This document shows, piece by piece, positions 1-64,000 of a stretch of DNA of 64,000 nt. Position numbers and translations under genes: made by a program. Origin of the DNA: Sinomonas mesophila (GTDB lineage: Bacteria > Actinomycetota > Actinomycetes > Actinomycetales > Micrococcaceae); assembly GCF_001999765.1 (NCBI RefSeq), contig NZ_MTIC01000008.1, forward strand, positions 124,001 through 188,000, read 5' to 3'. Within the stretch, counting starts at the first letter, position 1. Each line of letters begins with the position of its first letter. The notes under the pieces were generated by a model. The model was not told where the DNA came from. It did no database searches and was given only the letters and a program-made list of their open reading frames with translations.

Positions 1-1723
<1,723 letters not shown>

Positions 1724-1732
1724 TGTGCCACT

Positions 1733-2281
1733 CTACCCCTCGTCGACGAGGGTCCCGGTGACGGGACCCTCGGGGTCGGGGCGCAGCATGTCGCGGGCGT
1801 TTGCCGCGGTGATCTGGATGGTCTCGAGGGCGCGGGCGACCTGGTCGGCGTCCTTGCCGAGGTTGTCGCGGACGACCCGTTCCTGGACCTGGATGATCTT
1901 GAAGGAGTGGTCGAGCTTGAGGTCGCGGGCGTCGTCGACCGTGCGGGCCTCACCTGCCGAGCCGCCGGACATCTTCGGCGCCCGGCCGCCGAACTGCCGC
2001 GCGGCCTCCTCGAACCGTGCCTGGGCGCGGCGCCCGGCGCCCCGGACCGTGAGGAAGACGAAGACGGCGAACGCGAGCCAGCCGAGCGAGATGACGGCCA
2101 CGACCCAGCCGATGACGTCGTTCTGGTTCGCAGCGAAGATCACGGCGACCAGGAAGGCCAGCACGAGCACCGAGAGGCCGAGCGCGCCGACCCTGAACCC
2201 ACCCGGGCGGCGTGACCCCTGGGTTGCGGGACCGGGCTGCTGGGACGGGCTGGGATGGCCGAGACTCTGCATGGGCCCCAT
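1733..2281 (-). CDS. Small membrane protein with two TM helices, unknown function
   Basis: I do not recognise a characterised family. The 182-residue product has a proline- and glutamine-rich cytoplasmic start, two hydrophobic helices at about residues 32-52 and 58-78, then a charged cytoplasmic tail of about 100 residues with a GGRAPKMSGGSAGE linker and a helical segment. The tail ends in a Pro-Asp-Pro-rich stretch. ATG 2281 is the longest start; ATG 2272 has better spacing to a GGGAG sequence. The stop overlaps the putative -10 box of the exonuclease gene. A repeat array begins right after the 5' end of this gene. Confidence 0.7.
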   Translation of the reverse strand: MGPMQSLGHPSPSQQPGPATQGSRRPGGFRVGALGLSVLVLAFLVAVIFAANQNDVIGWVVAVISLGWLAFAVFVFLTVRGAGRRAQARFEEAARQFGGRAPKMSGGSAGEARTVDDARDLKLDHSFKIIQVQERVVRDNLGKDADQVARALETIQITAANARDMLRPDPEGPVTGTLVDEG

Positions 2282-2320
2282 TCTCCCAGACCCGCGGCCC
2301 CGCCCCGCCCATCCATCCCG

Positions 2321-2523
2321 CCGAGATGGGGTGGCGGGACGCCGAGATGGGGTGGTGGGGCGCCGAAGTGGGGTGGTGGGACGCCGAAGTGGGGTGGCGG
2401 GGCGCCGAAGTGGGGTGGTGGGACGCCGAAGTGGGGTGGTGGGACGCCGAAGTGGGGTGGTGGGACGCCGAGATGGGGTGGTGGGACGCCGAGATGGGGT
2501 GGTGGGACGCCGAGATGGGGGGC
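2321..2523 (+). repeat. Direct array of 10 units of 21 bp, family A, locus 1 left arm
   Basis: Ten consecutive units start every 21 bp from 2321 to 2510. Each has the core CCGAGATGGGG or CCGAAGTGGGG followed by a spacer such as TGGTGGGACG. The G-rich strand has closely spaced runs of three and four G. Open frames over the array only mirror the 7-codon period and are not genes. Confidence 0.95.
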
Positions 2524-2723
2524 GCCGGGTCGGGCCGCGGGACCACGCCGTCGTGCCCTTCTGAGCCAGCGAGCATCTGCTGGCTTGGCACGCTTCTGCT
2601 GGGTGAATCCTCCCAGCACAAGCGGCTCAAGGCAGCACCTGTGGAAAGCTCAGCGGGCATGGACTGGCGGACGACGGCGGCTCCTCCACCCCCGGACGTC
2701 GGCTTCCTCATCGGTCCCTGCCG

Positions 2724-2838
2724 CCATCTCGGCGCCCCACCACCCCATCTCGGCGTCCCACCACCCCCATCTCGGCGTCCCACCACCCCATCTCGGCGCC
2801 CCACCACCCCACGTCGCGGTCACGGGACCCCACCTCGG
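2724..2838 (-). repeat. Inverted array of about 6 units of 21 bp, family A, locus 1 right arm
   Basis: The core reads CCCCATCTCGG on the plus strand, the reverse complement of the left-arm core. Units recur at about 2724, 2745, 2767, 2788, 2809 and 2830, with spacer GCGTCCCACCA or similar. The last two units are degenerate. The array stops about 15 bp before the stop codon of the permease gene. Confidence 0.9.
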
Positions 2839-2852
2839 CATCACTGGGCGGG

Positions 2853-3683
2853 TCAGCGGAGGAAGAGCGAGCGCAGGCGGCGGGTCGTGAAGGCGACGCC
2901 CACGAGGATCATGGCGGCGTAGTAGCCCACGTGGATCCAGGTGGCCGGCGTGAAGGCACCGATGCTGATCTGCCGCATGAGCTCGACCCCGTGCCACAGC
3001 GGGAAGGCCTGGACGACCCACTGGATCGGCTCCGGGTACACGGACAGGGGATAGAACGTCGCCGAGAACAGGAAAATCGGCAGCATGACGAAAGTGATCA
3101 GGTCCATCTGCTGGAACGTCTTCATGTAGCTCGTCACGGCCATCCCGAAGCTCGCGAAGCCGAAGGCGACCATGACCGAGGCCGGGACGAGCAGGAGCGC
3201 CCACGGCGTCGTGATGAGCCCCATGATCCCCATGACCCCCGTGAACCCGACGGCGTAGAGGAGCCCGCGGAACAGGGCCATGAAGATCTCCCCCATGGCG
3301 ATGTCCAGCGGGCCGAGGGACGTGTAGAGCATGCCCTGGTAGAGCTTGCCGAAGTGCATCTTGAAGTACACGTTCCACGTCGAGTCGTAGATGGCTCCGT
3401 TCATGGCGGAGACCGCCAGGAGCGCGGGCGCGATGTACGCGGCGTAGGAGATGGGCGTCCCGCCCGGCCCCTCCACCTCGCCCACGAGGCTGCCGAGGCC
3501 GACCCCCATCGAGAGCAGGTAGAACACGGGCTCGAAGAATCCCGAGACGAGCACGATCCAGTTCTGGCTCCGGATGACCCGGAAGCCGCGCCAGATGACG
3601 GCCCGCGCGTTGCGGGCGTAGACCGCGCTGAAGGGTCGGGTGTCCGCGGCGAGGATACCGGCGTCGTCCGGGGGCGCGCTCAC
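2853..3683 (-). CDS. ABC-2 type transporter permease (second of two)
   Basis: A 276-residue integral membrane permease of the NodJ/DrrB-like ABC-2 class, with about six hydrophobic helices and the typical central FGKLYQGMLYTSLGPLDIA amphipathic segment and ATFYPLSVYP loop before the last helices. It should pair with the neighbouring ATPase to export a lipid, polysaccharide or drug; the sequence does not show which. The GTG start at 3683 overlaps the stop of the upstream permease by four bases (GTGA), so translation is likely coupled. Having two distinct permease genes suggests a heterodimeric pore. Confidence 0.92.
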   Translation of the reverse strand: MSAPPDDAGILAADTRPFSAVYARNARAVIWRGFRVIRSQNWIVLVSGFFEPVFYLLSMGVGLGSLVGEVEGPGGTPISYAAYIAPALLAVSAMNGAIYDSTWNVYFKMHFGKLYQGMLYTSLGPLDIAMGEIFMALFRGLLYAVGFTGVMGIMGLITTPWALLLVPASVMVAFGFASFGMAVTSYMKTFQQMDLITFVMLPIFLFSATFYPLSVYPEPIQWVVQAFPLWHGVELMRQISIGAFTPATWIHVGYYAAMILVGVAFTTRRLRSLFLR

Positions 3684-4522
3684 GCCCCGAGCCGCCTCGT
3701 GTAGTTCCGCCCCGCCCACGCGATTCCGACGGCGCCGAGCAGCGCGAGGTACGCGATGTGCACGGCGACGAGCCACGGCGGTTCGGCGAGGCCATAGGAG
3801 ACGGCGCGGCCGAGCTGGTTCCCGTGCCACAGCGGCGAGACCCACCCGATCCACTGCATCGCGGCGGGCATCGTCTCGAGCGGGTAGAACGTCCCGGAGA
3901 AGAGGAACAGGGGCATCACCACGAACCGCTGGATCAAGGAGAATTGGAAGTTCTCCTTCTCGAGCCGGGCGGCATATGCCATGACCGGGGCGCCGAACGC
4001 CATGCCGGTCGCGACGCCGAGCGGGACCAGAAGCCACGCACTCCCGGCCGGGGCGGCGCCGAACGCGAGCATGATGAGGAAGAAGGCAGCGGACTGGACG
4101 GCCAGGCGCGCGCCGACAGCCATGATGTGCCCGGCCGCGAGCTGCCGTGGGGCGAGCGGGGTCACGTGCGGCCCGTAGTAGATGCGGCGCCACTTGAAGC
4201 CGTCCATGACCGGGAACATCATCTCGATCGCACACGTCATGACGGCGCTCGAGACGAGCAGCGCGGGCGCGGAGTACGCGAGGTAGCCCACGCCGTCGAA
4301 CCCGCCGACGACTCTCCGGTCCACGATCGCCGCGAGGCCGATGCCCATCGAGAACAGGTACAGAAGCGGGTTGCCGACGCTGGTGACGACGATCGTGAGC
4401 AGGTAGGCGCGCATGGACCGCAGCTGGTGCTCGGCGAAGTAGAACGAGCCCCAGCGGCGCGCCCGGGCGGCGGAGACCTCAGGCCCGTGGGCGCGCAGCC
4501 GCCCGGCCCCCACCTCAGTCAC
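3680..4522 (-). CDS. ABC-2 type transporter permease (first of two)
   Basis: A 280-residue permease paralogous to the next gene. It has about six membrane helices, the DGFKWRRIYYGPHVTPLAPRQ type cytoplasmic segment and the SGTFYPLETMP loop typical of ABC-2 (NodJ/DrrB-like) proteins. The start is a GTG at 4522, eight bases after the ATPase stop. The stop overlaps the next gene by four bases. The tight packing ATPase, permease, permease indicates one operon read from about 5.5 kb toward 2.8 kb. The substrate is unknown. Confidence 0.92.
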   Translation of the reverse strand: MTEVGAGRLRAHGPEVSAARARRWGSFYFAEHQLRSMRAYLLTIVVTSVGNPLLYLFSMGIGLAAIVDRRVVGGFDGVGYLAYSAPALLVSSAVMTCAIEMMFPVMDGFKWRRIYYGPHVTPLAPRQLAAGHIMAVGARLAVQSAAFFLIMLAFGAAPAGSAWLLVPLGVATGMAFGAPVMAYAARLEKENFQFSLIQRFVVMPLFLFSGTFYPLETMPAAMQWIGWVSPLWHGNQLGRAVSYGLAEPPWLVAVHIAYLALLGAVGIAWAGRNYTRRLGA

Positions 4523-4530
4523 CCCGCACC

Positions 4531-5508
4531 TCAGTCAACGAGGGACCGTCCCGTCAGGCGCAGGAAGACGTCCTCGAGCGATGCCCGCCGCACGAGGGAA
4601 GTCAGCGGGTGCAGGCCACTGGCGCGGATGCGCTCGAGCGAGCGCTCGCCGTCGTCCGTGTAGACGAGGAGGCGGTCGGGCAGCGCCTCGATCCGCTCGC
4701 CCACGTCCTCGAGCCGACGCACGACGGCGGCGTTCCGCTCCGCGCCGAAGCGCACCTCGAGCACTTCCCGGCTCGAGTGCTCCCGGATGAGCGCCGCGGG
4801 CGAGCCCTCGGCCATGATCCTGCCCTTGTCGACGACGATGATGCGGTCGCACAGCTGCTCGGCCTCGTCCATGTAGTGGGTCGTCACCACGAGGGTCACG
4901 CCCTGTTCCTTGAGCCGGAACAGCCGGTCCCACAGGATGTGCCTGGCCTGCGGGTCCAGGCCCGTGGTGGGCTCGTCGAGCAGGAGGATCCTCGGCTCGT
5001 TGACGAGCGAGCGGGCGATCGTGAGGCGGCGCTTCATGCCCCCCGAGAGCGAGTCGACCTTCGCGGCGGCCTTCTCCTCGAGCTGGGCGAAGGCAAGCAG
5101 CTCGTCGGCGCGCTGGCGCAGGTAGGCCAGCGGCAGGCCGAAGTAGCGCCCGTAGACGATGAGGTTGTCCCGCACGCGCAGCTCCTCGTCGAGGTTGTCC
5201 TGCTGGGGGACGACGCCGAGGTGCGCCCGCACCTCGGGGCCCTGGCGCTCGGGGTCGAGCCCCATGATCGTCAGGCGCCCGGACGTGCGCTGGGTGACGC
5301 CGCCGATCATCCGCATCGTCGTGGACTTGCCCGCGCCGTTCGGCCCGAGGAGGCCGAAGGACTCCCCCGCCGCGACCTCGAAGCTGATCCCGTCCACGGC
5401 TGCGAAGCCGCCGTACCGCTTGACGAGGTTCTCGGCCGAGATCACGGGTCGGCGCGGCGCCCCGTCGTCCGCGGGCGCCCTCGGGGAGGGAGCTGCTTGG
5501 TGTGACAC
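4531..5508 (-). CDS. ABC transporter ATP-binding protein, DrrA/NodI-like
   Basis: A 325-residue cytoplasmic ATPase for the two downstream permeases. It has Walker A GPNGAGKST near residue 54, the Q-loop VPQQDNLDEE, signature LSGGMKRRL, Walker B ILLLDEPTTGLDP and the switch histidine in TTHYMDEAEQ. The extra C-terminal domain of about 90 residues is typical of DrrA-like proteins. The GTG at 5508 is the best start, after a low-complexity N-terminus. Family members export antibiotics, lipids or lipo-oligosaccharides; I cannot choose among these. The LysR gene next door is on the same strand but separated by 44 bp. Confidence 0.95.
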   Translation of the reverse strand: MSHQAAPSPRAPADDGAPRRPVISAENLVKRYGGFAAVDGISFEVAAGESFGLLGPNGAGKSTTMRMIGGVTQRTSGRLTIMGLDPERQGPEVRAHLGVVPQQDNLDEELRVRDNLIVYGRYFGLPLAYLRQRADELLAFAQLEEKAAAKVDSLSGGMKRRLTIARSLVNEPRILLLDEPTTGLDPQARHILWDRLFRLKEQGVTLVVTTHYMDEAEQLCDRIIVVDKGRIMAEGSPAALIREHSSREVLEVRFGAERNAAVVRRLEDVGERIEALPDRLLVYTDDGERSLERIRASGLHPLTSLVRRASLEDVFLRLTGRSLVD

Positions 5509-5552
5509 TCATCGCACACTAGCGCGAGCCCGAACCTTCCGCAACGAGTCTT

Positions 5553-6470
5553 TCACAACGACGCTGGCGCGCTCCCGAGGGCCTCGACGGCGAAGTCCAC
5601 GAGCGCCGCCGCGCGAGGGGTGAGCGCCATCTCCTCGGGCCAGATGGCCACGACGTTCGTGCCCATCCCCGGCGGGTCGAGCGGCCGCACGGCGAGCGGG
5701 CGCCCCTCGACGCTCACGGGGATGCTGTTCGGGCGGGACATGAGCAGGCCGTAGCCGACACCGCGGGCGACGAGCGCCTGGACCAGGATGACCTGCGGGA
5801 CGCTCGCGACGATGCGCGGCGTCAGCCCCCGGGCCGCGAACACGCTGTGGGTGTTGGCGGTGCTGGGGCTCGACTCGTACATGACGAGCGGCTCGGGAGC
5901 GAGGTCCGCGAGGTCGACGGCGTCGCCGGCCGCGAGCGGGTGGTCCGCGGGCAGCACGGCCTCGAGCTCGGTCGGGAAGATCTCCCGCTGCGTGTATCCG
6001 GTCGGCAGGAGCATGTCGTAGACGATCGCGACGTCGAGCCGGCCGGACTGCAGCGCCGGCAGGAGGTCGTCGTGCGTGCCCACGGTGATCTCGACGTCGA
6101 CCTCCGGGAACCGCCGCGGGAAGCCGTCGAGGATCTCGGGGACGACGGCGCTCGCGAAGCTCGCGAAGCAGCCGAGCTTCACCGGCCCGCGCAGCCCCCC
6201 GCCGTCGCCCTTGGCCCCGAGCACGAGCTCGCGCGTGTCCGCGAGGATCCCGCGCGCGCGGGCGGCGAAGTGCTGGCCGGCGGGGGTGAGCTGGAGGCCG
6301 CGGGCCTTCCGGCGCACGCAGAGCTGCTCGCCCACCGTGCGCTCGAGTGCCGTGATCGCCTGCGAGAGGGCGGACTCGGAGATGTGCAGGTGGTCGGCCG
6401 CGGCGCTGATCGTGGGGAAGTCCGCGAGCGCGGAGAAGAGCTCCAGCTGCCGGAGGGTCACGTCGGTCAC
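5553..6470 (-). CDS. LysR family transcriptional regulator
   Basis: A 305-residue DNA-binding regulator. The winged helix-turn-helix lies at residues 1-60, with the typical pattern TISAAADHLHISESALSQAI followed by the ALERTVGEQL wing. The effector-binding domain (about residues 90-295) has the periplasmic-binding-protein-like fold, including LKLGCFAS-type and MYESSPS ligand-loop sequences. It is divergent from the MHS transporter gene at 6697 across a 226-bp gap, the classic arrangement in which a LysR protein controls the divergent gene and itself. The inducer is probably the transporter's substrate, an aromatic or organic acid. Confidence 0.93.
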   Translation of the reverse strand: MTDVTLRQLELFSALADFPTISAAADHLHISESALSQAITALERTVGEQLCVRRKARGLQLTPAGQHFAARARGILADTRELVLGAKGDGGGLRGPVKLGCFASFASAVVPEILDGFPRRFPEVDVEITVGTHDDLLPALQSGRLDVAIVYDMLLPTGYTQREIFPTELEAVLPADHPLAAGDAVDLADLAPEPLVMYESSPSTANTHSVFAARGLTPRIVASVPQVILVQALVARGVGYGLLMSRPNSIPVSVEGRPLAVRPLDPPGMGTNVVAIWPEEMALTPRAAALVDFAVEALGSAPASL

Positions 6471-6578
6471 GGTTCTCGGCCTTCCATCGTCGCGGCGCGG
6501 CAGGCCGCCGCCCGCCTCTACTTAAGCTGACTCGAACTATATTGACAGATTTCTGAAGTTTACATAAGGAAGTATGGG

Positions 6579-6597
6579 GGTCCACCATGGTGGTACC
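6579..6597. promoter_or_regulatory. Near-perfect palindrome in the lysR/MFS divergent promoter region
   Basis: The 12-bp core CCACCATGGTGG is a perfect palindrome and the outer bases GGT/ACC extend it with one offset base. It lies about 100 bp before the transporter start and downstream of a TTGACA (6543-6548) that is the best -35 candidate. It could be an operator or only reflect the leader ORF start codon inside it. Confidence 0.45.
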
Positions 6598-6700
6598 GCC
6601 GCCTCCCCGACACCAGCGCACCGCCGCGCGCCCCCGCGGCCACAAGCCGCCCCAGTCCGACGTCGCCGCCGACGCCGACCAGCAAGGACTTGAGCAATGA
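6587..6700 (+). CDS. Possible 37-residue leader peptide overlapping the transporter start
   Basis: The ATG inside the palindrome at 6587 opens 37 codons that end in a TGA overlapping the transporter ATG by four bases (ATGA). The product is proline-, arginine- and glutamine-rich with no recognisable domain. A run of G (6576-6580) six bases upstream could serve as ribosome binding site. If translated, it would couple transporter translation to the leader. It may instead be a chance open frame in GC-rich DNA. Confidence 0.3.
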   Translation: MVVPPPPRHQRTAARPRGHKPPQSDVAADADQQGLEQ

Positions 6701-8097
6701 ACACTTCCGGCGCCTCCGCCGCATCCAGCGCGTCCAGCGCAACCAATCAGCGAAGGGTCGCCTTCGCGACGATCATCGGCACGACGATCGAGTGGTACGA
6801 CTTCTTCATCTACGCCACGGGCGCTGCCCTGGTCTTCGCCGAGCTCTTCTTCAAGCCCGCGGGCAGCGACATCGCCCTGCTGCTCTCGTTCGCCACCGTG
6901 GGCCTCTCGTTCCTCTTCCGCCCCCTCGGGGCGTTCCTGGCGGGCCACTTCGGCGACGTCATCGGTCGCCGCGCCATGCTGGTCATCACCCTGCTGCTCA
7001 TGGGCGCGGCGACGACCCTCATCGGCTTCCTGCCCACCTTCGCCCAGATCGGCGTCGCGGCGCCGATCCTCCTGCTTGCCCTGCGCATCATCCAGGGCAT
7101 CTCCGCCGGCGGCGAATGGGGCGGGGCCGTCCTCATGGCCGTCGAGCACGCTCCTGCGGACCGCCGGGGCCGCGCGGGCTCCTACCCGCAGCTCGGCGTC
7201 CCGCTCGGCATGCTCCTCGCCTCAGGCGTCATGGCGCTCATGACCGGGGTCATCTCGCCCGGTGCGGCCTTCCTCGAGTGGGGCTGGCGCGTGCCGTTCA
7301 TCGTGAGCATCGTGCTCATCGGCGTGGGCTACTTCGTGCGCCGCTCGGTCGACGAGAGCCCCGTCTTCGTAGAGATCGCCGAGCGCGGCCAGCAGACCAA
7401 GGTCCCGATCGTGGCGCTGTTCCGCCGTCACTGGCACCTGGTGGCCCTCGCGGCCCTCGTCTTCGTGGGCAACAATGCGGCGGGCTACATGACCACCGGC
7501 GGCTTCATCCAGGGCTACGCGACCAACGGGCTCGCGATGGACCGGACCGCCGTCCTCGTGGCCGCCACGGTCGGCTCGGCCGCGTGGCTGGTCTCGACCC
7601 TCGCGGCGGGGATCCTGTCCGATGCGATCGGCCGGAAGAAGACGTACCTCGTCGGCTTCGTCCTCCAGGCGCTCGTCCTGTTCCCGGTCTTCTGGCTGAT
7701 CAACACGGCGACCCTTGCCGGGCTCTACGCGGGCCTCATCATCCTCTCGATCGGCCTCGGCCTCACGTACGGGCCCCAGGCAGCGCTGTACTCCGAGATC
7801 TTCCCCGCCTCGGTGCGCTTCTCGGGGGTCTCGATCTCCTACGCGATCGGCGCGATCCTCGGCGGGGCCTTCGCGCCGACGATCGCCCAGGCCCTGCTCC
7901 AGGCGACCAGGACGACGGCGGCCGTGTCCCTCTACCTGCTCGTCGCAACCCTCGTCTCCATCGGCGCGGTGCTGTGCCTGCGGGACCGCAGCGGCATCCC
8001 GCTCGGCCCCGCGCACGAGGAGGAGCAGGCGGTCGGCGCCACCGTCTTCTACGCGGCCCGCACCCCCGCCAGGGACGAGGCCCCGGCCACCGTTTGA
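6697..8097 (+). CDS. MFS transporter, metabolite:H+ symporter (MHS) family, ShiA/ProP-like
   Basis: A 466-residue major facilitator with about 12 membrane helices. The signature of the MHS group is clear: TIIGTTIEWYDFFIY in helix 1, FRPLGAFLAGHFGDVIGRR between helices 2 and 3, and ISAGGEWGGAVLMAVEHAP in helix 4. Members take up shikimate, proline/betaine, alpha-ketoglutarate or aromatic acids with protons. AAGGA lies eight bases before the ATG. The divergent LysR gene is the likely regulator. The tail after helix 12 is short and charged. The substrate cannot be read from sequence. Confidence 0.92.
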   Translation: MNTSGASAASSASSATNQRRVAFATIIGTTIEWYDFFIYATGAALVFAELFFKPAGSDIALLLSFATVGLSFLFRPLGAFLAGHFGDVIGRRAMLVITLLLMGAATTLIGFLPTFAQIGVAAPILLLALRIIQGISAGGEWGGAVLMAVEHAPADRRGRAGSYPQLGVPLGMLLASGVMALMTGVISPGAAFLEWGWRVPFIVSIVLIGVGYFVRRSVDESPVFVEIAERGQQTKVPIVALFRRHWHLVALAALVFVGNNAAGYMTTGGFIQGYATNGLAMDRTAVLVAATVGSAAWLVSTLAAGILSDAIGRKKTYLVGFVLQALVLFPVFWLINTATLAGLYAGLIILSIGLGLTYGPQAALYSEIFPASVRFSGVSISYAIGAILGGAFAPTIAQALLQATRTTAAVSLYLLVATLVSIGAVLCLRDRSGIPLGPAHEEEQAVGATVFYAARTPARDEAPATV

Positions 8098-8115
8098 CCC
8101 TTTGACGCCATCCTT

Positions 8116-8214
8116 TCGGGTACGCATCTCGTCGCCGAATCGCCATTTCGGGTGCACGCTGGTTGGCCCCCCGTGCACCCGAAAGGCCGAAAGCGCGTCG
8201 AGATGCGTACCCGA
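8116..8214. repeat. Bipartite nested palindrome, family C copy 1
   Basis: Outer arms TCGGGTACGCATCTCG (8116-8131) and CGAGATGCGTACCCGA (8199-8214) are perfect reverse complements. Nested inside, TTCGGGTGCACG (8147-8158) pairs perfectly with CGTGCACCCGAA (8172-8183). The whole could fold as a stem within a stem. It lies between the convergent transporter and SHOCT protein genes. Confidence 0.9.
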
Positions 8215-8223
8215 GATGAGGAC

Positions 8224-8262
8224 GGGCGACGGCGACACCCCAGGTGGGTGCCGCCGTCGCCC
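8224..8262 (+). terminator. Hairpin terminator with GACGGCG stem
   Basis: GGGCGACGGCG pairs with CGCCGTCGCCC around a short GC-rich loop. It lies 127 bp after the MHS transporter stop, between two family C palindromes, and could stop transcription from either side. Confidence 0.6.
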
Positions 8263-8298
8263 GCTGCTGAGCCGCCCGCTGCTGGGCCGCCGCCCGCC

Positions 8299-8368
8299 TT
8301 CGGGTACACCGCGGGCCAGCCGCCGTGCACCCGAAATGCCCGAAACGCGTCGAGATCCGTACCCGAGA
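8299..8368. repeat. Partial bipartite palindrome, family C copy 2
   Basis: This copy keeps the inner pair, TTCGGGTACAC with CGTGCACCCGAA (ending 8335), and the right outer arm CGAGATCCGTACCCGA, but lacks the left outer arm. It ends about ten bases before the stop codon of the SHOCT protein gene. Confidence 0.8.
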
Positions 8369-8379
8369 CGGGGATGGGG

Positions 8380-8664
8380 TCAGGGCTTCTTGCGGTCGGC
8401 CCTCAGGACCTCGAGCCGCTGGCGGTACTCGGTCTCGTCGATCTCGCCGCGGGCGTAGCGCTCCCGGAGCACCGACTCGGCGCCCGCGCCCTGCATCTCG
8501 CTGGCATGCCGGCCCCACCAGAAGCGGCGCGCGAGCGCGAAGAACAGGATGAGCACGAGGATCCAGAACAGCGGGATCAGGAGGAACCACGGCCCCGCCC
8601 ACGCTCCGGCCCAGGGGCCCGTGTAGTCCGCGGCGGTCTGTGCCGCGATGAGTGCTGCAGTCAT
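8380..8664 (-). CDS. Small membrane protein with C-terminal SHOCT domain
   Basis: A 94-residue protein with one membrane helix (about residues 26-46, rich in Phe, Leu and Ile) followed by a cytoplasmic tail ending in a SHOCT motif: LRERYARGEIDETEYRQRLE, the short two-helix C-terminal domain found in many bacteria. SHOCT domains are thought to mediate oligomerisation. GGAGA lies seven bases before the ATG. The gene follows the two-component genes on the same strand, and the gap upstream of it carries the candidate response-regulator site, so it is probably a target of that system. Confidence 0.82.
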   Translation of the reverse strand: MTAALIAAQTAADYTGPWAGAWAGPWFLLIPLFWILVLILFFALARRFWWGRHASEMQGAGAESVLRERYARGEIDETEYRQRLEVLRADRKKP

Positions 8665-8778
8665 GGCGTCGTCTCCCAGACTCTGTGATGCCGGCTGGCC
8701 TTCAGCCGCTGCCTCCAGTCTTCGCGCTGGCCGCGGCCCGCGCGTCGGCCGCCGGGAGTCACTTCGCGGGCCGCCGCC

Positions 8779-8794
8779 TACTCCCGCGGGAGCA
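8779..8794. promoter_or_regulatory. Candidate response-regulator operator upstream of the SHOCT gene
   Basis: TACTCCCGCGGGAGCA is a near-perfect inverted repeat. Fourteen of 16 positions match TACTCCCGCTGGAGTA at 10687-10702, upstream of the histidine kinase gene. The site is about 115 bp before the SHOCT gene start. Confidence 0.6.
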
Positions 8795-8808
8795 TGCGGG
8801 GCTGCGCC

Positions 8809-9477
8809 TCAGGCGAGCCAGCCCGGCCGTACGAGCCCCGATTCGTAGGCCAGCACGACGAGCTGCGCCCGGTCCCGCAGCCCGAGCTTGGTCATCGCGC
8901 GCGAGACATGCGTCTTCGCCGTGAGCGGGGTGATGACGAGCCGGGCCGCGATCTCGGCATTGTTGAGCCCCTGCCCGACGAGCGCCACGACCTCCCGCTC
9001 GCGCTCGGTGAGGAGTCCGACGTCGGCCGGGGCCCTCCCGGCCTCCGCTGGCCTCTCCGCGGCGAGCCGCTCGAGGAGGCGGCGGGTGACGGACGGGGAG
9101 AGCATCGCGTCGCCGTCGTGCACCGCGCGGACCGCGCGGATGAGCTCCTCCGGCTCGGTGTCCTTGACCAGGAAGCCGCTCGCCCCGGCACGGATCGCGC
9201 CCGTGACGTACTCGTCGAGCTCGAAGGTCGTGAGGATGACGACGCGCAGCCCGCCCGGCGCGGATTCGAGGATCCGGCGCGTGGCCTCGAGCCCGTCGCC
9301 GCCGGGCATCCGGATGTCCATGAGCACGACGTCGGGGGCGAGCCGGAGCGACTCGGACACCGCCTCCGCCCCGGAACCGGCCTCGCCCACGACCTCCATG
9401 TCCGGCTCGGCGTCCAGCAGCGCCCGGAAGCCCGCCCGGATGAGCGCCTGGTCGTCGGCGATGAGGATGCGGATCAC
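8809..9477 (-). CDS. NarL/LuxR family response regulator
   Basis: A 222-residue cytoplasmic transcription factor. The receiver domain (1-120) has the acidic pair DD at 8-9, the phosphoacceptor Asp54 in VVLMDIRMPGGDG, and the switch threonine and Lys104-type loop FLVKDTEPEEL. The C-terminal LuxR-type helix-turn-helix is LTEREREVVALVGQGLNNAE through AKTHVSRAMTKLGL. The GTG start at 9477 overlaps the kinase stop by four bases, so the pair is translationally coupled. The two copies of a TACTCCCGCnGGAGyA inverted repeat nearby are its likely binding sites. Confidence 0.95.
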   Translation of the reverse strand: MIRILIADDQALIRAGFRALLDAEPDMEVVGEAGSGAEAVSESLRLAPDVVLMDIRMPGGDGLEATRRILESAPGGLRVVILTTFELDEYVTGAIRAGASGFLVKDTEPEELIRAVRAVHDGDAMLSPSVTRRLLERLAAERPAEAGRAPADVGLLTEREREVVALVGQGLNNAEIAARLVITPLTAKTHVSRAMTKLGLRDRAQLVVLAYESGLVRPGWLA

Positions 9478-10619
9478 GCCGTCACCCCCGGCGCCGAGCC
9501 GCCGCCCGCCTCGGGGAGCTCGGCGCGCACGCGGAGCCCGCCGTCGTCCACGAGGGTGAGCCTGCCGCCCACGGCCTCCACGCGCTCGCGCATCCCGCGC
9601 AGCCCCGCCCCCGGCGCGGCGCCGCGGAGGCCCGCGCCGTCGTCGTGCACCTCGACGGCGATCAGGCCGCCCTCGCGTGCGAGACGCACGTGCACCCGTC
9701 TGGCCCCCGCGTGCCGGACGGCGTTCGTGAGCGCCTCCTGCACCACCCTGTAGGCGATCCGCGCCAGAGCCGACGACGGCGGCGGGTCGATGCGGGCGTC
9801 GAACGTCACGGCAAGCCCGGCCCCGCGCGCGTCGTCGACGAGGGATGGGAGCCGCTCGAGTGGATCCCCCGGCGTGGTGGGCGCGTCCTGGCGGAGGACG
9901 CCGAGCAGCTCGCGGACCTCGCCGAGGGCCTCGTGGCTCGCGAGCTTGATGGCCTCGAGGGCCGGCCTGAGCTCCTCGGGCCTGCGCTCGGCCAGATGCA
10001 GGGCCACGCTCGCGCGGACGTTGATGAGCGAGAGGGAGTGCGCGACGACGTCATGGATGTCCCGCGCGAGCTCGAGCCGCTCCTGGTCGCGGGCCTCGCG
10101 GCGGCTCGCCTCCCACTCGCGGCGGCGGGCGGCGAAGCGCTCCCGGCGGACCCGCAGGCCCTCGCCGACCAGGAGGACGACGGCGGTCCACGCCACGGCC
10201 GCCCCGGCCCGCACCCACTCCCCCGCCACGAGGGCCCAGACGACAGCCGCGGCGGCGAAGGCCGCGCCGGCGGGCCAGGTCCAGCGGCGCGCCCCGGCCG
10301 CCGTCGCGAGGACGAGGCCGATCGCGGGCGCCACGAGCACGGGTCCCCAGGGGTACCCCGCCGCGAAGTAGCCGATCGTCAGGGCGACGACGGCCGAGGC
10401 GGCCTGGCCCGGACGCCAGCGCAGGGCCACGAGGAGGGCCGGGCCGGCCACGAGGAGGGCGATGCCGAACGCGTCGAGCGGGCGCGCCTCGGGCTGGCGG
10501 AAGGCGGCGCCGTGGGTCCCGGCGAGCTGGATCGCCGAGAGCACGACGGCGCCGGCGACCGCGAACGGCAGCGGCACCCGCCACCGGGCGCCGGCGCGCC
10601 GCTCGCTCTGCAACCGCAT
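9474..10619 (-). CDS. Sensor histidine kinase, NarL-type (HisKA_3)
   Basis: A 381-residue membrane kinase partnering the response regulator. The first 165 residues carry about four or five membrane helices with very short loops, so it probably senses a membrane or intramembrane signal. The dimerisation helix carries the phosphoacceptor His189 in ELARDIHDVVAHSLS. The ATPase domain shows the N-box ALTNAVRHAGA and the glycine-rich DDGAGLRG and GAGLRGMRERVEAVGG loops. This architecture resembles DesK/LiaS-type cell-envelope sensors, which is an inference. The stop overlaps the regulator start. Confidence 0.94.
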   Translation of the reverse strand: MRLQSERRAGARWRVPLPFAVAGAVVLSAIQLAGTHGAAFRQPEARPLDAFGIALLVAGPALLVALRWRPGQAASAVVALTIGYFAAGYPWGPVLVAPAIGLVLATAAGARRWTWPAGAAFAAAAVVWALVAGEWVRAGAAVAWTAVVLLVGEGLRVRRERFAARRREWEASRREARDQERLELARDIHDVVAHSLSLINVRASVALHLAERRPEELRPALEAIKLASHEALGEVRELLGVLRQDAPTTPGDPLERLPSLVDDARGAGLAVTFDARIDPPPSSALARIAYRVVQEALTNAVRHAGARRVHVRLAREGGLIAVEVHDDGAGLRGAAPGAGLRGMRERVEAVGGRLTLVDDGGLRVRAELPEAGGGSAPGVTA

Positions 10620-10686
10620 GAGGCGAGCCTACGCGCGCCGGTGCCGGGCGTCGTCGCCCGCGCGGCGCACCGCGCCGTCCGCCGCG

Positions 10687-10702
10687 TACTCCCGCTGGAG
10701 TA
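10687..10702. promoter_or_regulatory. Candidate response-regulator operator upstream of the kinase gene
   Basis: TACTCCCGCTGGAGTA has perfect 6-bp arms around CGCT. It lies 68 bp before the kinase start and matches the site at 8779-8794, which fits autoregulation plus control of the SHOCT gene. Confidence 0.6.
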
Positions 10703-10732
10703 GGCGGCTCCCGGTGCCGCCACCACCCCCTC

Positions 10733-10838
10733 GGTTCCGGGTACGCATCTCGTTGCCGAATCCGCATTCCGGGTGCATGCCGGTCGGCCGGCGTGCACCC
10801 GGAATGCCCATATCGCGGCGAGATGCGTACCCGAAACC
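10733..10838. repeat. Bipartite nested palindrome, family C copy 3
   Basis: Outer arms GGTTCCGGGTACGCATCTCG (10733-10752) and CGAGATGCGTACCCGAAACC (10819-10838), with nested inner arms ATTCCGGGTGCATGC and GCGTGCACCCGGAAT. Compensatory changes in the stem (TTCCGGG against CCCGGAA here, TTCGGG against CCCGAA in copy 1) support a base-paired structure. It lies in the 322-bp gap between the divergent kinase and CHRD protein genes; the rest of that gap holds the operator and promoters. Confidence 0.9.
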
Positions 10839-10941
10839 AGAGGGCGGGCGACGGCGCACGCGGACTTCTCGGGGCCCCGCGCCCGGCGTACCGTGGGCTC
10901 CACGCGGACCATCCGCGTGCCCGTCACCCGAGGAGTGCACC

Positions 10942-11391
10942 ATGCGCCTGAACCCTTCCCGCTGGAGAGCCATCGCCGTCTCCACCGCCATCCTCGCACT
11001 CGCCGGAGCCTCCGCGCCGGCGCTCGCCGTCTCGGGCGGCATCCCCGCCATCCCACTCAATACCGGGCAGGAGGTCCCCGGCTCGGACACCGGCGCCTCG
11101 GGCTTCTTCAGCTACACGATCGCCGGCGACCAGCTGTGCTACACCCTCGAGGCGCGCGACCTGTCCGTCGCGGCGACGGCGGCGCACATCCACGTCGCCC
11201 CGCGGAACGTGGCCGGCGACGTCGTCGTGCCGCTCACTGTCGGCTCCGGGACGAGCTGGACCGAGACCGCATGCGCCACGGTGACCGACGCGGACCTGCT
11301 CGCCGCGATCGCCGAGAACCCGCGCGACTACTACGTCAACGTCCACACGCCGACCTTCCCCGGTGGGGAGATCCGCGGGCAGCTCAAGTAG
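10942..11391 (+). CDS. Secreted CHRD domain protein
   Basis: A 149-residue exported protein. Residues 1-30 are a Sec signal peptide (basic MRLNPSRWR start, then an Ala/Leu core, with cleavage probably after ALA). The rest is one CHRD domain: it opens with IPLNTGQEVPGSDTGASG, has HIHVAP in the middle and closes with YYVNVHTPTFPGGEIRGQL, all typical. CHRD domains occur in chordin and in many uncharacterised bacterial extracellular proteins; no enzymatic role is known. GAGGAG lies seven bases before the ATG at 10942. A GACGGCG hairpin follows. Confidence 0.93.
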   Translation: MRLNPSRWRAIAVSTAILALAGASAPALAVSGGIPAIPLNTGQEVPGSDTGASGFFSYTIAGDQLCYTLEARDLSVAATAAHIHVAPRNVAGDVVVPLTVGSGTSWTETACATVTDADLLAAIAENPRDYYVNVHTPTFPGGEIRGQLK

Positions 11392-11407
11392 CGCCCGGCA
11401 GATGCGA

Positions 11408-11449
11408 AAGGGCGACGGCGGCACCCGGGTGGGTGCCGCCGTCGCCCTT
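11408..11449. terminator. Bidirectional hairpin terminator between CHRD gene and folD
   Basis: AAGGGCGACGGCGGCACCC pairs with GGGTGCCGCCGTCGCCCTT, a 19-bp perfect stem with a 4-base loop. The genes on either side converge here, and the flanking A and T runs suit termination in both directions. Confidence 0.85.
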
Positions 11450-11473
11450 CGCCTGGCGGAGGAGGCGCTGCGG

Positions 11474-12379
11474 CTAGGCCTGGGCCGCGGCGCGCTCGGC
11501 CGCCTCGACCACGTTGGTCATGAGCAGCGCAACCGTCATGGGTCCCACGCCGCCCGGGTTGGGCGAGAGGTAGCCCGCAACCTCGGCCACGGCCGGGTCG
11601 ACGTCGCCGAACACGAGCGGGCGCCCACCCTCCGGGTCGTCCTCGCGCGTCACGCCGACGTCGAGTACGGCGGCACCGGGCTTGACGTCCTCCGCCCTGA
11701 CGACGTGCTTGACGCCCGCGGCCGCGACGATGACGTCCGCCTCGCGCAGGTGCTTGGACGCGTCCTTCGTGCCCGTGTGCGTGATCGTCACCGTCGCATT
11801 GACGTCCCGCCGCGTGAGCAGCAGCGGCATCGGGCGGCCGATCGTCACGCCGCGGCCGACGACGACCACATGCTTGCCGTTCAGGTCGTAGCCATTGCGC
11901 TCAAGCAGCTCGATGACGCCGCGGGGCGTGCACGGCAGCGGCGACTCGATGGGCTTGTTGACGTTGAGCACGAGCTTGCCGAGGTTGGTCGGGTGCAGCC
12001 CGTCAGCGTCCTTCGCCGGGTCGATGCGCTCGAGGATCGCGTCCGTGTCGAGGTGCTTCGGCAGCGGCAGCTGGACGATGTACCCGTGGCAGGCCGGGTC
12101 TTCGTTGAGCTCGTCGATGACGGCCTCGACCTGCTCCTGCGTCGCGTCCGCGGGCAGCTCCTTCTGGATCGAGTTCATCCCGATCGCCTTGGACTGCTTG
12201 TGCTTCATGCCGACGTACAGCTGCGAGGCCGGGTCGGCCCCGACGAGCACGGTCGCGATGCCCGGCGTGACGCCCTTGGCCTTGAGGGCCTCGACCCGTT
12301 CGGCGAGCTCGGCCTTGATGGCAGCGGAGGCTGCCCTCCCGTCGAGGACGACTGCCTTGCTCGAGGTGCGCTCGGCCAT
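11474..12379 (-). CDS. folD: Methylenetetrahydrofolate dehydrogenase / methenyltetrahydrofolate cyclohydrolase
   Basis: A bifunctional folate enzyme that interconverts 5,10-methylene-, methenyl- and 10-formyl-tetrahydrofolate in the cytoplasm, feeding purine synthesis. The N-terminal domain has the [22 protein letters not shown] signature region with the catalytic YxxxK tyrosine and lysine. The Rossmann domain shows [15 protein letters not shown] and the C-terminus [20 protein letters not shown] 12379 gives 301 residues and best fits family N-termini; an in-frame GTG at 12391 would overlap the glyA stop by four bases. It is the second gene behind glyA and so shares its ZTP riboswitch. Confidence 0.96.
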
Positions 12380-12387
12380 CAGTCCGC

Positions 12388-13680
12388 TCACCACTCCTCG
12401 TGCCCCGGGTAGAGGGGGAAGTCGTTGGCGAGCTTGTCGACGCGTGCGCGCAGCGCGTCACGGTCGGCGCTGCCCTTGAGGGCGGTCGCGATGATGTCGG
12501 CGACCTCCGTGAACTCGGCCGCGCCGAAGCCGCGGGTCGCGAGGGCCGGCGTGCCGATGCGCAGGCCCGAGGTGACCATCGGCGGGCGCGGGTCGAACGG
12601 GACGGCGTTGCGGTTGACGGTGATGCCGACCTCGTGGAGGAGGTCCTCGGCCTGCTGGCCGTCGAGCTGCGAGTTGCGCAGGTCCACGAGCACGAGGTGC
12701 ACGTCGGTGCCGCCGGTGAGGACGGAGACGCCGGCGTCGGCGACGTCCTGCTGGTTGAGGCGGTCGGCGATGATCCTGGCGCCCTCGAGGACGCGCTCCT
12801 GGCGCTCCTTGAACTCCTCGGAGCCGGCGATCTTGAAGGCCACGGCCTTCGCGGCGATGACGTGCATGAGCGGGCCGCCCTGCTGGCCCGGGAAGACGTT
12901 GGAGTTGAGCTTCTTGCCGAACTCCTCCTTCGCGAGGATCACGCCGGAGCGCGGGCCCGCGAGGGTCTTGTGCACCGTGGAGGTCACGACGTGCGAGTGC
13001 GGGACCGGGGAGGGGTGCAGGCCCGCGGCGACGAGGCCGGCGAAGTGCGCCATGTCCGTCCACAGATAGGCGCCGACCTCGTCGGCGATCGAGCGGAACG
13101 CCGCGAAGTCGAGGTGGCGCGGGTACGCGGACCAGCCGGCGATGATGACGTTCGGGCGCTCGGCGAGGGCCTGCTCGCGCAGCTTGTCCATGTCGACGCG
13201 GAACGTGTCCTCCTCGACCTGGTACGCGGCGACCTGGTAGAGCTTGCCGGAGAAGTTGAGCTTCATGCCGTGCGTGAGGTGGCCGCCGTGCGCGAGCGAG
13301 AGGCCGAGGATCTTGTCGCCCGGGTTGATGAGGGCGGCGAGGGTCGCGGCGTTGGCCTGGGCGCCGGAGTGCGGCTGGACGTTGGCGTACTCGGCGCCGA
13401 AGAGGGCCTTGACCCGCTCGATCGCGAGGCTCTCGGCCACGTCGACGTACTCGCAGCCGCCGTAGTAGCGCTTGCCGGGGTAGCCCTCGGCGTACTTGTT
13501 GGTCAGGACCGAGCCCTGGGCCTCCATGACGGCGCGGGGGGCGAAGTTCTCGGACGCGATCATCTCGAGGGTGTTGCGCTGCCGGCCGAGCTCCTGGTCC
13601 AGGACGGCGGCGATCTCGGGATCGACCTCGGCGAGCGGGAGGTTGCTGACAGCGGACACTGTGGGAGTGGTGGGGCTCAC
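12388..13680 (-). CDS. glyA: Serine hydroxymethyltransferase
   Basis: A PLP enzyme of 430 residues that converts serine and tetrahydrofolate into glycine and methylene-tetrahydrofolate. The Schiff-base lysine is Lys238 in [12 protein letters not shown]. Other family marks are [29 protein letters not shown] near the start, and [16 protein letters not shown] near the end. The GTG at 13680 is chosen because AGGAG lies five bases upstream; longer frames run through the riboswitch and are wrong. With folD downstream the pair makes one-carbon units for purines, and the leader carries a ZTP riboswitch that would raise expression when folate is limiting. Confidence 0.97.
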
Positions 13681-13784
13681 GGGATCTCCTGTTGCAGGTG
13701 GCGGGAGGCTACTGGTCAGGCTACCGGCCCATCCCGCCCGCCGGTACTGCATGGCGGAGCGTGAAGGCGCGGCGCTGATCGACC

Positions 13785-13920
13785 CCTCGGCCCAGGCGTA
13801 CGATCCGCGGTGTCCCGTGCGCGCCGCACCTCCCGCCCCGGAGGATCCCCGGGCCAGCGGTGCCGCGCGGTGCCGCTCCCCGGTGGTGACCCACCCAACG
13901 CCAGTCGCGACCCGGCCAGT
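13785..13920 (-). promoter_or_regulatory. ZTP (pfl motif) riboswitch upstream of glyA-folD
   Basis: On the minus strand the leader reads GGGTCGCGACTGGCG (13913-13899), then GGTGGG, a CACC strand and GGGGAGCG, which is the conserved first half of the pfl motif. After a variable linker comes ACGCCTGGGC (13800-13791), the conserved second half that forms the pseudoknot. ZTP riboswitches bind the purine intermediate ZTP/ZMP, which builds up when 10-formyl-tetrahydrofolate is short, and turn on folate and purine genes. The position about 110 bp before glyA fits. An RNA covariance-model search was not possible here. Confidence 0.9.
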
Positions 13921-14005
13921 CTACCGGCCGCCCGGGAACACGGAAGGCCCCCGTCCGGTTGACGAGAATAGTTGACGCATCAAAGGAAGCGGAAGGGGAG
14001 GCCCG

Positions 14006-15109
14006 GTGGAGGCACTCAGGACGGTCGTGGTCGGCGCGGGGCAGGCGGGCCTCAGCGCCGCATACTGGCTCGCCCGCCGGGGCCTTGCGCCGTGGTCGGA
14101 CGTGGTGGTCCTCGACGCCAACGCCGGCCCGGGCGGCGCGTGGCGGCACCGCTGGGACTCGCTGACCTTCGACGCCGCGCACGGCCTCCACCCCCTCCCC
14201 GGCCTCCCGCTCGAGGCGCCGGAGCCGCGCGAGCCCGCCTCCGCCGTCGTGAGCCGCTACTACGGGGCGTACGAGCGCGAGCTCGGGATCCCGGTCATCC
14301 GCCCGGTCCGGGTCTCCTCGGTCTCGCACGCGGAGGCGCCACGACGCCGGCCCCTCCTCGTACGCGCGGGCGACGGCCGCGAATGGCTGGCTGAGACCGT
14401 CATCTCCGCCGCCGGCACCTGGGACCGTCCGCACTGGCCGTCCTATCCGGGCCAGCGGCTGTTCCGCGGGCGGCAGCTGCACACGCACGACTTCGTCTCG
14501 GCCGAGGAGTTCCGCGGGCAGCGCGTGCTCGTCGTCGGCGGCGGGACGAGCGCGCTGCAGTTCCTGCTCCAGCTCGACGCCGCCGGCGCCCGGACCGCCT
14601 GGTCCACGCGCCGGGCCCCCGACTTCACCGCGGCGCCCTTCGACGCGGACTGGGGCATCGACGTCGAACGCCGGGTCGGCGAGCGGACGCGCGCGGGGCT
14701 CCCGCCGCTGTCCGTGGTTGCCGCGACGGGCCTGCCGCTCACCGAGCAGTACCGCGCGGGCATCGAGGCCGGCGTCCTCGTCTCGCGCGGCCCGCTGGCC
14801 CGGCTCACGCCCACGGGCGCCGTCCTCGCGGACGGGACCGAGCTCGCGCTCGACGCGATCCTGTGGGCCACGGGCTTCCGGGCCTCGCTCAGCCATCTCG
14901 CGCCCCTCCGCCTGCGCGAGCCCGGCGGCGGGGTCATGATGGGCGACGACGGCGTCTCGGCTGTGCGGGAGCCGCGCCTCTTCCTCGTCGGGTATGGCGC
15001 CTCGGCCTCGACCGTCGGGGCCACGAGGGCCGGCCGGGCCGCCGCGGTGGCGGCGACGCGATTCCTCGCGGGCGCAGGGCGGGACGCGCGGCTCGCCTCG
15101 GTACCCTAG
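14006..15109 (+). CDS. FAD/NAD(P)-dependent flavoprotein monooxygenase-like
   Basis: A 367-residue flavoprotein related to the CzcO/flavin-containing monooxygenase group. The FAD dinucleotide-binding motif is VVVGAGQAGLSAAYWL at the start, followed by GPGGAWRHRWDSL. The second, NADPH-binding motif is VLVVGGGTSALQFL in the middle, and ILWATGFR near residue 290 is the conserved ATG motif. It probably oxygenates or oxidises a small molecule; the substrate is unknown. The GTG start at 14006 has GGAAGGGGAG upstream. It is divergent from glyA across the riboswitch region. A TACCCT box for purU overlaps its end. Confidence 0.88.
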   Translation: MEALRTVVVGAGQAGLSAAYWLARRGLAPWSDVVVLDANAGPGGAWRHRWDSLTFDAAHGLHPLPGLPLEAPEPREPASAVVSRYYGAYERELGIPVIRPVRVSSVSHAEAPRRRPLLVRAGDGREWLAETVISAAGTWDRPHWPSYPGQRLFRGRQLHTHDFVSAEEFRGQRVLVVGGGTSALQFLLQLDAAGARTAWSTRRAPDFTAAPFDADWGIDVERRVGERTRAGLPPLSVVAATGLPLTEQYRAGIEAGVLVSRGPLARLTPTGAVLADGTELALDAILWATGFRASLSHLAPLRLREPGGGVMMGDDGVSAVREPRLFLVGYGASASTVGATRAGRAAAVAATRFLAGAGRDARLASVP

Positions 15110-15114
15110 GACGC

Positions 15115-15963
15115 GTGGAACGCAACACCTTCATCGTGACCCTCTCCTGCCCCGACCGGCCCGGGATCGTCCACGCCGTGTCGGGAGCGCTGCTCGAGGC
15201 CGGGTGCAACATCGCAGAGTCGCGCCAGTACGAGAGCCCCGACACGGGGACCTTCTTCATGCGGGTCACGGTCGAGACCGCGTCCGAGCGCCCCGCCCTC
15301 GAGGCCTCGCTGGCGCCGGTCGCGGAGGCCTTCTCGATGAAGCTGGGCCTCTACAACGGCGGCGAGCCCGTGCGCACGCTCATCATGTGCTCGAAGGACG
15401 GCCGCACGCTCAACGACCTGCTGTTCCAGCAGCGCACCGGCACGCTGCCCATCGAGGTGCCCGTCGTCGTCTCGAACCATCCCGACCTCGCGCCGATGGC
15501 CGAGTTCTACGGCGTGCCGTTCGTGCACCTGCCCGTCACGCCCGAGACGAAGGCGGAGGCCGAGGCCAAGCTCCTCGCGCTCGTCGAGGAGCACGGGGTC
15601 GAGCTCGTCGTGCTCGCGCGCTACATGCAGGTCCTCTCGGACGACCTGTGCCGGGCGCTCGAGGGCCGCGCGATCAACATCCACCACTCGTTCCTGCCGT
15701 CGTTCAAGGGGGCCAAGCCGTACCACCAGGCCCACGCGCGCGGGGTCAAGATCATCGGGGCGACGGCGCACTACGTCACCGCGGCGCTCGACGAGGGGCC
15801 GATCATCGAGCAGGAGGTCATCCGCGTGGACCACGCGAAGACCCCCGAGCAGTTCGTCCGGCTGGGCCGCGACGTCGAGGGGCGGACCCTGTGCCGCGCC
15901 GTCCAGTGGCATGCCGAGCACCGGGTCCTCCTCGACGGGCACCGGACGGTCGTCTTCGACTGA
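15115..15963 (+). CDS. purU: Formyltetrahydrofolate deformylase
   Basis: A 282-residue cytoplasmic hydrolase that splits 10-formyl-tetrahydrofolate into formate and tetrahydrofolate, balancing the one-carbon pool. Residues 1-80 form an ACT domain (TLSCPDRPGIVHAVSGALLE). The formyltransferase-fold domain follows, with the catalytic Asn-His pair in INIHHSFLPSFKGAKPYHQA and the Asp in ALDEGPIIEQEV. The GTG at 15115 comes five bases after the previous stop and seven bases after a TACCCT box at 15102-15107, so a leaderless start is possible. Position beside glyA-folD fits its metabolic role. Confidence 0.95.
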   Translation: MERNTFIVTLSCPDRPGIVHAVSGALLEAGCNIAESRQYESPDTGTFFMRVTVETASERPALEASLAPVAEAFSMKLGLYNGGEPVRTLIMCSKDGRTLNDLLFQQRTGTLPIEVPVVVSNHPDLAPMAEFYGVPFVHLPVTPETKAEAEAKLLALVEEHGVELVVLARYMQVLSDDLCRALEGRAINIHHSFLPSFKGAKPYHQAHARGVKIIGATAHYVTAALDEGPIIEQEVIRVDHAKTPEQFVRLGRDVEGRTLCRAVQWHAEHRVLLDGHRTVVFD

Positions 15964-15965
15964 CG

Positions 15966-16145
15966 CCGAGATGGGGGCGTGTGGCGCCGAGATGGGGTGA
16001 CCTGCCGCCGAGATGGGGGGATAGATCGCCGAAGTGGGGGCGTGTGCCGCCGAAATGGGGGCGCATGACGCCGAGATGGGGGCGTTCGACGCCGAGATGG
16101 GGGCGCATGACGCCGAGATGGGGGCGTACGACGCCGACATCGGGG
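15966..16145 (+). repeat. Direct array of 9 units of exactly 21 bp, family A, locus 2 left arm
   Basis: Nine copies of the 11-bp core CCGAGATGGGG (or CCGAAGTGGGG, CCGAAATGGGG) start every 21 bp from 15966 to 16134. The 10-bp spacers differ in sequence (for example GCGTGTGGCG, TGACCTGCCG, GCGCATGACG) but never in length. The array starts three bases after the purU stop codon. Confidence 0.95.
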
Positions 16146-16295
16146 CTTTCGTACTGCGCCGACGCCGAGGAGCTATGCATCCTGCCCGCCAGCCGTGGGA
16201 TGAGCTAACCCCGAAGCCCGGTGACCGACGTCGTGCACGGGGCATGGATGAGCTACCTGGCCATGGACCCCGTCTTGGCGTCGGCAATCCCAGGG

Positions 16296-16473
16296 CCCCA
16301 TTTCGGCGTTCTATGCCCCGATCTCGGCGCCACATCCCCCGATCTCGGCGCCACATCCCCCCATCTCGGCGCCACATCCCCCCATCTCGGCGCCACATCC
16401 CCCATCTCGGCGCCACATCCCCCCATCTCGGCGCCACATCCCCCCATCTCGGCGCCACATCCCCCCATCTCGG
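16296..16473 (-). repeat. Inverted array of 9 units of 21 bp, family A, locus 2 right arm
   Basis: Nine copies of CCCCATCTCGG or close variants, with core ends at 16306, 16327, 16348, 16369, 16390, 16410, 16431, 16452 and 16473, so the period is 21 bp apart from one 20-bp step. Spacers are mostly CGCCACATCC. The orientation is opposite to the left arm, with equal copy number. Confidence 0.95.
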
Positions 16474-16491
16474 CGATGGAGGTGGGGCGGG

Positions 16492-17016
16492 TCAGTGCGT
16501 GGCGTTGGCCTTGCGGTGCGCCCGCGCGAGGTCGACGTAGTGCGAGGCGTTGCGGTGGACGCCGGCGACCTCCTCGTCGGTGAGCTCGCGCCGGACCTTG
16601 GCGGGCACGCCGGCAACGAGCGAGCGCGGCGGCACGACGGTGCCCTCGAGGACGACGGCTCCCGCGGCGACGAGCGAGCCCCGGCCGATCACGGCGCCGT
16701 TCATGACCGTCGCGCCCATGCCGATCAGGACGTCGTCCTCGACCGTGCAGCCGTGGACCACGGCGTTGTGGCCGACCGACACGCCCGCCCCGACGGTGCA
16801 CGGAAAGCCCTCGTCCGCGTGGAGCACCACGTTGTCCTGGAGGTTGGTTCCGGCGCCGACGATGATGGTCGCCGTGTCGGCGCGGACGGAGACGCCGTAG
16901 AAGGCACTCGAGCGCTCGGCTAGGTGCGCGTCGCCGATGATGGACGCTGTCGGGGCGACGAAGGCGCTCGGGTGGATGTCGGGCGCTCTGCCCCCGAACT
17001 CGATGACTGGGCTCAT
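16492..17016 (-). CDS. Gamma-carbonic anhydrase family protein (left-handed beta-helix)
   Basis: A 174-residue protein of the gamma-carbonic anhydrase / YrdA / PaaY group. The hexapeptide-repeat beta-helix runs through most of the chain (for example IGMGATVMNGAVIGRGSLVAAGAVV). The three metal-binding histidines are recognisable in NVVLHADEGF and VGHNAVVHGC. The family forms trimers with zinc or iron at the subunit interfaces; many members lack demonstrated CO2 hydration activity, and some are thioesterases. It stands alone, convergent with purU and divergent from the ROK regulator gene. Confidence 0.9.
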   Translation of the reverse strand: MSPVIEFGGRAPDIHPSAFVAPTASIIGDAHLAERSSAFYGVSVRADTATIIVGAGTNLQDNVVLHADEGFPCTVGAGVSVGHNAVVHGCTVEDDVLIGMGATVMNGAVIGRGSLVAAGAVVLEGTVVPPRSLVAGVPAKVRRELTDEEVAGVHRNASHYVDLARAHRKANATH

Positions 17017-17072
17017 GGGCCAAGACTAAGCCTTTCCTCCCCGGCCGCCTCGCGGAGCGCCCCCCGCCCGGT

Positions 17073-17095
17073 TTGCGTTCATTTCTTGACGACAA
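17073..17095 (+). promoter_or_regulatory. Candidate ROK operator overlapping the -35 of the ROK gene
   Basis: The site starts TTGCGTTCA, has TCTTGACG 11 bases in, and ends CAA. It agrees at about 20 of 23 positions with the sequence at 18360-18382 before the transporter operon. TTGACG inside it is a good -35 box, so a bound repressor would block RNA polymerase. Confidence 0.65.
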
Positions 17096-17121
17096 GGGCC
17101 TTCGAGAGGAAGCTAAGTCGC

Positions 17122-18312
17122 ATGGTCTCCACCTTGCGCTCGACGACGAGCGCCGCCAATCCGGGCTCGCAGTCCGCGCTCCGACGGCTCAACGAGCAGC
17201 GCATTGTCGAGGCGCTCATGGCGGGGCCCGCGACCCAGGCCGAGCTCGCCCGTCAGACCGGCCTCTCCACGGCGACCGTGTCCAACATCGTCAAGGTCCT
17301 GCTCGACGCCGACATCGTCGCGACCGAGCCGACGACCAGCTCGGGGCGGCGCGCGCTGAGCGTGCGCCTCAACAGCAACTCCGCCGTCGCCGTGGGCATC
17401 GACTTCGGCCGGCGCCACCTGCGCGTCGTGCTCGCGAACCTCGCGTACGAGGTCCTCGCGGAGGAGAGCATCACGCTCCCCCTCGGCCATCGAGCGGACG
17501 TGAGCATCTCGGCGGCCGTCGACGTGCTCGACTCGCTGCTCGCCGAGGCGGAGGTGCGACGGGCCGACGTCGTGGGCGTGGGCGCGGGGATCCCGGGCCC
17601 GATCGACCACCGCACCGGCACCGTAGCCCAGGGCGCGATCCTGCCCGAATGGGTCGGCTTCCAGATCCTCGACCGCCTCGAGGAACACCTCGGGCTGCCC
17701 GTCTTTGTCGACAACGACGCCAATCTGGGCGCGCTCAGCGAGGTCACCTGGGGCCCGCACAGCGGCGTCGAGAACCTCATGTTCGTCAAGATCGGCTCGG
17801 GCATCGGCGCGGGCCTCATCCTCGGCGGCGTGCCGTTCTACGGCCACGTCGGCGTCACCGGCGAGATCGGCCACGCGACGATCGTCGAGCACGGCCACGT
17901 GTGCCGCTGCGGCAACCGGGGCTGCCTCGAGACCATCGCCTCGACCACGACCATGGCGGAGCTGCTCAGCCGGGGCGAGGCCGAGCCACTGACTCCGGAC
18001 GAGATCGTTCGCCGGGCGCTCGCGCGGAACCCCGCCGTCCTGCGCGTGATCGACGACGCCGGGCACGCCGTCGGGCGCGCGCTGGGCAACGTCGCGAATC
18101 TCATCAACCCCGAGGTCATCGTGGTCGGCGGCCCGCTCGCCGAGCTCGGAGAGATCCTCCTCGAGCCCGTGCGGCGCGGCCTCCTGAGGCATGCCGTGCC
18201 CCTCATCGGCGAGACCACGACCCTCGCCATGTCCGCCCTCGGCACCCGCGCCGAGGTCCTCGGGGCTGCGGCCCTGGTCTTCCAACACGCCGACATTGCC
18301 CACCACGGCTGA
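17122..18312 (+). CDS. ROK family transcriptional repressor
   Basis: A 396-residue sugar-responsive regulator. Residues 20-80 hold a winged helix-turn-helix (TQAELARQTGLSTATVSNIV). The rest is a ROK (repressor, ORF, kinase) sugar-binding domain with IDFGRRHLRVV, the GAGIPGPID and FVDNDANLGALSE motifs, GSGIGAGLILGG and the zinc motif CRCGNRGCLE. The ATG at 17122 is preferred; longer frames run into the divergent gene. It directly precedes the sugar transporter operon and shares an operator-like sequence with it, so it is most likely the local repressor relieved by a sugar. Confidence 0.93.
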   Translation: MVSTLRSTTSAANPGSQSALRRLNEQRIVEALMAGPATQAELARQTGLSTATVSNIVKVLLDADIVATEPTTSSGRRALSVRLNSNSAVAVGIDFGRRHLRVVLANLAYEVLAEESITLPLGHRADVSISAAVDVLDSLLAEAEVRRADVVGVGAGIPGPIDHRTGTVAQGAILPEWVGFQILDRLEEHLGLPVFVDNDANLGALSEVTWGPHSGVENLMFVKIGSGIGAGLILGGVPFYGHVGVTGEIGHATIVEHGHVCRCGNRGCLETIASTTTMAELLSRGEAEPLTPDEIVRRALARNPAVLRVIDDAGHAVGRALGNVANLINPEVIVVGGPLAELGEILLEPVRRGLLRHAVPLIGETTTLAMSALGTRAEVLGAAALVFQHADIAHHG

Positions 18313-18359
18313 CCCCGGCGGGGGCGAAGGCGTCCGCCTTCCCGGCGCGACCATCCCGA

Positions 18360-18382
18360 TTGCGTTCAAGTCTTGACGCCAA
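18360..18382 (+). promoter_or_regulatory. Candidate ROK operator and promoter of the sugar ABC operon
   Basis: The site matches 17073-17095 (TTGCGTTCA, TCTTGACG and CAA in the same register). Its TTGACG is followed 17 bases later by GTTTAC in an AT-rich stretch (about 18394-18410), which would be the -10 region. This is the best promoter for the three-gene transporter operon. Confidence 0.65.
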
Positions 18383-18468
18383 CGGCGGGCGACTTGTTTA
18401 CTTTTTACTCAGACGGCGCCGCCGACCAGGCCGCCGGACAACGACGTTCGACCAGGAGGCAGCGGCAC

Positions 18469-20016
<1,548 letters not shown>

Positions 20017-20047
20017 GACGAAGAACCAGGAGACCTAAGGACACCCC

Positions 20048-21346
20048 ATGGACGCCCTCAAGAAGCTGTTCGGCGGCAACACGCGCCAGTTCGGGATGAT
20101 CTTCGCCCTGGTGGCGCTCATCATCCTCTTCCAGATCATGACCGGCGGGCTCACCCTGACGCCGGACAACGTCATCAATCTCTTCAACGGCAACTCGTAC
20201 ATCCTGATCCTGGCCATCGGCATGGTCCTCGTGATCATCGCCGGGCACATCGACCTCTCCGTCGGGTCGGTCGCCGCCGCCGTCGGCATCGTCGTGGCCA
20301 TCACCATGCGCGACTGGAATCTGCCCTCCTGGGTCGGGATCCTCTTCGGCCTCGCCATCGGCGCCGTGATCGGGGCATGGCAGGGCTTCTGGGTCGCCTA
20401 CGTGGGCATCCCTGCCTTCATCGTGACCCTGGCCGGCATGCTCATCTTCCGCGGCGTGAACCAGTACATCGGCAAGTCCAACACCATCCCGGTCCCCCAG
20501 GACTTCCAGTTCATCGGCGCGGGCTTCCTCCCGGAGACCGGTCCCGTGACGGGCTACAACAACCTCACGCTCCTCATCGGGCTTATCGGCGTCGCCGCCG
20601 TCGTCTACCTCGAGCTCAGGAACCGCCGCGAGTCCAAGGCCCTCGGCGCAGACGTCCCCGAGCTGTGGGTCGCGGTGACCAAGCTCGTGCTCATCGGCGG
20701 CGCGATCCTCTACGCGACGTACCTGTTCGCGACCGGCCGTCCCGGCACGTCGTTCCCGATCGCGGGCATCATCCTCGGCCTCCTCGTTCTCCTGTACGGG
20801 TTCATCTCGTCCAAGACCGTCACCGGCCGGCACATCTACGCCGTCGGCGGCAACAGGCACGCGGCCGAGCTCTCGGGCGTGCAGTCCAAGAAGGTCAACT
20901 TCCTCGTCATGATGAACATGGCCATCCTCTCCGCCCTCGCCGGCATGGTCTTCGTGGCCCGCTCCACGGCCTCCGGGCCGTTCGACGGCACGGGGTGGGA
21001 GCTCGACGCGATCGCGGCCGTGTTCATCGGCGGCGCGGCGGTCACCGGCGGCGTCGGCACCGTCATAGGCTCCATCGTCGGAGGCCTCGTCATGGCCGTG
21101 CTCAACAACGGTCTGCAGCTGCTGGGCGTAGGGGCCGACATGACGGCGATCATCAAGGGCCTCGTCCTCCTCGCCGCCGTCGCGTTCGACGTCTACAACA
21201 AGATCCAGGGCCGGCCCTCCATCCTCGGCCTCCTCATCCGCGGAGCCCGCGGCACGGGCGGACCGACGATCAACGGTGGCAAGGGAACGCCTTTCCAGCC
21301 GGACGAGACGACCAAGACCAGCGAGGTCGTGGCCAAGGAGGCCTGA
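20048..21346 (+). CDS. mmsB: Multiple-monosaccharide ABC transporter permease
   Basis: A 432-residue permease of the branched-chain/ribose (BPD_transp_2) class with about ten membrane helices. It shows the family segments VLVIIAGHIDLSVGSVAA, AFIVTLAGMLIFRG and AVFIGGAAVTGGVGTVIGS. The length, longer than RbsC or XylH-type permeases of about 330 residues, comes from an internal hydrophilic insertion after FLPETGPVTG and matches the MmsB/GguB group. AGGAGACC lies before the ATG. It sits between the ATPase and the binding protein genes. Confidence 0.93.
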   Translation: MDALKKLFGGNTRQFGMIFALVALIILFQIMTGGLTLTPDNVINLFNGNSYILILAIGMVLVIIAGHIDLSVGSVAAAVGIVVAITMRDWNLPSWVGILFGLAIGAVIGAWQGFWVAYVGIPAFIVTLAGMLIFRGVNQYIGKSNTIPVPQDFQFIGAGFLPETGPVTGYNNLTLLIGLIGVAAVVYLELRNRRESKALGADVPELWVAVTKLVLIGGAILYATYLFATGRPGTSFPIAGIILGLLVLLYGFISSKTVTGRHIYAVGGNRHAAELSGVQSKKVNFLVMMNMAILSALAGMVFVARSTASGPFDGTGWELDAIAAVFIGGAAVTGGVGTVIGSIVGGLVMAVLNNGLQLLGVGADMTAIIKGLVLLAAVAFDVYNKIQGRPSILGLLIRGARGTGGPTINGGKGTPFQPDETTKTSEVVAKEA

Positions 21347-21427
21347 GGCCTCGAGCAGAACCCCACCGGGAATCCAGAGAACGTCAAGAAACTCCAACAA
21401 GTACAGGGAACAGAGAAAGCGGAGAAC

Positions 21428-22525
21428 ATGCGCATGTTTTCAAAGGCAGCCAAGGCCGCAGCGGTCGTTGGCATCGCAGCACTGGCGCTGACGGCCTGCG
21501 GTCGCGCCGACACGGGTGGGGGCACGGGTGGGACTGCCGCCGCTGGCTTCCCCAAGGACGCGCTCATCGGCGTTGCGCTCCCCCAGAAGACCTCGGAGAA
21601 CTGGGTCCTCGCGGAGCAGCTGTTCAACGACGGGCTCAAGGAGGCGGGCTTCAAGGCGGACGTCCAGTTCGCCAACGGCGGCGTGTCCGAGCAGCAGAAC
21701 CAGATCTCTGCGATGGTCACCAAGGGCGCCAAGGTCATCGTCGTCGGCGCGATCGACGGCTCGCAGCTCGGCACCCAGCTCGCCCAGGCCAAGTCCGCGG
21801 GCGCGACCGTCATCGCCTATGACCGGCTCGTGAAGAACACGGACGCGGTGGACTACTACGTCGCGTACGACAACTTCAAGGTCGGCGAGCTGCAGGGCCA
21901 AGCCCTCCTCGAGGGCATGCAGGCCAAGAAGCCCAGCGGCCCGTACAACATCGAGCTGTTCGCCGGATCCCCCGACGACGCCAACGCGAAGGTCTTCTTC
22001 GACGGCGCGATGAGCGTGCTCAAGCCGAAGATCGACGACGGCACCCTCAAGGTCGTCTCGGGCCAGGCCACGTTCGAGCAAGCCGTAACCCAGGGCTGGA
22101 AGGCCGAGAACGCCCAGAAGCGCATGGACACGCTCCTCGCCGCGAACTACACCTCCGCGCCCCTCGACGGCGTGCTCTCGCCGAACGACACGCTCGCCCG
22201 CGCGATCATCACCTCGGTCAAGAGCGCGGGCAAGCCGATCCCGGTCGTCACCGGCCAGGACTCGGAGGTCGAGTCGGTCAAGTCGATCATGGCGGGCGAG
22301 CAGTACTCGACCATCAACAAGGACACCCGCAACCTCGTGAAGCAGGCCATCGACATGGTCAAGCAGCTCCAGTCCGGCCAGAAGGCGTCCGTCAACGACG
22401 AGAAGTCATACGACAACGGCGTCAAGGTCGTCCCGGCCTACCTGCTGCCGCCGGTCATCGTCACGAAGGCCAACGCCAAGGAGGCCTACGCGAACGATCC
22501 GACGCTGAGCCAGCTCACGCAGTAG
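21428..22525 (+). CDS. chvE: Sugar-binding lipoprotein of the ABC transporter, ChvE-like
   Basis: A 365-residue extracellular binding protein. The signal peptide ends in the lipobox LTAC with Cys24 as the lipidated residue, followed by a Gly/Thr linker. The mature part is a periplasmic-binding-protein fold of the Peripla_BP_4 type: LIGVALPQKTSENWVLA, GAIDGSQLGTQLAQAKSAG, VIAYDRLV and VTGQDSEVESVKSI. This closely fits the ChvE/multiple-monosaccharide group. An 81-bp gap separates it from the permease gene. A strong hairpin follows at 22561, so it closes the operon. Confidence 0.93.
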   Translation: MRMFSKAAKAAAVVGIAALALTACGRADTGGGTGGTAAAGFPKDALIGVALPQKTSENWVLAEQLFNDGLKEAGFKADVQFANGGVSEQQNQISAMVTKGAKVIVVGAIDGSQLGTQLAQAKSAGATVIAYDRLVKNTDAVDYYVAYDNFKVGELQGQALLEGMQAKKPSGPYNIELFAGSPDDANAKVFFDGAMSVLKPKIDDGTLKVVSGQATFEQAVTQGWKAENAQKRMDTLLAANYTSAPLDGVLSPNDTLARAIITSVKSAGKPIPVVTGQDSEVESVKSIMAGEQYSTINKDTRNLVKQAIDMVKQLQSGQKASVNDEKSYDNGVKVVPAYLLPPVIVTKANAKEAYANDPTLSQLTQ

Positions 22526-22560
22526 GACCAGCGCCACCAGCGCCCGCTCCAGCGGGTTGC

Positions 22561-22609
22561 GCGCGACGGCGGCCGTCCCCACCCAAGGGGGGCGGCCGCC
22601 GTCGTGCGC
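22561..22609 (+). terminator. Hairpin terminator after the sugar ABC operon
   Basis: GCGCGACGGCGGCC pairs with GGCCGCCGTCGTGCGC, with an extra inner pairing of CCCC with GGGG. It belongs to the GACGGCG stem group seen throughout the window. Confidence 0.8.
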
Positions 22610-22636
22610 CGGGCCCCCGCATGGAAGGATGGGCGC

Positions 22637-23722
22637 ATGACCCGTCACATCCAGCGCCCCTGGCTGTCCCAGCAGGACAACACCGACCCGCTCGCCGCGA
22701 CCGGGCGCCCGCTGCGCTGGGGCGTCGTCGCGACCGGCGGGGTTGCCCGGACCGTCACGCGGGACCTGTCCCTCCTGCCCGATGCCGACCTCCGCGCGGT
22801 GAGCTCGCGCAGCCCCGACCGGGCCGTGCAGTTCGCCCGCGAGTTCGGCTTCGAGCGCGCCTACGGGGACGAGGACGGCGTGCCCGGCTACGTGCGCCTG
22901 GCCGCGGACCCGGAGGTCGACGTCGTGTACGTCGCGGCACCGCACGGGCAGCACTACGAGGTGTCACGGGCGGCGCTCGAGGCCGGCAAGCACGTGCTCG
23001 TCGAGAAGGCGTTCACGGTCAACGCGCACGAGGCACAGGGGCTCGTCGACCTCGCCTCGGAGCGGGGGCTGTTCCTCATGGAGGCCGTGTGGAGCCGCTT
23101 CGTGCCGGGCATGGTCCGGGCGTTCGAGATCGTCGAGTCGGGCGAGATCGGCGAGGTCCAGTGGGTCTCCGCGGACCTCGGCTTCCCCGCACCGAAGGAC
23201 CCGACGAGCCGGATCTGGGACGTCGCGGCGGGCGGCGGCGCGCTCCTGGACCTCACCGTGTACCCCCTCCTGTGGGCCATCGGCACCCTCGGCTTCCCCG
23301 ACTCCCTCACCGCGGTCGGGACCCTCAACGACGACGGCGTCGACACCCAGAACATCCTCGCCCTCTCCTACGCGGGCGGGCAGCTCGCCTCGCTCACGTC
23401 CTCGTTCCTCGCGCACGGACCACGCACGGCCACCGTCGCCGGGACGGAGGGCGTGCTCACGACCGTCGCGAGCGTGAACAACCCCGCGGAGCTCGTGGTC
23501 AGGCGCGGCTGGGACCCGGCCAGGGTCGAGAAGATCGAGATCGTGGGGCGCGGCTACGTGTACGAGTTGCGCGAGGTCACGCGCTGCATCCAGCAGGGGC
23601 TGGTCGAGAGCCCGACCATGCCGTGGAAGCACACGCTCGACACGATGCGCCTCTTCGACGGCGTCCGCGCGCAGCTCGGTGTGCAGTATCCGAACGACGC
23701 GCGGATCGGCCACCGGCGCTGA
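22637..23722 (+). CDS. Gfo/Idh/MocA family NAD(P)-dependent oxidoreductase
   Basis: A 361-residue dehydrogenase. Residues 25-150 form the Rossmann domain with GVVATGGVARTV, the YVAAPHGQHYE segment and the catalytic-lysine motif EKAFTVN (EKP-type). The C-terminal domain follows, with YPLLWAIGTLGFP. Family members oxidise or epimerise sugars, inositols and related compounds. Its place next to the sugar transporter suggests that it acts on the imported sugar, but it lies after a terminator and has its own GGAAGG ribosome site. The start at 22637 leaves a 30-residue lead before the Rossmann motif. Confidence 0.9.
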   Translation: MTRHIQRPWLSQQDNTDPLAATGRPLRWGVVATGGVARTVTRDLSLLPDADLRAVSSRSPDRAVQFAREFGFERAYGDEDGVPGYVRLAADPEVDVVYVAAPHGQHYEVSRAALEAGKHVLVEKAFTVNAHEAQGLVDLASERGLFLMEAVWSRFVPGMVRAFEIVESGEIGEVQWVSADLGFPAPKDPTSRIWDVAAGGGALLDLTVYPLLWAIGTLGFPDSLTAVGTLNDDGVDTQNILALSYAGGQLASLTSSFLAHGPRTATVAGTEGVLTTVASVNNPAELVVRRGWDPARVEKIEIVGRGYVYELREVTRCIQQGLVESPTMPWKHTLDTMRLFDGVRAQLGVQYPNDARIGHRR

Positions 23723-23851
23723 CGCCGTCCCCTCCGGGGCGCCCGAGATGAATCTGTGACAATCGCTGATCGAAGTCTGGACGGCCTCCGGGGGCCCTTC
23801 TAGCATTGCAAGCAATTCAGCCTCAGGGGACTTCCGGGGGGAGGACGGCTG

Positions 23852-24748
23852 ATGCGAAGCGAAAGCTCATGGCGATCGCGCGCGGTCGCCCTCGTTCGGC
23901 ATGCTGTCGCAGCCGCCGGCCTCAGTCTGGCGTGGCTTGCCCTCTCGGGTTCCCCCGCCGCCGCCCTGGGTGACATCACGGACATCGCCGGGGGCGCGAC
24001 GTCGTCGGTCGTCTCCGCCGTCACGGAGACCGCTTCTGCCCCCGCCAGGCTCCTCTCGGGCGGGCCGGATGACCGACCCACCGGTTCCCTCGGCCAGGCC
24101 GCCAGCACGACGACGTCGGGCCTCGCCTCCGTCGTCGAGACCGCGCCGGCGGCTCTTGAGCCGGTGCTTCCGGAGCCGCTCGAACCGCTCGTCCCAGTGT
24201 TCGAGGAGACGACCGACGCGGCGGCGGGCCTCCTGGAGGACGTCGGCGGCACAGCCGCCGGGACGCTCGGGCTCGCCGATGCCGTCGTCGGAAACCCGCT
24301 CACTGAGCTCCCGGTTCCGGCCCCTCCCGCGCCGCCCGTCCCTGAGGTCGTACCCGCCTTCCCTGCTGCCCCTGCCGAGGCGGTCCCGGCTCCTGAGCCA
24401 GTCGCGGCAACGCCAGCGGCCCCAGTGCCCGCCGTATGGGAGCCCACGTTCCTTGCCAGGCTGGCCGCCTCGGGGCTGCCCCTCCCCTTCGATGCCCGCG
24501 CGGCGGCGGCCGTCCTGGGGGCCCTCGCCGGCGGGCCCGTGACCTGGCACCTCGATCTTCCGCCGTACGCCATGCCCGCCTCGCCCGGTACCGTGGGCTC
24601 CGGCGGTCTGCTCGGCGGCCCGCTGCCGGCCCTCACCGGCGGTGCCTTCCTGCTCGCGCTCGTGTGGCGCGTGGGGCCGCGTCTCTTCCCCGCGGCCCCT
24701 GAACTGCCCGGTTCTCCGGCCTTCGATCCGGGGTCAACTCCCGACTGA
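23852..24748 (+). CDS. Secreted or membrane-anchored Ala/Pro-rich protein, unknown
   Basis: I do not recognise the family. The 298-residue product has a signal peptide (basic start with several Arg, hydrophobic core to about residue 38 ending SPAAALG), a low-complexity region rich in Ala, Val, Thr and Ser, then a Pro/Glu/Val-rich stretch (for example PVLPEPLEPLVPV), and a weak hydrophobic segment near residues 255-275. GGGGGAGGAC precedes the ATG. It lies directly before the repeat protein and has a similar Ala/Val-rich style, so both are probably cell-surface proteins. A hairpin separates them. Confidence 0.75.
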   Translation: MRSESSWRSRAVALVRHAVAAAGLSLAWLALSGSPAAALGDITDIAGGATSSVVSAVTETASAPARLLSGGPDDRPTGSLGQAASTTTSGLASVVETAPAALEPVLPEPLEPLVPVFEETTDAAAGLLEDVGGTAAGTLGLADAVVGNPLTELPVPAPPAPPVPEVVPAFPAAPAEAVPAPEPVAATPAAPVPAVWEPTFLARLAASGLPLPFDARAAAAVLGALAGGPVTWHLDLPPYAMPASPGTVGSGGLLGGPLPALTGGAFLLALVWRVGPRLFPAAPELPGSPAFDPGSTPD

Positions 24749-24752
24749 GCGG

Positions 24753-24786
24753 GGGACGAGTCTGCCTACGGGCAGACAGACGTCCC
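24753..24786 (+). terminator. Hairpin between the two secreted-protein genes
   Basis: GGGACG pairs with CGTCCC and, inside, TCTGCC pairs with GGCAGA around TACG. It could end the first transcript or attenuate transcription into the repeat-protein gene. Confidence 0.5.
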
Positions 24787-24825
24787 GACGCCTTGCGCGT
24801 CCACCGACTCTGTCAGGAGAGAACT

Positions 24826-26925
24826 GTGAATACCCTTGCGCGCCGAGCGTTGCTCGGCACCTTGGTCGCGGGAGGCCTCTTAGGCCTCGGCCAGGCCGCC
24901 GCACATGCGGAGGACCTCACCGCGACCACCAATCCCACCGCGTGGGTCACTGCACCCACGACCCTCACCACCGGAACCGGCGACGGGCTGCTCGACCGCA
25001 CGACCGTGACCACCGTCCCGGCCGCCGCCGTCGCCGCACCGACCGAGGTCAACCTCGGAACCGGCAACGGGCTGCTCGGCGGCACGACCGTGACCACCGT
25101 CCCGGCCGCCGCCATCGCCGCACCGACCGAGATCACCCTCGGAACCGGCAACGGGCTGCTCAGCGACGCGTCCGTGACCACCGTCCCGGCCGCCGCCATC
25201 GCCGCACCCACCGAGATCACCCTCGGGACCGGCAACGGACTGCTCGGCGACACGTCCGTGACCACCGTCCCGGCCGCCGCCCTCGCCGCACCGACCGAGG
25301 TCAACCTCGGAACCGGCGACGGGCTCCTGGGCCTCGGCAGCACGAGCGTGACCACCGTCCCGGCCGCCGCCCTCGCCGCACCGACCGAGGTCAACCTCGG
25401 AACCGGCGACGGGCTCCTGGGCCTCGGCAGCACGAGCGTGACCACCGTCCCGGCCGCCGCCCTCGCCGCACCCACCGAGGTCGACCTCGGAACCGGCGAC
25501 GGGCCCCTCGGCCTCGGCGGCACGACCGTGACCACCGTCCCGGCCGCCGCCCTCGCCGCACCGACCGAGGCCGACCTCGGAACCGGCGACGGGCCCCTCG
25601 GCCTCGGCGGCACGACCGTGACCACCGTCCCGGCCGCCGCCCTCGCCGCACCGACCGAGGGCAACCTCGGAACCGGCGACGGGCTCCTGGGCCTCGGCAG
25701 CACGAGCGTGACCACCGTCCCGGCCGCCGCCCTCGCCGCACCCACCGAGATCAACCTCGGAACCGGCGACGGGCTCCTGGGCCTCGGCGGCACGAGCGTG
25801 ACCACCGTCCCGGCCGCCGCCATCGCCGCACCGACCCAGGTCACCTTGGGTGACGGCAACGGGCTCCTCGGCACCGGGGTCCTCGATGGTGCGTCCGTGA
25901 CCACCGTCCCGGCCGCCGCCCTCGCCGCACCCACCGAGGTCAACCTCGGAACCGGCGACGGGCCCCTCGGCCTCGGCGGCACGAGCGTGACCACCGTCCC
26001 GGCCGCCGCCCTCGCCGCACCCACCGAGGTCAACCTCGGAACCGGCGACGGGCCCCTCGGCCTCGGCGGCACGTCCGTGACCACCGTCCCGGCCGCCGCG
26101 ATCGCCGCACCCACCGAGATCAACCTCGGTGACGGCAACGGGCTCCTCGGCCTCGGCGGCACGACCGTGACCACCGTCCCGGCCGCCGCCATCGCCGCCC
26201 CGACCCAGGTCACCCTGGGTGACGGCAACGGGCTCCTGGGCCTCGGCGGCACGTCCGTGACCACCGTCCCGGCCGCCGCGATCGCCGCACCCACCGAGGT
26301 CACCCTCGGAACCGGCGACGGGCTCTTGGGCACCGGCGTCCTCGGCGGCGGCCTCCTCGACCTCGGCGGCACCGACGGCCTGCTGGACATCCTCGACCTC
26401 GACGGGCTCTTCGGCGTGATTGGCGGCGGGGACTCCAAGGGCGACGGCGGTAAGTCCGATGGTGGTTCCCGTACCGACGGGCGGCTTGGCGGCGGCTCCG
26501 GCCAGGGCACAGGCGCTGGCTCCGGCCAGGGCACGGGCTCTCAGGCCGGAACGGGCGGCAGCCGGACCGTCGTCGTCCGGGTCGTTGTCGAGCAATCTGG
26601 CGCAGGCCTGGCGAACACCGGCTCGGCCGGTACGCAGGGGCGCGCCGCGGGCTCGGCTCAGGGCGCGACCACGGCCGGAGGCTCGGCCGCGACCGGCGGC
26701 GTTGCCGCCGGAGCGACGGTCGACGCCGGGGCTGCCGCCGCCGCTGGGGGGACTGCCACTGGCGGTGCGGCGGCTGCCCTGGACATCTGCCCGGCGGCCT
26801 TCGTGGACGCCGAGCGTGACGGGTTGAACGTCAGCATGGCCATGCTGCTCGCAGCGGCCACGCTCGCGCTCGGCCTCGGCCTGGGTCTCGGCCTCGGCCT
26901 CCTGCGCCGCCGCACGGCGGCCTGA
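24826..26925 (+). CDS. Surface protein with 15 near-identical repeats of about 30 residues
   Basis: A 699-residue exported protein. A signal peptide (MNTLARR, hydrophobic core, cut near AHA-ED) is followed by 15 units that each start VTTVPAAA, continue with (A/I/L)AAPTE and end with LGTGDGLLGLGG-like sequence. The repeats reach about residue 510. Then come a GLLDILDLDGLFG segment, a Gly/Ser/Gln-rich linker, a LANTGS sequence, an Ala/Gly-rich stretch with a single Cys, and a final membrane helix of Leu/Gly followed by RRR. LAxTG resembles a class E sortase motif but lies about 95 residues before the end, so membrane anchoring seems likelier. The GTG start has AGGAGAG upstream. Function is unknown. 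Confidence 0.88.
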   Translation: MNTLARRALLGTLVAGGLLGLGQAAAHAEDLTATTNPTAWVTAPTTLTTGTGDGLLDRTTVTTVPAAAVAAPTEVNLGTGNGLLGGTTVTTVPAAAIAAPTEITLGTGNGLLSDASVTTVPAAAIAAPTEITLGTGNGLLGDTSVTTVPAAALAAPTEVNLGTGDGLLGLGSTSVTTVPAAALAAPTEVNLGTGDGLLGLGSTSVTTVPAAALAAPTEVDLGTGDGPLGLGGTTVTTVPAAALAAPTEADLGTGDGPLGLGGTTVTTVPAAALAAPTEGNLGTGDGLLGLGSTSVTTVPAAALAAPTEINLGTGDGLLGLGGTSVTTVPAAAIAAPTQVTLGDGNGLLGTGVLDGASVTTVPAAALAAPTEVNLGTGDGPLGLGGTSVTTVPAAALAAPTEVNLGTGDGPLGLGGTSVTTVPAAAIAAPTEINLGDGNGLLGLGGTTVTTVPAAAIAAPTQVTLGDGNGLLGLGGTSVTTVPAAAIAAPTEVTLGTGDGLLGTGVLGGGLLDLGGTDGLLDILDLDGLFGVIGGGDSKGDGGKSDGGSRTDGRLGGGSGQGTGAGSGQGTGSQAGTGGSRTVVVRVVVEQSGAGLANTGSAGTQGRAAGSAQGATTAGGSAATGGVAAGATVDAGAAAAAGGTATGGAAAALDICPAAFVDAERDGLNVSMAMLLAAATLALGLGLGLGLGLLRRRTAA
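25003..26370 (+). repeat. Intragenic tandem repeat of about 90 bp, 15 copies
   Basis: The segment GTGACCACCGTCCCGGCCGC recurs unchanged or nearly so in every unit, with spacing of 84 to 99 bp. DNA identity is high even at third codon positions, which points to recent expansion or gene conversion. Copy number probably varies between strains. Confidence 0.95.
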
Positions 26926-27295
26926 CGCGGCACGGGAAGGGGCCGAGCGCTGGGGGCCCGGCCTCTCCCCTACCGCCCCGGCCGACGGCACGTACGGCCA
27001 GAATCCACGAGCCAGAGGAAGCCAGCCTCAGGAGAGAAGGGAGGGGAAGATCCTGACCTCGTCGACGATGTGGATCATGTAGGGCGCGGGTCGCCCCAGC
27101 AGCGACCTCGTCCGAGCACACGACGGCGTCGACCAGGAGACGTGGTCCGGCCGCCCCGGTAGCGTGCGCCGGGACGTCCGGGCCGCCGTCAGGCGTCCCG
27201 GCGGAAGCCCTCCGGTGGGCGATCCGTCGTTCGCGCTCTCGGCCTGGATCCGCCGCGGCCTGGCGGTGTCGCCGTGCCCTCTGGGGCCCGGGGGC
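26926..27295. other. 370-bp gap without a supported gene
   Basis: Between the repeat-protein stop and the DoxX stop. A GC-rich imperfect hairpin at about 26939-26972 could terminate the repeat-protein transcript, and TCAGGA/TCCTGA form a small inverted repeat at 27028-27056. Frames across the gap lack ribosome sites and resemble nothing I know. Confidence 0.5.
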
Positions 27296-27760
27296 TCAGG
27301 CGGCGAGGGGCGACCAGCGGTCCTCGCGGCGGCCGAACAGCTTCCCGTCCACGGAGAGGCGACCGGGGCCGACGAGGGCCAGCGCGGCCGCACCGGCGGC
27401 CAGGACGAGGACGAACTCAACGCCGCCCTTGTCGGAGAACAGGCCCGCAGGGAGGTGCACGAGCACGAGAGCCACCAACATCTGGACCGCGAGGGCCGCG
27501 GCAGCGATGCGGGTCACGAGGCCGAGGATGAGCGCAGCGCCGCCCACGAGCTCGAGGCTCGCGGCGACCGGGGCGGCGATCTCCGCGGCAGGGATGCCCA
27601 TCGTGCCGAACGCGGCCTGGGCGCCCGGGATCGTGAACTGGAAGAACTTCTGCCAGCCGTGGGCGAGAAAGACGACGCCGAGCGCGACGCGCAGGATCGT
27701 GCGGGCGAGGTCGGAGGCGAGGGTCGTGGTCACGGGGAGCTCCTTGCTGTCGGTGGTCAT
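27296..27760 (-). CDS. DoxX family membrane protein
   Basis: A 154-residue protein with four membrane helices, a DoxX-type fold: ILRVALGVVFLAHGWQKFF in helix 1, GAALILGLVTRIAA in the middle and a final helix rich in Ala and Leu. DoxX proteins are linked to quinone or thiol oxidation, or have no known role. The ATG at 27760 has GGAGCTCC upstream. The 180-bp gap upstream of it contains AT-rich sequence with alternating TTGAAGCTTCAA (27796-27807), a perfect palindrome likely to be an operator. Confidence 0.85.
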   Translation of the reverse strand: MTTDSKELPVTTTLASDLARTILRVALGVVFLAHGWQKFFQFTIPGAQAAFGTMGIPAAEIAAPVAASLELVGGAALILGLVTRIAAAALAVQMLVALVLVHLPAGLFSDKGGVEFVLVLAAGAAALALVGPGRLSVDGKLFGRREDRWSPLAA

Positions 27761-27795
27761 CGGGATTCGGTGGCCGCCAGGCGGGCGACATTTAT

Positions 27796-27807
27796 TGAAG
27801 CTTCAAC
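27796..27807. promoter_or_regulatory. Perfect 12-bp palindrome upstream of the DoxX gene
   Basis: TTGAAGCTTCAA lies about 36 bp before the DoxX ATG in an AT-rich patch that stands out from the surrounding DNA. Position and symmetry suggest an operator for a dimeric repressor such as a MarR-type protein; no regulator gene is adjacent. Confidence 0.45.
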
Positions 27808-27872
27808 CTAATCCTTGCAAGGGTCCGCGAGCGGTGTCAAACGGGAGTGGCGGCATAACGCCGTCCTCACGC

Positions 27873-27930
27873 ACGACGACGCCCCGCACCCAAGGTGAGA
27901 ATTCTCACCCCAGGCGCGGGGCGCCGTCGT
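27873..27930. terminator. Two-tier hairpin terminator after icd
   Basis: ACGAC and CGCCCCGC pair with GCGGGGCG and GTCGT, and the loop contains a second perfect stem, GGTGAGAATTCTCACC. It follows the isocitrate dehydrogenase stop by 14 bp on the minus strand. Confidence 0.8.
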
Positions 27931-27943
27931 CCGCCAGGAAGTG

Positions 27944-30166
<2,223 letters not shown>

Positions 30167-30228
30167 GGGTGGGCGCCCCTCCTGCGGCTGGAGCCGACCG
30201 CGGCGTCGGTGCGCGTCAGCGTATCGCC

Positions 30229-30256
30229 GCAGTAAGCATGGGTGCTGCTATGTCAA
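30229..30256 (-). promoter_or_regulatory. Candidate promoter of icd
   Basis: On the minus strand TTGACA (30256-30251) is followed after 16 bases by TACTGC (30234-30229), about 65 bases before the icd start. The TTGACA is a perfect -35 match; the -10 is fair. Confidence 0.55.
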
Positions 30257-30423
30257 CGTCCTTAACTTACCGCCAGTGGCGCGGCCCCGATGATTCGTGA
30301 CGCCCTGCTCCGGCCCGGCCTGCGCGGATCCGCGCCATCCCGGGCCATAGACTGCCTCTCGGACTGCGCACAGGGCAGCCCGCGCGTCGGCACGGCGCGC
30401 GCCACGACCCCAGGGGGAGACGT

Positions 30424-30672
30424 ATGGCACAGCATTCCGCGGCAGCCGGCGACGGCGAGGTTCCGGAGGACGAGGTTTCGGGCGCCGACGAGCTCGGCAC
30501 GCTCGTCCTGCGGGTGTGGCGCGAGCCCGGCTCCGAGGAGGGGCTGCGTGTCCGGATCATGGCCGCCGAGGGCTCGCGCGAGCCGGTGACCGTTTCCATC
30601 GCCTCGGAGCCGGAGTCGGCGGTCGAGTCGGTGCGCACGTGGCTCGCCGGGCTCTCCGGCCAGGGCTCCTGA
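30424..30672 (+). CDS. Small acidic protein, unknown
   Basis: An 82-residue soluble acidic protein. I do not recognise it. The first 25 residues are Gly/Glu/Asp-rich; the rest alternates in a way that suggests a small beta-alpha fold (TLVLRVWREPG, LRVRIMAAEG, PVTVSIASEPE, SVRTWLAGL). GGGGGA lies before the ATG at 30424. It is divergent from icd and ends before a strong hairpin, so it is a single-gene transcript. Confidence 0.65.
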   Translation: MAQHSAAAGDGEVPEDEVSGADELGTLVLRVWREPGSEEGLRVRIMAAEGSREPVTVSIASEPESAVESVRTWLAGLSGQGS

Positions 30673-30696
30673 GCCGCCGGCGGGGCTAGCGCCCAC

Positions 30697-30738
30697 ACGC
30701 ACGACGGCGCGTCCCCGGCAGGGGACGCCGTCGTGCGT
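30697..30738. terminator. Bidirectional hairpin terminator before purH
   Basis: ACGCACGACGGCG pairs with CGCCGTCGTGCGT, extended by GTCCCC/GGGGAC. It lies between the convergent small acidic protein gene and purH. Confidence 0.85.
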
Positions 30739-30777
30739 GCGCGGGCCCGCCGCCCGGAGGCGGCGGGCCCGCGAGGG

Positions 30778-32499
30778 TCAGTGGAAGAAGTGCCGCGCCC
30801 CGGTGAAGTACATCGTCACCCCGGCCGCCCTGGCCGCGGCGATGACCTCCTCGTCCCTGACGGAGCCGCCCGGCTGGACGACGGCGCGGACGCCGGCGTC
30901 GATGAGGATCTGCAGGCCGTCGGCGAACGGGAAGAAGGCGTCGGAGGCGGCGACGGCGCCCCGGGAACGCTCGGGCGCGCCGCCCACGGCAGAACCAGCA
31001 TCGGTGCCGGACGCGCCGCCCGCAGACTCGACGTCGGACGTGACCTCGATGCCGAGCGTGTTGGCGCGCTCGACCGCGAGGCGGCACGAGTCGACGCGGT
31101 TGACCTGGCCCATGCCGATGCCCACCGAGGCGCCGTCCTTCGCGACGAGGATGGCGTTGGACTTGGCCGCGCGGGAGGCCCTCCACGCGAACGCGAGGTC
31201 CGCGAGGGTCGCCTCGTCGGCGGCCTCGCCCGCGGCGAGGGTCCAGTTCGCGGGGGCGTCGCCGTCGGCGTCGAGCGTGTCCGAGACCTGGACGAGCACG
31301 CCGCCGGAGATCTGGCGGATCTCGGTCGGGTAGCGGCCGTAGCCCTCGGGGAGGGCGAGGAGGCGGATGTTCTTCTTCTTCGAGAGGATCTCGACGGCCT
31401 CGGGCTCGAAGTCGGGCGCGATGACGACCTCGGTGAAGATCCCGGCCACGGTCTCGGCCATGCCCTTGGTCACGGTCCGGTTGGCCGCGATGACGCCGCC
31501 GAACGCCGAGACCGGGTCGCATGCGTGCGCCTTGGCGTGGGCGTCGGCGATCGGGTCCGCGGCGCCCGGGGAGGCGACGGCGATGCCGCACGGGTTGGCG
31601 TGCTTGATGATCGCGACGGCGGGCTCGTCGAAGTCGAACGCGGCGCGCAGGGCGGCATCGGCGTCGACGTAGTTGTTGTAGCTCATGGCCTTGCCGTGGA
31701 GCTGGTCCGCCTGGGCGATGCCGGCCGGGGCGGCCTTGTCGACGTAGAGGGCGGCCTGCTGGTGCGGGTTCTCGCCGTAGCGCAGCACCTCGGAGCGCTC
31801 GAGCGCGAGGCCCGAGTAGGCGGGCCAGCTGAAACTGCCCGCGGCCGCGTCGTCGTGGTCCTCGTCCTCGAACTGGCTCGCCGTCCACGTCGCCACCGCG
31901 GTGTCGTACGCGGCGGTGTGCGCGAAGGCCTTGGCCGCGAGCCGGCGGCGAGCGGCGAGGTCGAAGCCGCCGGCAAGGGCCGCGGAGACGACGTCGCCGT
32001 AGGCGCCCGGGTCGACGACGATCGCGACGGCGGCGTGGTTCTTCGCCGCCGAGCGCACCATCGCGGGGCCCCCGATGTCGATCTGCTCGACGACGTCGTC
32101 GAGGCCCGCGCCGGAGCGGACCGTCTCGACGAACGGGTAGAGGTTCACGACGACGAGGTCGAACGGCTCGATCTCCATCGCCGCGAGCGTGTCCATGTGC
32201 GCCGGCACGCGGCGGTCGGCGAGGATGCCGCCGTGCACGCGCGGGTGCAGGGTCTTGACCCGGCCGTCGAGCATCTCGGGCGAGCCGGTGACCTCCTCGA
32301 CCTCCTGCACGGGGACGCCGGCGGCGGCGATCTTCTTCGCCGTCGAGCCCGTCGACACGATCCTCACGCCCGCCTCGTGGAGGCCGAGGGCGAGTTCCTC
32401 GAGGCCGGTCTTGTCGTAGACCGAGATGAGGGCTCGGCGGATCGGGACGCGGTCCAGCTGGACGGATCGCTCAGCAGTGCCGGCGGTCTCAGGGCTCAC
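30778..32499 (-). CDS. purH: Bifunctional AICAR formyltransferase / IMP cyclohydrolase
   Basis: This enzyme performs the last two steps of IMP synthesis, formylating AICAR with 10-formyl-tetrahydrofolate and closing the ring. The N-terminal cyclohydrolase domain has [21 protein letters not shown] and [15 protein letters not shown]. The transformylase domain has [13 protein letters not shown] and the catalytic KHANPCG. The GTG at 32499 is preferred, with GGAG six bases upstream; longer frames are spurious. At 573 residues it is somewhat longer than most homologues because of a Gly/Ala/Ser-rich insertion (about residues 500-525) between SDVES and [12 protein letters not shown]. Confidence 0.96.
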
Positions 32500-32607
32500 A
32501 GAACACTCCAGGTGAGTAGAGAAAAGGGGGTGGGTCCGGGCCAGTCTATCGCCTAGGCTGGGGGCGGAACGGGCCGCGAAGGCCAGAGCACCGCCGAGGA
32601 GATAGCC

Positions 32608-33051
32608 ATGGGATTCACGCTCAGCCACGCCGTCCTGCGCCTCGCGACCGGGGCCTACATCCTCAACTCGGGGGTGTCCAAGCTCCAGCTCGATGCGGAG
32701 GGCGCCGCGGCCCTGCAGGACATGACGGCCAACGCGATCCCGCAGGCCAAGCAGCTGCCGCCGGAGACGTTCGGCAAGGCCGTCGCGGCGACCGAGATCG
32801 GCCTCGGAGCCGCGCTCCTGGCCCCCTTCGTCCCGACGAAGCTCGCGGCCCTGGGGCTCTCGGCCTTTGCGGGGGGCCTGCTCGCCGTGTACGCGAAGAC
32901 CCCGGGGGCCACGAAGGCCGACGGCATCCGGCCCACGAGCTCCGGCACGGTGATGGCCAAGGACGTCTGGCTCGGGGCGATCGGCCTGGCGCTCCTCCTC
33001 GACCGCAGGCACCGCAAGCACAGCGGCCCGGGCAAGCCCAAGAAGTCCTAG
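32608..33051 (+). CDS. Small membrane protein, DoxX-like
   Basis: A 147-residue protein with about three or four hydrophobic segments and a basic C-terminus ([16 protein letters not shown]). The start [17 protein letters not shown] resembles the first helix of DoxX-type proteins. GAGGAG lies eight bases before the ATG. A TAGGCT box at about 32554 would give a short leader. It is divergent from purH and begins the three-gene plus-strand block that separates purH from purN. Confidence 0.75.
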
Positions 33052-33080
33052 CCCGAACCCGCCCCGCCGGGCGGCGGGTC

Positions 33081-33086
33081 TAGAGT
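33081..33086 (+). promoter_or_regulatory. TAGAGT -10 box, leaderless-type promoter of the MFS gene
   Basis: TAGAGT is followed by seven bases and then the ATG at 33094. No ribosome binding site fits between them. It partly overlaps a small GC hairpin that could end the preceding transcript. Confidence 0.5.
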
Positions 33087-33093
33087 CTTTCCC

Positions 33094-34446
33094 ATGAGCA
33101 CCTCGACCGCGCTGCCGGCCGGCGACGCCATTGTGCAGAACCTCCCCTGGCGCTGGGGCGTCCAGGGCCGGATCTTCCTCATCGGCGGCCTCGGCTTCAT
33201 GTTCGACGCGTGGGACGTGACGCTCAACGGCGTCCTCATCCCGCTCCTGTCGGCGCACTGGGGGCTCGAGCCCGCGCAGGCCGCGTGGATCGGCACGTCG
33301 AACCTCATCGGCATGGCCGTCGGGGCGTTCACGTGGGGCACGATCGCAGACCGGATCGGCCGCAAGGTGGCCTTCACCTCAACCCTGCTCGTGTTCTCGG
33401 TGTTCACCGTCGCGGGGGCCGTGAGCCCGGACATCGTCTGGTTCTGCGTGTTCCGCTTCCTCGCCGGCTTCGGCCTCGGCGGCTGCGTGCCCGTGGACTA
33501 CGCGCTCGTCGGCGAGTTCACGCCGCGGCGGCAGCGTGGGCGCGTGCTCACGGCGATGGACGGCTGGTGGCCCGTCGGCGCGGCCCTGTGCGGCTTCGTC
33601 TCGGCCTGGCTCGTCGGGGCGTTCGCCGACTGGCGGCTGCCTCTGCTGGTCATGGTGCTCCCTGCCCTGCTCGTCTTCTGGGTGCGCCGGGGCGTTCCCG
33701 AGTCCCCCCTGTTCCTCATCCACCGTGGCCGGTCCGGGCAGGCCCGTGCGGTCATCGACGAGCTCGTGCGCCGGACGGGTGCCGAGGCCGTCCCCTACCG
33801 CCTGCCCGCCGCGCACGACGCCGCGCCGCTCTCCGCCGGCAGCTGGGGCTCCCAGCTCGCGCGCGTGTGGCGATTCGACTGGAAGATCACGGGCGTCGCA
33901 TGGGCGCTGTTCTTCAGCATCCTCATGGTCTACTACCTCGCCCTGACGTGGATGCCGCGGATCCTCATCGGCGCCGGCTTCGCCGAGTACCTCGCGTTCC
34001 TCACGACGGCGGGCATGGCCGCCGTCGGCCTGCTCGGCGTCGTCGTGGCCGCCCTGCTCGTCGAACGCCTCGGGCGCAAGGCCGTCCTGGCCGTCTCCGG
34101 CCCGTTGTCGGCCCTGAGCCTCGTCGTCGTCGCCTGGGTCGTGGACGTGCCGTCGGCGGCACTGGCCTCGCTGCTCGTGTACGGCTTCCTCGTCCAGGTC
34201 GCCATCCCCGTCCTGTACGCGTACGTCTCGGAGCTGTACCCCACCGAGCTGCGCGGCTCGGGGTTCGGCTGGGCCTCGACATTCTCGCGGATCGGCGCCG
34301 GCTTCGGTCCCCTCGTGTTCGCGACGTGGCTGTGGCCGAACCTCGGCCTGGCGGCGTCCTTCGCCGTCGCCGCGGCACTCGTGGTGCTCGCCGTCGTCTG
34401 GATGGGCGCCTCGGCGCCCGAGACGAGACAGCGCTCGCTCGATTAG
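33094..34446 (+). CDS. MFS transporter, sugar-porter or aromatic-acid type
   Basis: A 450-residue major facilitator with about 12 membrane helices. The [10 protein letters not shown] loop after helix 2, [24 protein letters not shown] in helix 4, ERLGRKAVL after helix 8 and [25 protein letters not shown] in helix 11 fit the sugar porter/NiaP-like branch. Such proteins import sugars, nicotinate or aromatic acids with protons; the substrate cannot be inferred from neighbours. A leaderless promoter box is seen seven bases before the ATG. Confidence 0.9.
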
Positions 34447-34581
34447 CAGCGCTGTTTGGCCCGCCCGCCCCGGGGTAGTGCCACAATGACGGTCCAGAAC
34501 GAGGCCGTCGGCAGGGCGACGCCCATCAGCGGACGCCGCAACCCGTCTGCCGAAGCAAGCGCCAACCCTCAGGAGCAACGC

Positions 34582-35055
34582 ATGGCTACTGTGCATGAAA
34601 CCATCGATGTCGCCGTCCCGGTCTCCACGGCGTACAACCAGTGGACCCAGTTCGAGACCTTCCCCGAGTTCATGGGCGGTGTCGAGTCAGTCGTCCAGCA
34701 GGACGACACGCATCTGCACTGGACCACGAAGGTCGCGGGCCAGAAGCGCGAGTTCGACACCGTCATCACCGAGCAGCACCCCGACGAGCGCATCGCATGG
34801 AAGAGCCTCGAGGGCGTCGAGCTCGCCGGTGTCGTGACCTTCGACCGGCTCAGCGATATGGAGTCCCGCGTGTCCGTCGACTTCCAGTGGGACCCGGACA
34901 CGGCCGCGGAGAAGATCGGAGCCGCGTTCGGCGCGGACAGTGCTCAGGTGAAGTCTGACCTGAGGAAGTTCAAGGAGTTCGTCGAGTCCCACGGGGCGAC
35001 GGGCGCTTGGCGCGGGGAGATCGACACCCCGCCGCCGACCGGCTCGACCTTCTAA
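34582..35055 (+). CDS. SRPBCC family protein (polyketide cyclase/dehydrase-like)
   Basis: A 157-residue START-like protein with a hydrophobic cavity fold. The start VHETIDVAVPVSTAYNQWTQFETFPEFM is characteristic, followed by VTFDRLSDMESRVSVDFQW and the C-terminal helix LRKFKEFVESHG. Proteins of this subgroup bind lipophilic ligands and many are stress-related; none has a firm function. The ATG at 34582 has AGGAG seven bases upstream; the open frame upstream is not supported. It ends before a hairpin and a partial family C repeat. Confidence 0.88.
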   Translation: MATVHETIDVAVPVSTAYNQWTQFETFPEFMGGVESVVQQDDTHLHWTTKVAGQKREFDTVITEQHPDERIAWKSLEGVELAGVVTFDRLSDMESRVSVDFQWDPDTAAEKIGAAFGADSAQVKSDLRKFKEFVESHGATGAWRGEIDTPPPTGSTF

Positions 35056-35080
35056 AGGCTCACCGCCGGTGCCGCGGAAG

Positions 35081-35127
35081 GCGCACGACGGCGCGTGCCC
35101 GCCCGGGTGCGCGCCGTCGTCGTGCGC
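35081..35127. terminator. Bidirectional hairpin terminator between SRPBCC gene and purN
   Basis: GCGCACGACGGCGCG pairs with CGCGCCGTCGTCGTGCGC with one bulge. The flanking genes converge here. Confidence 0.8.
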
Positions 35128-35143
35128 GGGGCACCCGCAAGGC

Positions 35144-35220
35144 CGTGCACCCGAAACGCCGAAACCGCGGCGAGATACGTACCCGAGACGCCGACGGGCG
35201 TCGAGATACGTACCCGAGAC
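35144..35220. repeat. Partial bipartite palindrome, family C copy 4
   Basis: Only right-hand parts remain: the inner arm CGTGCACCCGAA (35144-35155) and two tandem copies of the outer arm CGAGATACGTACCCGAGAC (35171-35189, 35202-35220). The second copy ends two bases before the purN stop codon. Confidence 0.85.
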
Positions 35221-35222
35221 GG

Positions 35223-35804
35223 TCAGGGGGCGGCGACCTGTCCCGCGGCGAGGCGGCGCAGGACGTCGATGAGCAGGCGCCGCTCGACGACCTTGATCCG
35301 CTCGTGCAGGGACTCCTCGTCCTCGCCGTCCGCGATGGCGACGGCCTCCTGGGCGATGATGGGGCCCGTGTCGACGCCGGCGTCGGCCCAGTGCACGGTG
35401 CAGCCCGTGACCTTGACCCCGTAGGCGAGGGCGTCGCGGACGCCGTGCGCACCCGGGAACGCCGGCAGGAGGGCCGGGTGCGTGTTGAGGTACCTGCCGC
35501 CGAAGCGGTCGATGAAGTCGGAGCTCACGATCCGCATGAACCCCGAGGAGACGACGACGTCCGGCGCGTACTCCGCGACGCGCTCGGCGAGCGCCGCGTC
35601 CCACTCGGACCGGGTGGGGAACGAGTTGAAGTTCACGACGAAGGTCTCGAGGCCGGCCTCGGCCGCGCGCTCGACCCCGTAGGTCCCCTCGCGGTCCGCG
35701 CCGACGGCGGCGATCTCCACCCCGGCCAGCTCCCCCGACGTGACGGCGTCGATGACCGCCTGGAGGTTGGAACCGGTGCCGGAGACGAGGACCACGATGC
35801 GCAT
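35223..35804 (-). CDS. purN: Phosphoribosylglycinamide formyltransferase
   Basis: A 193-residue enzyme that transfers a formyl group from 10-formyl-tetrahydrofolate to GAR in purine synthesis. The start has VLVSGTGSNLQAVIDA. The catalytic Asn-His-Asp set is visible as LNTHPALLPAFPGAHG and WADAGVDTGPII. Length is normal. In many actinobacteria purN directly precedes purH; here three opposite-strand genes lie between them, so purN has its own terminator and purH must have its own promoter. Confidence 0.95.
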   Translation of the reverse strand: MRIVVLVSGTGSNLQAVIDAVTSGELAGVEIAAVGADREGTYGVERAAEAGLETFVVNFNSFPTRSEWDAALAERVAEYAPDVVVSSGFMRIVSSDFIDRFGGRYLNTHPALLPAFPGAHGVRDALAYGVKVTGCTVHWADAGVDTGPIIAQEAVAIADGEDEESLHERIKVVERRLLIDVLRRLAAGQVAAP

Positions 35805-35871
35805 GGACCCACCTTACCGGGGCCCGGATGCCGCCTCAGCGTGCTCCCGGGCGCGGGGCTGCGGGCCCGCG

Positions 35872-35877
35872 TAGGCT
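35872..35877 (+). promoter_or_regulatory. TAGGCT -10 box, leaderless-type promoter
   Basis: TAGGCT is followed by GGGGCGC and then the ATG at 35885. The seven-base distance leaves no room for a leader with a ribosome binding site. Confidence 0.5.
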
Positions 35878-35884
35878 GGGGCGC

Positions 35885-36259
35885 ATGACCGACGAGGACC
35901 CCGCCCTGGACCGCACCAAGCTCCTCTTCCGCGTCGCCGCGGTGGGTCTCGTGCTCGCGTGGCTCGTGGCCTCCCGCGGCGTCGCGTGGGCGTGGGCCGC
36001 CGGGCTCCTCGCGCTCGGGGGGCTCGTGCTCGGCGTCGTCGTCCTCGTGCGGGTGGCCCGCTTCCGGCAGCCGCGCCTGCTGTCCGTGGGCGCCGTCTCG
36101 GGGATGGCAGTGGGGTTCATCCTCGTGCTGTACGCCGCGGCTGCGATCGTCTTCGCGCCGCAGGTGGCGGCGTACGAGGAGTGCGCACGGCACGCGATCA
36201 CCGACACGGCGAAGGGGCAGTGCCAGGCCGAGCTCCAGGACGCGATTCTGGGCGGGTAG
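35885..36259 (+). CDS. Small four-helix membrane protein, unknown
   Basis: A 124-residue protein with about three or four membrane helices (residues 12-30, 33-55, 66-90) and a C-terminal extracellular or cytoplasmic tail with two cysteines (EECARHAI and GQCQAELQ). I do not recognise a family. The ATG at 35885 follows a TAGGCT box by seven bases. It lies on the opposite strand between purN and the DUF6350-like gene. Confidence 0.7.
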   Translation: MTDEDPALDRTKLLFRVAAVGLVLAWLVASRGVAWAWAAGLLALGGLVLGVVVLVRVARFRQPRLLSVGAVSGMAVGFILVLYAAAAIVFAPQVAAYEECARHAITDTAKGQCQAELQDAILGG

Positions 36260-36306
36260 CGCCGCGCTCCCTGCGCCCAGCGCCCTCCCTGCGCTCCGTG
36301 CGCAGC

Positions 36307-37620
36307 TCAGTGCGCTCCGCGCTCTGTCCGGCGGTGCTCGATCCACGGCCCGAGCGCGTAGCCGATGCAGGCCCCGACGGCGGCCTCCGCGCCGACCCAC
36401 ACGAGCATCCAGAGGGGGTCCACGCCGAGCTCGGTGAACCGGCCCAGCGCCGCGGAGCCGCCCGTGACCCACGCGAGCCCGGCGGCGAGCGCACCCGCGG
36501 CGGCGCCGACGAGGGCGCCGAGGAAGATCGCCGAGACGGGCGCCGTGAACCAACGGGCCCGGACCTTGATCGAGAGCCACTCGTCGAAGTGGTCCTCCCC
36601 CTCGCGCACGAACCACCAGCCGCCCATCGTGCCCGCGAGGACGGGCAGCGCGAGCGCCGCGGGGCCCAGGAGCAGCTCGCCCGTCGGGACCGAGGCGAGC
36701 ACGGGAATCGGCGGGAGCGGGCCCACGGCCGTGACGAGGGACCCCGCCGTCGAGCCCACGCCGAGCGTCACGCCCGCGCCGGAGGCCCAGCCAAGCGTCC
36801 ACACGAGCAGGTTGGGCGCGTAGCCGAGCTGGGCGACGGTGAGCGCGGCCCCGCCGACGGCGCCGGCCTCGAGCGCCTCGTAGACCGTGACGATCTGGGC
36901 CCAGTGCACGGCGAGGTCGGCGACGAGGAGCGCGCCGGAGAGCGCGAGGGCGCACATGAGCGCGACGAAGCCCGCGCGGAGCACGGCCCACAGGTAGCTC
37001 CCCGTCCAGCGCGAGTACTGGCCCGTGCGCGCGATCCAGTCGACGGCGTCGACCCCGATGAGCCGGGTCCAGGCCCCCGCCTCGCGGCGCGCCCCGACCA
37101 CGAGGCCGAGTCCCACGGGGACGAGCGGGATGAGCGAGCCAGCGGTGATGCCGACGCCCACCTCGGCGGTCCGGCAGACGAAGGCGGTGGCGAAGCCGAA
37201 GGCGGCGTAGACCCCGCACGCGCCCAGAAGCGACTGCCACAGGTTGTCCGCGTAGGAGGCACGGGCGAGGCGGCGGCCGGCCCGCCACGAGAGCAGGAAC
37301 GGGATGAGCGTGAGCCCGAGGGGAATGAAGGAGAGCGCCCCGGTCGGGGCGCTGCCGCCATCTGCGCCGCCACCGGCTGCGCCATCCGCCGTCGTCAGGT
37401 CCAGCGGAACCCCGTGGACGAGGAGCCACGCCTGGCCGCCGAGCCGCGCGACCGCCTCCGGGTCCCAGGGCCCGAGCCCACCCGTGGCCCACACCGCGAC
37501 GACCGGGACGAGGGCCAGCAGGGCGGAGATCAGGACGGCCTGGACGGACTCGACCGCGCCCTGCAGCCACAGCGGCATGGGCAGGCCGCGGAGGCCTGAC
37601 TGGTCGGCGCGGAGTTTCAT
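36307..37620 (-). CDS. Polytopic membrane protein, DUF6350-like
   Basis: A 437-residue membrane protein with about ten hydrophobic helices and a short N-terminal cytoplasmic segment. The position directly upstream of purN on the same strand matches the conserved actinobacterial order seen in Mycobacterium (membrane protein Rv0955, then purN, then purH), and the composition fits DUF6350. The start at 37620 is an ATG; the long frame upstream is a shadow of the old-yellow-enzyme gene. Function is unknown; the conserved linkage to purine genes is the only hint. Confidence 0.85.
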   Translation of the reverse strand: MKLRADQSGLRGLPMPLWLQGAVESVQAVLISALLALVPVVAVWATGGLGPWDPEAVARLGGQAWLLVHGVPLDLTTADGAAGGGADGGSAPTGALSFIPLGLTLIPFLLSWRAGRRLARASYADNLWQSLLGACGVYAAFGFATAFVCRTAEVGVGITAGSLIPLVPVGLGLVVGARREAGAWTRLIGVDAVDWIARTGQYSRWTGSYLWAVLRAGFVALMCALALSGALLVADLAVHWAQIVTVYEALEAGAVGGAALTVAQLGYAPNLLVWTLGWASGAGVTLGVGSTAGSLVTAVGPLPPIPVLASVPTGELLLGPAALALPVLAGTMGGWWFVREGEDHFDEWLSIKVRARWFTAPVSAIFLGALVGAAAGALAAGLAWVTGGSAALGRFTELGVDPLWMLVWVGAEAAVGACIGYALGPWIEHRRTERGAH

Positions 37621-37675
37621 CGCCCTCCACTGTGCCACGGACGGCCTATCGCGGGACTCAGGCGCACCGGGCCGC

Positions 37676-37711
37676 GGGCGCACGACGGCGACCACTCGCC
37701 GTCGTGCGCCC
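37676..37711. terminator. Hairpin terminator after the old-yellow-enzyme gene
   Basis: GGGCGCACGACGGCGA pairs perfectly with TCGCCGTCGTGCGCCC around CCAC. It lies 17 bp after the flavin oxidoreductase stop on the minus strand. Confidence 0.85.
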
Positions 37712-37727
37712 GGCCTCGGTGCGAGGC

Positions 37728-38888
37728 TCAGCTCAGCCGGAGCCGGTCCTCGGCGCTGAACGGGCGGATCTCGTCGGTGCGGCCGTCGCGGAGCTTCGCG
37801 ACCCAGGCCGGGTCGCTCAGCAGCACCCGGCCGGCGGCGACGAGGTCGAACTCGCCGCGCCCGAACTGCTCGAGCAGCCTCTCGAGCCCACGCACCCCGG
37901 AGCGGCCGCCCTCCTGCCAGGAGACCTCGAAGGCGTTGTCGAGGCCGACGGAGCCGACCGTGATGACGGGCAGGCCCGTGAGCTTCTTGGTCCAGCCGGC
38001 CAGGCCGAGGTGCGCGTCCGCGGTTCCTCCGGCCGCCCCGGACCCGGGGAACGCCGGGTCCCAGTGGCGGCGCGTGGAGGGGTGGAAGGCGCTCACGCCG
38101 GCGCGGGCCAGCGCGCCCAGGATCGTGCCGAGCTCCTCGGGGGTCTCGGCGATGCGGGCGCCGTAGTCGCCGGACTTCCACTGCGAGAAGCGGAAGATCA
38201 CCGGGAAGTCGGGGCCGACGGCGGCGCGCACCGCCTCGACCACCTCCACCGGGAAGCGCAGCCGCGCCTCGAGCGAGCCGCCGTAGGCGTCCTCGCGGCG
38301 GTTGGTGCCCTCCCAGAGGAACTGGTCGATGAGGTAGCCGTGCGCGCCGTGGAGCTCGACGGCGTCGAACCCGGCCTCCTTGGCGGCGGCCGCGCCGCGG
38401 GCGAAGTCGTCACGAATGCGCGCGAGCTCCTCGACGGTCGCGGCCCGGCCGCGCGCCACCCCGTTCGGGGCCAGGCCCGAGGGGCTCAGGGTGGGCAGGT
38501 CCGGGTTGAGCTCCGTGTGGTCCCCGCGGGCGGCGCCGAGGTGCCACAGCTGCGGGGCGATCTTCCCGCCCGCGGCGTGCACGGCGTCGACGAGGCGCTT
38601 CCACGCCGCGAGCGGCTCGTCGCCGAAGAGGCGGGGCACGCGGGTGCTCGGGCCGGAGTCCTCGGAGACGTAGACCCCCTCCGTGATGAGGAGGCCGACG
38701 CCGGCGGCGCCGCGCCGCGCGTAGTAGGAGACGACGTCGTCCGTCACCACCCCGTCGGGCGAGAACTCGCGCGTCATGGGGGCCATCACGAACCGGCTCG
38801 CGAGCCGGACAGGGCCGAGGTCGAACGGGGTGAAGAGCGCGGAGAGGGCGGCGGGAGCGGCCTGCGCGGGGGCGTTCTCGATCGTCAT
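37728..38888 (-). CDS. NADH:flavin oxidoreductase / old yellow enzyme family
   Basis: A 386-residue FMN-binding TIM-barrel enzyme. Typical marks are LASRFVMAPMTREFSPDGVV near the start, the substrate-binding pair in ELHGAHGYLIDQFLWEGTNRR, LEARLRFPVEVV and the phosphate-binding VGSVGLDNAFE and VAAGRVLLSDP. Such enzymes reduce activated alkenes with NAD(P)H. ATG 38888 is chosen because the barrel begins shortly after it. No neighbour suggests the natural substrate. It is divergent from the DUF4383 gene. Confidence 0.92.
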   Translation of the reverse strand: MTIENAPAQAAPAALSALFTPFDLGPVRLASRFVMAPMTREFSPDGVVTDDVVSYYARRGAAGVGLLITEGVYVSEDSGPSTRVPRLFGDEPLAAWKRLVDAVHAAGGKIAPQLWHLGAARGDHTELNPDLPTLSPSGLAPNGVARGRAATVEELARIRDDFARGAAAAKEAGFDAVELHGAHGYLIDQFLWEGTNRREDAYGGSLEARLRFPVEVVEAVRAAVGPDFPVIFRFSQWKSGDYGARIAETPEELGTILGALARAGVSAFHPSTRRHWDPAFPGSGAAGGTADAHLGLAGWTKKLTGLPVITVGSVGLDNAFEVSWQEGGRSGVRGLERLLEQFGRGEFDLVAAGRVLLSDPAWVAKLRDGRTDEIRPFSAEDRLRLS

Positions 38889-39087
38889 GGTCACGGCAAC
38901 CAGCCCACACCCGCGGCGCATTCCCGCGGCAGGGCCACTGTGACGCAGCCCACTACCGGACGTAGAATTAACGCGTTGATGCTGCGGCCTCCACCGGCCC
39001 CACGGTTCGAGCCCCGGGCCGGCGCGCATGCGACACCAGCGCCCGCGCGGCGCCTGCCGGGCGGGCAGTCCAAGGGTCGGAGGAGAC

Positions 39088-39585
39088 ATGACCACTGCCG
39101 CTCCGCATGCACATGGCATTCACTTCGGACGCAGGGATGTCCAGAACGTCGCCATGGGTGCCGGGGCCATCGTGTTGCTCGTCGGCATCCTCGGGTTCAT
39201 CCCCGGGATCACGACGAACTACGGGGAACTGCTGTTCCTCGGGCCCGACTCGCACGCCATGTTCCTGGGCCTGTTCCAGGTCTCTATGCTGCTGAACATC
39301 GTGCAGCTGGTCATCGGCGCTGTGGGTCTGACGATGGCGCGCACCTGGACCGGAGCCCGCAGCTTCCTGCTGTGGTTCGGCGTCCTGTACGTCGTCTTCG
39401 GCATCTACGGATTCGCCGTCGGCACCGCCAGCCCGGCGAACATCCTCTCCTTCAACATCCCCGACAACTGGGCGCACGCCGTGCTCGGCCTCGCCATGAT
39501 GGCCTGCAGCTGGCTGTTCACCCGGCATCTCGCGGCTGACGAGGCAGGAGGAACAGGAGGCACGGAAGAAATGCGACGCGGCTGA
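39088..39585 (+). CDS. DUF4383 family membrane protein
   Basis: A 165-residue protein with four membrane helices: VAMGAGAIVLLVGILGFIPG, then FLGLFQVSMLLNIVQLVIGAV, FLLWFGVLYVVFGIYGF and AVLGLAMMACSWLF. The HNLVH-like and helix pattern matches DUF4383, a group of small actinobacterial membrane proteins of unknown role. AGGAG lies four to five bases before the ATG at 39088. The 199-bp gap to the divergent old-yellow-enzyme gene holds an AT-rich AGAATTAACGCG stretch that may be the promoter. Confidence 0.85.
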   Translation: MTTAAPHAHGIHFGRRDVQNVAMGAGAIVLLVGILGFIPGITTNYGELLFLGPDSHAMFLGLFQVSMLLNIVQLVIGAVGLTMARTWTGARSFLLWFGVLYVVFGIYGFAVGTASPANILSFNIPDNWAHAVLGLAMMACSWLFTRHLAADEAGGTGGTEEMRRG

Positions 39586-39603
39586 CCAGGCCGCACAGGA
39601 CGA

Positions 39604-39636
39604 CGGCGCGGGCCGACTCGGCGGGGCCCGCGCCGC
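39604..39636 (+). terminator. Hairpin terminator after the DUF4383 gene
   Basis: CGGCGCGGGCC pairs with GGGCCCGCGCCG around a 9-base loop, 18 bp after the stop. Confidence 0.65.
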
Positions 39637-39778
39637 CCCATGTCTGCCCCACCCCGTCTCCCCGCCCCCTCTCCCCCGCCCCGCCTTCCCCGCCCCTCGT
39701 GGATGCGCCCTCCCGTTCATCTAGGCTTCCCCGACATGTCACGCCCCCTCTGCCAGCCGGTCAGGCGGCGGCGGGACC

Positions 39779-40948
39779 GTGGACAGCGTGAGGGTTGCGA
39801 TTGTCGCAGAGTCTTTCCTGCCGCAGATGAACGGGGTCACCCACTCGATCCTGCGGGTTCTGGACCACCTGCAGGAGCGCGGCGACGACGTGCTCGTCCT
39901 GGCCCCCTCCGGCGAGGGCGCGAGCGCGGTCTTCCCGCTCCCCGAGAACGTCTCCGGCGCCCGCGTCGTGCGCCTGCCCGCGCTGCCCGTGGCCGGCTAC
40001 CCGAACGTGCGGGTCGCGTTCGGCATGGTCCCCAAGGTCAAGCGCATGCTCCGGGCGTTCGCGCCCGACGTCGTGCACCTCGCCTCGCCGTTCGAGCTCG
40101 GCTGGCGCGGCGTGCGCGCCGCCCACCAGCTCGGCCTCCCGACCGTCGCCGTCTACCAGACCGAGGTCCCCGGGTACGCCGCGCGATACGGTGTGCCGTT
40201 CCTCGAGAACTGGGCGTGGCAGCGGGTCGAGGCCATCCACCTCCTCGCGGACCGCACCCTCGCGCCGTCGACCTTCGCCCTCAACCAGCTGCGCGGCCGC
40301 GGGATCCTCGACGTCGAGCTCTGGCGGCGCGGCGTGGACACCGTGCGCTTCCACCCCGCGAAGCGCGACGCCGCGTGGCGGGCTACCGTCGGCGGGCTCC
40401 GCGAGGACGGCAGGCCGGTGAAGATCATCGGCTACGTCGGTCGGCTCGCCGCCGAGAAGCAGGTCGAGGACCTGCGCGCCCTCGCCGACCTGCCCGGGAC
40501 GCGGCTCGTCGTCGTCGGCGACGGCCCCCTGCGCCCGCAGCTCGAGGCGCAGCTGCCGCACGCCCACTTCACCGGGTTCCAGGGCGGCGAGGAGCTGGCC
40601 CGGATCGTGGCGAGCTTCGACCTGTTCGTGCACCCCGGAGAGTTCGAGACGTTCTGCCAGACCATCCAGGAGGCCATGGCCTCCGGCGTGCCCGTCGTCG
40701 CGACCGGCCGCGGCGGTCCCCTCGACCTCGTCGAGAACTCCAAGACCGGGTGGCTCTACTCGCCCGGGGACCTGAAGCAGATGCGCTCCTACGCCGTGGA
40801 CCTGCTCGGCGACGACGCCAAGCGGGCAGCCTTCGCCGAGGCCGCACATCGCAGCGTGCAGGGGCGGTCGTGGCGGTCCATCAGCCAGCAGCTCATCACC
40901 CACTACGAGGACGTCATCGCCAGGAGGCCCGCGGCGGTCGCCGGCTAA
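39779..40948 (+). CDS. GT4 family glycosyltransferase, mannosyltransferase-like
   Basis: A 389-residue GT-B glycosyltransferase. The N-terminal domain begins VRVAIVAESFLPQMNGVTHSI, the C-terminal domain has GYVGRLAAEKQVE with the donor-binding Arg222 and Lys227 and the EX7E motif (Glu290, Glu298 in GEFETFCQTIQEAMA). The sequence resembles GDP-mannose-dependent alpha-mannosyltransferases of the MgtA/PimB group that act on membrane glycolipids in actinobacteria; that specificity is inferred. The start is GTG 39779, with a second GTG nine bases later. It is followed closely by UDP-glucose dehydrogenase, so both may serve envelope polysaccharide or glycolipid synthesis. Confidence 0.9.
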   Translation: MDSVRVAIVAESFLPQMNGVTHSILRVLDHLQERGDDVLVLAPSGEGASAVFPLPENVSGARVVRLPALPVAGYPNVRVAFGMVPKVKRMLRAFAPDVVHLASPFELGWRGVRAAHQLGLPTVAVYQTEVPGYAARYGVPFLENWAWQRVEAIHLLADRTLAPSTFALNQLRGRGILDVELWRRGVDTVRFHPAKRDAAWRATVGGLREDGRPVKIIGYVGRLAAEKQVEDLRALADLPGTRLVVVGDGPLRPQLEAQLPHAHFTGFQGGEELARIVASFDLFVHPGEFETFCQTIQEAMASGVPVVATGRGGPLDLVENSKTGWLYSPGDLKQMRSYAVDLLGDDAKRAAFAEAAHRSVQGRSWRSISQQLITHYEDVIARRPAAVAG

Positions 40949-40969
40949 ATGAACGCGAAAGGAACCCCC

Positions 40970-42334
40970 ATGAAGATCTCGGTCATCGGCTGCGGCTACC
41001 TCGGCGCCGTGCACGCCGCCACGCTCGCCTCGATGGGCCACGATGTCGTGGGCATCGACACAGACGCGGACAAGGTCGGGCACCTCTCGCGCGGATTCGC
41101 GCCGTTCTTCGAGCCCGGGCTCGAGGAGCTGCTCGCCGAGGGCCGCGAATCGGGCCGGCTCGTCTTCGGCACGGACATGGGCCTCGTGGCCGAGGCGGAC
41201 GTGCACTTCCTCTGCGTCGGGACGCCGCAGGCCAAGACGAGCGACATGGCGGACCTGAGCTACCTCGAGTCCGCGACGCGCGCGGTGGCGGCGCGCGCGA
41301 AGGCGGGCTCGGTCGTCGTCGGCAAGTCCACGGTGCCGGTGGGCACGGTGGCGCGCGTGCGCGAGTGGCTCGGCGGGGACGAGGTGGCGCTCGCGTGGAA
41401 CCCCGAGTTCCTGCGGCAGGGCACCGCGGTGAAGGACTCGCTCGTTCCCGATCGGCTCGTGTACGGCGTCGAGGGGACGGACGACGGCGACTCCGGGTCC
41501 GCAGCGCAGGACACGGTCCGGACGCTCGACGAGGTCTACGCTCCCCTCCTGCACGCCGGAGTGCCGCGGATCGTGTGCAACTTCGCGACGGCCGAGCTGA
41601 TCAAATCGGCCTCGAACGCGTACCTGGCCACGAAGCTCTCCTACATCAACGCGATGGCCGAGCTGTGCGATGCCGCGGGGGCCGACGTCACGCAGCTTGC
41701 CGCCGCGATGGGCCTCGATCCGCGGATCGGGCAGCGGTACCTCGCGGCTGGGCTCGGGTTCGGCGGCGGCTGCCTGCCCAAGGACATCCGCTCGTTCCGG
41801 GCGCAGGCGCGGGAGCTCGGCGTCGACTCCGTGGACGCGTGGATGGGGCTCGTGGACTCCGTCAACGTGGGCCAGCGCGGGCGCGTGGCCGCGATGGCGG
41901 CGGAGCTGTGCGGCGGGGACGTGGCGGGGCGCCGCGTCGCGGTGCTCGGTGCGGCCTTCAAGCCGGACACCGACGATATCCGCGACTCCCCCGCCCTCGA
42001 CGTCGCGACGCGGCTCGCGGGCGCTGGGGCGCACGTCATCGTGACGGACCCGAAGGCGATCAACCACGCGTGGATGCGGTTCCCGCAACTGCAGTTCGAA
42101 TACTCCGTGCCCGCCGCTGTCGGCGGCGCGGAGCTGGTGCTGCTGCTGACCGAGTGGCCCGAGTTCCGTGGGCTCGACCCGCACGAGCTCGCGCGGATGG
42201 TCCAGCGGCCCGTGATCATCGACGCGCGCAACGTGCTCGACGCCGGCGCCTGGCGGGCGGCCGGATGGACCGTGCGAGGCCTGGGCACGGGCGAGGCGGC
42301 GCGGGCGAGCAGGGCAGACTCCCGCCTCGCCTGA
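40970..42334 (+). CDS. ugd: UDP-glucose 6-dehydrogenase
   Basis: A 454-residue enzyme that oxidises UDP-glucose to UDP-glucuronate using two NAD. The N-terminal Rossmann motif is VIGCGYLGAVHAATLA, the substrate loop GKSTVPVGT, the conserved ELIKSASNAYLATKLSYINA helix, and the catalytic cysteine in GFGGGCLPKD. The C-terminal domain has AFKPDTDDIRDSPAL. ATG 40970 has AAGGA six bases upstream; an upstream ATG at 40949 overlaps the glycosyltransferase stop. The product feeds uronic-acid polysaccharides or glycolipids. Confidence 0.95.
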   Translation: MKISVIGCGYLGAVHAATLASMGHDVVGIDTDADKVGHLSRGFAPFFEPGLEELLAEGRESGRLVFGTDMGLVAEADVHFLCVGTPQAKTSDMADLSYLESATRAVAARAKAGSVVVGKSTVPVGTVARVREWLGGDEVALAWNPEFLRQGTAVKDSLVPDRLVYGVEGTDDGDSGSAAQDTVRTLDEVYAPLLHAGVPRIVCNFATAELIKSASNAYLATKLSYINAMAELCDAAGADVTQLAAAMGLDPRIGQRYLAAGLGFGGGCLPKDIRSFRAQARELGVDSVDAWMGLVDSVNVGQRGRVAAMAAELCGGDVAGRRVAVLGAAFKPDTDDIRDSPALDVATRLAGAGAHVIVTDPKAINHAWMRFPQLQFEYSVPAAVGGAELVLLLTEWPEFRGLDPHELARMVQRPVIIDARNVLDAGAWRAAGWTVRGLGTGEAARASRADSRLA

Positions 42335-42349
42335 TCTGCCTCCGCCCCC

Positions 42350-42486
42350 GATGCGGGGTCACCTCCCAGCGTTGCGGGGTCACCTCCCTGCGTTGCGGGG
42401 TCATGTCCCAACGTTGCGGGGTCACCTCCCTGCGTTGCGGGGTCACCTCCCTGCGTTGCGGGGTCACCTCCCTGCGTTGCGGGGTC
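42350..42486 (+). repeat. Direct array of 6.5 units of 21 bp, family B, left copy
   Basis: Units start at 42350, 42371, 42392, 42413, 42434, 42455 and 42476 (the last is partial). The core TTGCGGGGTCA is followed by a spacer such as CCTCCCTGCG. The array begins 15 bp after the UDP-glucose dehydrogenase stop. The same unit occurs inverted at 54785-54868. Confidence 0.95.
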
Positions 42487-42616
42487 GATCACGAATTGGG
42501 GCCACCAGCGCCTTCCCGTAACCCTGTGGATAACCCACGACGAACTCCGTCATGTCCTTGTAGACTCACCGAAAGCTCACGTCGCCGACTTGGCGGCACA
42601 CCAACGACCTCGGGGG

Positions 42617-43225
42617 ATGTCAATGGCGCCTCGTCGCTCGCTCCTGTCCATCCTCGCTCTGGCGTCGGCGCTCGCCCTCTCGGCATGCGGCGGAAACGCC
42701 CAGCCAAGTGCCCCTGGAACGCCGATCGCGACCGAGACGGCGAGCCCGACTCCCACGGTCGACACGCGTCCGACTCCTGCCAACTCGACCGGTCCGGGCC
42801 GGAACATCCCCAAGCCGGAATTGCCTGAGGCAGCGAAGCAGAACACCAAGGAAGGCTTCGAGGCGTTTACACAATATTGGTTCGACACCGCCGCATATTC
42901 TCTGGCCACAGGCGACAAGACGGCCCTTGAAGCGATCTCTGCTGACGACTGTAAACTCTGCAACGGCTATATTGCCGACGTCGCCAGCGGCGGCTGGACG
43001 GTTGGAATAACTTGGACAACCTCGGGATTCGTTTCCGATCTGACTTTGGACCCCCTTGGTCAGGCCGTTGGTTACTTCATGCTCGATGAATCTCCCTCGC
43101 AGTGGTACGACGCGACGGGTAAACTCACTAATGACCGCTCGGGCGTCAGCAACGGACGTCCCAAGGCGATATATGCCTCGTTCATCGACGGCGCGTGGAT
43201 GGCTCGGCAACTGGGGCAGGCGTGA
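42617..43225 (+). CDS. Lipoprotein, DUF6318-like
   Basis: A 202-residue exported lipoprotein. The signal peptide ends in the lipobox LSAC followed by GGN. A Pro/Thr/Ser-rich linker leads to a domain starting about residue 75 (TKEGFEAFTQYWFDTAAYSL), with a DDCKLC pair of cysteines that may form a disulfide. This resembles DUF6318, a Micrococcaceae lipoprotein family of unknown role. The stop overlaps the next gene by four bases (GTGA). ATG 42617 and ATG 42623 are both possible. Base composition in the second half is clearly richer in A and T than in the neighbouring genes. Confidence 0.8.
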   Translation: MSMAPRRSLLSILALASALALSACGGNAQPSAPGTPIATETASPTPTVDTRPTPANSTGPGRNIPKPELPEAAKQNTKEGFEAFTQYWFDTAAYSLATGDKTALEAISADDCKLCNGYIADVASGGWTVGITWTTSGFVSDLTLDPLGQAVGYFMLDESPSQWYDATGKLTNDRSGVSNGRPKAIYASFIDGAWMARQLGQA

Positions 43226-44094
43226 ATTATCTGGCTGGGATCGTTGTCCTAGTTATCGGACTATCTCCACTGGACCAAAGCGATCCCGCGCCGACTCGTA
43301 ATGACTCATACTTTGATCAGGAAACAGTAGTTCTCAATGGTACGCTCGACGGAACACTACTATTTGAGTTTCCGAAAGTAGAGGGAGTGGAGGATGTCTT
43401 CATCTACTCTTACAAGCCTCTCTGTTCCGCGGAAGACACTGGCGCAGAGTTAGACGTCTGCCGAGGCTTGGCACGTGAATGCGATAGCCCGGGTGCACAG
43501 TCGGTGCTCTGGTCCCGCCTTGATAGACGCAATCCCAGCGCGGATTGGCAGCGACTTGAGCAAGATTGCCTCATCCCGGGCGAGACACCAGATCGTCCAG
43601 GAGACGTCGTTGTCGCGGTCACTGAGAAGCAGCTGCGGGAACTGCCCATCGCCGCGCCAATGCTGGGGTCCCAGCCCGGTCGGCACACGCTCAAGGGCGC
43701 CGAGACGAACATCTACGCCGAGCCCGCCGACCAGTCATTCACCATCGACATCCTCGGCCGTCGCGTCGACGTGCGAGTGAAGCCCAGCGAGTACCGCTGG
43801 GACTACGGCGACGGCACCTCGCTCATCACTGCGGCCCCCGGCGGTCCTATCCCCGAGAGCCGCTGGGGCGAGAAGACGGTTACGAGCCACGTCTACCGTC
43901 AGACCGGCGACTTCGCCGTGAATCTCACCACTGTTTTCACCGGCGAATTCTCGGTCGACGGCGGGCCCTACCAGCCCATCGTCGGCAACGCACCCATCCC
44001 TAGCGCACCCAGGACGCTCAGCGTCTGGCGTTCAGAGGTCAAGCTCTACGCCGACGACTGCAACGTCAACCCGCAGGGCGGCAGCTGCCAATAG
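43222..44094 (+). CDS. Secreted PKD-domain protein
   Basis: A 290-residue protein, translationally coupled to the upstream lipoprotein by a GTGA overlap. The first 20 residues are hydrophobic and act as signal or anchor. The first half has several cysteines in pairs. Residues about 190-265 hold a PKD-type beta-sandwich, recognisable from YRWDYGDGTS and SHVYRQTGDFAVNLTT. PKD domains mediate protein or carbohydrate contact outside the cell. The first 400 bp are notably AT-richer with codons rare elsewhere in the window, a sign of transfer or weak selection. Confidence 0.78.
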   Translation: MNYLAGIVVLVIGLSPLDQSDPAPTRNDSYFDQETVVLNGTLDGTLLFEFPKVEGVEDVFIYSYKPLCSAEDTGAELDVCRGLARECDSPGAQSVLWSRLDRRNPSADWQRLEQDCLIPGETPDRPGDVVVAVTEKQLRELPIAAPMLGSQPGRHTLKGAETNIYAEPADQSFTIDILGRRVDVRVKPSEYRWDYGDGTSLITAAPGGPIPESRWGEKTVTSHVYRQTGDFAVNLTTVFTGEFSVDGGPYQPIVGNAPIPSAPRTLSVWRSEVKLYADDCNVNPQGGSCQ

Positions 44095-44149
44095 CCCCTA
44101 CGACTGGCCTCTAACGAGGACTGTCAGACCCCCATGGGACGATAAATCC

Positions 44150-47100
44150 ATGACGGCCTTCCCCCTCCCCCGCGAGGACAGCACCGGAGAGCACTCCGAC
44201 CTGCCCATCGTGGACACCACGGGGATGGTCTCAAGGATCGGCCCGGCCGCCATGGCCAGGGCGCACAACTACGCCCGTGGCGGCCATGTCCTCTCGTTTA
44301 CCTACGACCCGGGAGCGGCGGAGATCGTCGGCTTCGTCCAGGGCGGCGACCCCGAGCCATACGAGGCCTGCGCCTACCTCAAGCGCACGCGGACAGGCTT
44401 CACCTATTCCGGCAGCTGGTGCACGTGCCCCATCGGCGCCGACTGCAAGCACGTCGGGGCCCTCGTCATCGCCTCCAACACCGCGAGCCTGCGGGGCATG
44501 GCCGCAGCGTCCGCGCCGGAGGCGCCCCCGGCCCCCGAGCCCGCCTGGAAGTCCGAGCTCCGCCGCATCATCGACCCAGGCGGTCGGCATGCCCGCTCCG
44601 GCCCGGCCCAGCGGCTGGGCCTGCAGTTCGAGCTCCGGGACCTCGACGCAGACCTCGGCAAGCGGTTCGGCAGGCCCCTCGCCGAGCGGTATCGGCAGGG
44701 CAGCAAGCTCGGCATGCGCCCCGTCGTGCACAACCCCTCCACGAACAACTGGATCAAGAGCAACCTCACCTGGACCACGTTCGGGCGCCAGGACCTCTAC
44801 GGCGACTACCTCGAGCCGCACTTCGCGTGCTTCCGTGAGATCCAGGCCCTGCGCCTCGGCACGGAATCCGGGTACTGGAATGGCAACGACCCGTGGATGT
44901 ACCTCGACGACTTCGCCAGCCCGCTCCTCTGGACCCTCCTCGACGCCGCCGGCCATCTCGGCGTCGAGTTCGTCGGCACCCGCAAGGGCATGGTCGTTGG
45001 ATTCGGCGACGGCCCCGCGACGGTGACGCTCGAGGCGCTCCCCTCGGACGACGGCGGCCTCCGCCTCAAGCCGGTCCTCGCCATGGGCGGATCTCCGGTC
45101 GCGGCCACGGCGGCGGGCACGATCGGCGACCACGGCGCCTACGCCGTCGTGCGTGGCGGAGGCGACGACCACATCTTCCTCGCTCCGAGCGAGTCCCGGC
45201 TCGGCGGCCGCGAGCGCGCCCTGCTCGCGACCGCTGACGGGATCGAGATCCCCGCCGCGGACCGAGACGCCTTCATCGCCGAGTTCTACCCGGATCTGGC
45301 CCGCTCGGTGGTCCTCACCGCGGCCAACGACGCCGTGGACCTCCCGCCCATCGACCCGCCGCTGCTCGTGCTCACCGCGAGCTTCGAGCCCGACGACGTG
45401 CTGCGCCTCGCCTGGCACTGGGAGTACCGGACGGGCGACGCCGTACGGCGGCTCGCGCTCGTGGCGTCCCCGGACGACGGCGCCCGTCGGGACGAGCCCG
45501 CGGAGGAGGCGGCGGTCGGAAGGGTGCAAGGCGCGCTCGCGGACAGCCCTTTGCGCGGGAAGCCACTCGGCCCGGCGCGGCTCGAGGACCTCGACACGGC
45601 GGACTTCGCGGAGCGTGTCCTCCCTGCGCTGCGCAGGCTCGACGGCGTCGACGTGCGCGTCGAGGGCATCCAGCCCGACTACCGGAGGCTTGAGGGGTCG
45701 CCGCAACTCGTGGTCAGCACGGTCGAGAGCGAGAAGCGCGACTGGTTCGACCTCGGCCTGATGGTCCAGATCGCAGGCCGGTCGATCCCGTTCCAGGACA
45801 TCTTCACGGCCCTCGCGCGCGGCCGCGACAAGGTCCTGATGCCGGACAAGACCTGGTTCCGCATCGACACCCCGGAGATCCAGCGGCTGCGCCGGCTCAT
45901 CGACGAGTCCCACGAGCTGCGCGAGTGGCGGGCCGAGAGCACCTCGAAGAAGCCGCCGCGGCTGAGCCTCTATCAGGCCGGACTGTGGGACGAGATCGCG
46001 GAGCTCGCCGGCCAGACCGAGGAGGCACCCCGCTGGAAGCAGGCCGTCCAGGGCCTCCTGGACCCGCACGCCCTCGACCGCGTGCCCGTCCCCGCCAGCC
46101 TCAACGCCGAGCTGCGCCCCTACCAGGAGGAGGGCCTCCAGTGGCTCGCTTTCTTGCACCGGCACGGGCTCGGCGGGGTGCTTGCCGACGATATGGGCCT
46201 GGGCAAGACGCTGCAGACCCTCGCGCTGATCCTGCACGCGCGGGACGCCGACTCCGCGCATCCGAAAGCGCCGTTCCTCGTCGTCGCCCCGACCTCCGTC
46301 GTGCCCAACTGGGCTGCCGAGTGCGCGCGGTTCGCCCCGGAGCTGAGGACGGCCGCGCTCGCTGACACGCAGGCCAAGGCCGGGACCCCACTCGCGGAGA
46401 CGGCCGCCGGGGCGGACATCGTCGTCACGAGCTACGCCCTCTTCCGCCTCGACTACGAGGCCTACGCGGACCTGGACTGGGCAGGGCTCATCATGGACGA
46501 GGCCCAATTCCTCAAGAACCGCGCCACCAAGGCGCACCAGTGCGCCCGCGACCTCGCCGCGCCCTTCAAGCTGGCCCTCACCGGCACGCCGCTCGAGAAC
46601 AACCTCATGGAGCTCTGGAGCCTCTTCGCGATCGTCGCGCCGGGCCTCTTCCCTGCCGCGCACCACTTCGCCCAGGACTTCGCCAAGCCCATCGAGAAGA
46701 ACGCCGACGCCAAGCGCCTCGCGAGGCTGCGACGGCGCGTCCGGCCGCTCATGCTGCGCCGCACCAAGGAGGCCGTCGCGACCGAGCTGCCGGAGAAGCT
46801 CGAGCAGCGCCTCGACGTCGACCTCGACCCCCGGCACCGCAAGCTCTACCAGCAGTACCTCCAGCGCGAGCGCGAGAAGGTCCTGGGCCTGGTCGAGGAC
46901 CTCGACCGGAACCGCTTCATCGTCTTCCGCTCGCTCACGCTCCTGCGGCTCATGGCCCTGGATCCCGCCCTCGTCGACGAGGCGCACGACGGCGTGTCCC
47001 CGGCGAAGCTCGACGCGCTCCTCGAGCAGCTCGGCGACGTCGTCGCGGAAGGCCATCGGGCGCTCGTGTTCAGCCAGTTCACCTCCTTCCTCAAGAAGGC

Positions 47101-47503
47101 CGCGGCCCGGCTCGAGGCCGAGGGCATCGCCTACGAGTACCTCGACGGCACGACCCGGCGCCGCGGCGAGACCGTCGCCCGGTTCAAGGAGGGGCAGGCG
47201 CCCGTCTTCCTCATCTCGCTCAAGGCCGGCGGCTTCGGGCTCAACCTCACCGAGGCGGACTACTGCTTCCTCCTCGACCCGTGGTGGAACCCCACGGCCG
47301 AGGCCCAGGCCGTGGACCGCGCCCACCGCATCGGCCAGACCCGGCGCGTCATGACCTACCGGCTCGTCGCCAAGGGCACCATCGAGGAGAAGGTCATGGA
47401 GCTCAAGGAGAAGAAGGCCGCCCTCTTCGCCTCGGTCATGGACGACGACGCGATGTTCGCCTCGACCCTCACCGCCGACGACGTGCGCGGCCTGCTCGCG
47501 TAG
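44150..47503 (+). CDS. SNF2-family helicase with N-terminal SWIM zinc finger
   Basis: A 1117-residue Swi2/Snf2 ATPase. The SWIM finger is Cys91, Cys93, Cys99 and His101 in CTCPIGADCKH. A long middle region (150-620) is of the SNF2_assoc type with SWIM proteins. The motor domains carry LADDMGLGKT near residue 678, the DEAQ box in IMDEAQFLKN, LTGTPLENNLMELW, and in the second lobe VFSQFTSFL, LISLKAGGFGLNLTEAD and AVDRAHRIGQTRRV. Such proteins translocate on DNA and may act in transcription recycling, repair or defence. No partner genes are adjacent. Confidence 0.93.
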   Translation: MTAFPLPREDSTGEHSDLPIVDTTGMVSRIGPAAMARAHNYARGGHVLSFTYDPGAAEIVGFVQGGDPEPYEACAYLKRTRTGFTYSGSWCTCPIGADCKHVGALVIASNTASLRGMAAASAPEAPPAPEPAWKSELRRIIDPGGRHARSGPAQRLGLQFELRDLDADLGKRFGRPLAERYRQGSKLGMRPVVHNPSTNNWIKSNLTWTTFGRQDLYGDYLEPHFACFREIQALRLGTESGYWNGNDPWMYLDDFASPLLWTLLDAAGHLGVEFVGTRKGMVVGFGDGPATVTLEALPSDDGGLRLKPVLAMGGSPVAATAAGTIGDHGAYAVVRGGGDDHIFLAPSESRLGGRERALLATADGIEIPAADRDAFIAEFYPDLARSVVLTAANDAVDLPPIDPPLLVLTASFEPDDVLRLAWHWEYRTGDAVRRLALVASPDDGARRDEPAEEAAVGRVQGALADSPLRGKPLGPARLEDLDTADFAERVLPALRRLDGVDVRVEGIQPDYRRLEGSPQLVVSTVESEKRDWFDLGLMVQIAGRSIPFQDIFTALARGRDKVLMPDKTWFRIDTPEIQRLRRLIDESHELREWRAESTSKKPPRLSLYQAGLWDEIAELAGQTEEAPRWKQAVQGLLDPHALDRVPVPASLNAELRPYQEEGLQWLAFLHRHGLGGVLADDMGLGKTLQTLALILHARDADSAHPKAPFLVVAPTSVVPNWAAECARFAPELRTAALADTQAKAGTPLAETAAGADIVVTSYALFRLDYEAYADLDWAGLIMDEAQFLKNRATKAHQCARDLAAPFKLALTGTPLENNLMELWSLFAIVAPGLFPAAHHFAQDFAKPIEKNADAKRLARLRRRVRPLMLRRTKEAVATELPEKLEQRLDVDLDPRHRKLYQQYLQREREKVLGLVEDLDRNRFIVFRSLTLLRLMALDPALVDEAHDGVSPAKLDALLEQLGDVVAEGHRALVFSQFTSFLKKAAARLEAEGIAYEYLDGTTRRRGETVARFKEGQAPVFLISLKAGGFGLNLTEADYCFLLDPWWNPTAEAQAVDRAHRIGQTRRVMTYRLVAKGTIEEKVMELKEKKAALFASVMDDDAMFASTLTADDVRGLLA

Positions 47504-47800
47504 GGAAACCCTCAGCGGCTGGCGGCGCCTTCACGCCAGCGGCCGGGGGCGCCGCGTTCGTGTGCGACGCCGCGGATCGCGCGCGGGCCCCGGGCACCTT
47601 GAAGTGCCTCCTTACGCCGCGAATCGATTACTCGCTCACGCCGCCGGGGCCGGTCCCTCCTGCCGCTCATCGCGAGCATGAAGGCCTGGGCCGAGGAGAA
47701 CATGGAGGCCGTCGCCGACTCCCGGCTCGCCACCGACCGCACCCGCATGGCCGGCTCCGCCAACTGACGCAGGGAGAAGCCGACAGACAGGGCCGGCGCG

Positions 47801-47912
47801 GATGGGCACCGGTTTCGTTGTGAGACCGGTGCCTGGCTGCGAGACCGGGGTCTTTCCAACCTGTCTCGCAGGGACGGACCTGTCTCGGCCCGAGACAGGC
47901 CCCTTCCGTTGA
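47801..47912. repeat. Triple-hairpin repeat, family D copy 1
   Basis: Three stems in order: GGCACCGGTTTC with GAGACCGGTGCC; GCGAGAC with GTCTCGC; and CCTGTCTCGG with CCGAGACAGG around a single C. All involve the theme GAGAC/GTCTC. Confidence 0.9.
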
Positions 47913-47948
47913 GCGGCCGGGCGGCGACACCGCCGGACGGGCCGCCGC

Positions 47949-48060
47949 GGATGGGCGCCGGTTTCGTTGTGAGGCCGGCGCCTCGCTGCGAGACCGGGGT
48001 CTTTCCAACCTGTCTCGCGGCGACGGACCTGTCTCGGCCCGAGACAGGCCCCTTCCGCCC
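47949..48060. repeat. Triple-hairpin repeat, family D copy 2
   Basis: A direct repeat of copy 1 after about 148 bp, about 90 percent identical by eye. The first stem shows compensatory changes (GGCGCCGG with CCGGCGCC instead of GGCACCGG with CCGGTGCC), which supports a paired structure. The stretch CGAGACCGGGGTCTTTCCAA is unchanged. Confidence 0.9.
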
Positions 48061-48102
48061 CTTCGGTTGGGCCGCCCGGCGGCCGGACCATCCCAAGCCC
48101 AA

Positions 48103-48121
48103 ATTTCCGTAGAACGGAAAT
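48103..48121. promoter_or_regulatory. Perfect inverted repeat upstream of the NCS1 permease promoter
   Basis: ATTTCCGT and ACGGAAAT are perfect 8-bp arms around AGA. It lies 12 bp before the -35 box and stands in unusually AT-rich DNA. It is a likely operator for a dimeric regulator; no regulator gene lies beside it. Confidence 0.65.
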
Positions 48122-48132
48122 AATTTTCCCTA

Positions 48133-48171
48133 TTGCAGACGGGATACCAAGCCTGTACATTTGGGATACCA
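48133..48171 (+). promoter_or_regulatory. Promoter of the NCS1 permease with a doubled GGGATACCA site
   Basis: TTGCAG (48133-48138) and TACATT (48156-48161) are separated by 17 bases, a good sigma-70-type promoter. GGGATACCA occurs at 48141-48149 inside the spacer and again at 48163-48171 at the expected start point. The 22-bp phase puts both on one face of the helix, as for a repressor binding in tandem. Confidence 0.6.
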
Positions 48172-48329
48172 GAGCGCGAGACGCGGGTCACAGTAGCCCG
48201 AGACTCGCACCACAGCGGCTCCCCCCGGGCCGCGCTGCTGAGCCTCACAGCGACAACAGGCAAACAGGCACAGCGGATCACCCGAGAATGGCCCAGTGGG
48301 CCGCGTTCCCCGATCCGAGAGAAGAACCC

Positions 48330-49856
48330 ATGAACAGCACCACGGACATCGTCGTCCCGCCGCTGGACACCGCCGGAATCGCCGGCGGGCACGCGCCGTC
48401 GTCCCTCCCCGACGGTGTGAGCCCCCGCCTCTACAACAAGGACCTCGCCCCCACCCAGCGCGCCGGCCGCAAGTGGACCGCCTACAGCATCTTCACCCTG
48501 TGGGCCAACGACGTGCACAGCCTCGGCAACTACGCCTTCGCGATCGGCCTCTTCGCCCTCGGGCTCGGCGGCTGGCAGGTCCTCGCGGCGCTCGGCGTCG
48601 GCGCGGCCCTCCTGTTCGCCCTCCTGAACCTCTCGGGCTTCATGGGCCAGAAGACCGGCATCCCCTTCCCGGTCATGAGCCGCATCGCCTTCGGCATCCA
48701 CGGCGCGCAGATCGCCGCGGTGCTCCGCGGCGGCGTCGCGATCGCCTGGTTCGGCATCCAGACCTACCTGGCCTCCGTCGTCCTGCGCGTCCTCATCCTC
48801 GCCCTCGCCCCGGGCCTCGCACCGCTCGACGAGGGCTCGATCCTCGGCCTCTCCCCGCTCGGCTGGGCGGCGTTCGTGGGCCTGTGGATCGTCCAGGTCG
48901 TCATCGTCTCCTACGGAATGGAGATGATCCGCAAGTACGAGGCCTTCGCCGGTCCCGTCATCCTCGTCACGATGCTCGCCCTCGCCGTCTGGATGTTCGC
49001 CCAGGCCGGCTTCGAGATCGCGTGGAGCACTGACAAGAGCCTCACCGGCGGGGACATGTGGCTCCAGATCCTCGGCGGCGGCGCCCTCTGGGTCTCGATC
49101 TACGCCACCTTCGTGCTGAACTTCTGCGACTTCACCCGCTCGGCCAAGTCCAAGGGCGCGATCGTCAAGGGCAACTTCTGGGGCATCCCGATCAACATGC
49201 TCCTCTTCGGCGCCATCACCGTGGTCCTCGCCGGCGCCCAGTTCAAGATCAACGGCCAGATCATCACGAGCCCCTCGGACATCGTCGCCGAGATCCCGAA
49301 CACGCTCCTGCTCGCAGGCGCCTCGGCCGCGCTCCTGATCCTGACCATCGCCGTGAACCTCATGGCCAACTTCGTCGCCCCGACGTACGCCCTGACCAAC
49401 CTCTTCCCGAAGCGGCTCGACTTCCGCAAGGCCGCGATCGTCTCGGCCGTGATCGGCCTCGTGATCCTGCCCTGGAACCTGTACAACAACCCGGTCGTGA
49501 TCGTGTACTTCCTCGGCGGCCTCGGTGCCCTCCTCGGCCCGCTGTTCGGCGTCATCATGGCCGACTACTGGCTCATCCGCCGCGGCAAGGTCAACGTCCC
49601 GGCCCTCTACTCCGAGGACCGCGCCGGCGAGTTCCACTACACGAAGGGCGTCAACCCGCGCGCCGTCGCCGCGCTCATCCCCGCCGCGGCCGTCGCGATC
49701 GCGATCGCCTTCATCCCGGCGCTGGGCGCGCTGAGCTCCTTCTCGTGGTTCTTCGGCGCGGGCATCGCCGCCGTCAACTACTGGTTCATCGCCGACCGCC
49801 AGCGCACTTTCGCGGACGCCGACGGCGAGGCCATCGCCGTCCCGAGCGTGCACTAG
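48330..49856 (+). CDS. NCS1 family nucleobase/hydantoin:cation symporter
   Basis: A 508-residue permease with about 12 membrane helices. The NCS1 helices are clear: FTLWANDVHSLGNYAFAIGL in helix 1, RGGVAIAWFGIQTYLASVVL in helix 3 and IAVNLMANFVAPTYALTNL in helix 8. Trp140 and Gln144 match the Trp117/Gln121 pair that contacts the hydantoin ring in Mhp1, and an Asn in helix 8 matches its Asn318. Candidate substrates are hydantoins, allantoin, uracil or cytosine. The downstream racemase-fold gene favours hydantoin- or allantoin-like compounds. ATG 48330 has a GAGAGAAGA sequence upstream. Confidence 0.9.
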   Translation: MNSTTDIVVPPLDTAGIAGGHAPSSLPDGVSPRLYNKDLAPTQRAGRKWTAYSIFTLWANDVHSLGNYAFAIGLFALGLGGWQVLAALGVGAALLFALLNLSGFMGQKTGIPFPVMSRIAFGIHGAQIAAVLRGGVAIAWFGIQTYLASVVLRVLILALAPGLAPLDEGSILGLSPLGWAAFVGLWIVQVVIVSYGMEMIRKYEAFAGPVILVTMLALAVWMFAQAGFEIAWSTDKSLTGGDMWLQILGGGALWVSIYATFVLNFCDFTRSAKSKGAIVKGNFWGIPINMLLFGAITVVLAGAQFKINGQIITSPSDIVAEIPNTLLLAGASAALLILTIAVNLMANFVAPTYALTNLFPKRLDFRKAAIVSAVIGLVILPWNLYNNPVVIVYFLGGLGALLGPLFGVIMADYWLIRRGKVNVPALYSEDRAGEFHYTKGVNPRAVAALIPAAAVAIAIAFIPALGALSSFSWFFGAGIAAVNYWFIADRQRTFADADGEAIAVPSVH

Positions 49857-49870
49857 CCGCCCACCCTTAA

Positions 49871-49920
49871 GCACGACGGCGGCGGGCCGGCTCACAGCCC
49901 CGGCCCGCCGCCGTCGTCCG
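49871..49920 (+). terminator. Hairpin between permease and racemase genes
   Basis: GCACGACGGCGGCGGGCCGG pairs with CCGGCCCGCCGCCGTCGTCC, a stem of about 20 bp. It would reduce read-through into the downstream gene, so permease and racemase may be transcribed at different levels. Confidence 0.8.
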
Positions 49921-49974
49921 CACCACTCCCCGCACGGCCGCCCGCCGCGCCAGAGCCCGAAGCAAGGAAGACCC

Positions 49975-50700
49975 ATGCGCATCCTCGTCGCCAACGTCAA
50001 CACGACCCAGTCCATGACCGACTCGATCGCCGAGGCAGCCCGCGCCGCCGCCTCGCCCGGGACCGAGATCGTGGGCATCACGCCGCACTTCGGCGCCGAC
50101 TCGTGCGAGGGCAACTTCGAGTCCTACCTCGCCGCGATCGCCGTCATGGACGCCGTGACCCGGTACGAGGGCGAGTTCGACGCCGTCATCCAGGCCGGCT
50201 ACGGCGAGCACGGCCGCGAGGGGCTCCAGGAGCTGCTCGACGTGCCGGTCGTGGACATCACCGAGGCGGCCGCCTCGACCGCGATGTACCTCGGGCACAA
50301 GTACTCGGTCGTCACGACCCTCGACCGGGCCGTGCCGCTCATCGAGGACCGGCTCAAGCTCGCCGGCCTCGACGCCCGGTGCGCCTCGGTCCGGGCCTCG
50401 GGGCTCGGCGTGCTCGAGCTCGAGGAAGACCCGGATCGGGCGGTCAAGGAGATCGTCTCGCAGGCGGAGATGGCCGTGGGCGACGACAAGGCCGAGGTGA
50501 TCGTGCTCGGCTGCGGCGGGATGAGCGGGCTCGACGCGCAGATCCGCGAGTGCTGCGGCGTGCCGGTGGTCGACGGCGTCGCGGCGGCGGTCGCGGTGGC
50601 TGAGGGGCTCGTGCGGCTCGGGCTCTCGACGTCGAAGGTGCGCACGTACGCGCGGCCGCGGGAGAAGAAGGTCATCGGCTGGCCGCTCTCGGCGCGGTAG
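49975..50700 (+). CDS. Asp/Glu/hydantoin racemase-fold enzyme lacking the first catalytic cysteine
   Basis: A 241-residue enzyme of the hydantoin racemase/allantoin racemase/arylmalonate decarboxylase superfamily. The start ILVANVNTTQSMT is the usual substrate-binding strand. The second catalytic cysteine is present, Cys180 in VIVLGCGGMSG. The first, normally in a CFGDPG-like loop, is replaced: AGYGEHG has Gly75 at that position. Racemases need both cysteines; arylmalonate decarboxylase works with only the second and has Gly at the first. So a decarboxylase, lyase or isomerase activity is more likely than racemisation. AAGGAAG precedes the ATG. Confidence 0.88.
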   Translation: MRILVANVNTTQSMTDSIAEAARAAASPGTEIVGITPHFGADSCEGNFESYLAAIAVMDAVTRYEGEFDAVIQAGYGEHGREGLQELLDVPVVDITEAAASTAMYLGHKYSVVTTLDRAVPLIEDRLKLAGLDARCASVRASGLGVLELEEDPDRAVKEIVSQAEMAVGDDKAEVIVLGCGGMSGLDAQIRECCGVPVVDGVAAAVAVAEGLVRLGLSTSKVRTYARPREKKVIGWPLSAR

Positions 50701-50730
50701 CCCTGCGCGGTTATCCGCGCGCTGCGCGGT

Positions 50731-50833
50731 TTGGCACCGGTCTCGCCACGAGGCCGGTGCCTTGCTGCGAGACCGCCGCGGAGCCGACCTGTCTCGCGGG
50801 GAAGGACCTGTGTCGGGCGGGACCGGTCCTTGC
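50731..50833. repeat. Triple-hairpin repeat, family D copy 3
   Basis: GGCACCGGTCTC pairs with GAGGCCGGTGCC, GCGAGAC with GTCTCGC, and a third weaker stem AGGACC with GGTCCT lies around a diverged CTGTGTCGGG. It follows the racemase gene by 30 bp, so the permease-racemase pair is bracketed by family D copies. Confidence 0.85.
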
Positions 50834-50856
50834 CGTTCTCTGGCAGCCCACAACCA

Positions 50857-50911
50857 GGTTTCTCCAAACGATGGACTGCGCCTTGGTTTCTCCAGTCGAT
50901 GGATTTAGACT
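50857..50911 (+). promoter_or_regulatory. Promoter with two 19-bp direct repeats before the sigma-like operon
   Basis: GGTTTCTCCAnnCGATGGA occurs at 50857-50875 and 50885-50903, 28 bp apart, differing only at the two middle bases. Each contains TCCA and TGGA as a small inverted repeat. The second copy overlaps the promoter TTGGTT (50883-50888), 17 bases, TAGACT (50906-50911), which lies 24 bp before the ATG at 50936. This looks like a dedicated control region. Confidence 0.7.
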
Positions 50912-50935
50912 GGAGGCCTACCTGCGAGGTGCACC

Positions 50936-51586
50936 ATGTGCGAAGTGCCCAAACGCCATGTCCTGGCCGCCATTCGCCCCGCGCGCGTCCTGATCGCCGC
51001 GGCGGGAATCGCCGCGATCGCCGCGGGCTGGTTCGTGCCCACGCTCCTCTCCGCAGTCCCGATCGGCGCCGGCGCGCTGGTCCTCCTCGCCGCGGCCCTG
51101 CCGGCGGTGCGGGACGTCGAGCTCGGCCTGCCCGGAGACATCCGGCTCTCGGCGGCCCTCGCCGGCCGGCAGACGGACATCGCCTCCGTGTTCGAGCAGC
51201 AGCGAGGCGACCTCCAGCTGTGCGCCCAGCTCCTGTGCGGCGATCCTGAGCAGGCGAAGGCCCTCCTCGAGGCCGCGTGGGCCCGCACCGCCGAGGTGTG
51301 GCGCGGCCCCGTCACCCCGCAGCTGCGCCTCTACACCCTGTGCGTCCTCGTGCACCTGCTCGACCGGCAGGACCGCTGGGGCCCGGCAAGGAAGCCCAAG
51401 CACCCCAAGACGCTCCTGGCCGCGCTCCCCGCCGGCGAGCGCATCGTCGTCGTGCTCCACGACTTCGCCTCCCTCACCATCGCCGAGATCGCCGGGCTCA
51501 CGGAGAGCACGACGACGGCGGTCACCGAGCGCCTCGAGCGCGCCAACGAGAGGGCGCAGCTCGCGCTGGGGAGCGGGCAGCCGTGA
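50936..51586 (+). CDS. Membrane-anchored sigma-factor-like protein
   Basis: A 216-residue protein that joins two N-terminal membrane helices (about 16-34 and 37-57) to a cytoplasmic part resembling ECF sigma factors. Residues about 85-145 are helical and similar in place to region 2, though weak. Residues about 160-208, LPAGERIVVVLHDFASLTIA through ERLERAN, fit a region 4 helix-turn-helix. It could be a tethered transcription factor released by proteolysis, or a sigma-like fold used for protein contact. Its stop overlaps the next gene by four bases. I know of no characterised protein with this order. Confidence 0.75.
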   Translation: MCEVPKRHVLAAIRPARVLIAAAGIAAIAAGWFVPTLLSAVPIGAGALVLLAAALPAVRDVELGLPGDIRLSAALAGRQTDIASVFEQQRGDLQLCAQLLCGDPEQAKALLEAAWARTAEVWRGPVTPQLRLYTLCVLVHLLDRQDRWGPARKPKHPKTLLAALPAGERIVVVLHDFASLTIAEIAGLTESTTTAVTERLERANERAQLALGSGQP

Positions 51587-52635
51587 ACACCGACCTGCGC
51601 CAGCTGCTCTACGCCGAGGCAGTCGAGTTGGCCGAGCGGCACCCGGCGGACCTCGACCGGTCGGTGGCCCTCGGGCAGCAGCGGCTGCGCTCGCGCCTGT
51701 CCCTCGTCAGCGTCCTGACGGCCGTGCTGGTGCTCGCCGCGGCGGCCACGCTCGTCGTCGTGCGGCTCCTGGGCGCGGGCGAGGGCCCAGGGCCCGCGAC
51801 GGTCGTCGGCGTCGCCGTCACCGCGCCCGGGCACGCGCTCGAGCTGGGCACCCGCGTGCAGGCCACGGCGACTGCCGCGCTGAGCGACGGCGGCTCGCGC
51901 GTCCTCGGGGGCGGGGTCGTGTGGGCGAGCGCGGACCCCGCCGTCGTCGCTGTCGACGGCGCCGGGCTCGTGACCGCCGTCGGCCCCGGCACCGCCGAGG
52001 TCACCGCCGCGTTCGGCGGGCACAGCGGATCGGCCGCGTTCGCCGTCGCCGGAGGGCCGACGCCGAGCCCGACGCCGCTGCCCCACATCGTCGCGCTGCG
52101 CGTCGACCCGGACTCCCTGACGGTCGAGGCGGGGACGACGGGCACGATCAACGCGCACTTCATCTACAGCGACGGCTCGTCGGCGGCGCCAGCGCACGCC
52201 GAGTGGTGGTCGTCGGACCCCACGGTCGCGACCGTGGCGGCGCAGCCGAACGGCGGGGCAACCGAGACCGCCATCGCCGCGGGGACCGCGAAGATCACGG
52301 CCCTCGCGAGGGACGAGGCGGGGACGGCCTTCACGGCGACCGCGACCGTCACCGTCAACCCGCCCGCCGTCGTGCGCATCACGATCTACCCGCCCGAGCT
52401 GCCGATCCTCTACGCCGGGGACAAGCCCGTCAAGCTCACCGCCACGGTCGTGTACCGGGACGGGACGAGCGGGGAGAGCGACCTCGTCGCCTGGGCATCG
52501 ACGGACAACGGCATCGCGCACGTCGACAGCCGCGGCTACGTCTACCCCGAGGGCCACGGCACGGCAACGATCACCGCCGCGCTCGGGGACGTCACGAGCC
52601 CGCCGGTCACCGTCACCGTCAAGCAGATCTACTGA
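51583..52635 (+). CDS. Single-pass membrane protein with three BIG2-type Ig-like domains
   Basis: A 350-residue protein starting at a GTG that overlaps the upstream stop (GTGA). Residues 1-40 are a cytoplasmic helical segment that could contact the sigma-like protein as an anti-sigma domain would. One membrane helix spans about 44-64. The extracellular part has three bacterial Ig-like (BIG2) domains, seen as VVWASADPAVVAVDGAGLVTA with GTAEVTA, EWWSSDPTVATV with GTAKITA, and VAWASTDNGIAHVDSRGYV with GTATITA. Proline-rich linkers separate them. The layout is that of a membrane sensor or adhesin. Confidence 0.82.
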   Translation: MNTDLRQLLYAEAVELAERHPADLDRSVALGQQRLRSRLSLVSVLTAVLVLAAAATLVVVRLLGAGEGPGPATVVGVAVTAPGHALELGTRVQATATAALSDGGSRVLGGGVVWASADPAVVAVDGAGLVTAVGPGTAEVTAAFGGHSGSAAFAVAGGPTPSPTPLPHIVALRVDPDSLTVEAGTTGTINAHFIYSDGSSAAPAHAEWWSSDPTVATVAAQPNGGATETAIAAGTAKITALARDEAGTAFTATATVTVNPPAVVRITIYPPELPILYAGDKPVKLTATVVYRDGTSGESDLVAWASTDNGIAHVDSRGYVYPEGHGTATITAALGDVTSPPVTVTVKQIY

Positions 52636-52673
52636 CCTCGCACCCATCACCCACCGAATGAGAGGAACCAGCA

Positions 52674-53621
52674 ATGACAACGACACCAGAACTCGTCGAC
52701 GATCCGCACGGCGCCGTCTCCAACGAACCCGAGGCCCTCGGCGAGGAGACCGTCACCCAGCCGATGGCCGAGGAGCCGTCAACCGGCTCGAACGGCGAGG
52801 CCTCGGGGGATCTCGAGGACGACGGCGCCGAGCCGCTTCCCGGGGCCCGCCTGGCGGAGCTCGCCCCCGAGCCGTCGTGGGTCGTGCCCGAGCTCGACCT
52901 GCCGGACATCGGCGAGGCGTCCTTCGGCACCCCGGCGGCGCTGCCGGAGACGGTCCACGGGCCGGACGACCGGGTCCAGATCTCGCCCGCGAACACCTAC
53001 CCGTGGCGCGTCCACGCCTCCCTCCTCATCACGGCCGCGGACAACTCGCTGTGGATCGGGACGGGCTGGTTCATCGGCCCGCACACGCTCATCACGGCCG
53101 GGCACGTCGTGTTCATCAAGAACAGCGGCGTGCCGGGCCGGGACGGGTGGGTCAAGAAGATCCAGGTGATGCCGGGCCGCGACGGCTCGTCCCTGCCCTA
53201 CGGCTCGGTCACAAGCACGAGCTTCCGCTCGGTCAAGGGCTGGACCGTTTCCGGGAGCGAGAACTACGACTACGGCGCGATCATCATCCCGACCGAGCTC
53301 GGCACCTCGACCGGCTGGTTCGGCTATGGCGCGTACACCGACGCGGACCTGCTCAGCGTGACGGCGAACATCTCGGGCTACCCGGGCGACAAGCCGTCCG
53401 GGACGCAGTGGTACGCGGCCCGGAAGGTCGCGTCGGTGGGGCCGCGCAAGGTGCGGTACGACATCGACACGGCCGGCGGGCAGAGCGGCTCCGCCGTCTA
53501 CCGGATCAAGTCCGGCGGGAGGTACGGCATCGCGGTCCACGCGTACGGCGGGGCGACGACGAACTCTGGCACGCGCATCACGGGCCCGGTGTTCGACAAC
53601 TTCAAGGCGTGGAAGGCGTAG
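52674..53621 (+). CDS. V8-like (glutamyl endopeptidase type) serine protease without signal peptide
   Basis: A 315-residue trypsin-fold protease. The catalytic triad is His144 in LITAGHVV, Asp199 in NYDYGAI and Ser271 in GGQSGSAV, spaced as in S1B peptidases. The N-terminal 100 residues are acidic, Pro/Glu-rich and disordered, and might be a propeptide, since VQISPANTYPWR near residue 101 resembles a mature start. No hydrophobic signal sequence precedes it, so the enzyme should stay in the cytoplasm unless exported otherwise. AGGAACCAGCA lies before the ATG, 38 bp after the BIG2 protein stop. Confidence 0.85.
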   Translation: MTTTPELVDDPHGAVSNEPEALGEETVTQPMAEEPSTGSNGEASGDLEDDGAEPLPGARLAELAPEPSWVVPELDLPDIGEASFGTPAALPETVHGPDDRVQISPANTYPWRVHASLLITAADNSLWIGTGWFIGPHTLITAGHVVFIKNSGVPGRDGWVKKIQVMPGRDGSSLPYGSVTSTSFRSVKGWTVSGSENYDYGAIIIPTELGTSTGWFGYGAYTDADLLSVTANISGYPGDKPSGTQWYAARKVASVGPRKVRYDIDTAGGQSGSAVYRIKSGGRYGIAVHAYGGATTNSGTRITGPVFDNFKAWKA

Positions 53622-53635
53622 CGCACACTGGTCCC

Positions 53636-53911
53636 ATGCCTGCCCTGCTCACCGGCCGGGTGACCGACGACGGCGGCGCCCCGCTCGCGCTGGCGAGTGT
53701 CGCCGTCGTGCGCGCCCCGGTCCCCATGCCGGACATTGCGGCCCTCACCGACGCCGATGGCCGCTTCACGCTCACCGCGCCCGCGCCCGGCGAGTACGAG
53801 GTGGGCGTGAGCGCGGACGGCTTCGAGCGCACGACGGCGGAGGTCACCGTCGGTGGCGACGGCGAGGCCGCGCTGGAAATCCGGCTGCGGCGCGCGTCCC
53901 CCGGCAGCTGA
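53636..53911 (+). CDS. Small carboxypeptidase-regulatory-like beta domain protein
   Basis: A 91-residue protein consisting of one CarboxypepD_reg/transthyretin-like beta-sandwich: LTGRVTDDGGAPLALASVAV, ALTDADGRFTLTAPAPGEYE and VGVSADGFERTTAEVTVGG. It has no signal peptide or membrane helix, like the protease before it. It starts 15 bp after the protease stop, so it should be in the same transcript. In known proteins this domain is appended to peptidases or receptors; here it may be a separate inhibitor, substrate or adaptor of the protease. Confidence 0.8.
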   Translation: MPALLTGRVTDDGGAPLALASVAVVRAPVPMPDIAALTDADGRFTLTAPAPGEYEVGVSADGFERTTAEVTVGGDGEAALEIRLRRASPGS

Positions 53912-54050
53912 CTTTCGCCGGCTCACCCGAGCCGCGTTCGCGATCGGCGCGGCCCGTTAGGCGCGGACGAGGGCCCGCAGCGCCTCGTCCCATGCGAAGC
54001 CGGCGCGGGGTGTCCTCGATGACCGCGCCGGCGCCAAAAGGGGTCTAAGG

Positions 54051-54227
54051 TCAGCGACCCCAGAACGGCATGATGATCACCAACAGCAGCAGCCATGTGA
54101 ACACGATGGCCCTGCCGGACGGAAGCAGTGTCCTGTTCCGGGCCGCGCGCTCATTGATCTCCGCCAGATTCTTTTCGAAGTTGGCGCGCCGCTCGGGCGT
54201 CCAGTACTCCTCTTGCTCGGGGGTCAT
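54051..54227 (-). CDS. Small single-helix membrane protein
   Basis: A 58-residue protein with a charged N-terminal helix (YWTPERRANFEKNLAEINER) and one C-terminal membrane helix (AIVFTWLLLLVIIMPFW). I do not recognise it. The start at 54227 has GAGGAG seven bases upstream and overlaps the stop of the preceding gene (ATGA), so the two are coupled. Its function is unknown; the shape resembles short toxin-like or accessory membrane peptides, without further support. Confidence 0.65.
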   Translation of the reverse strand: MTPEQEEYWTPERRANFEKNLAEINERAARNRTLLPSGRAIVFTWLLLLVIIMPFWGR

Positions 54228-54550
54228 GCTGTCTCTCCTCTCATCGTGAACGTGTGCAACCATTCCGCGAGGCCCGCTGGCTGTGCCGCTGTGAAAGTCG
54301 TCGTCGTTCGGATTCGTTCAATGTCCCAAAGGGATTTCCATGCGGGCGCGGGCGCGGCGGGTGTCAGCAGCCCGAGCGCGGCGATCGCCGCGATGCGCGG
54401 GGGTGGGGCTCGAACGGACAGTCCAAGGCCACGTGAACACCTCATGATGAGGAAGAAGACCGCAAGGATGAACCACGCCCTGCGCCCCCTCACGCTGCTC
54501 CTTGTCTGCGCAGCCAGCATCTCCTCGACGGTAGTCGGGTAGCGCTTCAT
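54224..54550 (-). CDS. Small membrane protein, partner of the 58-residue protein
   Basis: A 108-residue protein. The N-terminus MKRYPTTVEEMLAAQTRSSV is polar, followed by a hydrophobic segment (about 26-37), a basic stretch and a second Ala/Leu-rich segment (about 53-70). No family is recognised. ATG 54550 is the best start, although the purine-rich GGGAGGAG is 13 bases away. The stop overlaps the next start by four bases. The pair forms a minus-strand mini-operon convergent with the protease operon. Confidence 0.5.
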   Translation of the reverse strand: MKRYPTTVEEMLAAQTRSSVRGRRAWFILAVFFLIMRCSRGLGLSVRAPPPRIAAIAALGLLTPAAPAPAWKSLWDIERIRTTTTFTAAQPAGLAEWLHTFTMRGETA

Positions 54551-54784
54551 GGTCAGATGATCGCTCCTCCCACCGACAGTTCTCGGGCACGAGAAGGCAC
54601 GCGGCCGAGTACCGGGTTCTTCCTTGTGCGGAGAAGTGCGGTCGTCAGGCATTCCGAACCCACGTGTGTGAAGGTCAGGGCCATCTACCGCTGACAGAAT
54701 CCCCGCCGAATAGCGCTCGCCGCGTCCGCGGTGCTCGGCACGGTCGTTGGCGGGCGGCTCACGGGGCTCCTGGCCCGGGTCTGA

Positions 54785-54868
54785 GTGACCCTGCAGCGCA
54801 GGAACGTGACCCCGCATCGCAGGAAGGTGACCCCGCAACGCAGGAAGGTGACCCCGCAACGCAGGGAG
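54785..54868 (-). repeat. Array of 4 units of 21 bp, family B, right copy in inverted orientation
   Basis: Units start at 54785, 54806, 54827 and 54848. On the plus strand the core reads TGACCCCGCAA followed by CGCAGGAAGG, the reverse complement of the family B core at 42350-42486. With the left copy it brackets a 12.3-kb segment. Confidence 0.95.
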
Positions 54869-54876
54869 GTGCGGCT

Positions 54877-54882
54877 TAGGCT
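54877..54882 (+). promoter_or_regulatory. TAGGCT -10 box, leaderless-type promoter
   Basis: TAGGCT is followed by GGGCGC and the ATG at 54889. It abuts the family B array, whose last unit would overlap the -35 position. Confidence 0.5.
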
Positions 54883-54888
54883 GGGCGC

Positions 54889-56184
54889 ATGAGTGCACCG
54901 GAGCGGACGCGCGTGGCGGTGGTGGGCGGCGGGCCCGCGGGCATGGTCCTGGGGCTGCTGCTCGCGCGGGGCGGGATCGACGTCGTCGTGCTCGAGAAGC
55001 ACGCCGACTTCCTGCGGGACTTCCGCGGCGACACCGTCCACGCCTCGACCCTGACGCTGCTCGACGAGCTGGGCCTCGCGACGGCGTTCGGCCGGCTGCC
55101 GGCCAGGCTCCTCGACCGCGCAGAGATCCGGCTCGACGCCGGCACCGCCCGCCTGACCAACCTCGGCGCGTCCATACCCGGGCGGCACCGCGGGATCGCG
55201 CTCGTGCCGCAGTGGGACTTCCTCGAGATGCTCGCGAGAGCGGCCGAGGAGGAGCCGTGCTTCACGCTCGTCCGCTCGGCCGAGGCGGTGGGCCTGGCGC
55301 ACGACGGCGCGCGGGTCGCCGGGGTTCGCTGGCGCGAGTACGTCCCGGGGGCGGGGGCCTCGCCGGGCGGGGCGCAGCGGGAGGTCAGGACCCTCGCCGC
55401 GGACCTCGTCGTCGCGTGCGACGGGCGCGGGTCCGCAGTGCGGGACGCGGCGGGCCTCGTGGCCCGGCGGTTCGGCGGGGCGATGGACGTGTGGTGGTTC
55501 CGGCTCCCGCGCCGCGAGGGCGATCCGGCCGGCGGGATCGGGCGGCTCTCGAGCGGGTCCTTCCTCATCAGGATCGACCGGGGCGACTACTGGCAGTGCG
55601 GCTACGTCATCCCGAAGGGTGCCGATGCCGAGCTGCGGGCCGAGGGCATCGAGGCGTTCCGCGAGCACGTCGCCAGGCTCGCCCCGGAGATCGCGGACCG
55701 GCTCAGTGAGGGGCCCCGGTCGATGGACGACGTCAAGCTCCTCGACGTGCGCATCGAGCGCCTCCCGCGCTGGCACCTGGACGGGCTCCTGTGCCTCGGC
55801 GACGCCGCGCACCCGATGTCCCCGGTGGGCGGGGTGGGCATCAACCTCGCGATCCAGGACGCCGTCGCGGCGGCGCGGATCGTCGGCGGGCGGATGCGCC
55901 GGCAGGCGGGGCCCGTCCCCGAGTCGGTGCTCGCCGCCGTCCAGCGGCGGCGGTGGTGGCCGACGGCGCTCCTCCAGGGGTTCCAGCGGATGGCCTACGC
56001 GCTCGTCGTGCGCAGGGCCCTGGGACGGAAGGACCTCCCCCGGCGGGAGCCGCGCGGGATGCCGCTCCCGCTGCGGCTCCTCACGCGATTCCCGGCCCTG
56101 CAGCGCTTCCCCGCGTACTTCGTCGCGATCGGGCCCCGGCCCGAGCATGCGCCGGAGTGGGCCCGGCGGCCCGAGCCGCTCTGA
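54889..56184 (+). CDS. FAD-dependent aromatic-ring-hydroxylase-type monooxygenase
   Basis: A 431-residue flavoprotein of the p-hydroxybenzoate hydroxylase/UbiH superfamily. The FAD motif VAVVGGGPAGMVLGLLLARG opens the protein, the DG motif is VVACDGRGSAVRDAAGL at about residue 180, and the second FAD motif is LGDAAHPMSPVGGVGINLAIQ near residue 300. These enzymes hydroxylate or epoxidise aromatic or isoprenoid substrates using NAD(P)H and O2. No pathway genes are adjacent, so the substrate is unknown. It follows the family B array and a leaderless-type promoter. Confidence 0.92.
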   Translation: MSAPERTRVAVVGGGPAGMVLGLLLARGGIDVVVLEKHADFLRDFRGDTVHASTLTLLDELGLATAFGRLPARLLDRAEIRLDAGTARLTNLGASIPGRHRGIALVPQWDFLEMLARAAEEEPCFTLVRSAEAVGLAHDGARVAGVRWREYVPGAGASPGGAQREVRTLAADLVVACDGRGSAVRDAAGLVARRFGGAMDVWWFRLPRREGDPAGGIGRLSSGSFLIRIDRGDYWQCGYVIPKGADAELRAEGIEAFREHVARLAPEIADRLSEGPRSMDDVKLLDVRIERLPRWHLDGLLCLGDAAHPMSPVGGVGINLAIQDAVAAARIVGGRMRRQAGPVPESVLAAVQRRRWWPTALLQGFQRMAYALVVRRALGRKDLPRREPRGMPLPLRLLTRFPALQRFPAYFVAIGPRPEHAPEWARRPEPL

Positions 56185-56211
56185 TTCCTATGAGTCCGGC
56201 GGCGCGCCCGG

Positions 56212-56269
56212 GCGACACACGACGGCGGCGACGCACCCGCGTGGGTGCGTCGCCGCCGTCGTATGTCGC
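56212..56269. terminator. Very long hairpin terminator
   Basis: Positions 56212-56239 pair with 56242-56269 almost perfectly: GCGACA with TGTCGC at the base, then ACGACGGCGGCGACGCACCC with GGGTGCGTCGCCGCCGTCGT. The stem approaches 28 bp. It lies between the convergent monooxygenase gene and the next minus-strand gene. Confidence 0.9.
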
Positions 56270-56311
56270 GTGGTTATCCGGGCCGCGGCAGCTCCCCGCC
56301 GCCCCGGGACC

Positions 56312-56560
56312 CTACGCGACGGGCTGGGTGGATTCCTGCTGGGCGAACTGTGGGAGGCGGGCGCTCAGGAAGTGCTCGAGCAGGGCGCGCGCCGGATCGG
56401 TCGGATGTTCGGCCATCTTGCCGGCGAGGGCGTCGCGGGTCGCGTCGTCGAGGGTCTCGTCGTCCAGAACCTCGCGCATGATGTCGCGGGCCTGCTCCCC
56501 CACGATCGCGGCGGTGAGGGCCCTGGCCTGCTGGTCCTCGTTCTGGGTTTTCCACTCCAT
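56312..56560 (-). CDS. Small soluble helical protein, unknown
   Basis: An 82-residue acidic, mostly helical protein (KTQNEDQQARALTAAIVGEQ, REVLDDETLDDATRDALAG, ARALLEHFLSARLPQF). I do not recognise it. ATG 56560 is chosen; an in-frame GTG lies six bases upstream. It is divergent from the TetR gene, 100 bp away, and could be its target. Confidence 0.65.
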   Translation of the reverse strand: MEWKTQNEDQQARALTAAIVGEQARDIMREVLDDETLDDATRDALAGKMAEHPTDPARALLEHFLSARLPQFAQQESTQPVA

Positions 56561-56660
56561 GGGCACGACGGTAAGGGCAGACAGATCGTTCTGTCCACGC
56601 GCCACGCGGTGGCCGCCAGCGGTGCGGTAGGGATGGGCCCGATGGGGTAAAGCTTTTGAC

Positions 56661-57293
56661 ATGGTCTCGCGCGACGCAGCCGGCACGACAATGTCTTCCC
56701 CTGACCCCTCTCGGGCCAACGGCAGACGCCGCGACGGGCCGCGGGAGCGCATCCTCGACACGTCCTTCGAGCTGTTCTCCCACCGGGGGATCCGTGACGT
56801 GGGCGTGGACGAGCTGATCGAGCGCTCGGGCGTGGCCCGGGCGACGTTCTACCGAAAGTTCCGCTCCAAGGACGAGCTCGCGCTTGCATACCTCGACCGC
56901 TGGTACCGGGCGCGCAGCGCCGCGGTCGCCGAGGCGACGGCACGCCACGGCGGGAGCGGCGAGGCGGCGCTGCTGGCGATCTTCGACGTGTTCAACGAGT
57001 GGTTCCAGCAGGGCGCGGCCGAGGTGAGCTCGTTCCTGCACGTCATGATGGAGATGGGCGCGGAGCATCCCCTCGGCAGGGCCAGCATCGAGTACCTCGC
57101 CCGCACCCGGGAGGAGATGGCCTCGCTCGCCCGCTCGGCCGGGCTCCGCGACCCCCAGGATTTCGCATGGTCGTGCCACATCCTCATCAAGGGCGCGATC
57201 GTCGCCGCCGCCGAGGGCGACCAGCGGGCTGGCGAGCGCGCACGGGAGATGGCGTCCATCCTCATCGAGCACCATCGGGTGGCGAGGTCCTGA
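56661..57293 (+). CDS. TetR/AcrR family transcriptional regulator
   Basis: A 210-residue repressor. After a disordered 30-residue start, residues about 29-75 form the TetR helix-turn-helix: RERILDTSFELFSHRGIRDV then VDELIERSGVARATFYRKFRSKDELALAYL. The C-terminal ligand domain is helical with FNEWFQQGAAEVSSFLHVMM. A second ATG at 56691 is also possible. AAAGCTTT, a perfect 8-bp palindrome, lies at 56649-56656 just before the start and may be part of its operator. The likely targets are itself and the divergent small protein. Confidence 0.92.
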   Translation: MVSRDAAGTTMSSPDPSRANGRRRDGPRERILDTSFELFSHRGIRDVGVDELIERSGVARATFYRKFRSKDELALAYLDRWYRARSAAVAEATARHGGSGEAALLAIFDVFNEWFQQGAAEVSSFLHVMMEMGAEHPLGRASIEYLARTREEMASLARSAGLRDPQDFAWSCHILIKGAIVAAAEGDQRAGERAREMASILIEHHRVARS

Positions 57294-57441
57294 GCGGCCC
57301 GGGAGCCGTTCCCGGCGGTCACGGCCGGGCGGTCGCGGTGGGGCGGGACGATGGCCTCTGGAGTGCGCGGTCCGGCGCGCCGACAATGGGGGCAGGCGCC
57401 GCGGGTCAGTTCCGTGGCGGTGGGGCCGGAGGAGGTCCGTC

Positions 57442-57831
57442 ATGTACTGGAACGGCCAGATGGGCGCTTGGTGGCAGGTGCTCATGAGCCTGGGCTTCGT
57501 TCTCTTCTGGGCCGCGGTGATCACGCTCATCGTCCTCCTCGCGCGGTCCCTCCGGGCGAACCAGCTCCGTGGCAGGCAGGGCTGGGGCGGCGGCCCCGCG
57601 CAGTCGCAGGGCTGGGGCGGCGGGCCGGCGCAGCCGCAGGGCTGGGCCTCGGCTCCGCAGCAGCCGGGCTGGGCTCCCCCGCCTCCGGTGCCGCCGGGAC
57701 AGCCCGAGGCGATGTACGCCGGGGGCCGGGCCGAGGATGTGCTCGCGGAGCGCTTCGCCCGCGGGGAGATCGACGAGGCCGAGTACCGGGCCCGCCTCGA
57801 CGTCCTGCGGCAGCAGCGCGGGGGCGCCTGA
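57442..57831 (+). CDS. Membrane protein with Gly/Gln/Pro-rich linker and SHOCT domain
   Basis: A 129-residue protein with one membrane helix (about residues 14-34), a basic turn, a repeated GWGGGPAQ(S/P)QGW linker, a Pro-rich stretch and a C-terminal SHOCT domain: LAERFARGEIDEAEYRARLD. It is a second member of the type seen at 8380-8664. GGAGGAGG lies before the ATG. The role is unknown; SHOCT domains are proposed oligomerisation modules. Confidence 0.85.
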   Translation: MYWNGQMGAWWQVLMSLGFVLFWAAVITLIVLLARSLRANQLRGRQGWGGGPAQSQGWGGGPAQPQGWASAPQQPGWAPPPPVPPGQPEAMYAGGRAEDVLAERFARGEIDEAEYRARLDVLRQQRGGA

Positions 57832-57916
57832 ACAGGCTCCCGGCCCGGGCCAGGCCCCAGAGCGTGCGCGACTATTCGACCCGCTCGAGCACATCCCCCG
57901 GCGGCGCGTCCCGCGA

Positions 57917-57922
57917 TACCTT
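57917..57922 (+). promoter_or_regulatory. TACCTT -10 box, leaderless-type promoter
   Basis: TACCTT is followed by GAGCGC and the ATG at 57929, with no ribosome binding site between. Confidence 0.45.
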
Positions 57923-57928
57923 GAGCGC

Positions 57929-58192
57929 ATGAACATCGAAGTCGAACCGGTCAGCGTGACGGTCTTCCGGAAGCGGGACGGAACCTGGTGGACCAGGCTG
58001 TGGGACGATTCGGGCGCCCTCCTGAAGGAAGCTCCCATCCCCTGGGACGGCGAAGGCGACTTCTACACTCGAGGGCTGGCCTTCGTGCGTCTCCAGATCC
58101 CCGATGGCTACGACTACCTGAACTGGGAGGAGCTGGGGGACGAGACCTACACGGCAGTCCTGCGCCGGCTAGACCCGCACGCCGGCCTGTAG
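57929..58192 (+). CDS. Small soluble protein, unknown
   Basis: An 87-residue protein with high aromatic content that looks like a compact beta-rich fold (VSVTVFRKRDGTWWTRLWDD, FYTRGLAFVRLQIPDGYDYL). I do not recognise the family. The ATG at 57929 follows a TACCTT box by six bases. It is on the same strand as its neighbours, 28 bp before the DUF429 gene. Confidence 0.65.
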   Translation: MNIEVEPVSVTVFRKRDGTWWTRLWDDSGALLKEAPIPWDGEGDFYTRGLAFVRLQIPDGYDYLNWEELGDETYTAVLRRLDPHAGL

Positions 58193-58208
58193 CCGTCCGC
58201 GATCCCTC

Positions 58209-58214
58209 TAGGGT
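58209..58214 (+). promoter_or_regulatory. TAGGGT -10 box, leaderless-type promoter
   Basis: TAGGGT is followed by GACTTC and the GTG at 58221. Confidence 0.45.
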
Positions 58215-58220
58215 GACTTC

Positions 58221-58973
58221 GTGAGGACCGTGGGGATCGACCTGGCGGCGGATCCGAAGAAGACCGCCGCCGCCGTGCTCGAGTGGTCGGCCGGGGAGGC
58301 GCGGCTCGCCGAGCTCTCGCTCGGGGTGACGGACGACGACGTCGTGCGGCTCTTCGGGGAGGGCGACGCCCTGGGCGTCGACTCGCCGCTGGGCTGGCCG
58401 CGGCCGTTCCTCGAGTTCCTCGCCGGGCACGTCGGGTCCGATCCCGGGCCGGTGCTGGCGCACGATGGCATCGCCGGCCGCCGGCGGCTCGCGTACCGGG
58501 AGTCGGACCGATTCGTCACGGCGCGCACGGGCCTCGTCCCGCTGAGCGTCTCCGCGGACCGGCTCGCGCACCCGGCCATGCGCTGCGCCGTCATCCAGGC
58601 CCGGATCGCCGAGGCCTTCGGGGCCCAGCCGCGCGACGGGTCCGGGCGGCTGGTCGAGGTCTACCCCGCCGGGTCGCTCAGGGTCTGGGGCCTGCACGCC
58701 CGGAAGTACAAGGGCGCCGGGGCCGAGCCGGCGGCCGTGCGGGCCGGGATCGTCGACGCGCTCACGAGGGCGGCGCCCTGGCTCGCGCTCGAGGAGCACC
58801 GGGAGGCGCTGGCCGCCTCGGACGACCTCTTCGACGCCGTCGTCGCGTCGCTCACGGCGCGCGCCGCGGCGGTCGGGGCGACGTGGCGGCCGGCGCCGGA
58901 GGTGGCGGAGCTGGCCCGGGACGAGGGCTGGATCCACCTGCCGAGCGGGCCGCTCGCGGACCTGGCGCCGTGA
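58221..58973 (+). CDS. DUF429 family protein (predicted RNase H-like fold)
   Basis: A 250-residue cytoplasmic protein. The start VGIDLAADPKKTAAAVLEW carries the acidic first strand of the RNase H-like fold, the next conserved stretch is LGVDSPLGWPRPF, and later come RRLAYRESDRFV and VEVYPAGSLRVWGL, followed by DDLFDAVVASLTARAAA. These match DUF429, a group predicted to be nucleases but not characterised. The GTG start follows a TAGGGT box by six bases. Confidence 0.85.
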   Translation: MRTVGIDLAADPKKTAAAVLEWSAGEARLAELSLGVTDDDVVRLFGEGDALGVDSPLGWPRPFLEFLAGHVGSDPGPVLAHDGIAGRRRLAYRESDRFVTARTGLVPLSVSADRLAHPAMRCAVIQARIAEAFGAQPRDGSGRLVEVYPAGSLRVWGLHARKYKGAGAEPAAVRAGIVDALTRAAPWLALEEHREALAASDDLFDAVVASLTARAAAVGATWRPAPEVAELARDEGWIHLPSGPLADLAP

Positions 58974-59078
58974 CGCTTGGGCGACCACGCGCCGTCGTGC
59001 GCCGCTCTCTCGGACCCCTCGAGTGGGTTGCCGCCGGCTCCGTAGCAGGCCGGGGCCTGCCAGGGCTGATTCGGGCAC

Positions 59079-59294
59079 CTAGTCACGGGGCCTCAACTCC
59101 TTCGGGAGCGGAACGTTGGACCAGATGATCTTCTGCATACGCTGATTCCACTCCTCCTGCGTCTCCGGGCCGGGAGGGCGGGTGGCAGCAACAAGGTCCT
59201 GGAACTGCCGCTCCCAGAGAGCGAGTTCCGCCTCATGCTGTTTGCGCTTGAGACGGCGCGACTGGCGCATGAACTCCTCGTAGCTCCCGCTCAC
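59079..59294 (-). CDS. Small charged helical protein, unknown
   Basis: A 71-residue basic/acidic protein with a long predicted helix (MRQSRRLKRKQHEAELALWE) and a second region ending NVPLPKELRPRD. I do not recognise it. The GTG at 59294 is a guess; a longer frame reaches an ATG at 59426. The gene stands between the DUF429 gene and the Wadjet operon on the opposite strand. Confidence 0.5.
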   Translation of the reverse strand: MSGSYEEFMRQSRRLKRKQHEAELALWERQFQDLVAATRPPGPETQEEWNQRMQKIIWSNVPLPKELRPRD

Positions 59295-59518
59295 GAGGTG
59301 TAGCCCTGCCGGAGGCAATGAATGTTCATGAGGGCACCTTAGGACCGGGGTCCGACAGTCCTCAGAATCCATGCCTGGCGCTCGAAGGGCCTCCTCAAAC
59401 GTCTTCGATCGGCGTGGCTGCCGCACTATCGCAGGAGAGTTTGCCCGCCGTTCGAGTCCTGTCGGACCCTGCCCCTAGCATGGACTCTGCCAGTGATCGC
59501 CCGCGGAAGGAGGCCGGC

Positions 59519-60961
59519 ATGGACTTCTTCGCCGTCCGCGCCCTCCGGGAGAACCATCCAGGCTGGTCGCTCCTGTGCGCCCAGACCGCTCCCCTCGCGC
59601 TGGGCTTCTTCATGGCCGCCTTCACCGTCCCGAACCGGCGCAACCTCGGCCGGCAGGAGCTCATCGACGCGCTCGACGACGTCCTGTTCCGCGTCCGCGC
59701 GAGCCTCGGCGAGGACGCGTTCCCCCGGCCCGCGGCCGAGTACCTCGACGAGTGGGCAGGCCCCGAGAAGGCCTGGCTGCGGAAGTACTACGCCGAGAGC
59801 CGCGACGAGCCGGTCTACGATCTCACGGCGTCCACGGAGGACGTCGTCCGCTGGGTCGAGTCCCTCGAGGGGCGCGAGTTCGTGGCCACCCAGTCGCGGC
59901 TGTCCGGGATCTTCGCGCTCCTCAAGGCCCTCGTCCAGGGCTCCGAGACGGATCCCGAGGTGCGCCTCGCCGAGCTGCGCGCGGAGCGGGACCAGATCGA
60001 CGCCGAGATCGGGCGGGTCGAGCGCGGGGAGGTCCGAGTCATGGGAGCGCCCGAGGCCCGGGACCACCTCCAGCAGCTCACCGCCCAGGCCAAGGAGCTC
60101 CTCGCCGACTTCCGCGAGGTCGAGCAGAACTTCCGCGCCCTCGACCGGCAGGTGCGCGAGCGCATCGCCACGTGGGAGGGCACCCAGGGGGATCTGCTCG
60201 AGGACATCTTCGCCAACCGGCAGGACATCGCCGGCTCCCTCCAGGGCCGCACCTTCCAGGGCCTCTGGGACTACCTCATGTCCCCGTCCCAGCGCTCGGA
60301 GCTGCTGGGCCTGCTCGAGCGGGCCGGCCACATTGAGGCCCTCCGCGGGCTTCCCGAGCTCGAGGCCCTCCCGGCCATGCACCAGGACTGGCTCCCGGCC
60401 CTCGAGCAGACCCAGGCCACCGTCCGCCGGCTCTCCCAGCAGATGCGCCGCCTCCTCGACGACAAGGTCTTCCTCGAGAACCGGCGCATCGTCACCCTCA
60501 TCCGCAGCATCGAGGGCCACGCGCTCGCCCTCCGCGACAGCCCGCCGCGGGGGACGGTCGCCGAGATGCCCGCCCAGCACGTCGAGGTCGGGCTGCCGTT
60601 CGAGCGCCCGCTCTACTCCCCCAGCGGCCGGGTCGCGGTCGACGACGCCGTGGAGGTCGCGGACGATGGCGGGCTGGACGCCGAGGCGCTCTTCGGCCAG
60701 TTCGCGGTGGACCGCGAGCGCCTGCGCGGCCAGGTCGACGCGGTGCTCGAGGCGGCGGACCAGGCGACGCTCGCCGACATCGTGGACGCGTACCCGATCG
60801 AGCAGGGCCTCGCCGAGGTCGTGGGGTACTTCCAGCTCGCGGCGGAGTCGCCGTGGGCCGAGATCGACGCCGGGCAGCAGCAGCGCCTGGCCTGGACCCT
60901 CCCCGACGGGGAGATGCGGGAGGCAGTCGTGGAACGCGTCATCTTCGTGAGGCCGGCATGA
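59519..60961 (+). CDS. jetA: Wadjet system protein JetA (DUF3375)
   Basis: A 480-residue kleisin-like subunit of the Wadjet anti-plasmid system. The N-terminus (VRALRENHPGWSLLCAQTAP, VPNRRNLGRQELIDALDDVL) and the sequence YDLTASTEDVVRWVESLEGREFVATQSRL are typical of DUF3375. A helical middle region (about 165-260) is followed by a winged-helix-like C-terminus. In Wadjet, JetA, JetB and JetC form an SMC-like loop-extruding complex and JetD cuts small circular DNA. ATG 59519 has GGAAGGAGG upstream; upstream in-frame ATGs are less likely. The stop overlaps jetB (ATGA). Confidence 0.92.
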   Translation: MDFFAVRALRENHPGWSLLCAQTAPLALGFFMAAFTVPNRRNLGRQELIDALDDVLFRVRASLGEDAFPRPAAEYLDEWAGPEKAWLRKYYAESRDEPVYDLTASTEDVVRWVESLEGREFVATQSRLSGIFALLKALVQGSETDPEVRLAELRAERDQIDAEIGRVERGEVRVMGAPEARDHLQQLTAQAKELLADFREVEQNFRALDRQVRERIATWEGTQGDLLEDIFANRQDIAGSLQGRTFQGLWDYLMSPSQRSELLGLLERAGHIEALRGLPELEALPAMHQDWLPALEQTQATVRRLSQQMRRLLDDKVFLENRRIVTLIRSIEGHALALRDSPPRGTVAEMPAQHVEVGLPFERPLYSPSGRVAVDDAVEVADDGGLDAEALFGQFAVDRERLRGQVDAVLEAADQATLADIVDAYPIEQGLAEVVGYFQLAAESPWAEIDAGQQQRLAWTLPDGEMREAVVERVIFVRPA

Positions 60962-61584
60962 GCATCGGCGAGCCGATCAGCGGCCCCGGCCCGGCGCCGT
61001 CGTCCGCGCCGCACCCGGACGAGCTGCCCGCCGTCGTCACGCGCCTCTTCAAGGGCGTCCTGTACCGCGAGGCGGACGAGAAGCTGTGGCAGTCCCTCGG
61101 CGAGCTGAGCTCGCACGTGCAGGACCACGTCTCCGTCCTGGGGCTCGAGCTGTTCCTCGACGACGCCGAGGGCTACGCGTTCCTGCGCTCGCGCACCGAC
61201 GCGGACGCCGAGCTGCCGCGGCTCATCCCGCGCCGGCAGCTCACCTTCACCGTGAGCCTCCTCCTCGCCCTGCTCCGGGCGCGGCTGGCCGAGTTCGACC
61301 AGCGCAACGAGGAGACCCGGCTCGTCATGAGCGAGGCCCAGCTGCGGGACATGCTCGCGGTGTTCCTGGCCGAGACGAGCAACGAGGCGCGGATGCTGGA
61401 CCAGCTGAACGCGACGATCAAGAAGGTCGTGGAGCTCGGCTTCCTGCGCCGAATGCGGGGGCAGGAAGCGGAGTACGAGGTGGCCCGGATCATCAAAGCG
61501 TTCGTGGACGCGCAGTGGCTCGAGGAGTTCGACGCCCGGCTCGCCGACTACCGCGCGGCCCTGACCGAGGGGGACGGCGCGTGA
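60958..61584 (+). CDS. jetB: Wadjet system protein JetB (DUF4194)
   Basis: A 208-residue KITE-like subunit of the Wadjet complex. The core LPAVVTRLFKGVLYREADEKLW, FLRSRTDADAELPRLIPRRQ and the winged-helix region QLNATIKKVVELGFLRRM fit DUF4194 proteins. It should bind JetA and help bridge the JetC ATPase heads. Start and stop both overlap neighbours by four bases, giving strict stoichiometric coupling in the operon. Confidence 0.92.
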   Translation: MSIGEPISGPGPAPSSAPHPDELPAVVTRLFKGVLYREADEKLWQSLGELSSHVQDHVSVLGLELFLDDAEGYAFLRSRTDADAELPRLIPRRQLTFTVSLLLALLRARLAEFDQRNEETRLVMSEAQLRDMLAVFLAETSNEARMLDQLNATIKKVVELGFLRRMRGQEAEYEVARIIKAFVDAQWLEEFDARLADYRAALTEGDGA

Positions 61585-64000
61585 GCGTGGACGAGCAGGA
61601 GCAGCTCTTCAGCCTCGAGGGGCTCGCAGACGAGACGGCGCAACCGGCGGGAGACGGCCAGGGGCTGCGGCCGGGCTTCCGGCTGCACCGGCTCGAGCTG
61701 CTGAACTGGGGCACGTTCGACGGCGGGGTGCGCACCTTCCGCCTCGACGGCGAGACGAGCCTGCTCACCGGGGACATCGGCTCGGGCAAGTCCACGGTGG
61801 TCGACGCCGTCACGACGCTCCTGCTGCCGGCGCACCGGATCGAGTACAACAAGGCCGCGGGCGCGCAGCGGAAGGAGCGCACCCTCATGTCCTACGTGCG
61901 CGGCTTCCACAAGAGCGAGCGCACGGCCGCCGGGGACAGCTCGAAGCCGGTCGCGCTGCGCGGGCCGGGCAGCTACTCGGTGGTCCTCGGCGTGTTCCGC
62001 AACGAGGCGCTCGGGAAGGCCGTCTCGCTCTCGCTCACGCTGTGGGCCACGCAGGAGGCGGGGCAGCCGAGCCGCTTCTACAGCGTCGCCGGGCGGGAGC
62101 AGGGCATCGCCGGGGACTTCTCGGACTTCGGCGGCGACCCGGCGAAGCTCAAGCGGACCCTCCGGGCCGCCGGGGTGGACGTCTTCGACGACTTCGGCCG
62201 CTACGAGTCCGCCTTCAAGCGCCACTTCGGGATCACGAGTGGACAGGCCATGGAGCTGTTCCACCGCACGGTCTCGATGAAGCAGGTCGAGAACATCACG
62301 CAGTTCGTGCGCGACAACATGCTCGACGACGACGACGTCCGGGCGAGGATCGACAACCTCCTGCACCACTTCGACGACCTGACAAAGGCGCACGACGCCG
62401 TGCTGCGGGCCAAGGACCAGATCGCCCGGCTCGAGCCCGTGCGCGACGGCGCCGCCCGGCACGACGAGCTCGCCGCCAGGGAGAGCCGCGGCCGGGCGCA
62501 GCGCGACCAGCTCAAGCCCTGGTTCACCGCCCGGCGCCTCGAGCTGAGCCTCGAGCACGAGGCCGAGCTGGCCCGGACGGCGGAGCGCCTCGAGCGCGAG
62601 CGCGGCGAGCGGCTCGCGGAGGAGCTCGCCGTGGAGCGGGAGCTCGCGCAGATCCGCGAGGACCTGCGCACGCAGGGCGGCGGCCGGATCGCGGCCATCG
62701 ACGCGGAGATCACGGACCTGACCGCCGGGATGGAGCGGCAGAAGTCCAGGCGCTCCGCCTACGCCACGGCCGCCGAGGGGCTCGGCCTGCCCGATCCCGT
62801 GGACCGCGTCGGGTTCGACGACAACGCGAGCCGGCTCGACGCCGTCGAACGCGGCCTGCGCGAGCGCGGCGAGACCCTCGCGGACGAGCAGGCCCGGCTC
62901 CTCGCCGAGCGCAACGAGGCCGAGGCGCGCCGCGCCGAGCTCGACGCCGACGTCCGCAGCCTCTCGGCCCGGCAGAACCTCCTGCCCCGCCAGCAGCTCG
63001 AGCTGCGCGCCCGCCTCTGCGTCGGCGCCGGGATCGCCGAGTCCGCCCTCCCCTACGCCGGCGAGCTCCTGCGCGTGCGCGACGGCGAGTCGCTCTGGGA
63101 GGGCGCGGCTGAGCGGACCCTGCGCGGGTTCGCGCTCTCGCTGCTCGTGCCCGAGGAGCACTACGCGGCGGTGAGCTCGTGGGTCGACGCGAACAACCTC
63201 CGGGCGCGGCTCGTGTACCTCAAGGTCGGGGCGTCGTCCGGCTCCGCCGTCCCGACGGCCGAGCCGGGGACGCTCGGGTCCAAGATCGCCGTCAAGCCGG
63301 GCACGCCCTTCCGCGAGTTCCTGCTCGGCGAGCTGGCCCGCCGGTTCGACCACCGCTGCTGCGAGAGCCTCCAGGACTTCCGCCGCTCGCCGCGCGCCGT
63401 CACGCCGAACGGGCAGCTCAAGACCGGCGGCGGTCGGCACGAGAAGGACGACCGCCGGGACCTCCGCGACCCGCGCGGGTACGTCCTGGGCTGGGACAAC
63501 CACGAGAAGATCGCCCGGCTGCGTGCCGAGCTCGAGGACGCCGAGGGGCAGCTGACGGTCCTCGGCGGGCGGATCGACCGGGTCGTCGAGGGCCTCGGCG
63601 GGCTCGCGCGCGGCCAGCAGCACCTCGGCGGCCTGCGCGGGGTCGCGTTCGAGGAGATCGACTGGCGCGGCACCGCCCGCAAGATCGACGCCCTTTCGGA
63701 GGAGAAGGCGCAGATCGAGGGGGCGAGCGACGCCCTGCGCGAGCTCGCCGCCCGGGAGGCCGACGCCGTCGTGCGCCTGGGGCGGGCCCGCGAGCGCGTC
63801 GCGGCGGTGCAGCGGCGGCAGGGCGCGAACGAGGCCGAGGAGCGGGCGATCGCGGAGGCGATCGAGGAGTGCCGGGCGGTGCTCGCCGAGTCGCCGGTCA
63901 CGGACGACGCCGGGCTGCTCGCCGAGCTCGCGGAGCTCGCCGCCGGGGTGCTCGGCGAGGAGCAGCTGACGTACAAGACGGCGGAGCGGGCGCAGAGCCG
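61581..64000 (+). CDS. jetC: Wadjet system ATPase JetC, SMC/MukB-like, 3' end outside the window
   Basis: The first 806 codons of a large SMC-like ATPase. The GTG at 61581 overlaps the jetB stop. After a 45-residue lead, LLNWGTFDG leads to the Walker A motif GDIGSGKST (Gly64-Thr72) and the ALPAHRIEYNKAAGA-type head region. From about residue 260 the protein is a long coiled coil rich in Arg, Glu and Leu, interrupted near residues 480-640 by a globular hinge-like stretch. Walker B and the second head half lie beyond the right edge, where jetD should follow. Confidence 0.92.
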   Translation, partial: MSVDEQEQLFSLEGLADETAQPAGDGQGLRPGFRLHRLELLNWGTFDGGVRTFRLDGETSLLTGDIGSGKSTVVDAVTTLLLPAHRIEYNKAAGAQRKERTLMSYVRGFHKSERTAAGDSSKPVALRGPGSYSVVLGVFRNEALGKAVSLSLTLWATQEAGQPSRFYSVAGREQGIAGDFSDFGGDPAKLKRTLRAAGVDVFDDFGRYESAFKRHFGITSGQAMELFHRTVSMKQVENITQFVRDNMLDDDDVRARIDNLLHHFDDLTKAHDAVLRAKDQIARLEPVRDGAARHDELAARESRGRAQRDQLKPWFTARRLELSLEHEAELARTAERLERERGERLAEELAVERELAQIREDLRTQGGGRIAAIDAEITDLTAGMERQKSRRSAYATAAEGLGLPDPVDRVGFDDNASRLDAVERGLRERGETLADEQARLLAERNEAEARRAELDADVRSLSARQNLLPRQQLELRARLCVGAGIAESALPYAGELLRVRDGESLWEGAAERTLRGFALSLLVPEEHYAAVSSWVDANNLRARLVYLKVGASSGSAVPTAEPGTLGSKIAVKPGTPFREFLLGELARRFDHRCCESLQDFRRSPRAVTPNGQLKTGGGRHEKDDRRDLRDPRGYVLGWDNHEKIARLRAELEDAEGQLTVLGGRIDRVVEGLGGLARGQQHLGGLRGVAFEEIDWRGTARKIDALSEEKAQIEGASDALRELAAREADAVVRLGRARERVAAVQRRQGANEAEERAIAEAIEECRAVLAESPVTDDAGLLAELAELAAGVLGEEQLTYKTAERAQS

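What the first reader, a model, noticed from the sequence alone, without database searches (positions are those of the whole stretch)
50857..53911. Four-gene operon joining a tethered sigma-like protein, a BIG2 receptor, a cytoplasmic V8-like protease and a small beta domain
Seen: a promoter overlapped by two copies of GGTTTCTCCAnnCGATGGA, then four tightly spaced genes. The first has two membrane helices plus a region-4-like helix-turn-helix; the second is a single-pass protein with three BIG2-type domains; the third has a full His144/Asp199/Ser271 triad but no signal peptide; the fourth is one CarboxypepD_reg-like domain. Known: sigma/anti-sigma pairs are often switched by proteolysis of a membrane protein. 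Inference: extracellular binding through the BIG2 protein could trigger the protease to free or destroy the tethered sigma-like domain. It also lies inside the repeat-bounded accessory segment, where defence or conflict systems often sit.
Basis: partly seen in the sequence, partly recalled or inferred. Interest (0 to 1): 0.8.

Follow-up and report, generated by a model that had tools for sequence, protein, structure and literature searches.

The report
Two unrelated gene pairs, side by side
What looked like one four-gene signalling operon is two independent gene pairs placed end to end in one genome: a membrane-bound sigma-factor look-alike with a cell-surface partner, and a widely traded intracellular protease with a small partner that in some other microbes sits near suspected conflict genes.

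Summary
The anatomy is right, but the four genes are not one system. Genes 1-2 (P1-P2) are adjacent in all 9 P1 loci found (7 of 15 genus genomes, one in another family, one in Arthrobacter sp. StoSoilB13); 8 of the 9 have no genes 3-4 nearby. Genes 3-4 (P3-P4) occur in 1 of 15 genus genomes, this one. P3 relatives lie in 41 public loci from seven phyla; P4 follows in 35 of 41, P1-P2 in none. P3-P4 looks horizontally acquired.

P1 is more than a region-4 HTH: behind a two-helix membrane hairpin it carries a whole ECF-type sigma2-sigma4 architecture with eroded contact residues and exactly four invariant cysteines; the pair has its own conserved promoter/dyad. Likely mode (inferred): a tethered sigma mimic controlled by P2's short cytosolic tail.

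P3 is an intracellular V8-like protease (triad 42 of 42) with a conserved Glu92 where the mature enzyme should start, so probably a zymogen. Some relatives are fused to or neighbour subtilases, STAND NTPases, PLD proteins or an EAD1 protein, suggesting a conflict-type proteolytic module, although 17 of 23 actinobacterial loci matched none of the four neighbour models. Functions are inferred; nothing was tested at the bench.

The parts
50857..50875 (+). Upstream copy of the 19-mer GGTTTCTCCAnnCGATGGA
   Evidence: not seen by eye in the 140 nt upstream of P1 in the six other genus genomes
50885..50911 (+). Conserved promoter/dyad of P1: GGTT..TCCA-N5-TGGA followed after 2 nt by a -10-like TAGACT
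   Evidence: pattern TCCANTCGNTGGANNTANANT with up to 1 mismatch: 7 sites in 15 genus genomes, 5 of them just upstream of P1, 0 for the reversed control; also upstream of P1 in L104
50936..51586 (+). P1: two-helix membrane hairpin + degenerate ECF-type sigma2-sigma4 domain; four invariant Cys (2, 96, 101, 136)
51583..52635 (+). P2: ~40-residue cytosolic N-terminus, one TM helix, three BIG2 domains; partner of P1
52674..53621 (+). P3: intracellular V8/glutamyl-endopeptidase-like serine protease, predicted zymogen (Glu92|Thr93), catalytic H144-D199-S271
53636..53911 (+). P4: single cytosolic CarboxypepD_reg-type beta domain, conserved partner of P3
52636..54888 (.). Stretch present here but absent between P2 and the FAD-monooxygenase gene in G006, G007 and G012: the presumed inserted P3-P4 module plus about 1 kb

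Best explanation
Two independent two-gene modules stand in tandem. Module A (P1-P2), shown: a co-inherited pair with its own conserved promoter/dyad. Inferred: P1 is an ECF sigma factor turned membrane protein, with a two-helix hairpin holding a sigma2-sigma4 domain on the inner face of the membrane. P2's short cytosolic tail grips or releases that domain (as CnrY or NepR grip theirs) when its BIG2 stalk senses wall or surface state. Because polymerase- and promoter-contacting residues are eroded, P1 more likely acts as a protein-binding sigma mimic (PhyR-like) than as a freely released sigma factor. Module B (P3-P4), shown: a widely distributed V8-like protease without a secretion signal, catalytic triad intact in 42 of 42, usually followed directly by a CarboxypepD_reg domain. 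Inferred: P3 is made as an inactive zymogen cut after Glu92 to give the new N-terminus that V8-type enzymes need; P4 is its regulator (holding, folding or targeting it). The pair works in a stress- or invader-triggered proteolytic cascade, since some relatives are fused to subtilases or occur beside STAND NTPase, PLD and EAD1 genes. In this genome module B was acquired and landed behind P2, so the two may share a transcript, but no functional link is shown.
Confidence: 0.6

Rival explanations
1. One reading: BIG2 ligand binding activates the cytoplasmic V8-like protease, which frees or destroys the tethered sigma-like domain; all four genes are one system.
For: Same strand, tight spacing (4-nt overlap, 38 nt, 14 nt), one conserved promoter ahead of the first gene; protease predicted cytosolic, the same side as P1's domain.
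Against: 0 of 8 other P1-P2 loci carry P3 or P4, and 0 of 41 P3 loci carry P2 (one weak P1-model match, L067, E 0.0015). P3-P4 persists across phyla in loci without P1-P2.
Confidence: 0.05
2. P1 is a working, membrane-stored ECF sigma factor: a signal through P2 or intramembrane proteolysis releases sigma2-sigma4, which transcribes its own promoter.
For: Complete sigma2-sigma4 architecture. A promoter/dyad that, at up to 1 mismatch, is found mostly upstream of P1 itself (5 of 7 sites in 15 genomes; also in Arthrobacter sp. StoSoilB13) is what ECF autoregulation looks like. Membrane-fused ECFs exist: IutY, ECF48/52/53, ECF36 (passages of PMC8999054).
Against: Region-2.2 Asp/Gln lost in 9 of 9 and the basic residue of the sigma4 recognition helix in 8 of 9. 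The conserved site reads as a dyad beside an ordinary -10, i.e. a normal promoter with an operator; it is not evident in G350 and degraded in G005 and G012.
Confidence: 0.25
3. P3-P4 is an ordinary intracellular maturation protease with a chaperone or substrate partner, with no role in conflict; neighbours in some lineages are incidental.
For: 12 of 16 Streptomyces loci match none of the four neighbour models; no PADLOC family fits well.
Against: Fusion to subtilase in two phyla, and P3 as first gene of AAA-STAND operons in Bacteroidota and Paractinoplanes, grouping with a P4-bearing relative at 99/94.
Confidence: 0.3
4. P4 is the target rather than the regulator: P3 cuts P4 (or a P4-bound client) to release an effector.
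For: Co-inheritance in 35 of 41 loci and correlated divergence; in nuclease-protease pairs the neighbouring gene is the substrate (PMC12799240, part 1 of 6 of the text read).
Against: P4 is a single small beta domain with no catalytic family in Pfam above its cut-off, and the STAND-type loci L073-L077 keep P3 without P4.
Confidence: 0.2

Closest known systems
ECF sigma factors with membrane extensions (IutY/ECF243, ECF48, ECF52, ECF53, ECF36)
   Same: Sigma domain covalently tied to membrane helices (passages of PMC8999054)
   Different: Those listed there have C-terminal anti-sigma fusions, or (some ECF36) N-terminal 3-4 helices with DUF2275; P1 has a bare N-terminal two-helix hairpin, eroded contact residues, four invariant Cys and a separate BIG2 partner
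PhyR-NepR-EcfG partner switch
   Same: A sigma-like domain that mimics a sigma factor; PhyR and NepR-bound RpoE are among P1's structural matches
   Different: PhyR is a soluble response regulator; P1 is membrane-anchored and no receiver domain was found
CnrH-CnrY-type ECF/anti-sigma pairs
   Same: Layout of P2: short cytosolic tail + one TM helix + outer domain, encoded next to the sigma-like gene (CnrY's layout is recalled)
   Different: No sequence relation shown; P1 itself is in the membrane
V8 / glutamyl endopeptidases (1p3c and relatives)
   Same: Sequence match over the catalytic domain, catalytic triad, aligned mature N-terminus
   Different: Those are secreted (recalled); P3 has no signal peptide, a conserved N-terminal extension with an HTxVSN-like motif, and a P4 partner
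Trypsin-containing conflict systems (NucA-trypsin-subtilisin, VMAP, iSTAND) and nuclease-protease pairs of Avs/Hachiman/Lamassu
   Same: Trypsin-fold protease as cascade element, with subtilase, STAND or EAD1 links (PMC7159879 and PMC8195603 passages; PMC12799240)
   Different: No NucA, MBL nuclease, MoxR-vWA or Trypco among the seven window genes scanned; neighbours of the other P3 loci were scanned only in part. The constant partner is a CarboxypepD_reg domain

Membership tests
ECF sigma factor (P1) | sigma2 + sigma4 domains | tested here: met
ECF sigma factor (P1) | Core-polymerase contact motif in region 2.2 (Asp..Gln) | tested here: not met
   Asp and Gln each in 8 of 10 own-genome ECFs, 0 of 9 P1. 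That this motif is the contact is recalled knowledge
ECF sigma factor (P1) | Directs transcription | not testable with these tools
   needs in vitro transcription
TIGR02983 SigE family (P1) | Curated score 141.55 bits | tested here: not met
   35.3 bits; none of the 16 matches in the own genome reaches it either
Anti-sigma factor (P2) | Cytosolic domain that binds the sigma-like partner | not testable with these tools
   Only layout and co-inheritance seen; no co-fold possible
V8/glutamyl endopeptidase (P3) | Catalytic His-Asp-Ser and S1 His | tested here: met
   42 of 42 for H144, D199, S271, H289; assignment of H289 to S1 is recalled knowledge
V8/glutamyl endopeptidase (P3) | Secretion signal | tested here: not met
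   no hydrophobic stretch in the first 60 residues in 42 of 42 (L069 and L072 are pieces cut from fusions)
V8/glutamyl endopeptidase (P3) | Cleaves after Glu; activated by N-terminal processing | tested here: inconclusive
   Glu92 in 40 of 42, aligned to the start of the 1p3c chain; needs an assay
Nuclease-protease pair (Tuck et al. 2025) | MBL-fold nuclease gene upstream, protease fused to HamA/Avs1a/LmuA | tested here: not met
   none among the seven window genes scanned between 48288 and 56181; P3 is not fused
Known anti-phage system | PADLOC model match | tested here: not met
   P1, P2, P4 none; P3 only LmuA E 0.013 and PDC-M35A 0.024; PADLOC copy of 2023
CarboxypepD_reg (P4) | Pfam PF13620 above cut-off | tested here: met
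   62.3 bits against 32.3

The most novel reading that the evidence does not exclude
P3-P4 is the core of an undescribed intracellular proteolytic conflict module shared by bacteria and archaeal bins: a Glu-specific V8-like zymogen gated by a CarboxypepD_reg partner, plugged into subtilase, STAND-PLD or EAD1 effectors in different lineages. P1-P2, next to it by chance, is a new class of membrane-embedded sigma mimic with a four-cysteine redox or metal switch and a BIG2 surface sensor.
Probability: 0.35. Interest if true: 0.75.

Novelty: new variant of a known kind. Interest (0 to 1): 0.5.

Why it matters
It removes an attractive but unsupported protease-sigma circuit. It leaves two testable objects: a sigma-like domain permanently tied to the membrane with a surface-exposed partner, and a compact, widely exchanged intracellular protease pair that may be a trigger element of bacterial immune cascades. 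In the listings of the eight paper searches made and the passages read I saw no description of either pair; subscription papers, the main ECF classification paper (not held), supplements and preprints were not searchable, so this is weak evidence of absence.

Tried and rejected
Rejected: one four-gene system (no co-occurrence). Rejected: P1 as a lone region-4 HTH (sigma2 part found). Rejected: the short dyad TCCANTCGNTGGA alone as a regulon marker: 38 sites in 15 genus genomes against 42 for the reversed control. Only with the -10 spacing does it mark P1. The two other sites (G004, and G012 contig 32) were read as 401-base stretches only; what genes they serve was not worked out.

Led nowhere: PDB sequence search with the P1 profile, best E 0.058, SigR region 4 only. 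Viral contigs hold 3 distant P3 relatives at 26-38% identity. Plasmids hold 3 P3 relatives at E 1e-30 or better, best 48.9%. Class-wide samples of 394 genomes found P1 (E 1e-12) and P3 (E 1e-70) only in the own genome; most genomes had only 5-7 candidates scored, so this is no proof of absence. The order sample gave P1 in 2 of 396, own genome included. Consensus promoter/terminator scan: nothing on the plus strand. The 53905-54060 stretch folds only slightly better than shuffles, z -1.96.

Corrected: one search compared P1 with an ECF alignment that held three wrong-strand rows (L087, L088, L090); one search repeats it cleanly, and only that is used. In one search my gene finder missed P1-P2 in L104; supplies them. 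Because of that miss, absence of P1-P2 and P3-P4 from each other's loci was rechecked in six frames, and the report uses that result.
Full report
WHAT IS THERE. The window region holds four plus-strand genes behind a duplicated 19-mer: P1 50936-51586, P2 51583-52635, P3 52674-53621, P4 53636-53911. The 19-mer pattern occurs exactly twice in the genome, both here. P1 has a hydrophobic hairpin and P2 one membrane segment; P3 and P4 have none, nor do their 41 and 35 relatives within the first 60 residues (the L069 and L072 rows are pieces cut from fusions).

ARE THE FOUR GENES A UNIT? No. In the genus sample P1 is in 7 of 15 genomes including this one. In all six others the next gene is P2, and neither P3 nor P4 is near. 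A further P1-P2 pair lies in a genome of another family (G350, locus L083) and one on the 1.35-Mb plasmid of Arthrobacter sp. StoSoilB13 (L104), again without P3-P4 in the 15.0 and 12.7 kb examined. So P1-P2 are adjacent in 9 of 9 and P3-P4 follow in 1 of 9. P3 has matches in 12 of 295 genomes of the family, but the full-length kind is only in the own genome. The other 11 have matches at 30-41% identity to parts of residues 79-312, some with secretion-signal-like starts. P4 is in 1 of 15 genus genomes. In G006, G012 and G007 the P2 stop and the called FAD-monooxygenase start are 45, 29 and 4 nt apart, while here 2.25 kb lie between them. No exact direct repeat of 9-20 bases joins 52561-52700 with 53901-54950, so the edges of the insert are not defined. 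The simplest reading is a horizontally acquired P3-P4 inserted behind P2.

THE P3-P4 MODULE. A scan of 84,980 species genomes with P3 gave 41 loci from Actinomycetota (23), Pseudomonadota (6), Bacteroidota (6), Nitrososphaerota (2), Chloroflexota (2), one cyanobacterial and one Acidobacteriota bin. Many are binned contigs, which can be misassigned, and the scan only sees relatives that share one of six short peptides. A P4 homolog stands directly behind P3 on the same strand in 35 of 41; the six without are L069 and L073-L077. P3 and P4 pairwise distances correlate (r 0.65, 630 pairs, 0 of 2000 permutations as high); shared species history contributes to this. In six frames over these loci (615 kb), P2 and its N-terminus have no match and P1 one weak match (L067, E 0.0015). 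Catalytic residues are in 42 of 42, Glu92 and an N-terminal His12 in 40 of 42 each. The best solved relative is glutamyl endopeptidase 1p3c, whose chain residue 3 aligns with P3 residue 95. This places the mature start at Thr93, right after Glu92, which is why I predict a zymogen cut by itself or by a protease of the same specificity. That V8-type enzymes need this new N-terminus is recalled knowledge.

NEIGHBOURS OF RELATED P3 GENES. Five loci (L073-L077) have an AAA protein and a ~900-aa STAND-type NTPase behind P3, four of them with a PLD protein between (Pfam was run on L073 and L076). L069 and L072 fuse P3 to a subtilase-like part. Models built from three such proteins each match subtilases in 10 of 41 loci (L055 and L058 only weakly, in 1103-aa proteins), STAND in 6, AAA in 5, PLD in 5 (three matches per model are by construction). 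Spirosoma L079 carries P3-P4, two more trypsin-like genes, STAND and PLD; Caldilineaceae L071 carries a matrixin-EAD1 gene behind P3-P4; Nitrososphaerales L054 has thermolysin and clostripain genes nearby. PADLOC matches the L073 PLD protein to DrmC and the L050 subtilase to its subtilase and IetS models, but not L073's P3, AAA or STAND proteins. In the tree the STAND-type P3s group with the P4-bearing L071 (99/94), so the two contexts are related. Against this, 17 of 23 actinobacterial loci match none of the four models, and of ten further neighbours scanned four gave no Pfam family and four gave an AMP-binding, an alanine-dehydrogenase-like, a VWA and a phage-integrase gene. Published conflict systems use trypsin-fold proteases, including one with NucA and subtilisin domains (passages of PMC7159879 and PMC8195603), and pro-nucleases of nuclease-protease pairs are activated by proteolysis (PMC12799240; abstract, outline and first of six parts seen). 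None has the CarboxypepD_reg partner in what I read.

HOW IT LIKELY WORKS. Shown: two co-inherited pairs, a membrane-anchored protein with ECF-like architecture, an intact V8-like protease without a secretion signal, a promoter/dyad mostly confined to P1. Inferred: P2's tail binds P1's sigma-like domain; P1 acts by binding a protein partner (mimic) rather than promoters; P3 is a zymogen; P4 regulates P3; P3-P4 serves a stress or invader response. Roughly: two modules 0.93; ECF-like fold of P1 0.9; mimic rather than active sigma 0.55; zymogen 0.7; P4 as regulator rather than substrate 0.6; conflict-type role 0.5.

NOVELTY. Each pair is a variant of known kinds: membrane-extended ECFs (passages of PMC8999054) and trypsin-fold conflict proteases. 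Neither pair was met in the search listings. The claimed four-gene circuit is not a real unit, which lowers the interest; the two pairs keep it at a middle value.

Noticed in passing
47790-47908, 47939-48057, 50718-50836: A ~119-nt palindrome-rich repeat flanks the permease-racemase genes just before P1; 19 matches on 8 contigs of the own genome, so it is a dispersed REP-like element rather than the border of a special island.
   Followed up: partly
54785-54871: Array of 4.1 copies of a 21-bp unit right upstream of the FAD-monooxygenase gene, in the stretch absent from relatives. A similar-looking GTGACCCTCAGG array stands upstream of P1 in G011.
   Followed up: no
54051-54263 (minus strand): Small ORF of 58-70 aa with a hydrophobic C-terminus in the extra 1 kb behind P4; not searched.
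   Followed up: no
50936-51586: P1 has exactly four Cys (2, 96, 101, 136), invariant in 9 of 9 orthologs, all predicted cytosolic: possible metal or thiol switch.
   Followed up: partly
L105 7470-9555: On a Tropicibacter oceani plasmid a P3-like protease gene overlaps an M23 peptidase gene and sits among three radical-SAM genes, looking like a peptide-modification cluster.
   Followed up: no
L050 9330-10909, L040 2655-4248: Next to P3-P4 a subtilase is paired with an 82-aa gene that looks like a detached propeptide or inhibitor; Pfam found no family for the L050 copy, the L040 copy was not scanned.
   Followed up: partly
L041 5575-6411: A phage-type integrase gene lies just upstream of P3-P4 in a cyanobacterial bin, consistent with mobility.
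   Followed up: no
L067 2804-3742: Weak match (E 0.0015) to the P1 model about 4 kb from P3 in Streptomyces dioscori; not examined.
   Followed up: no
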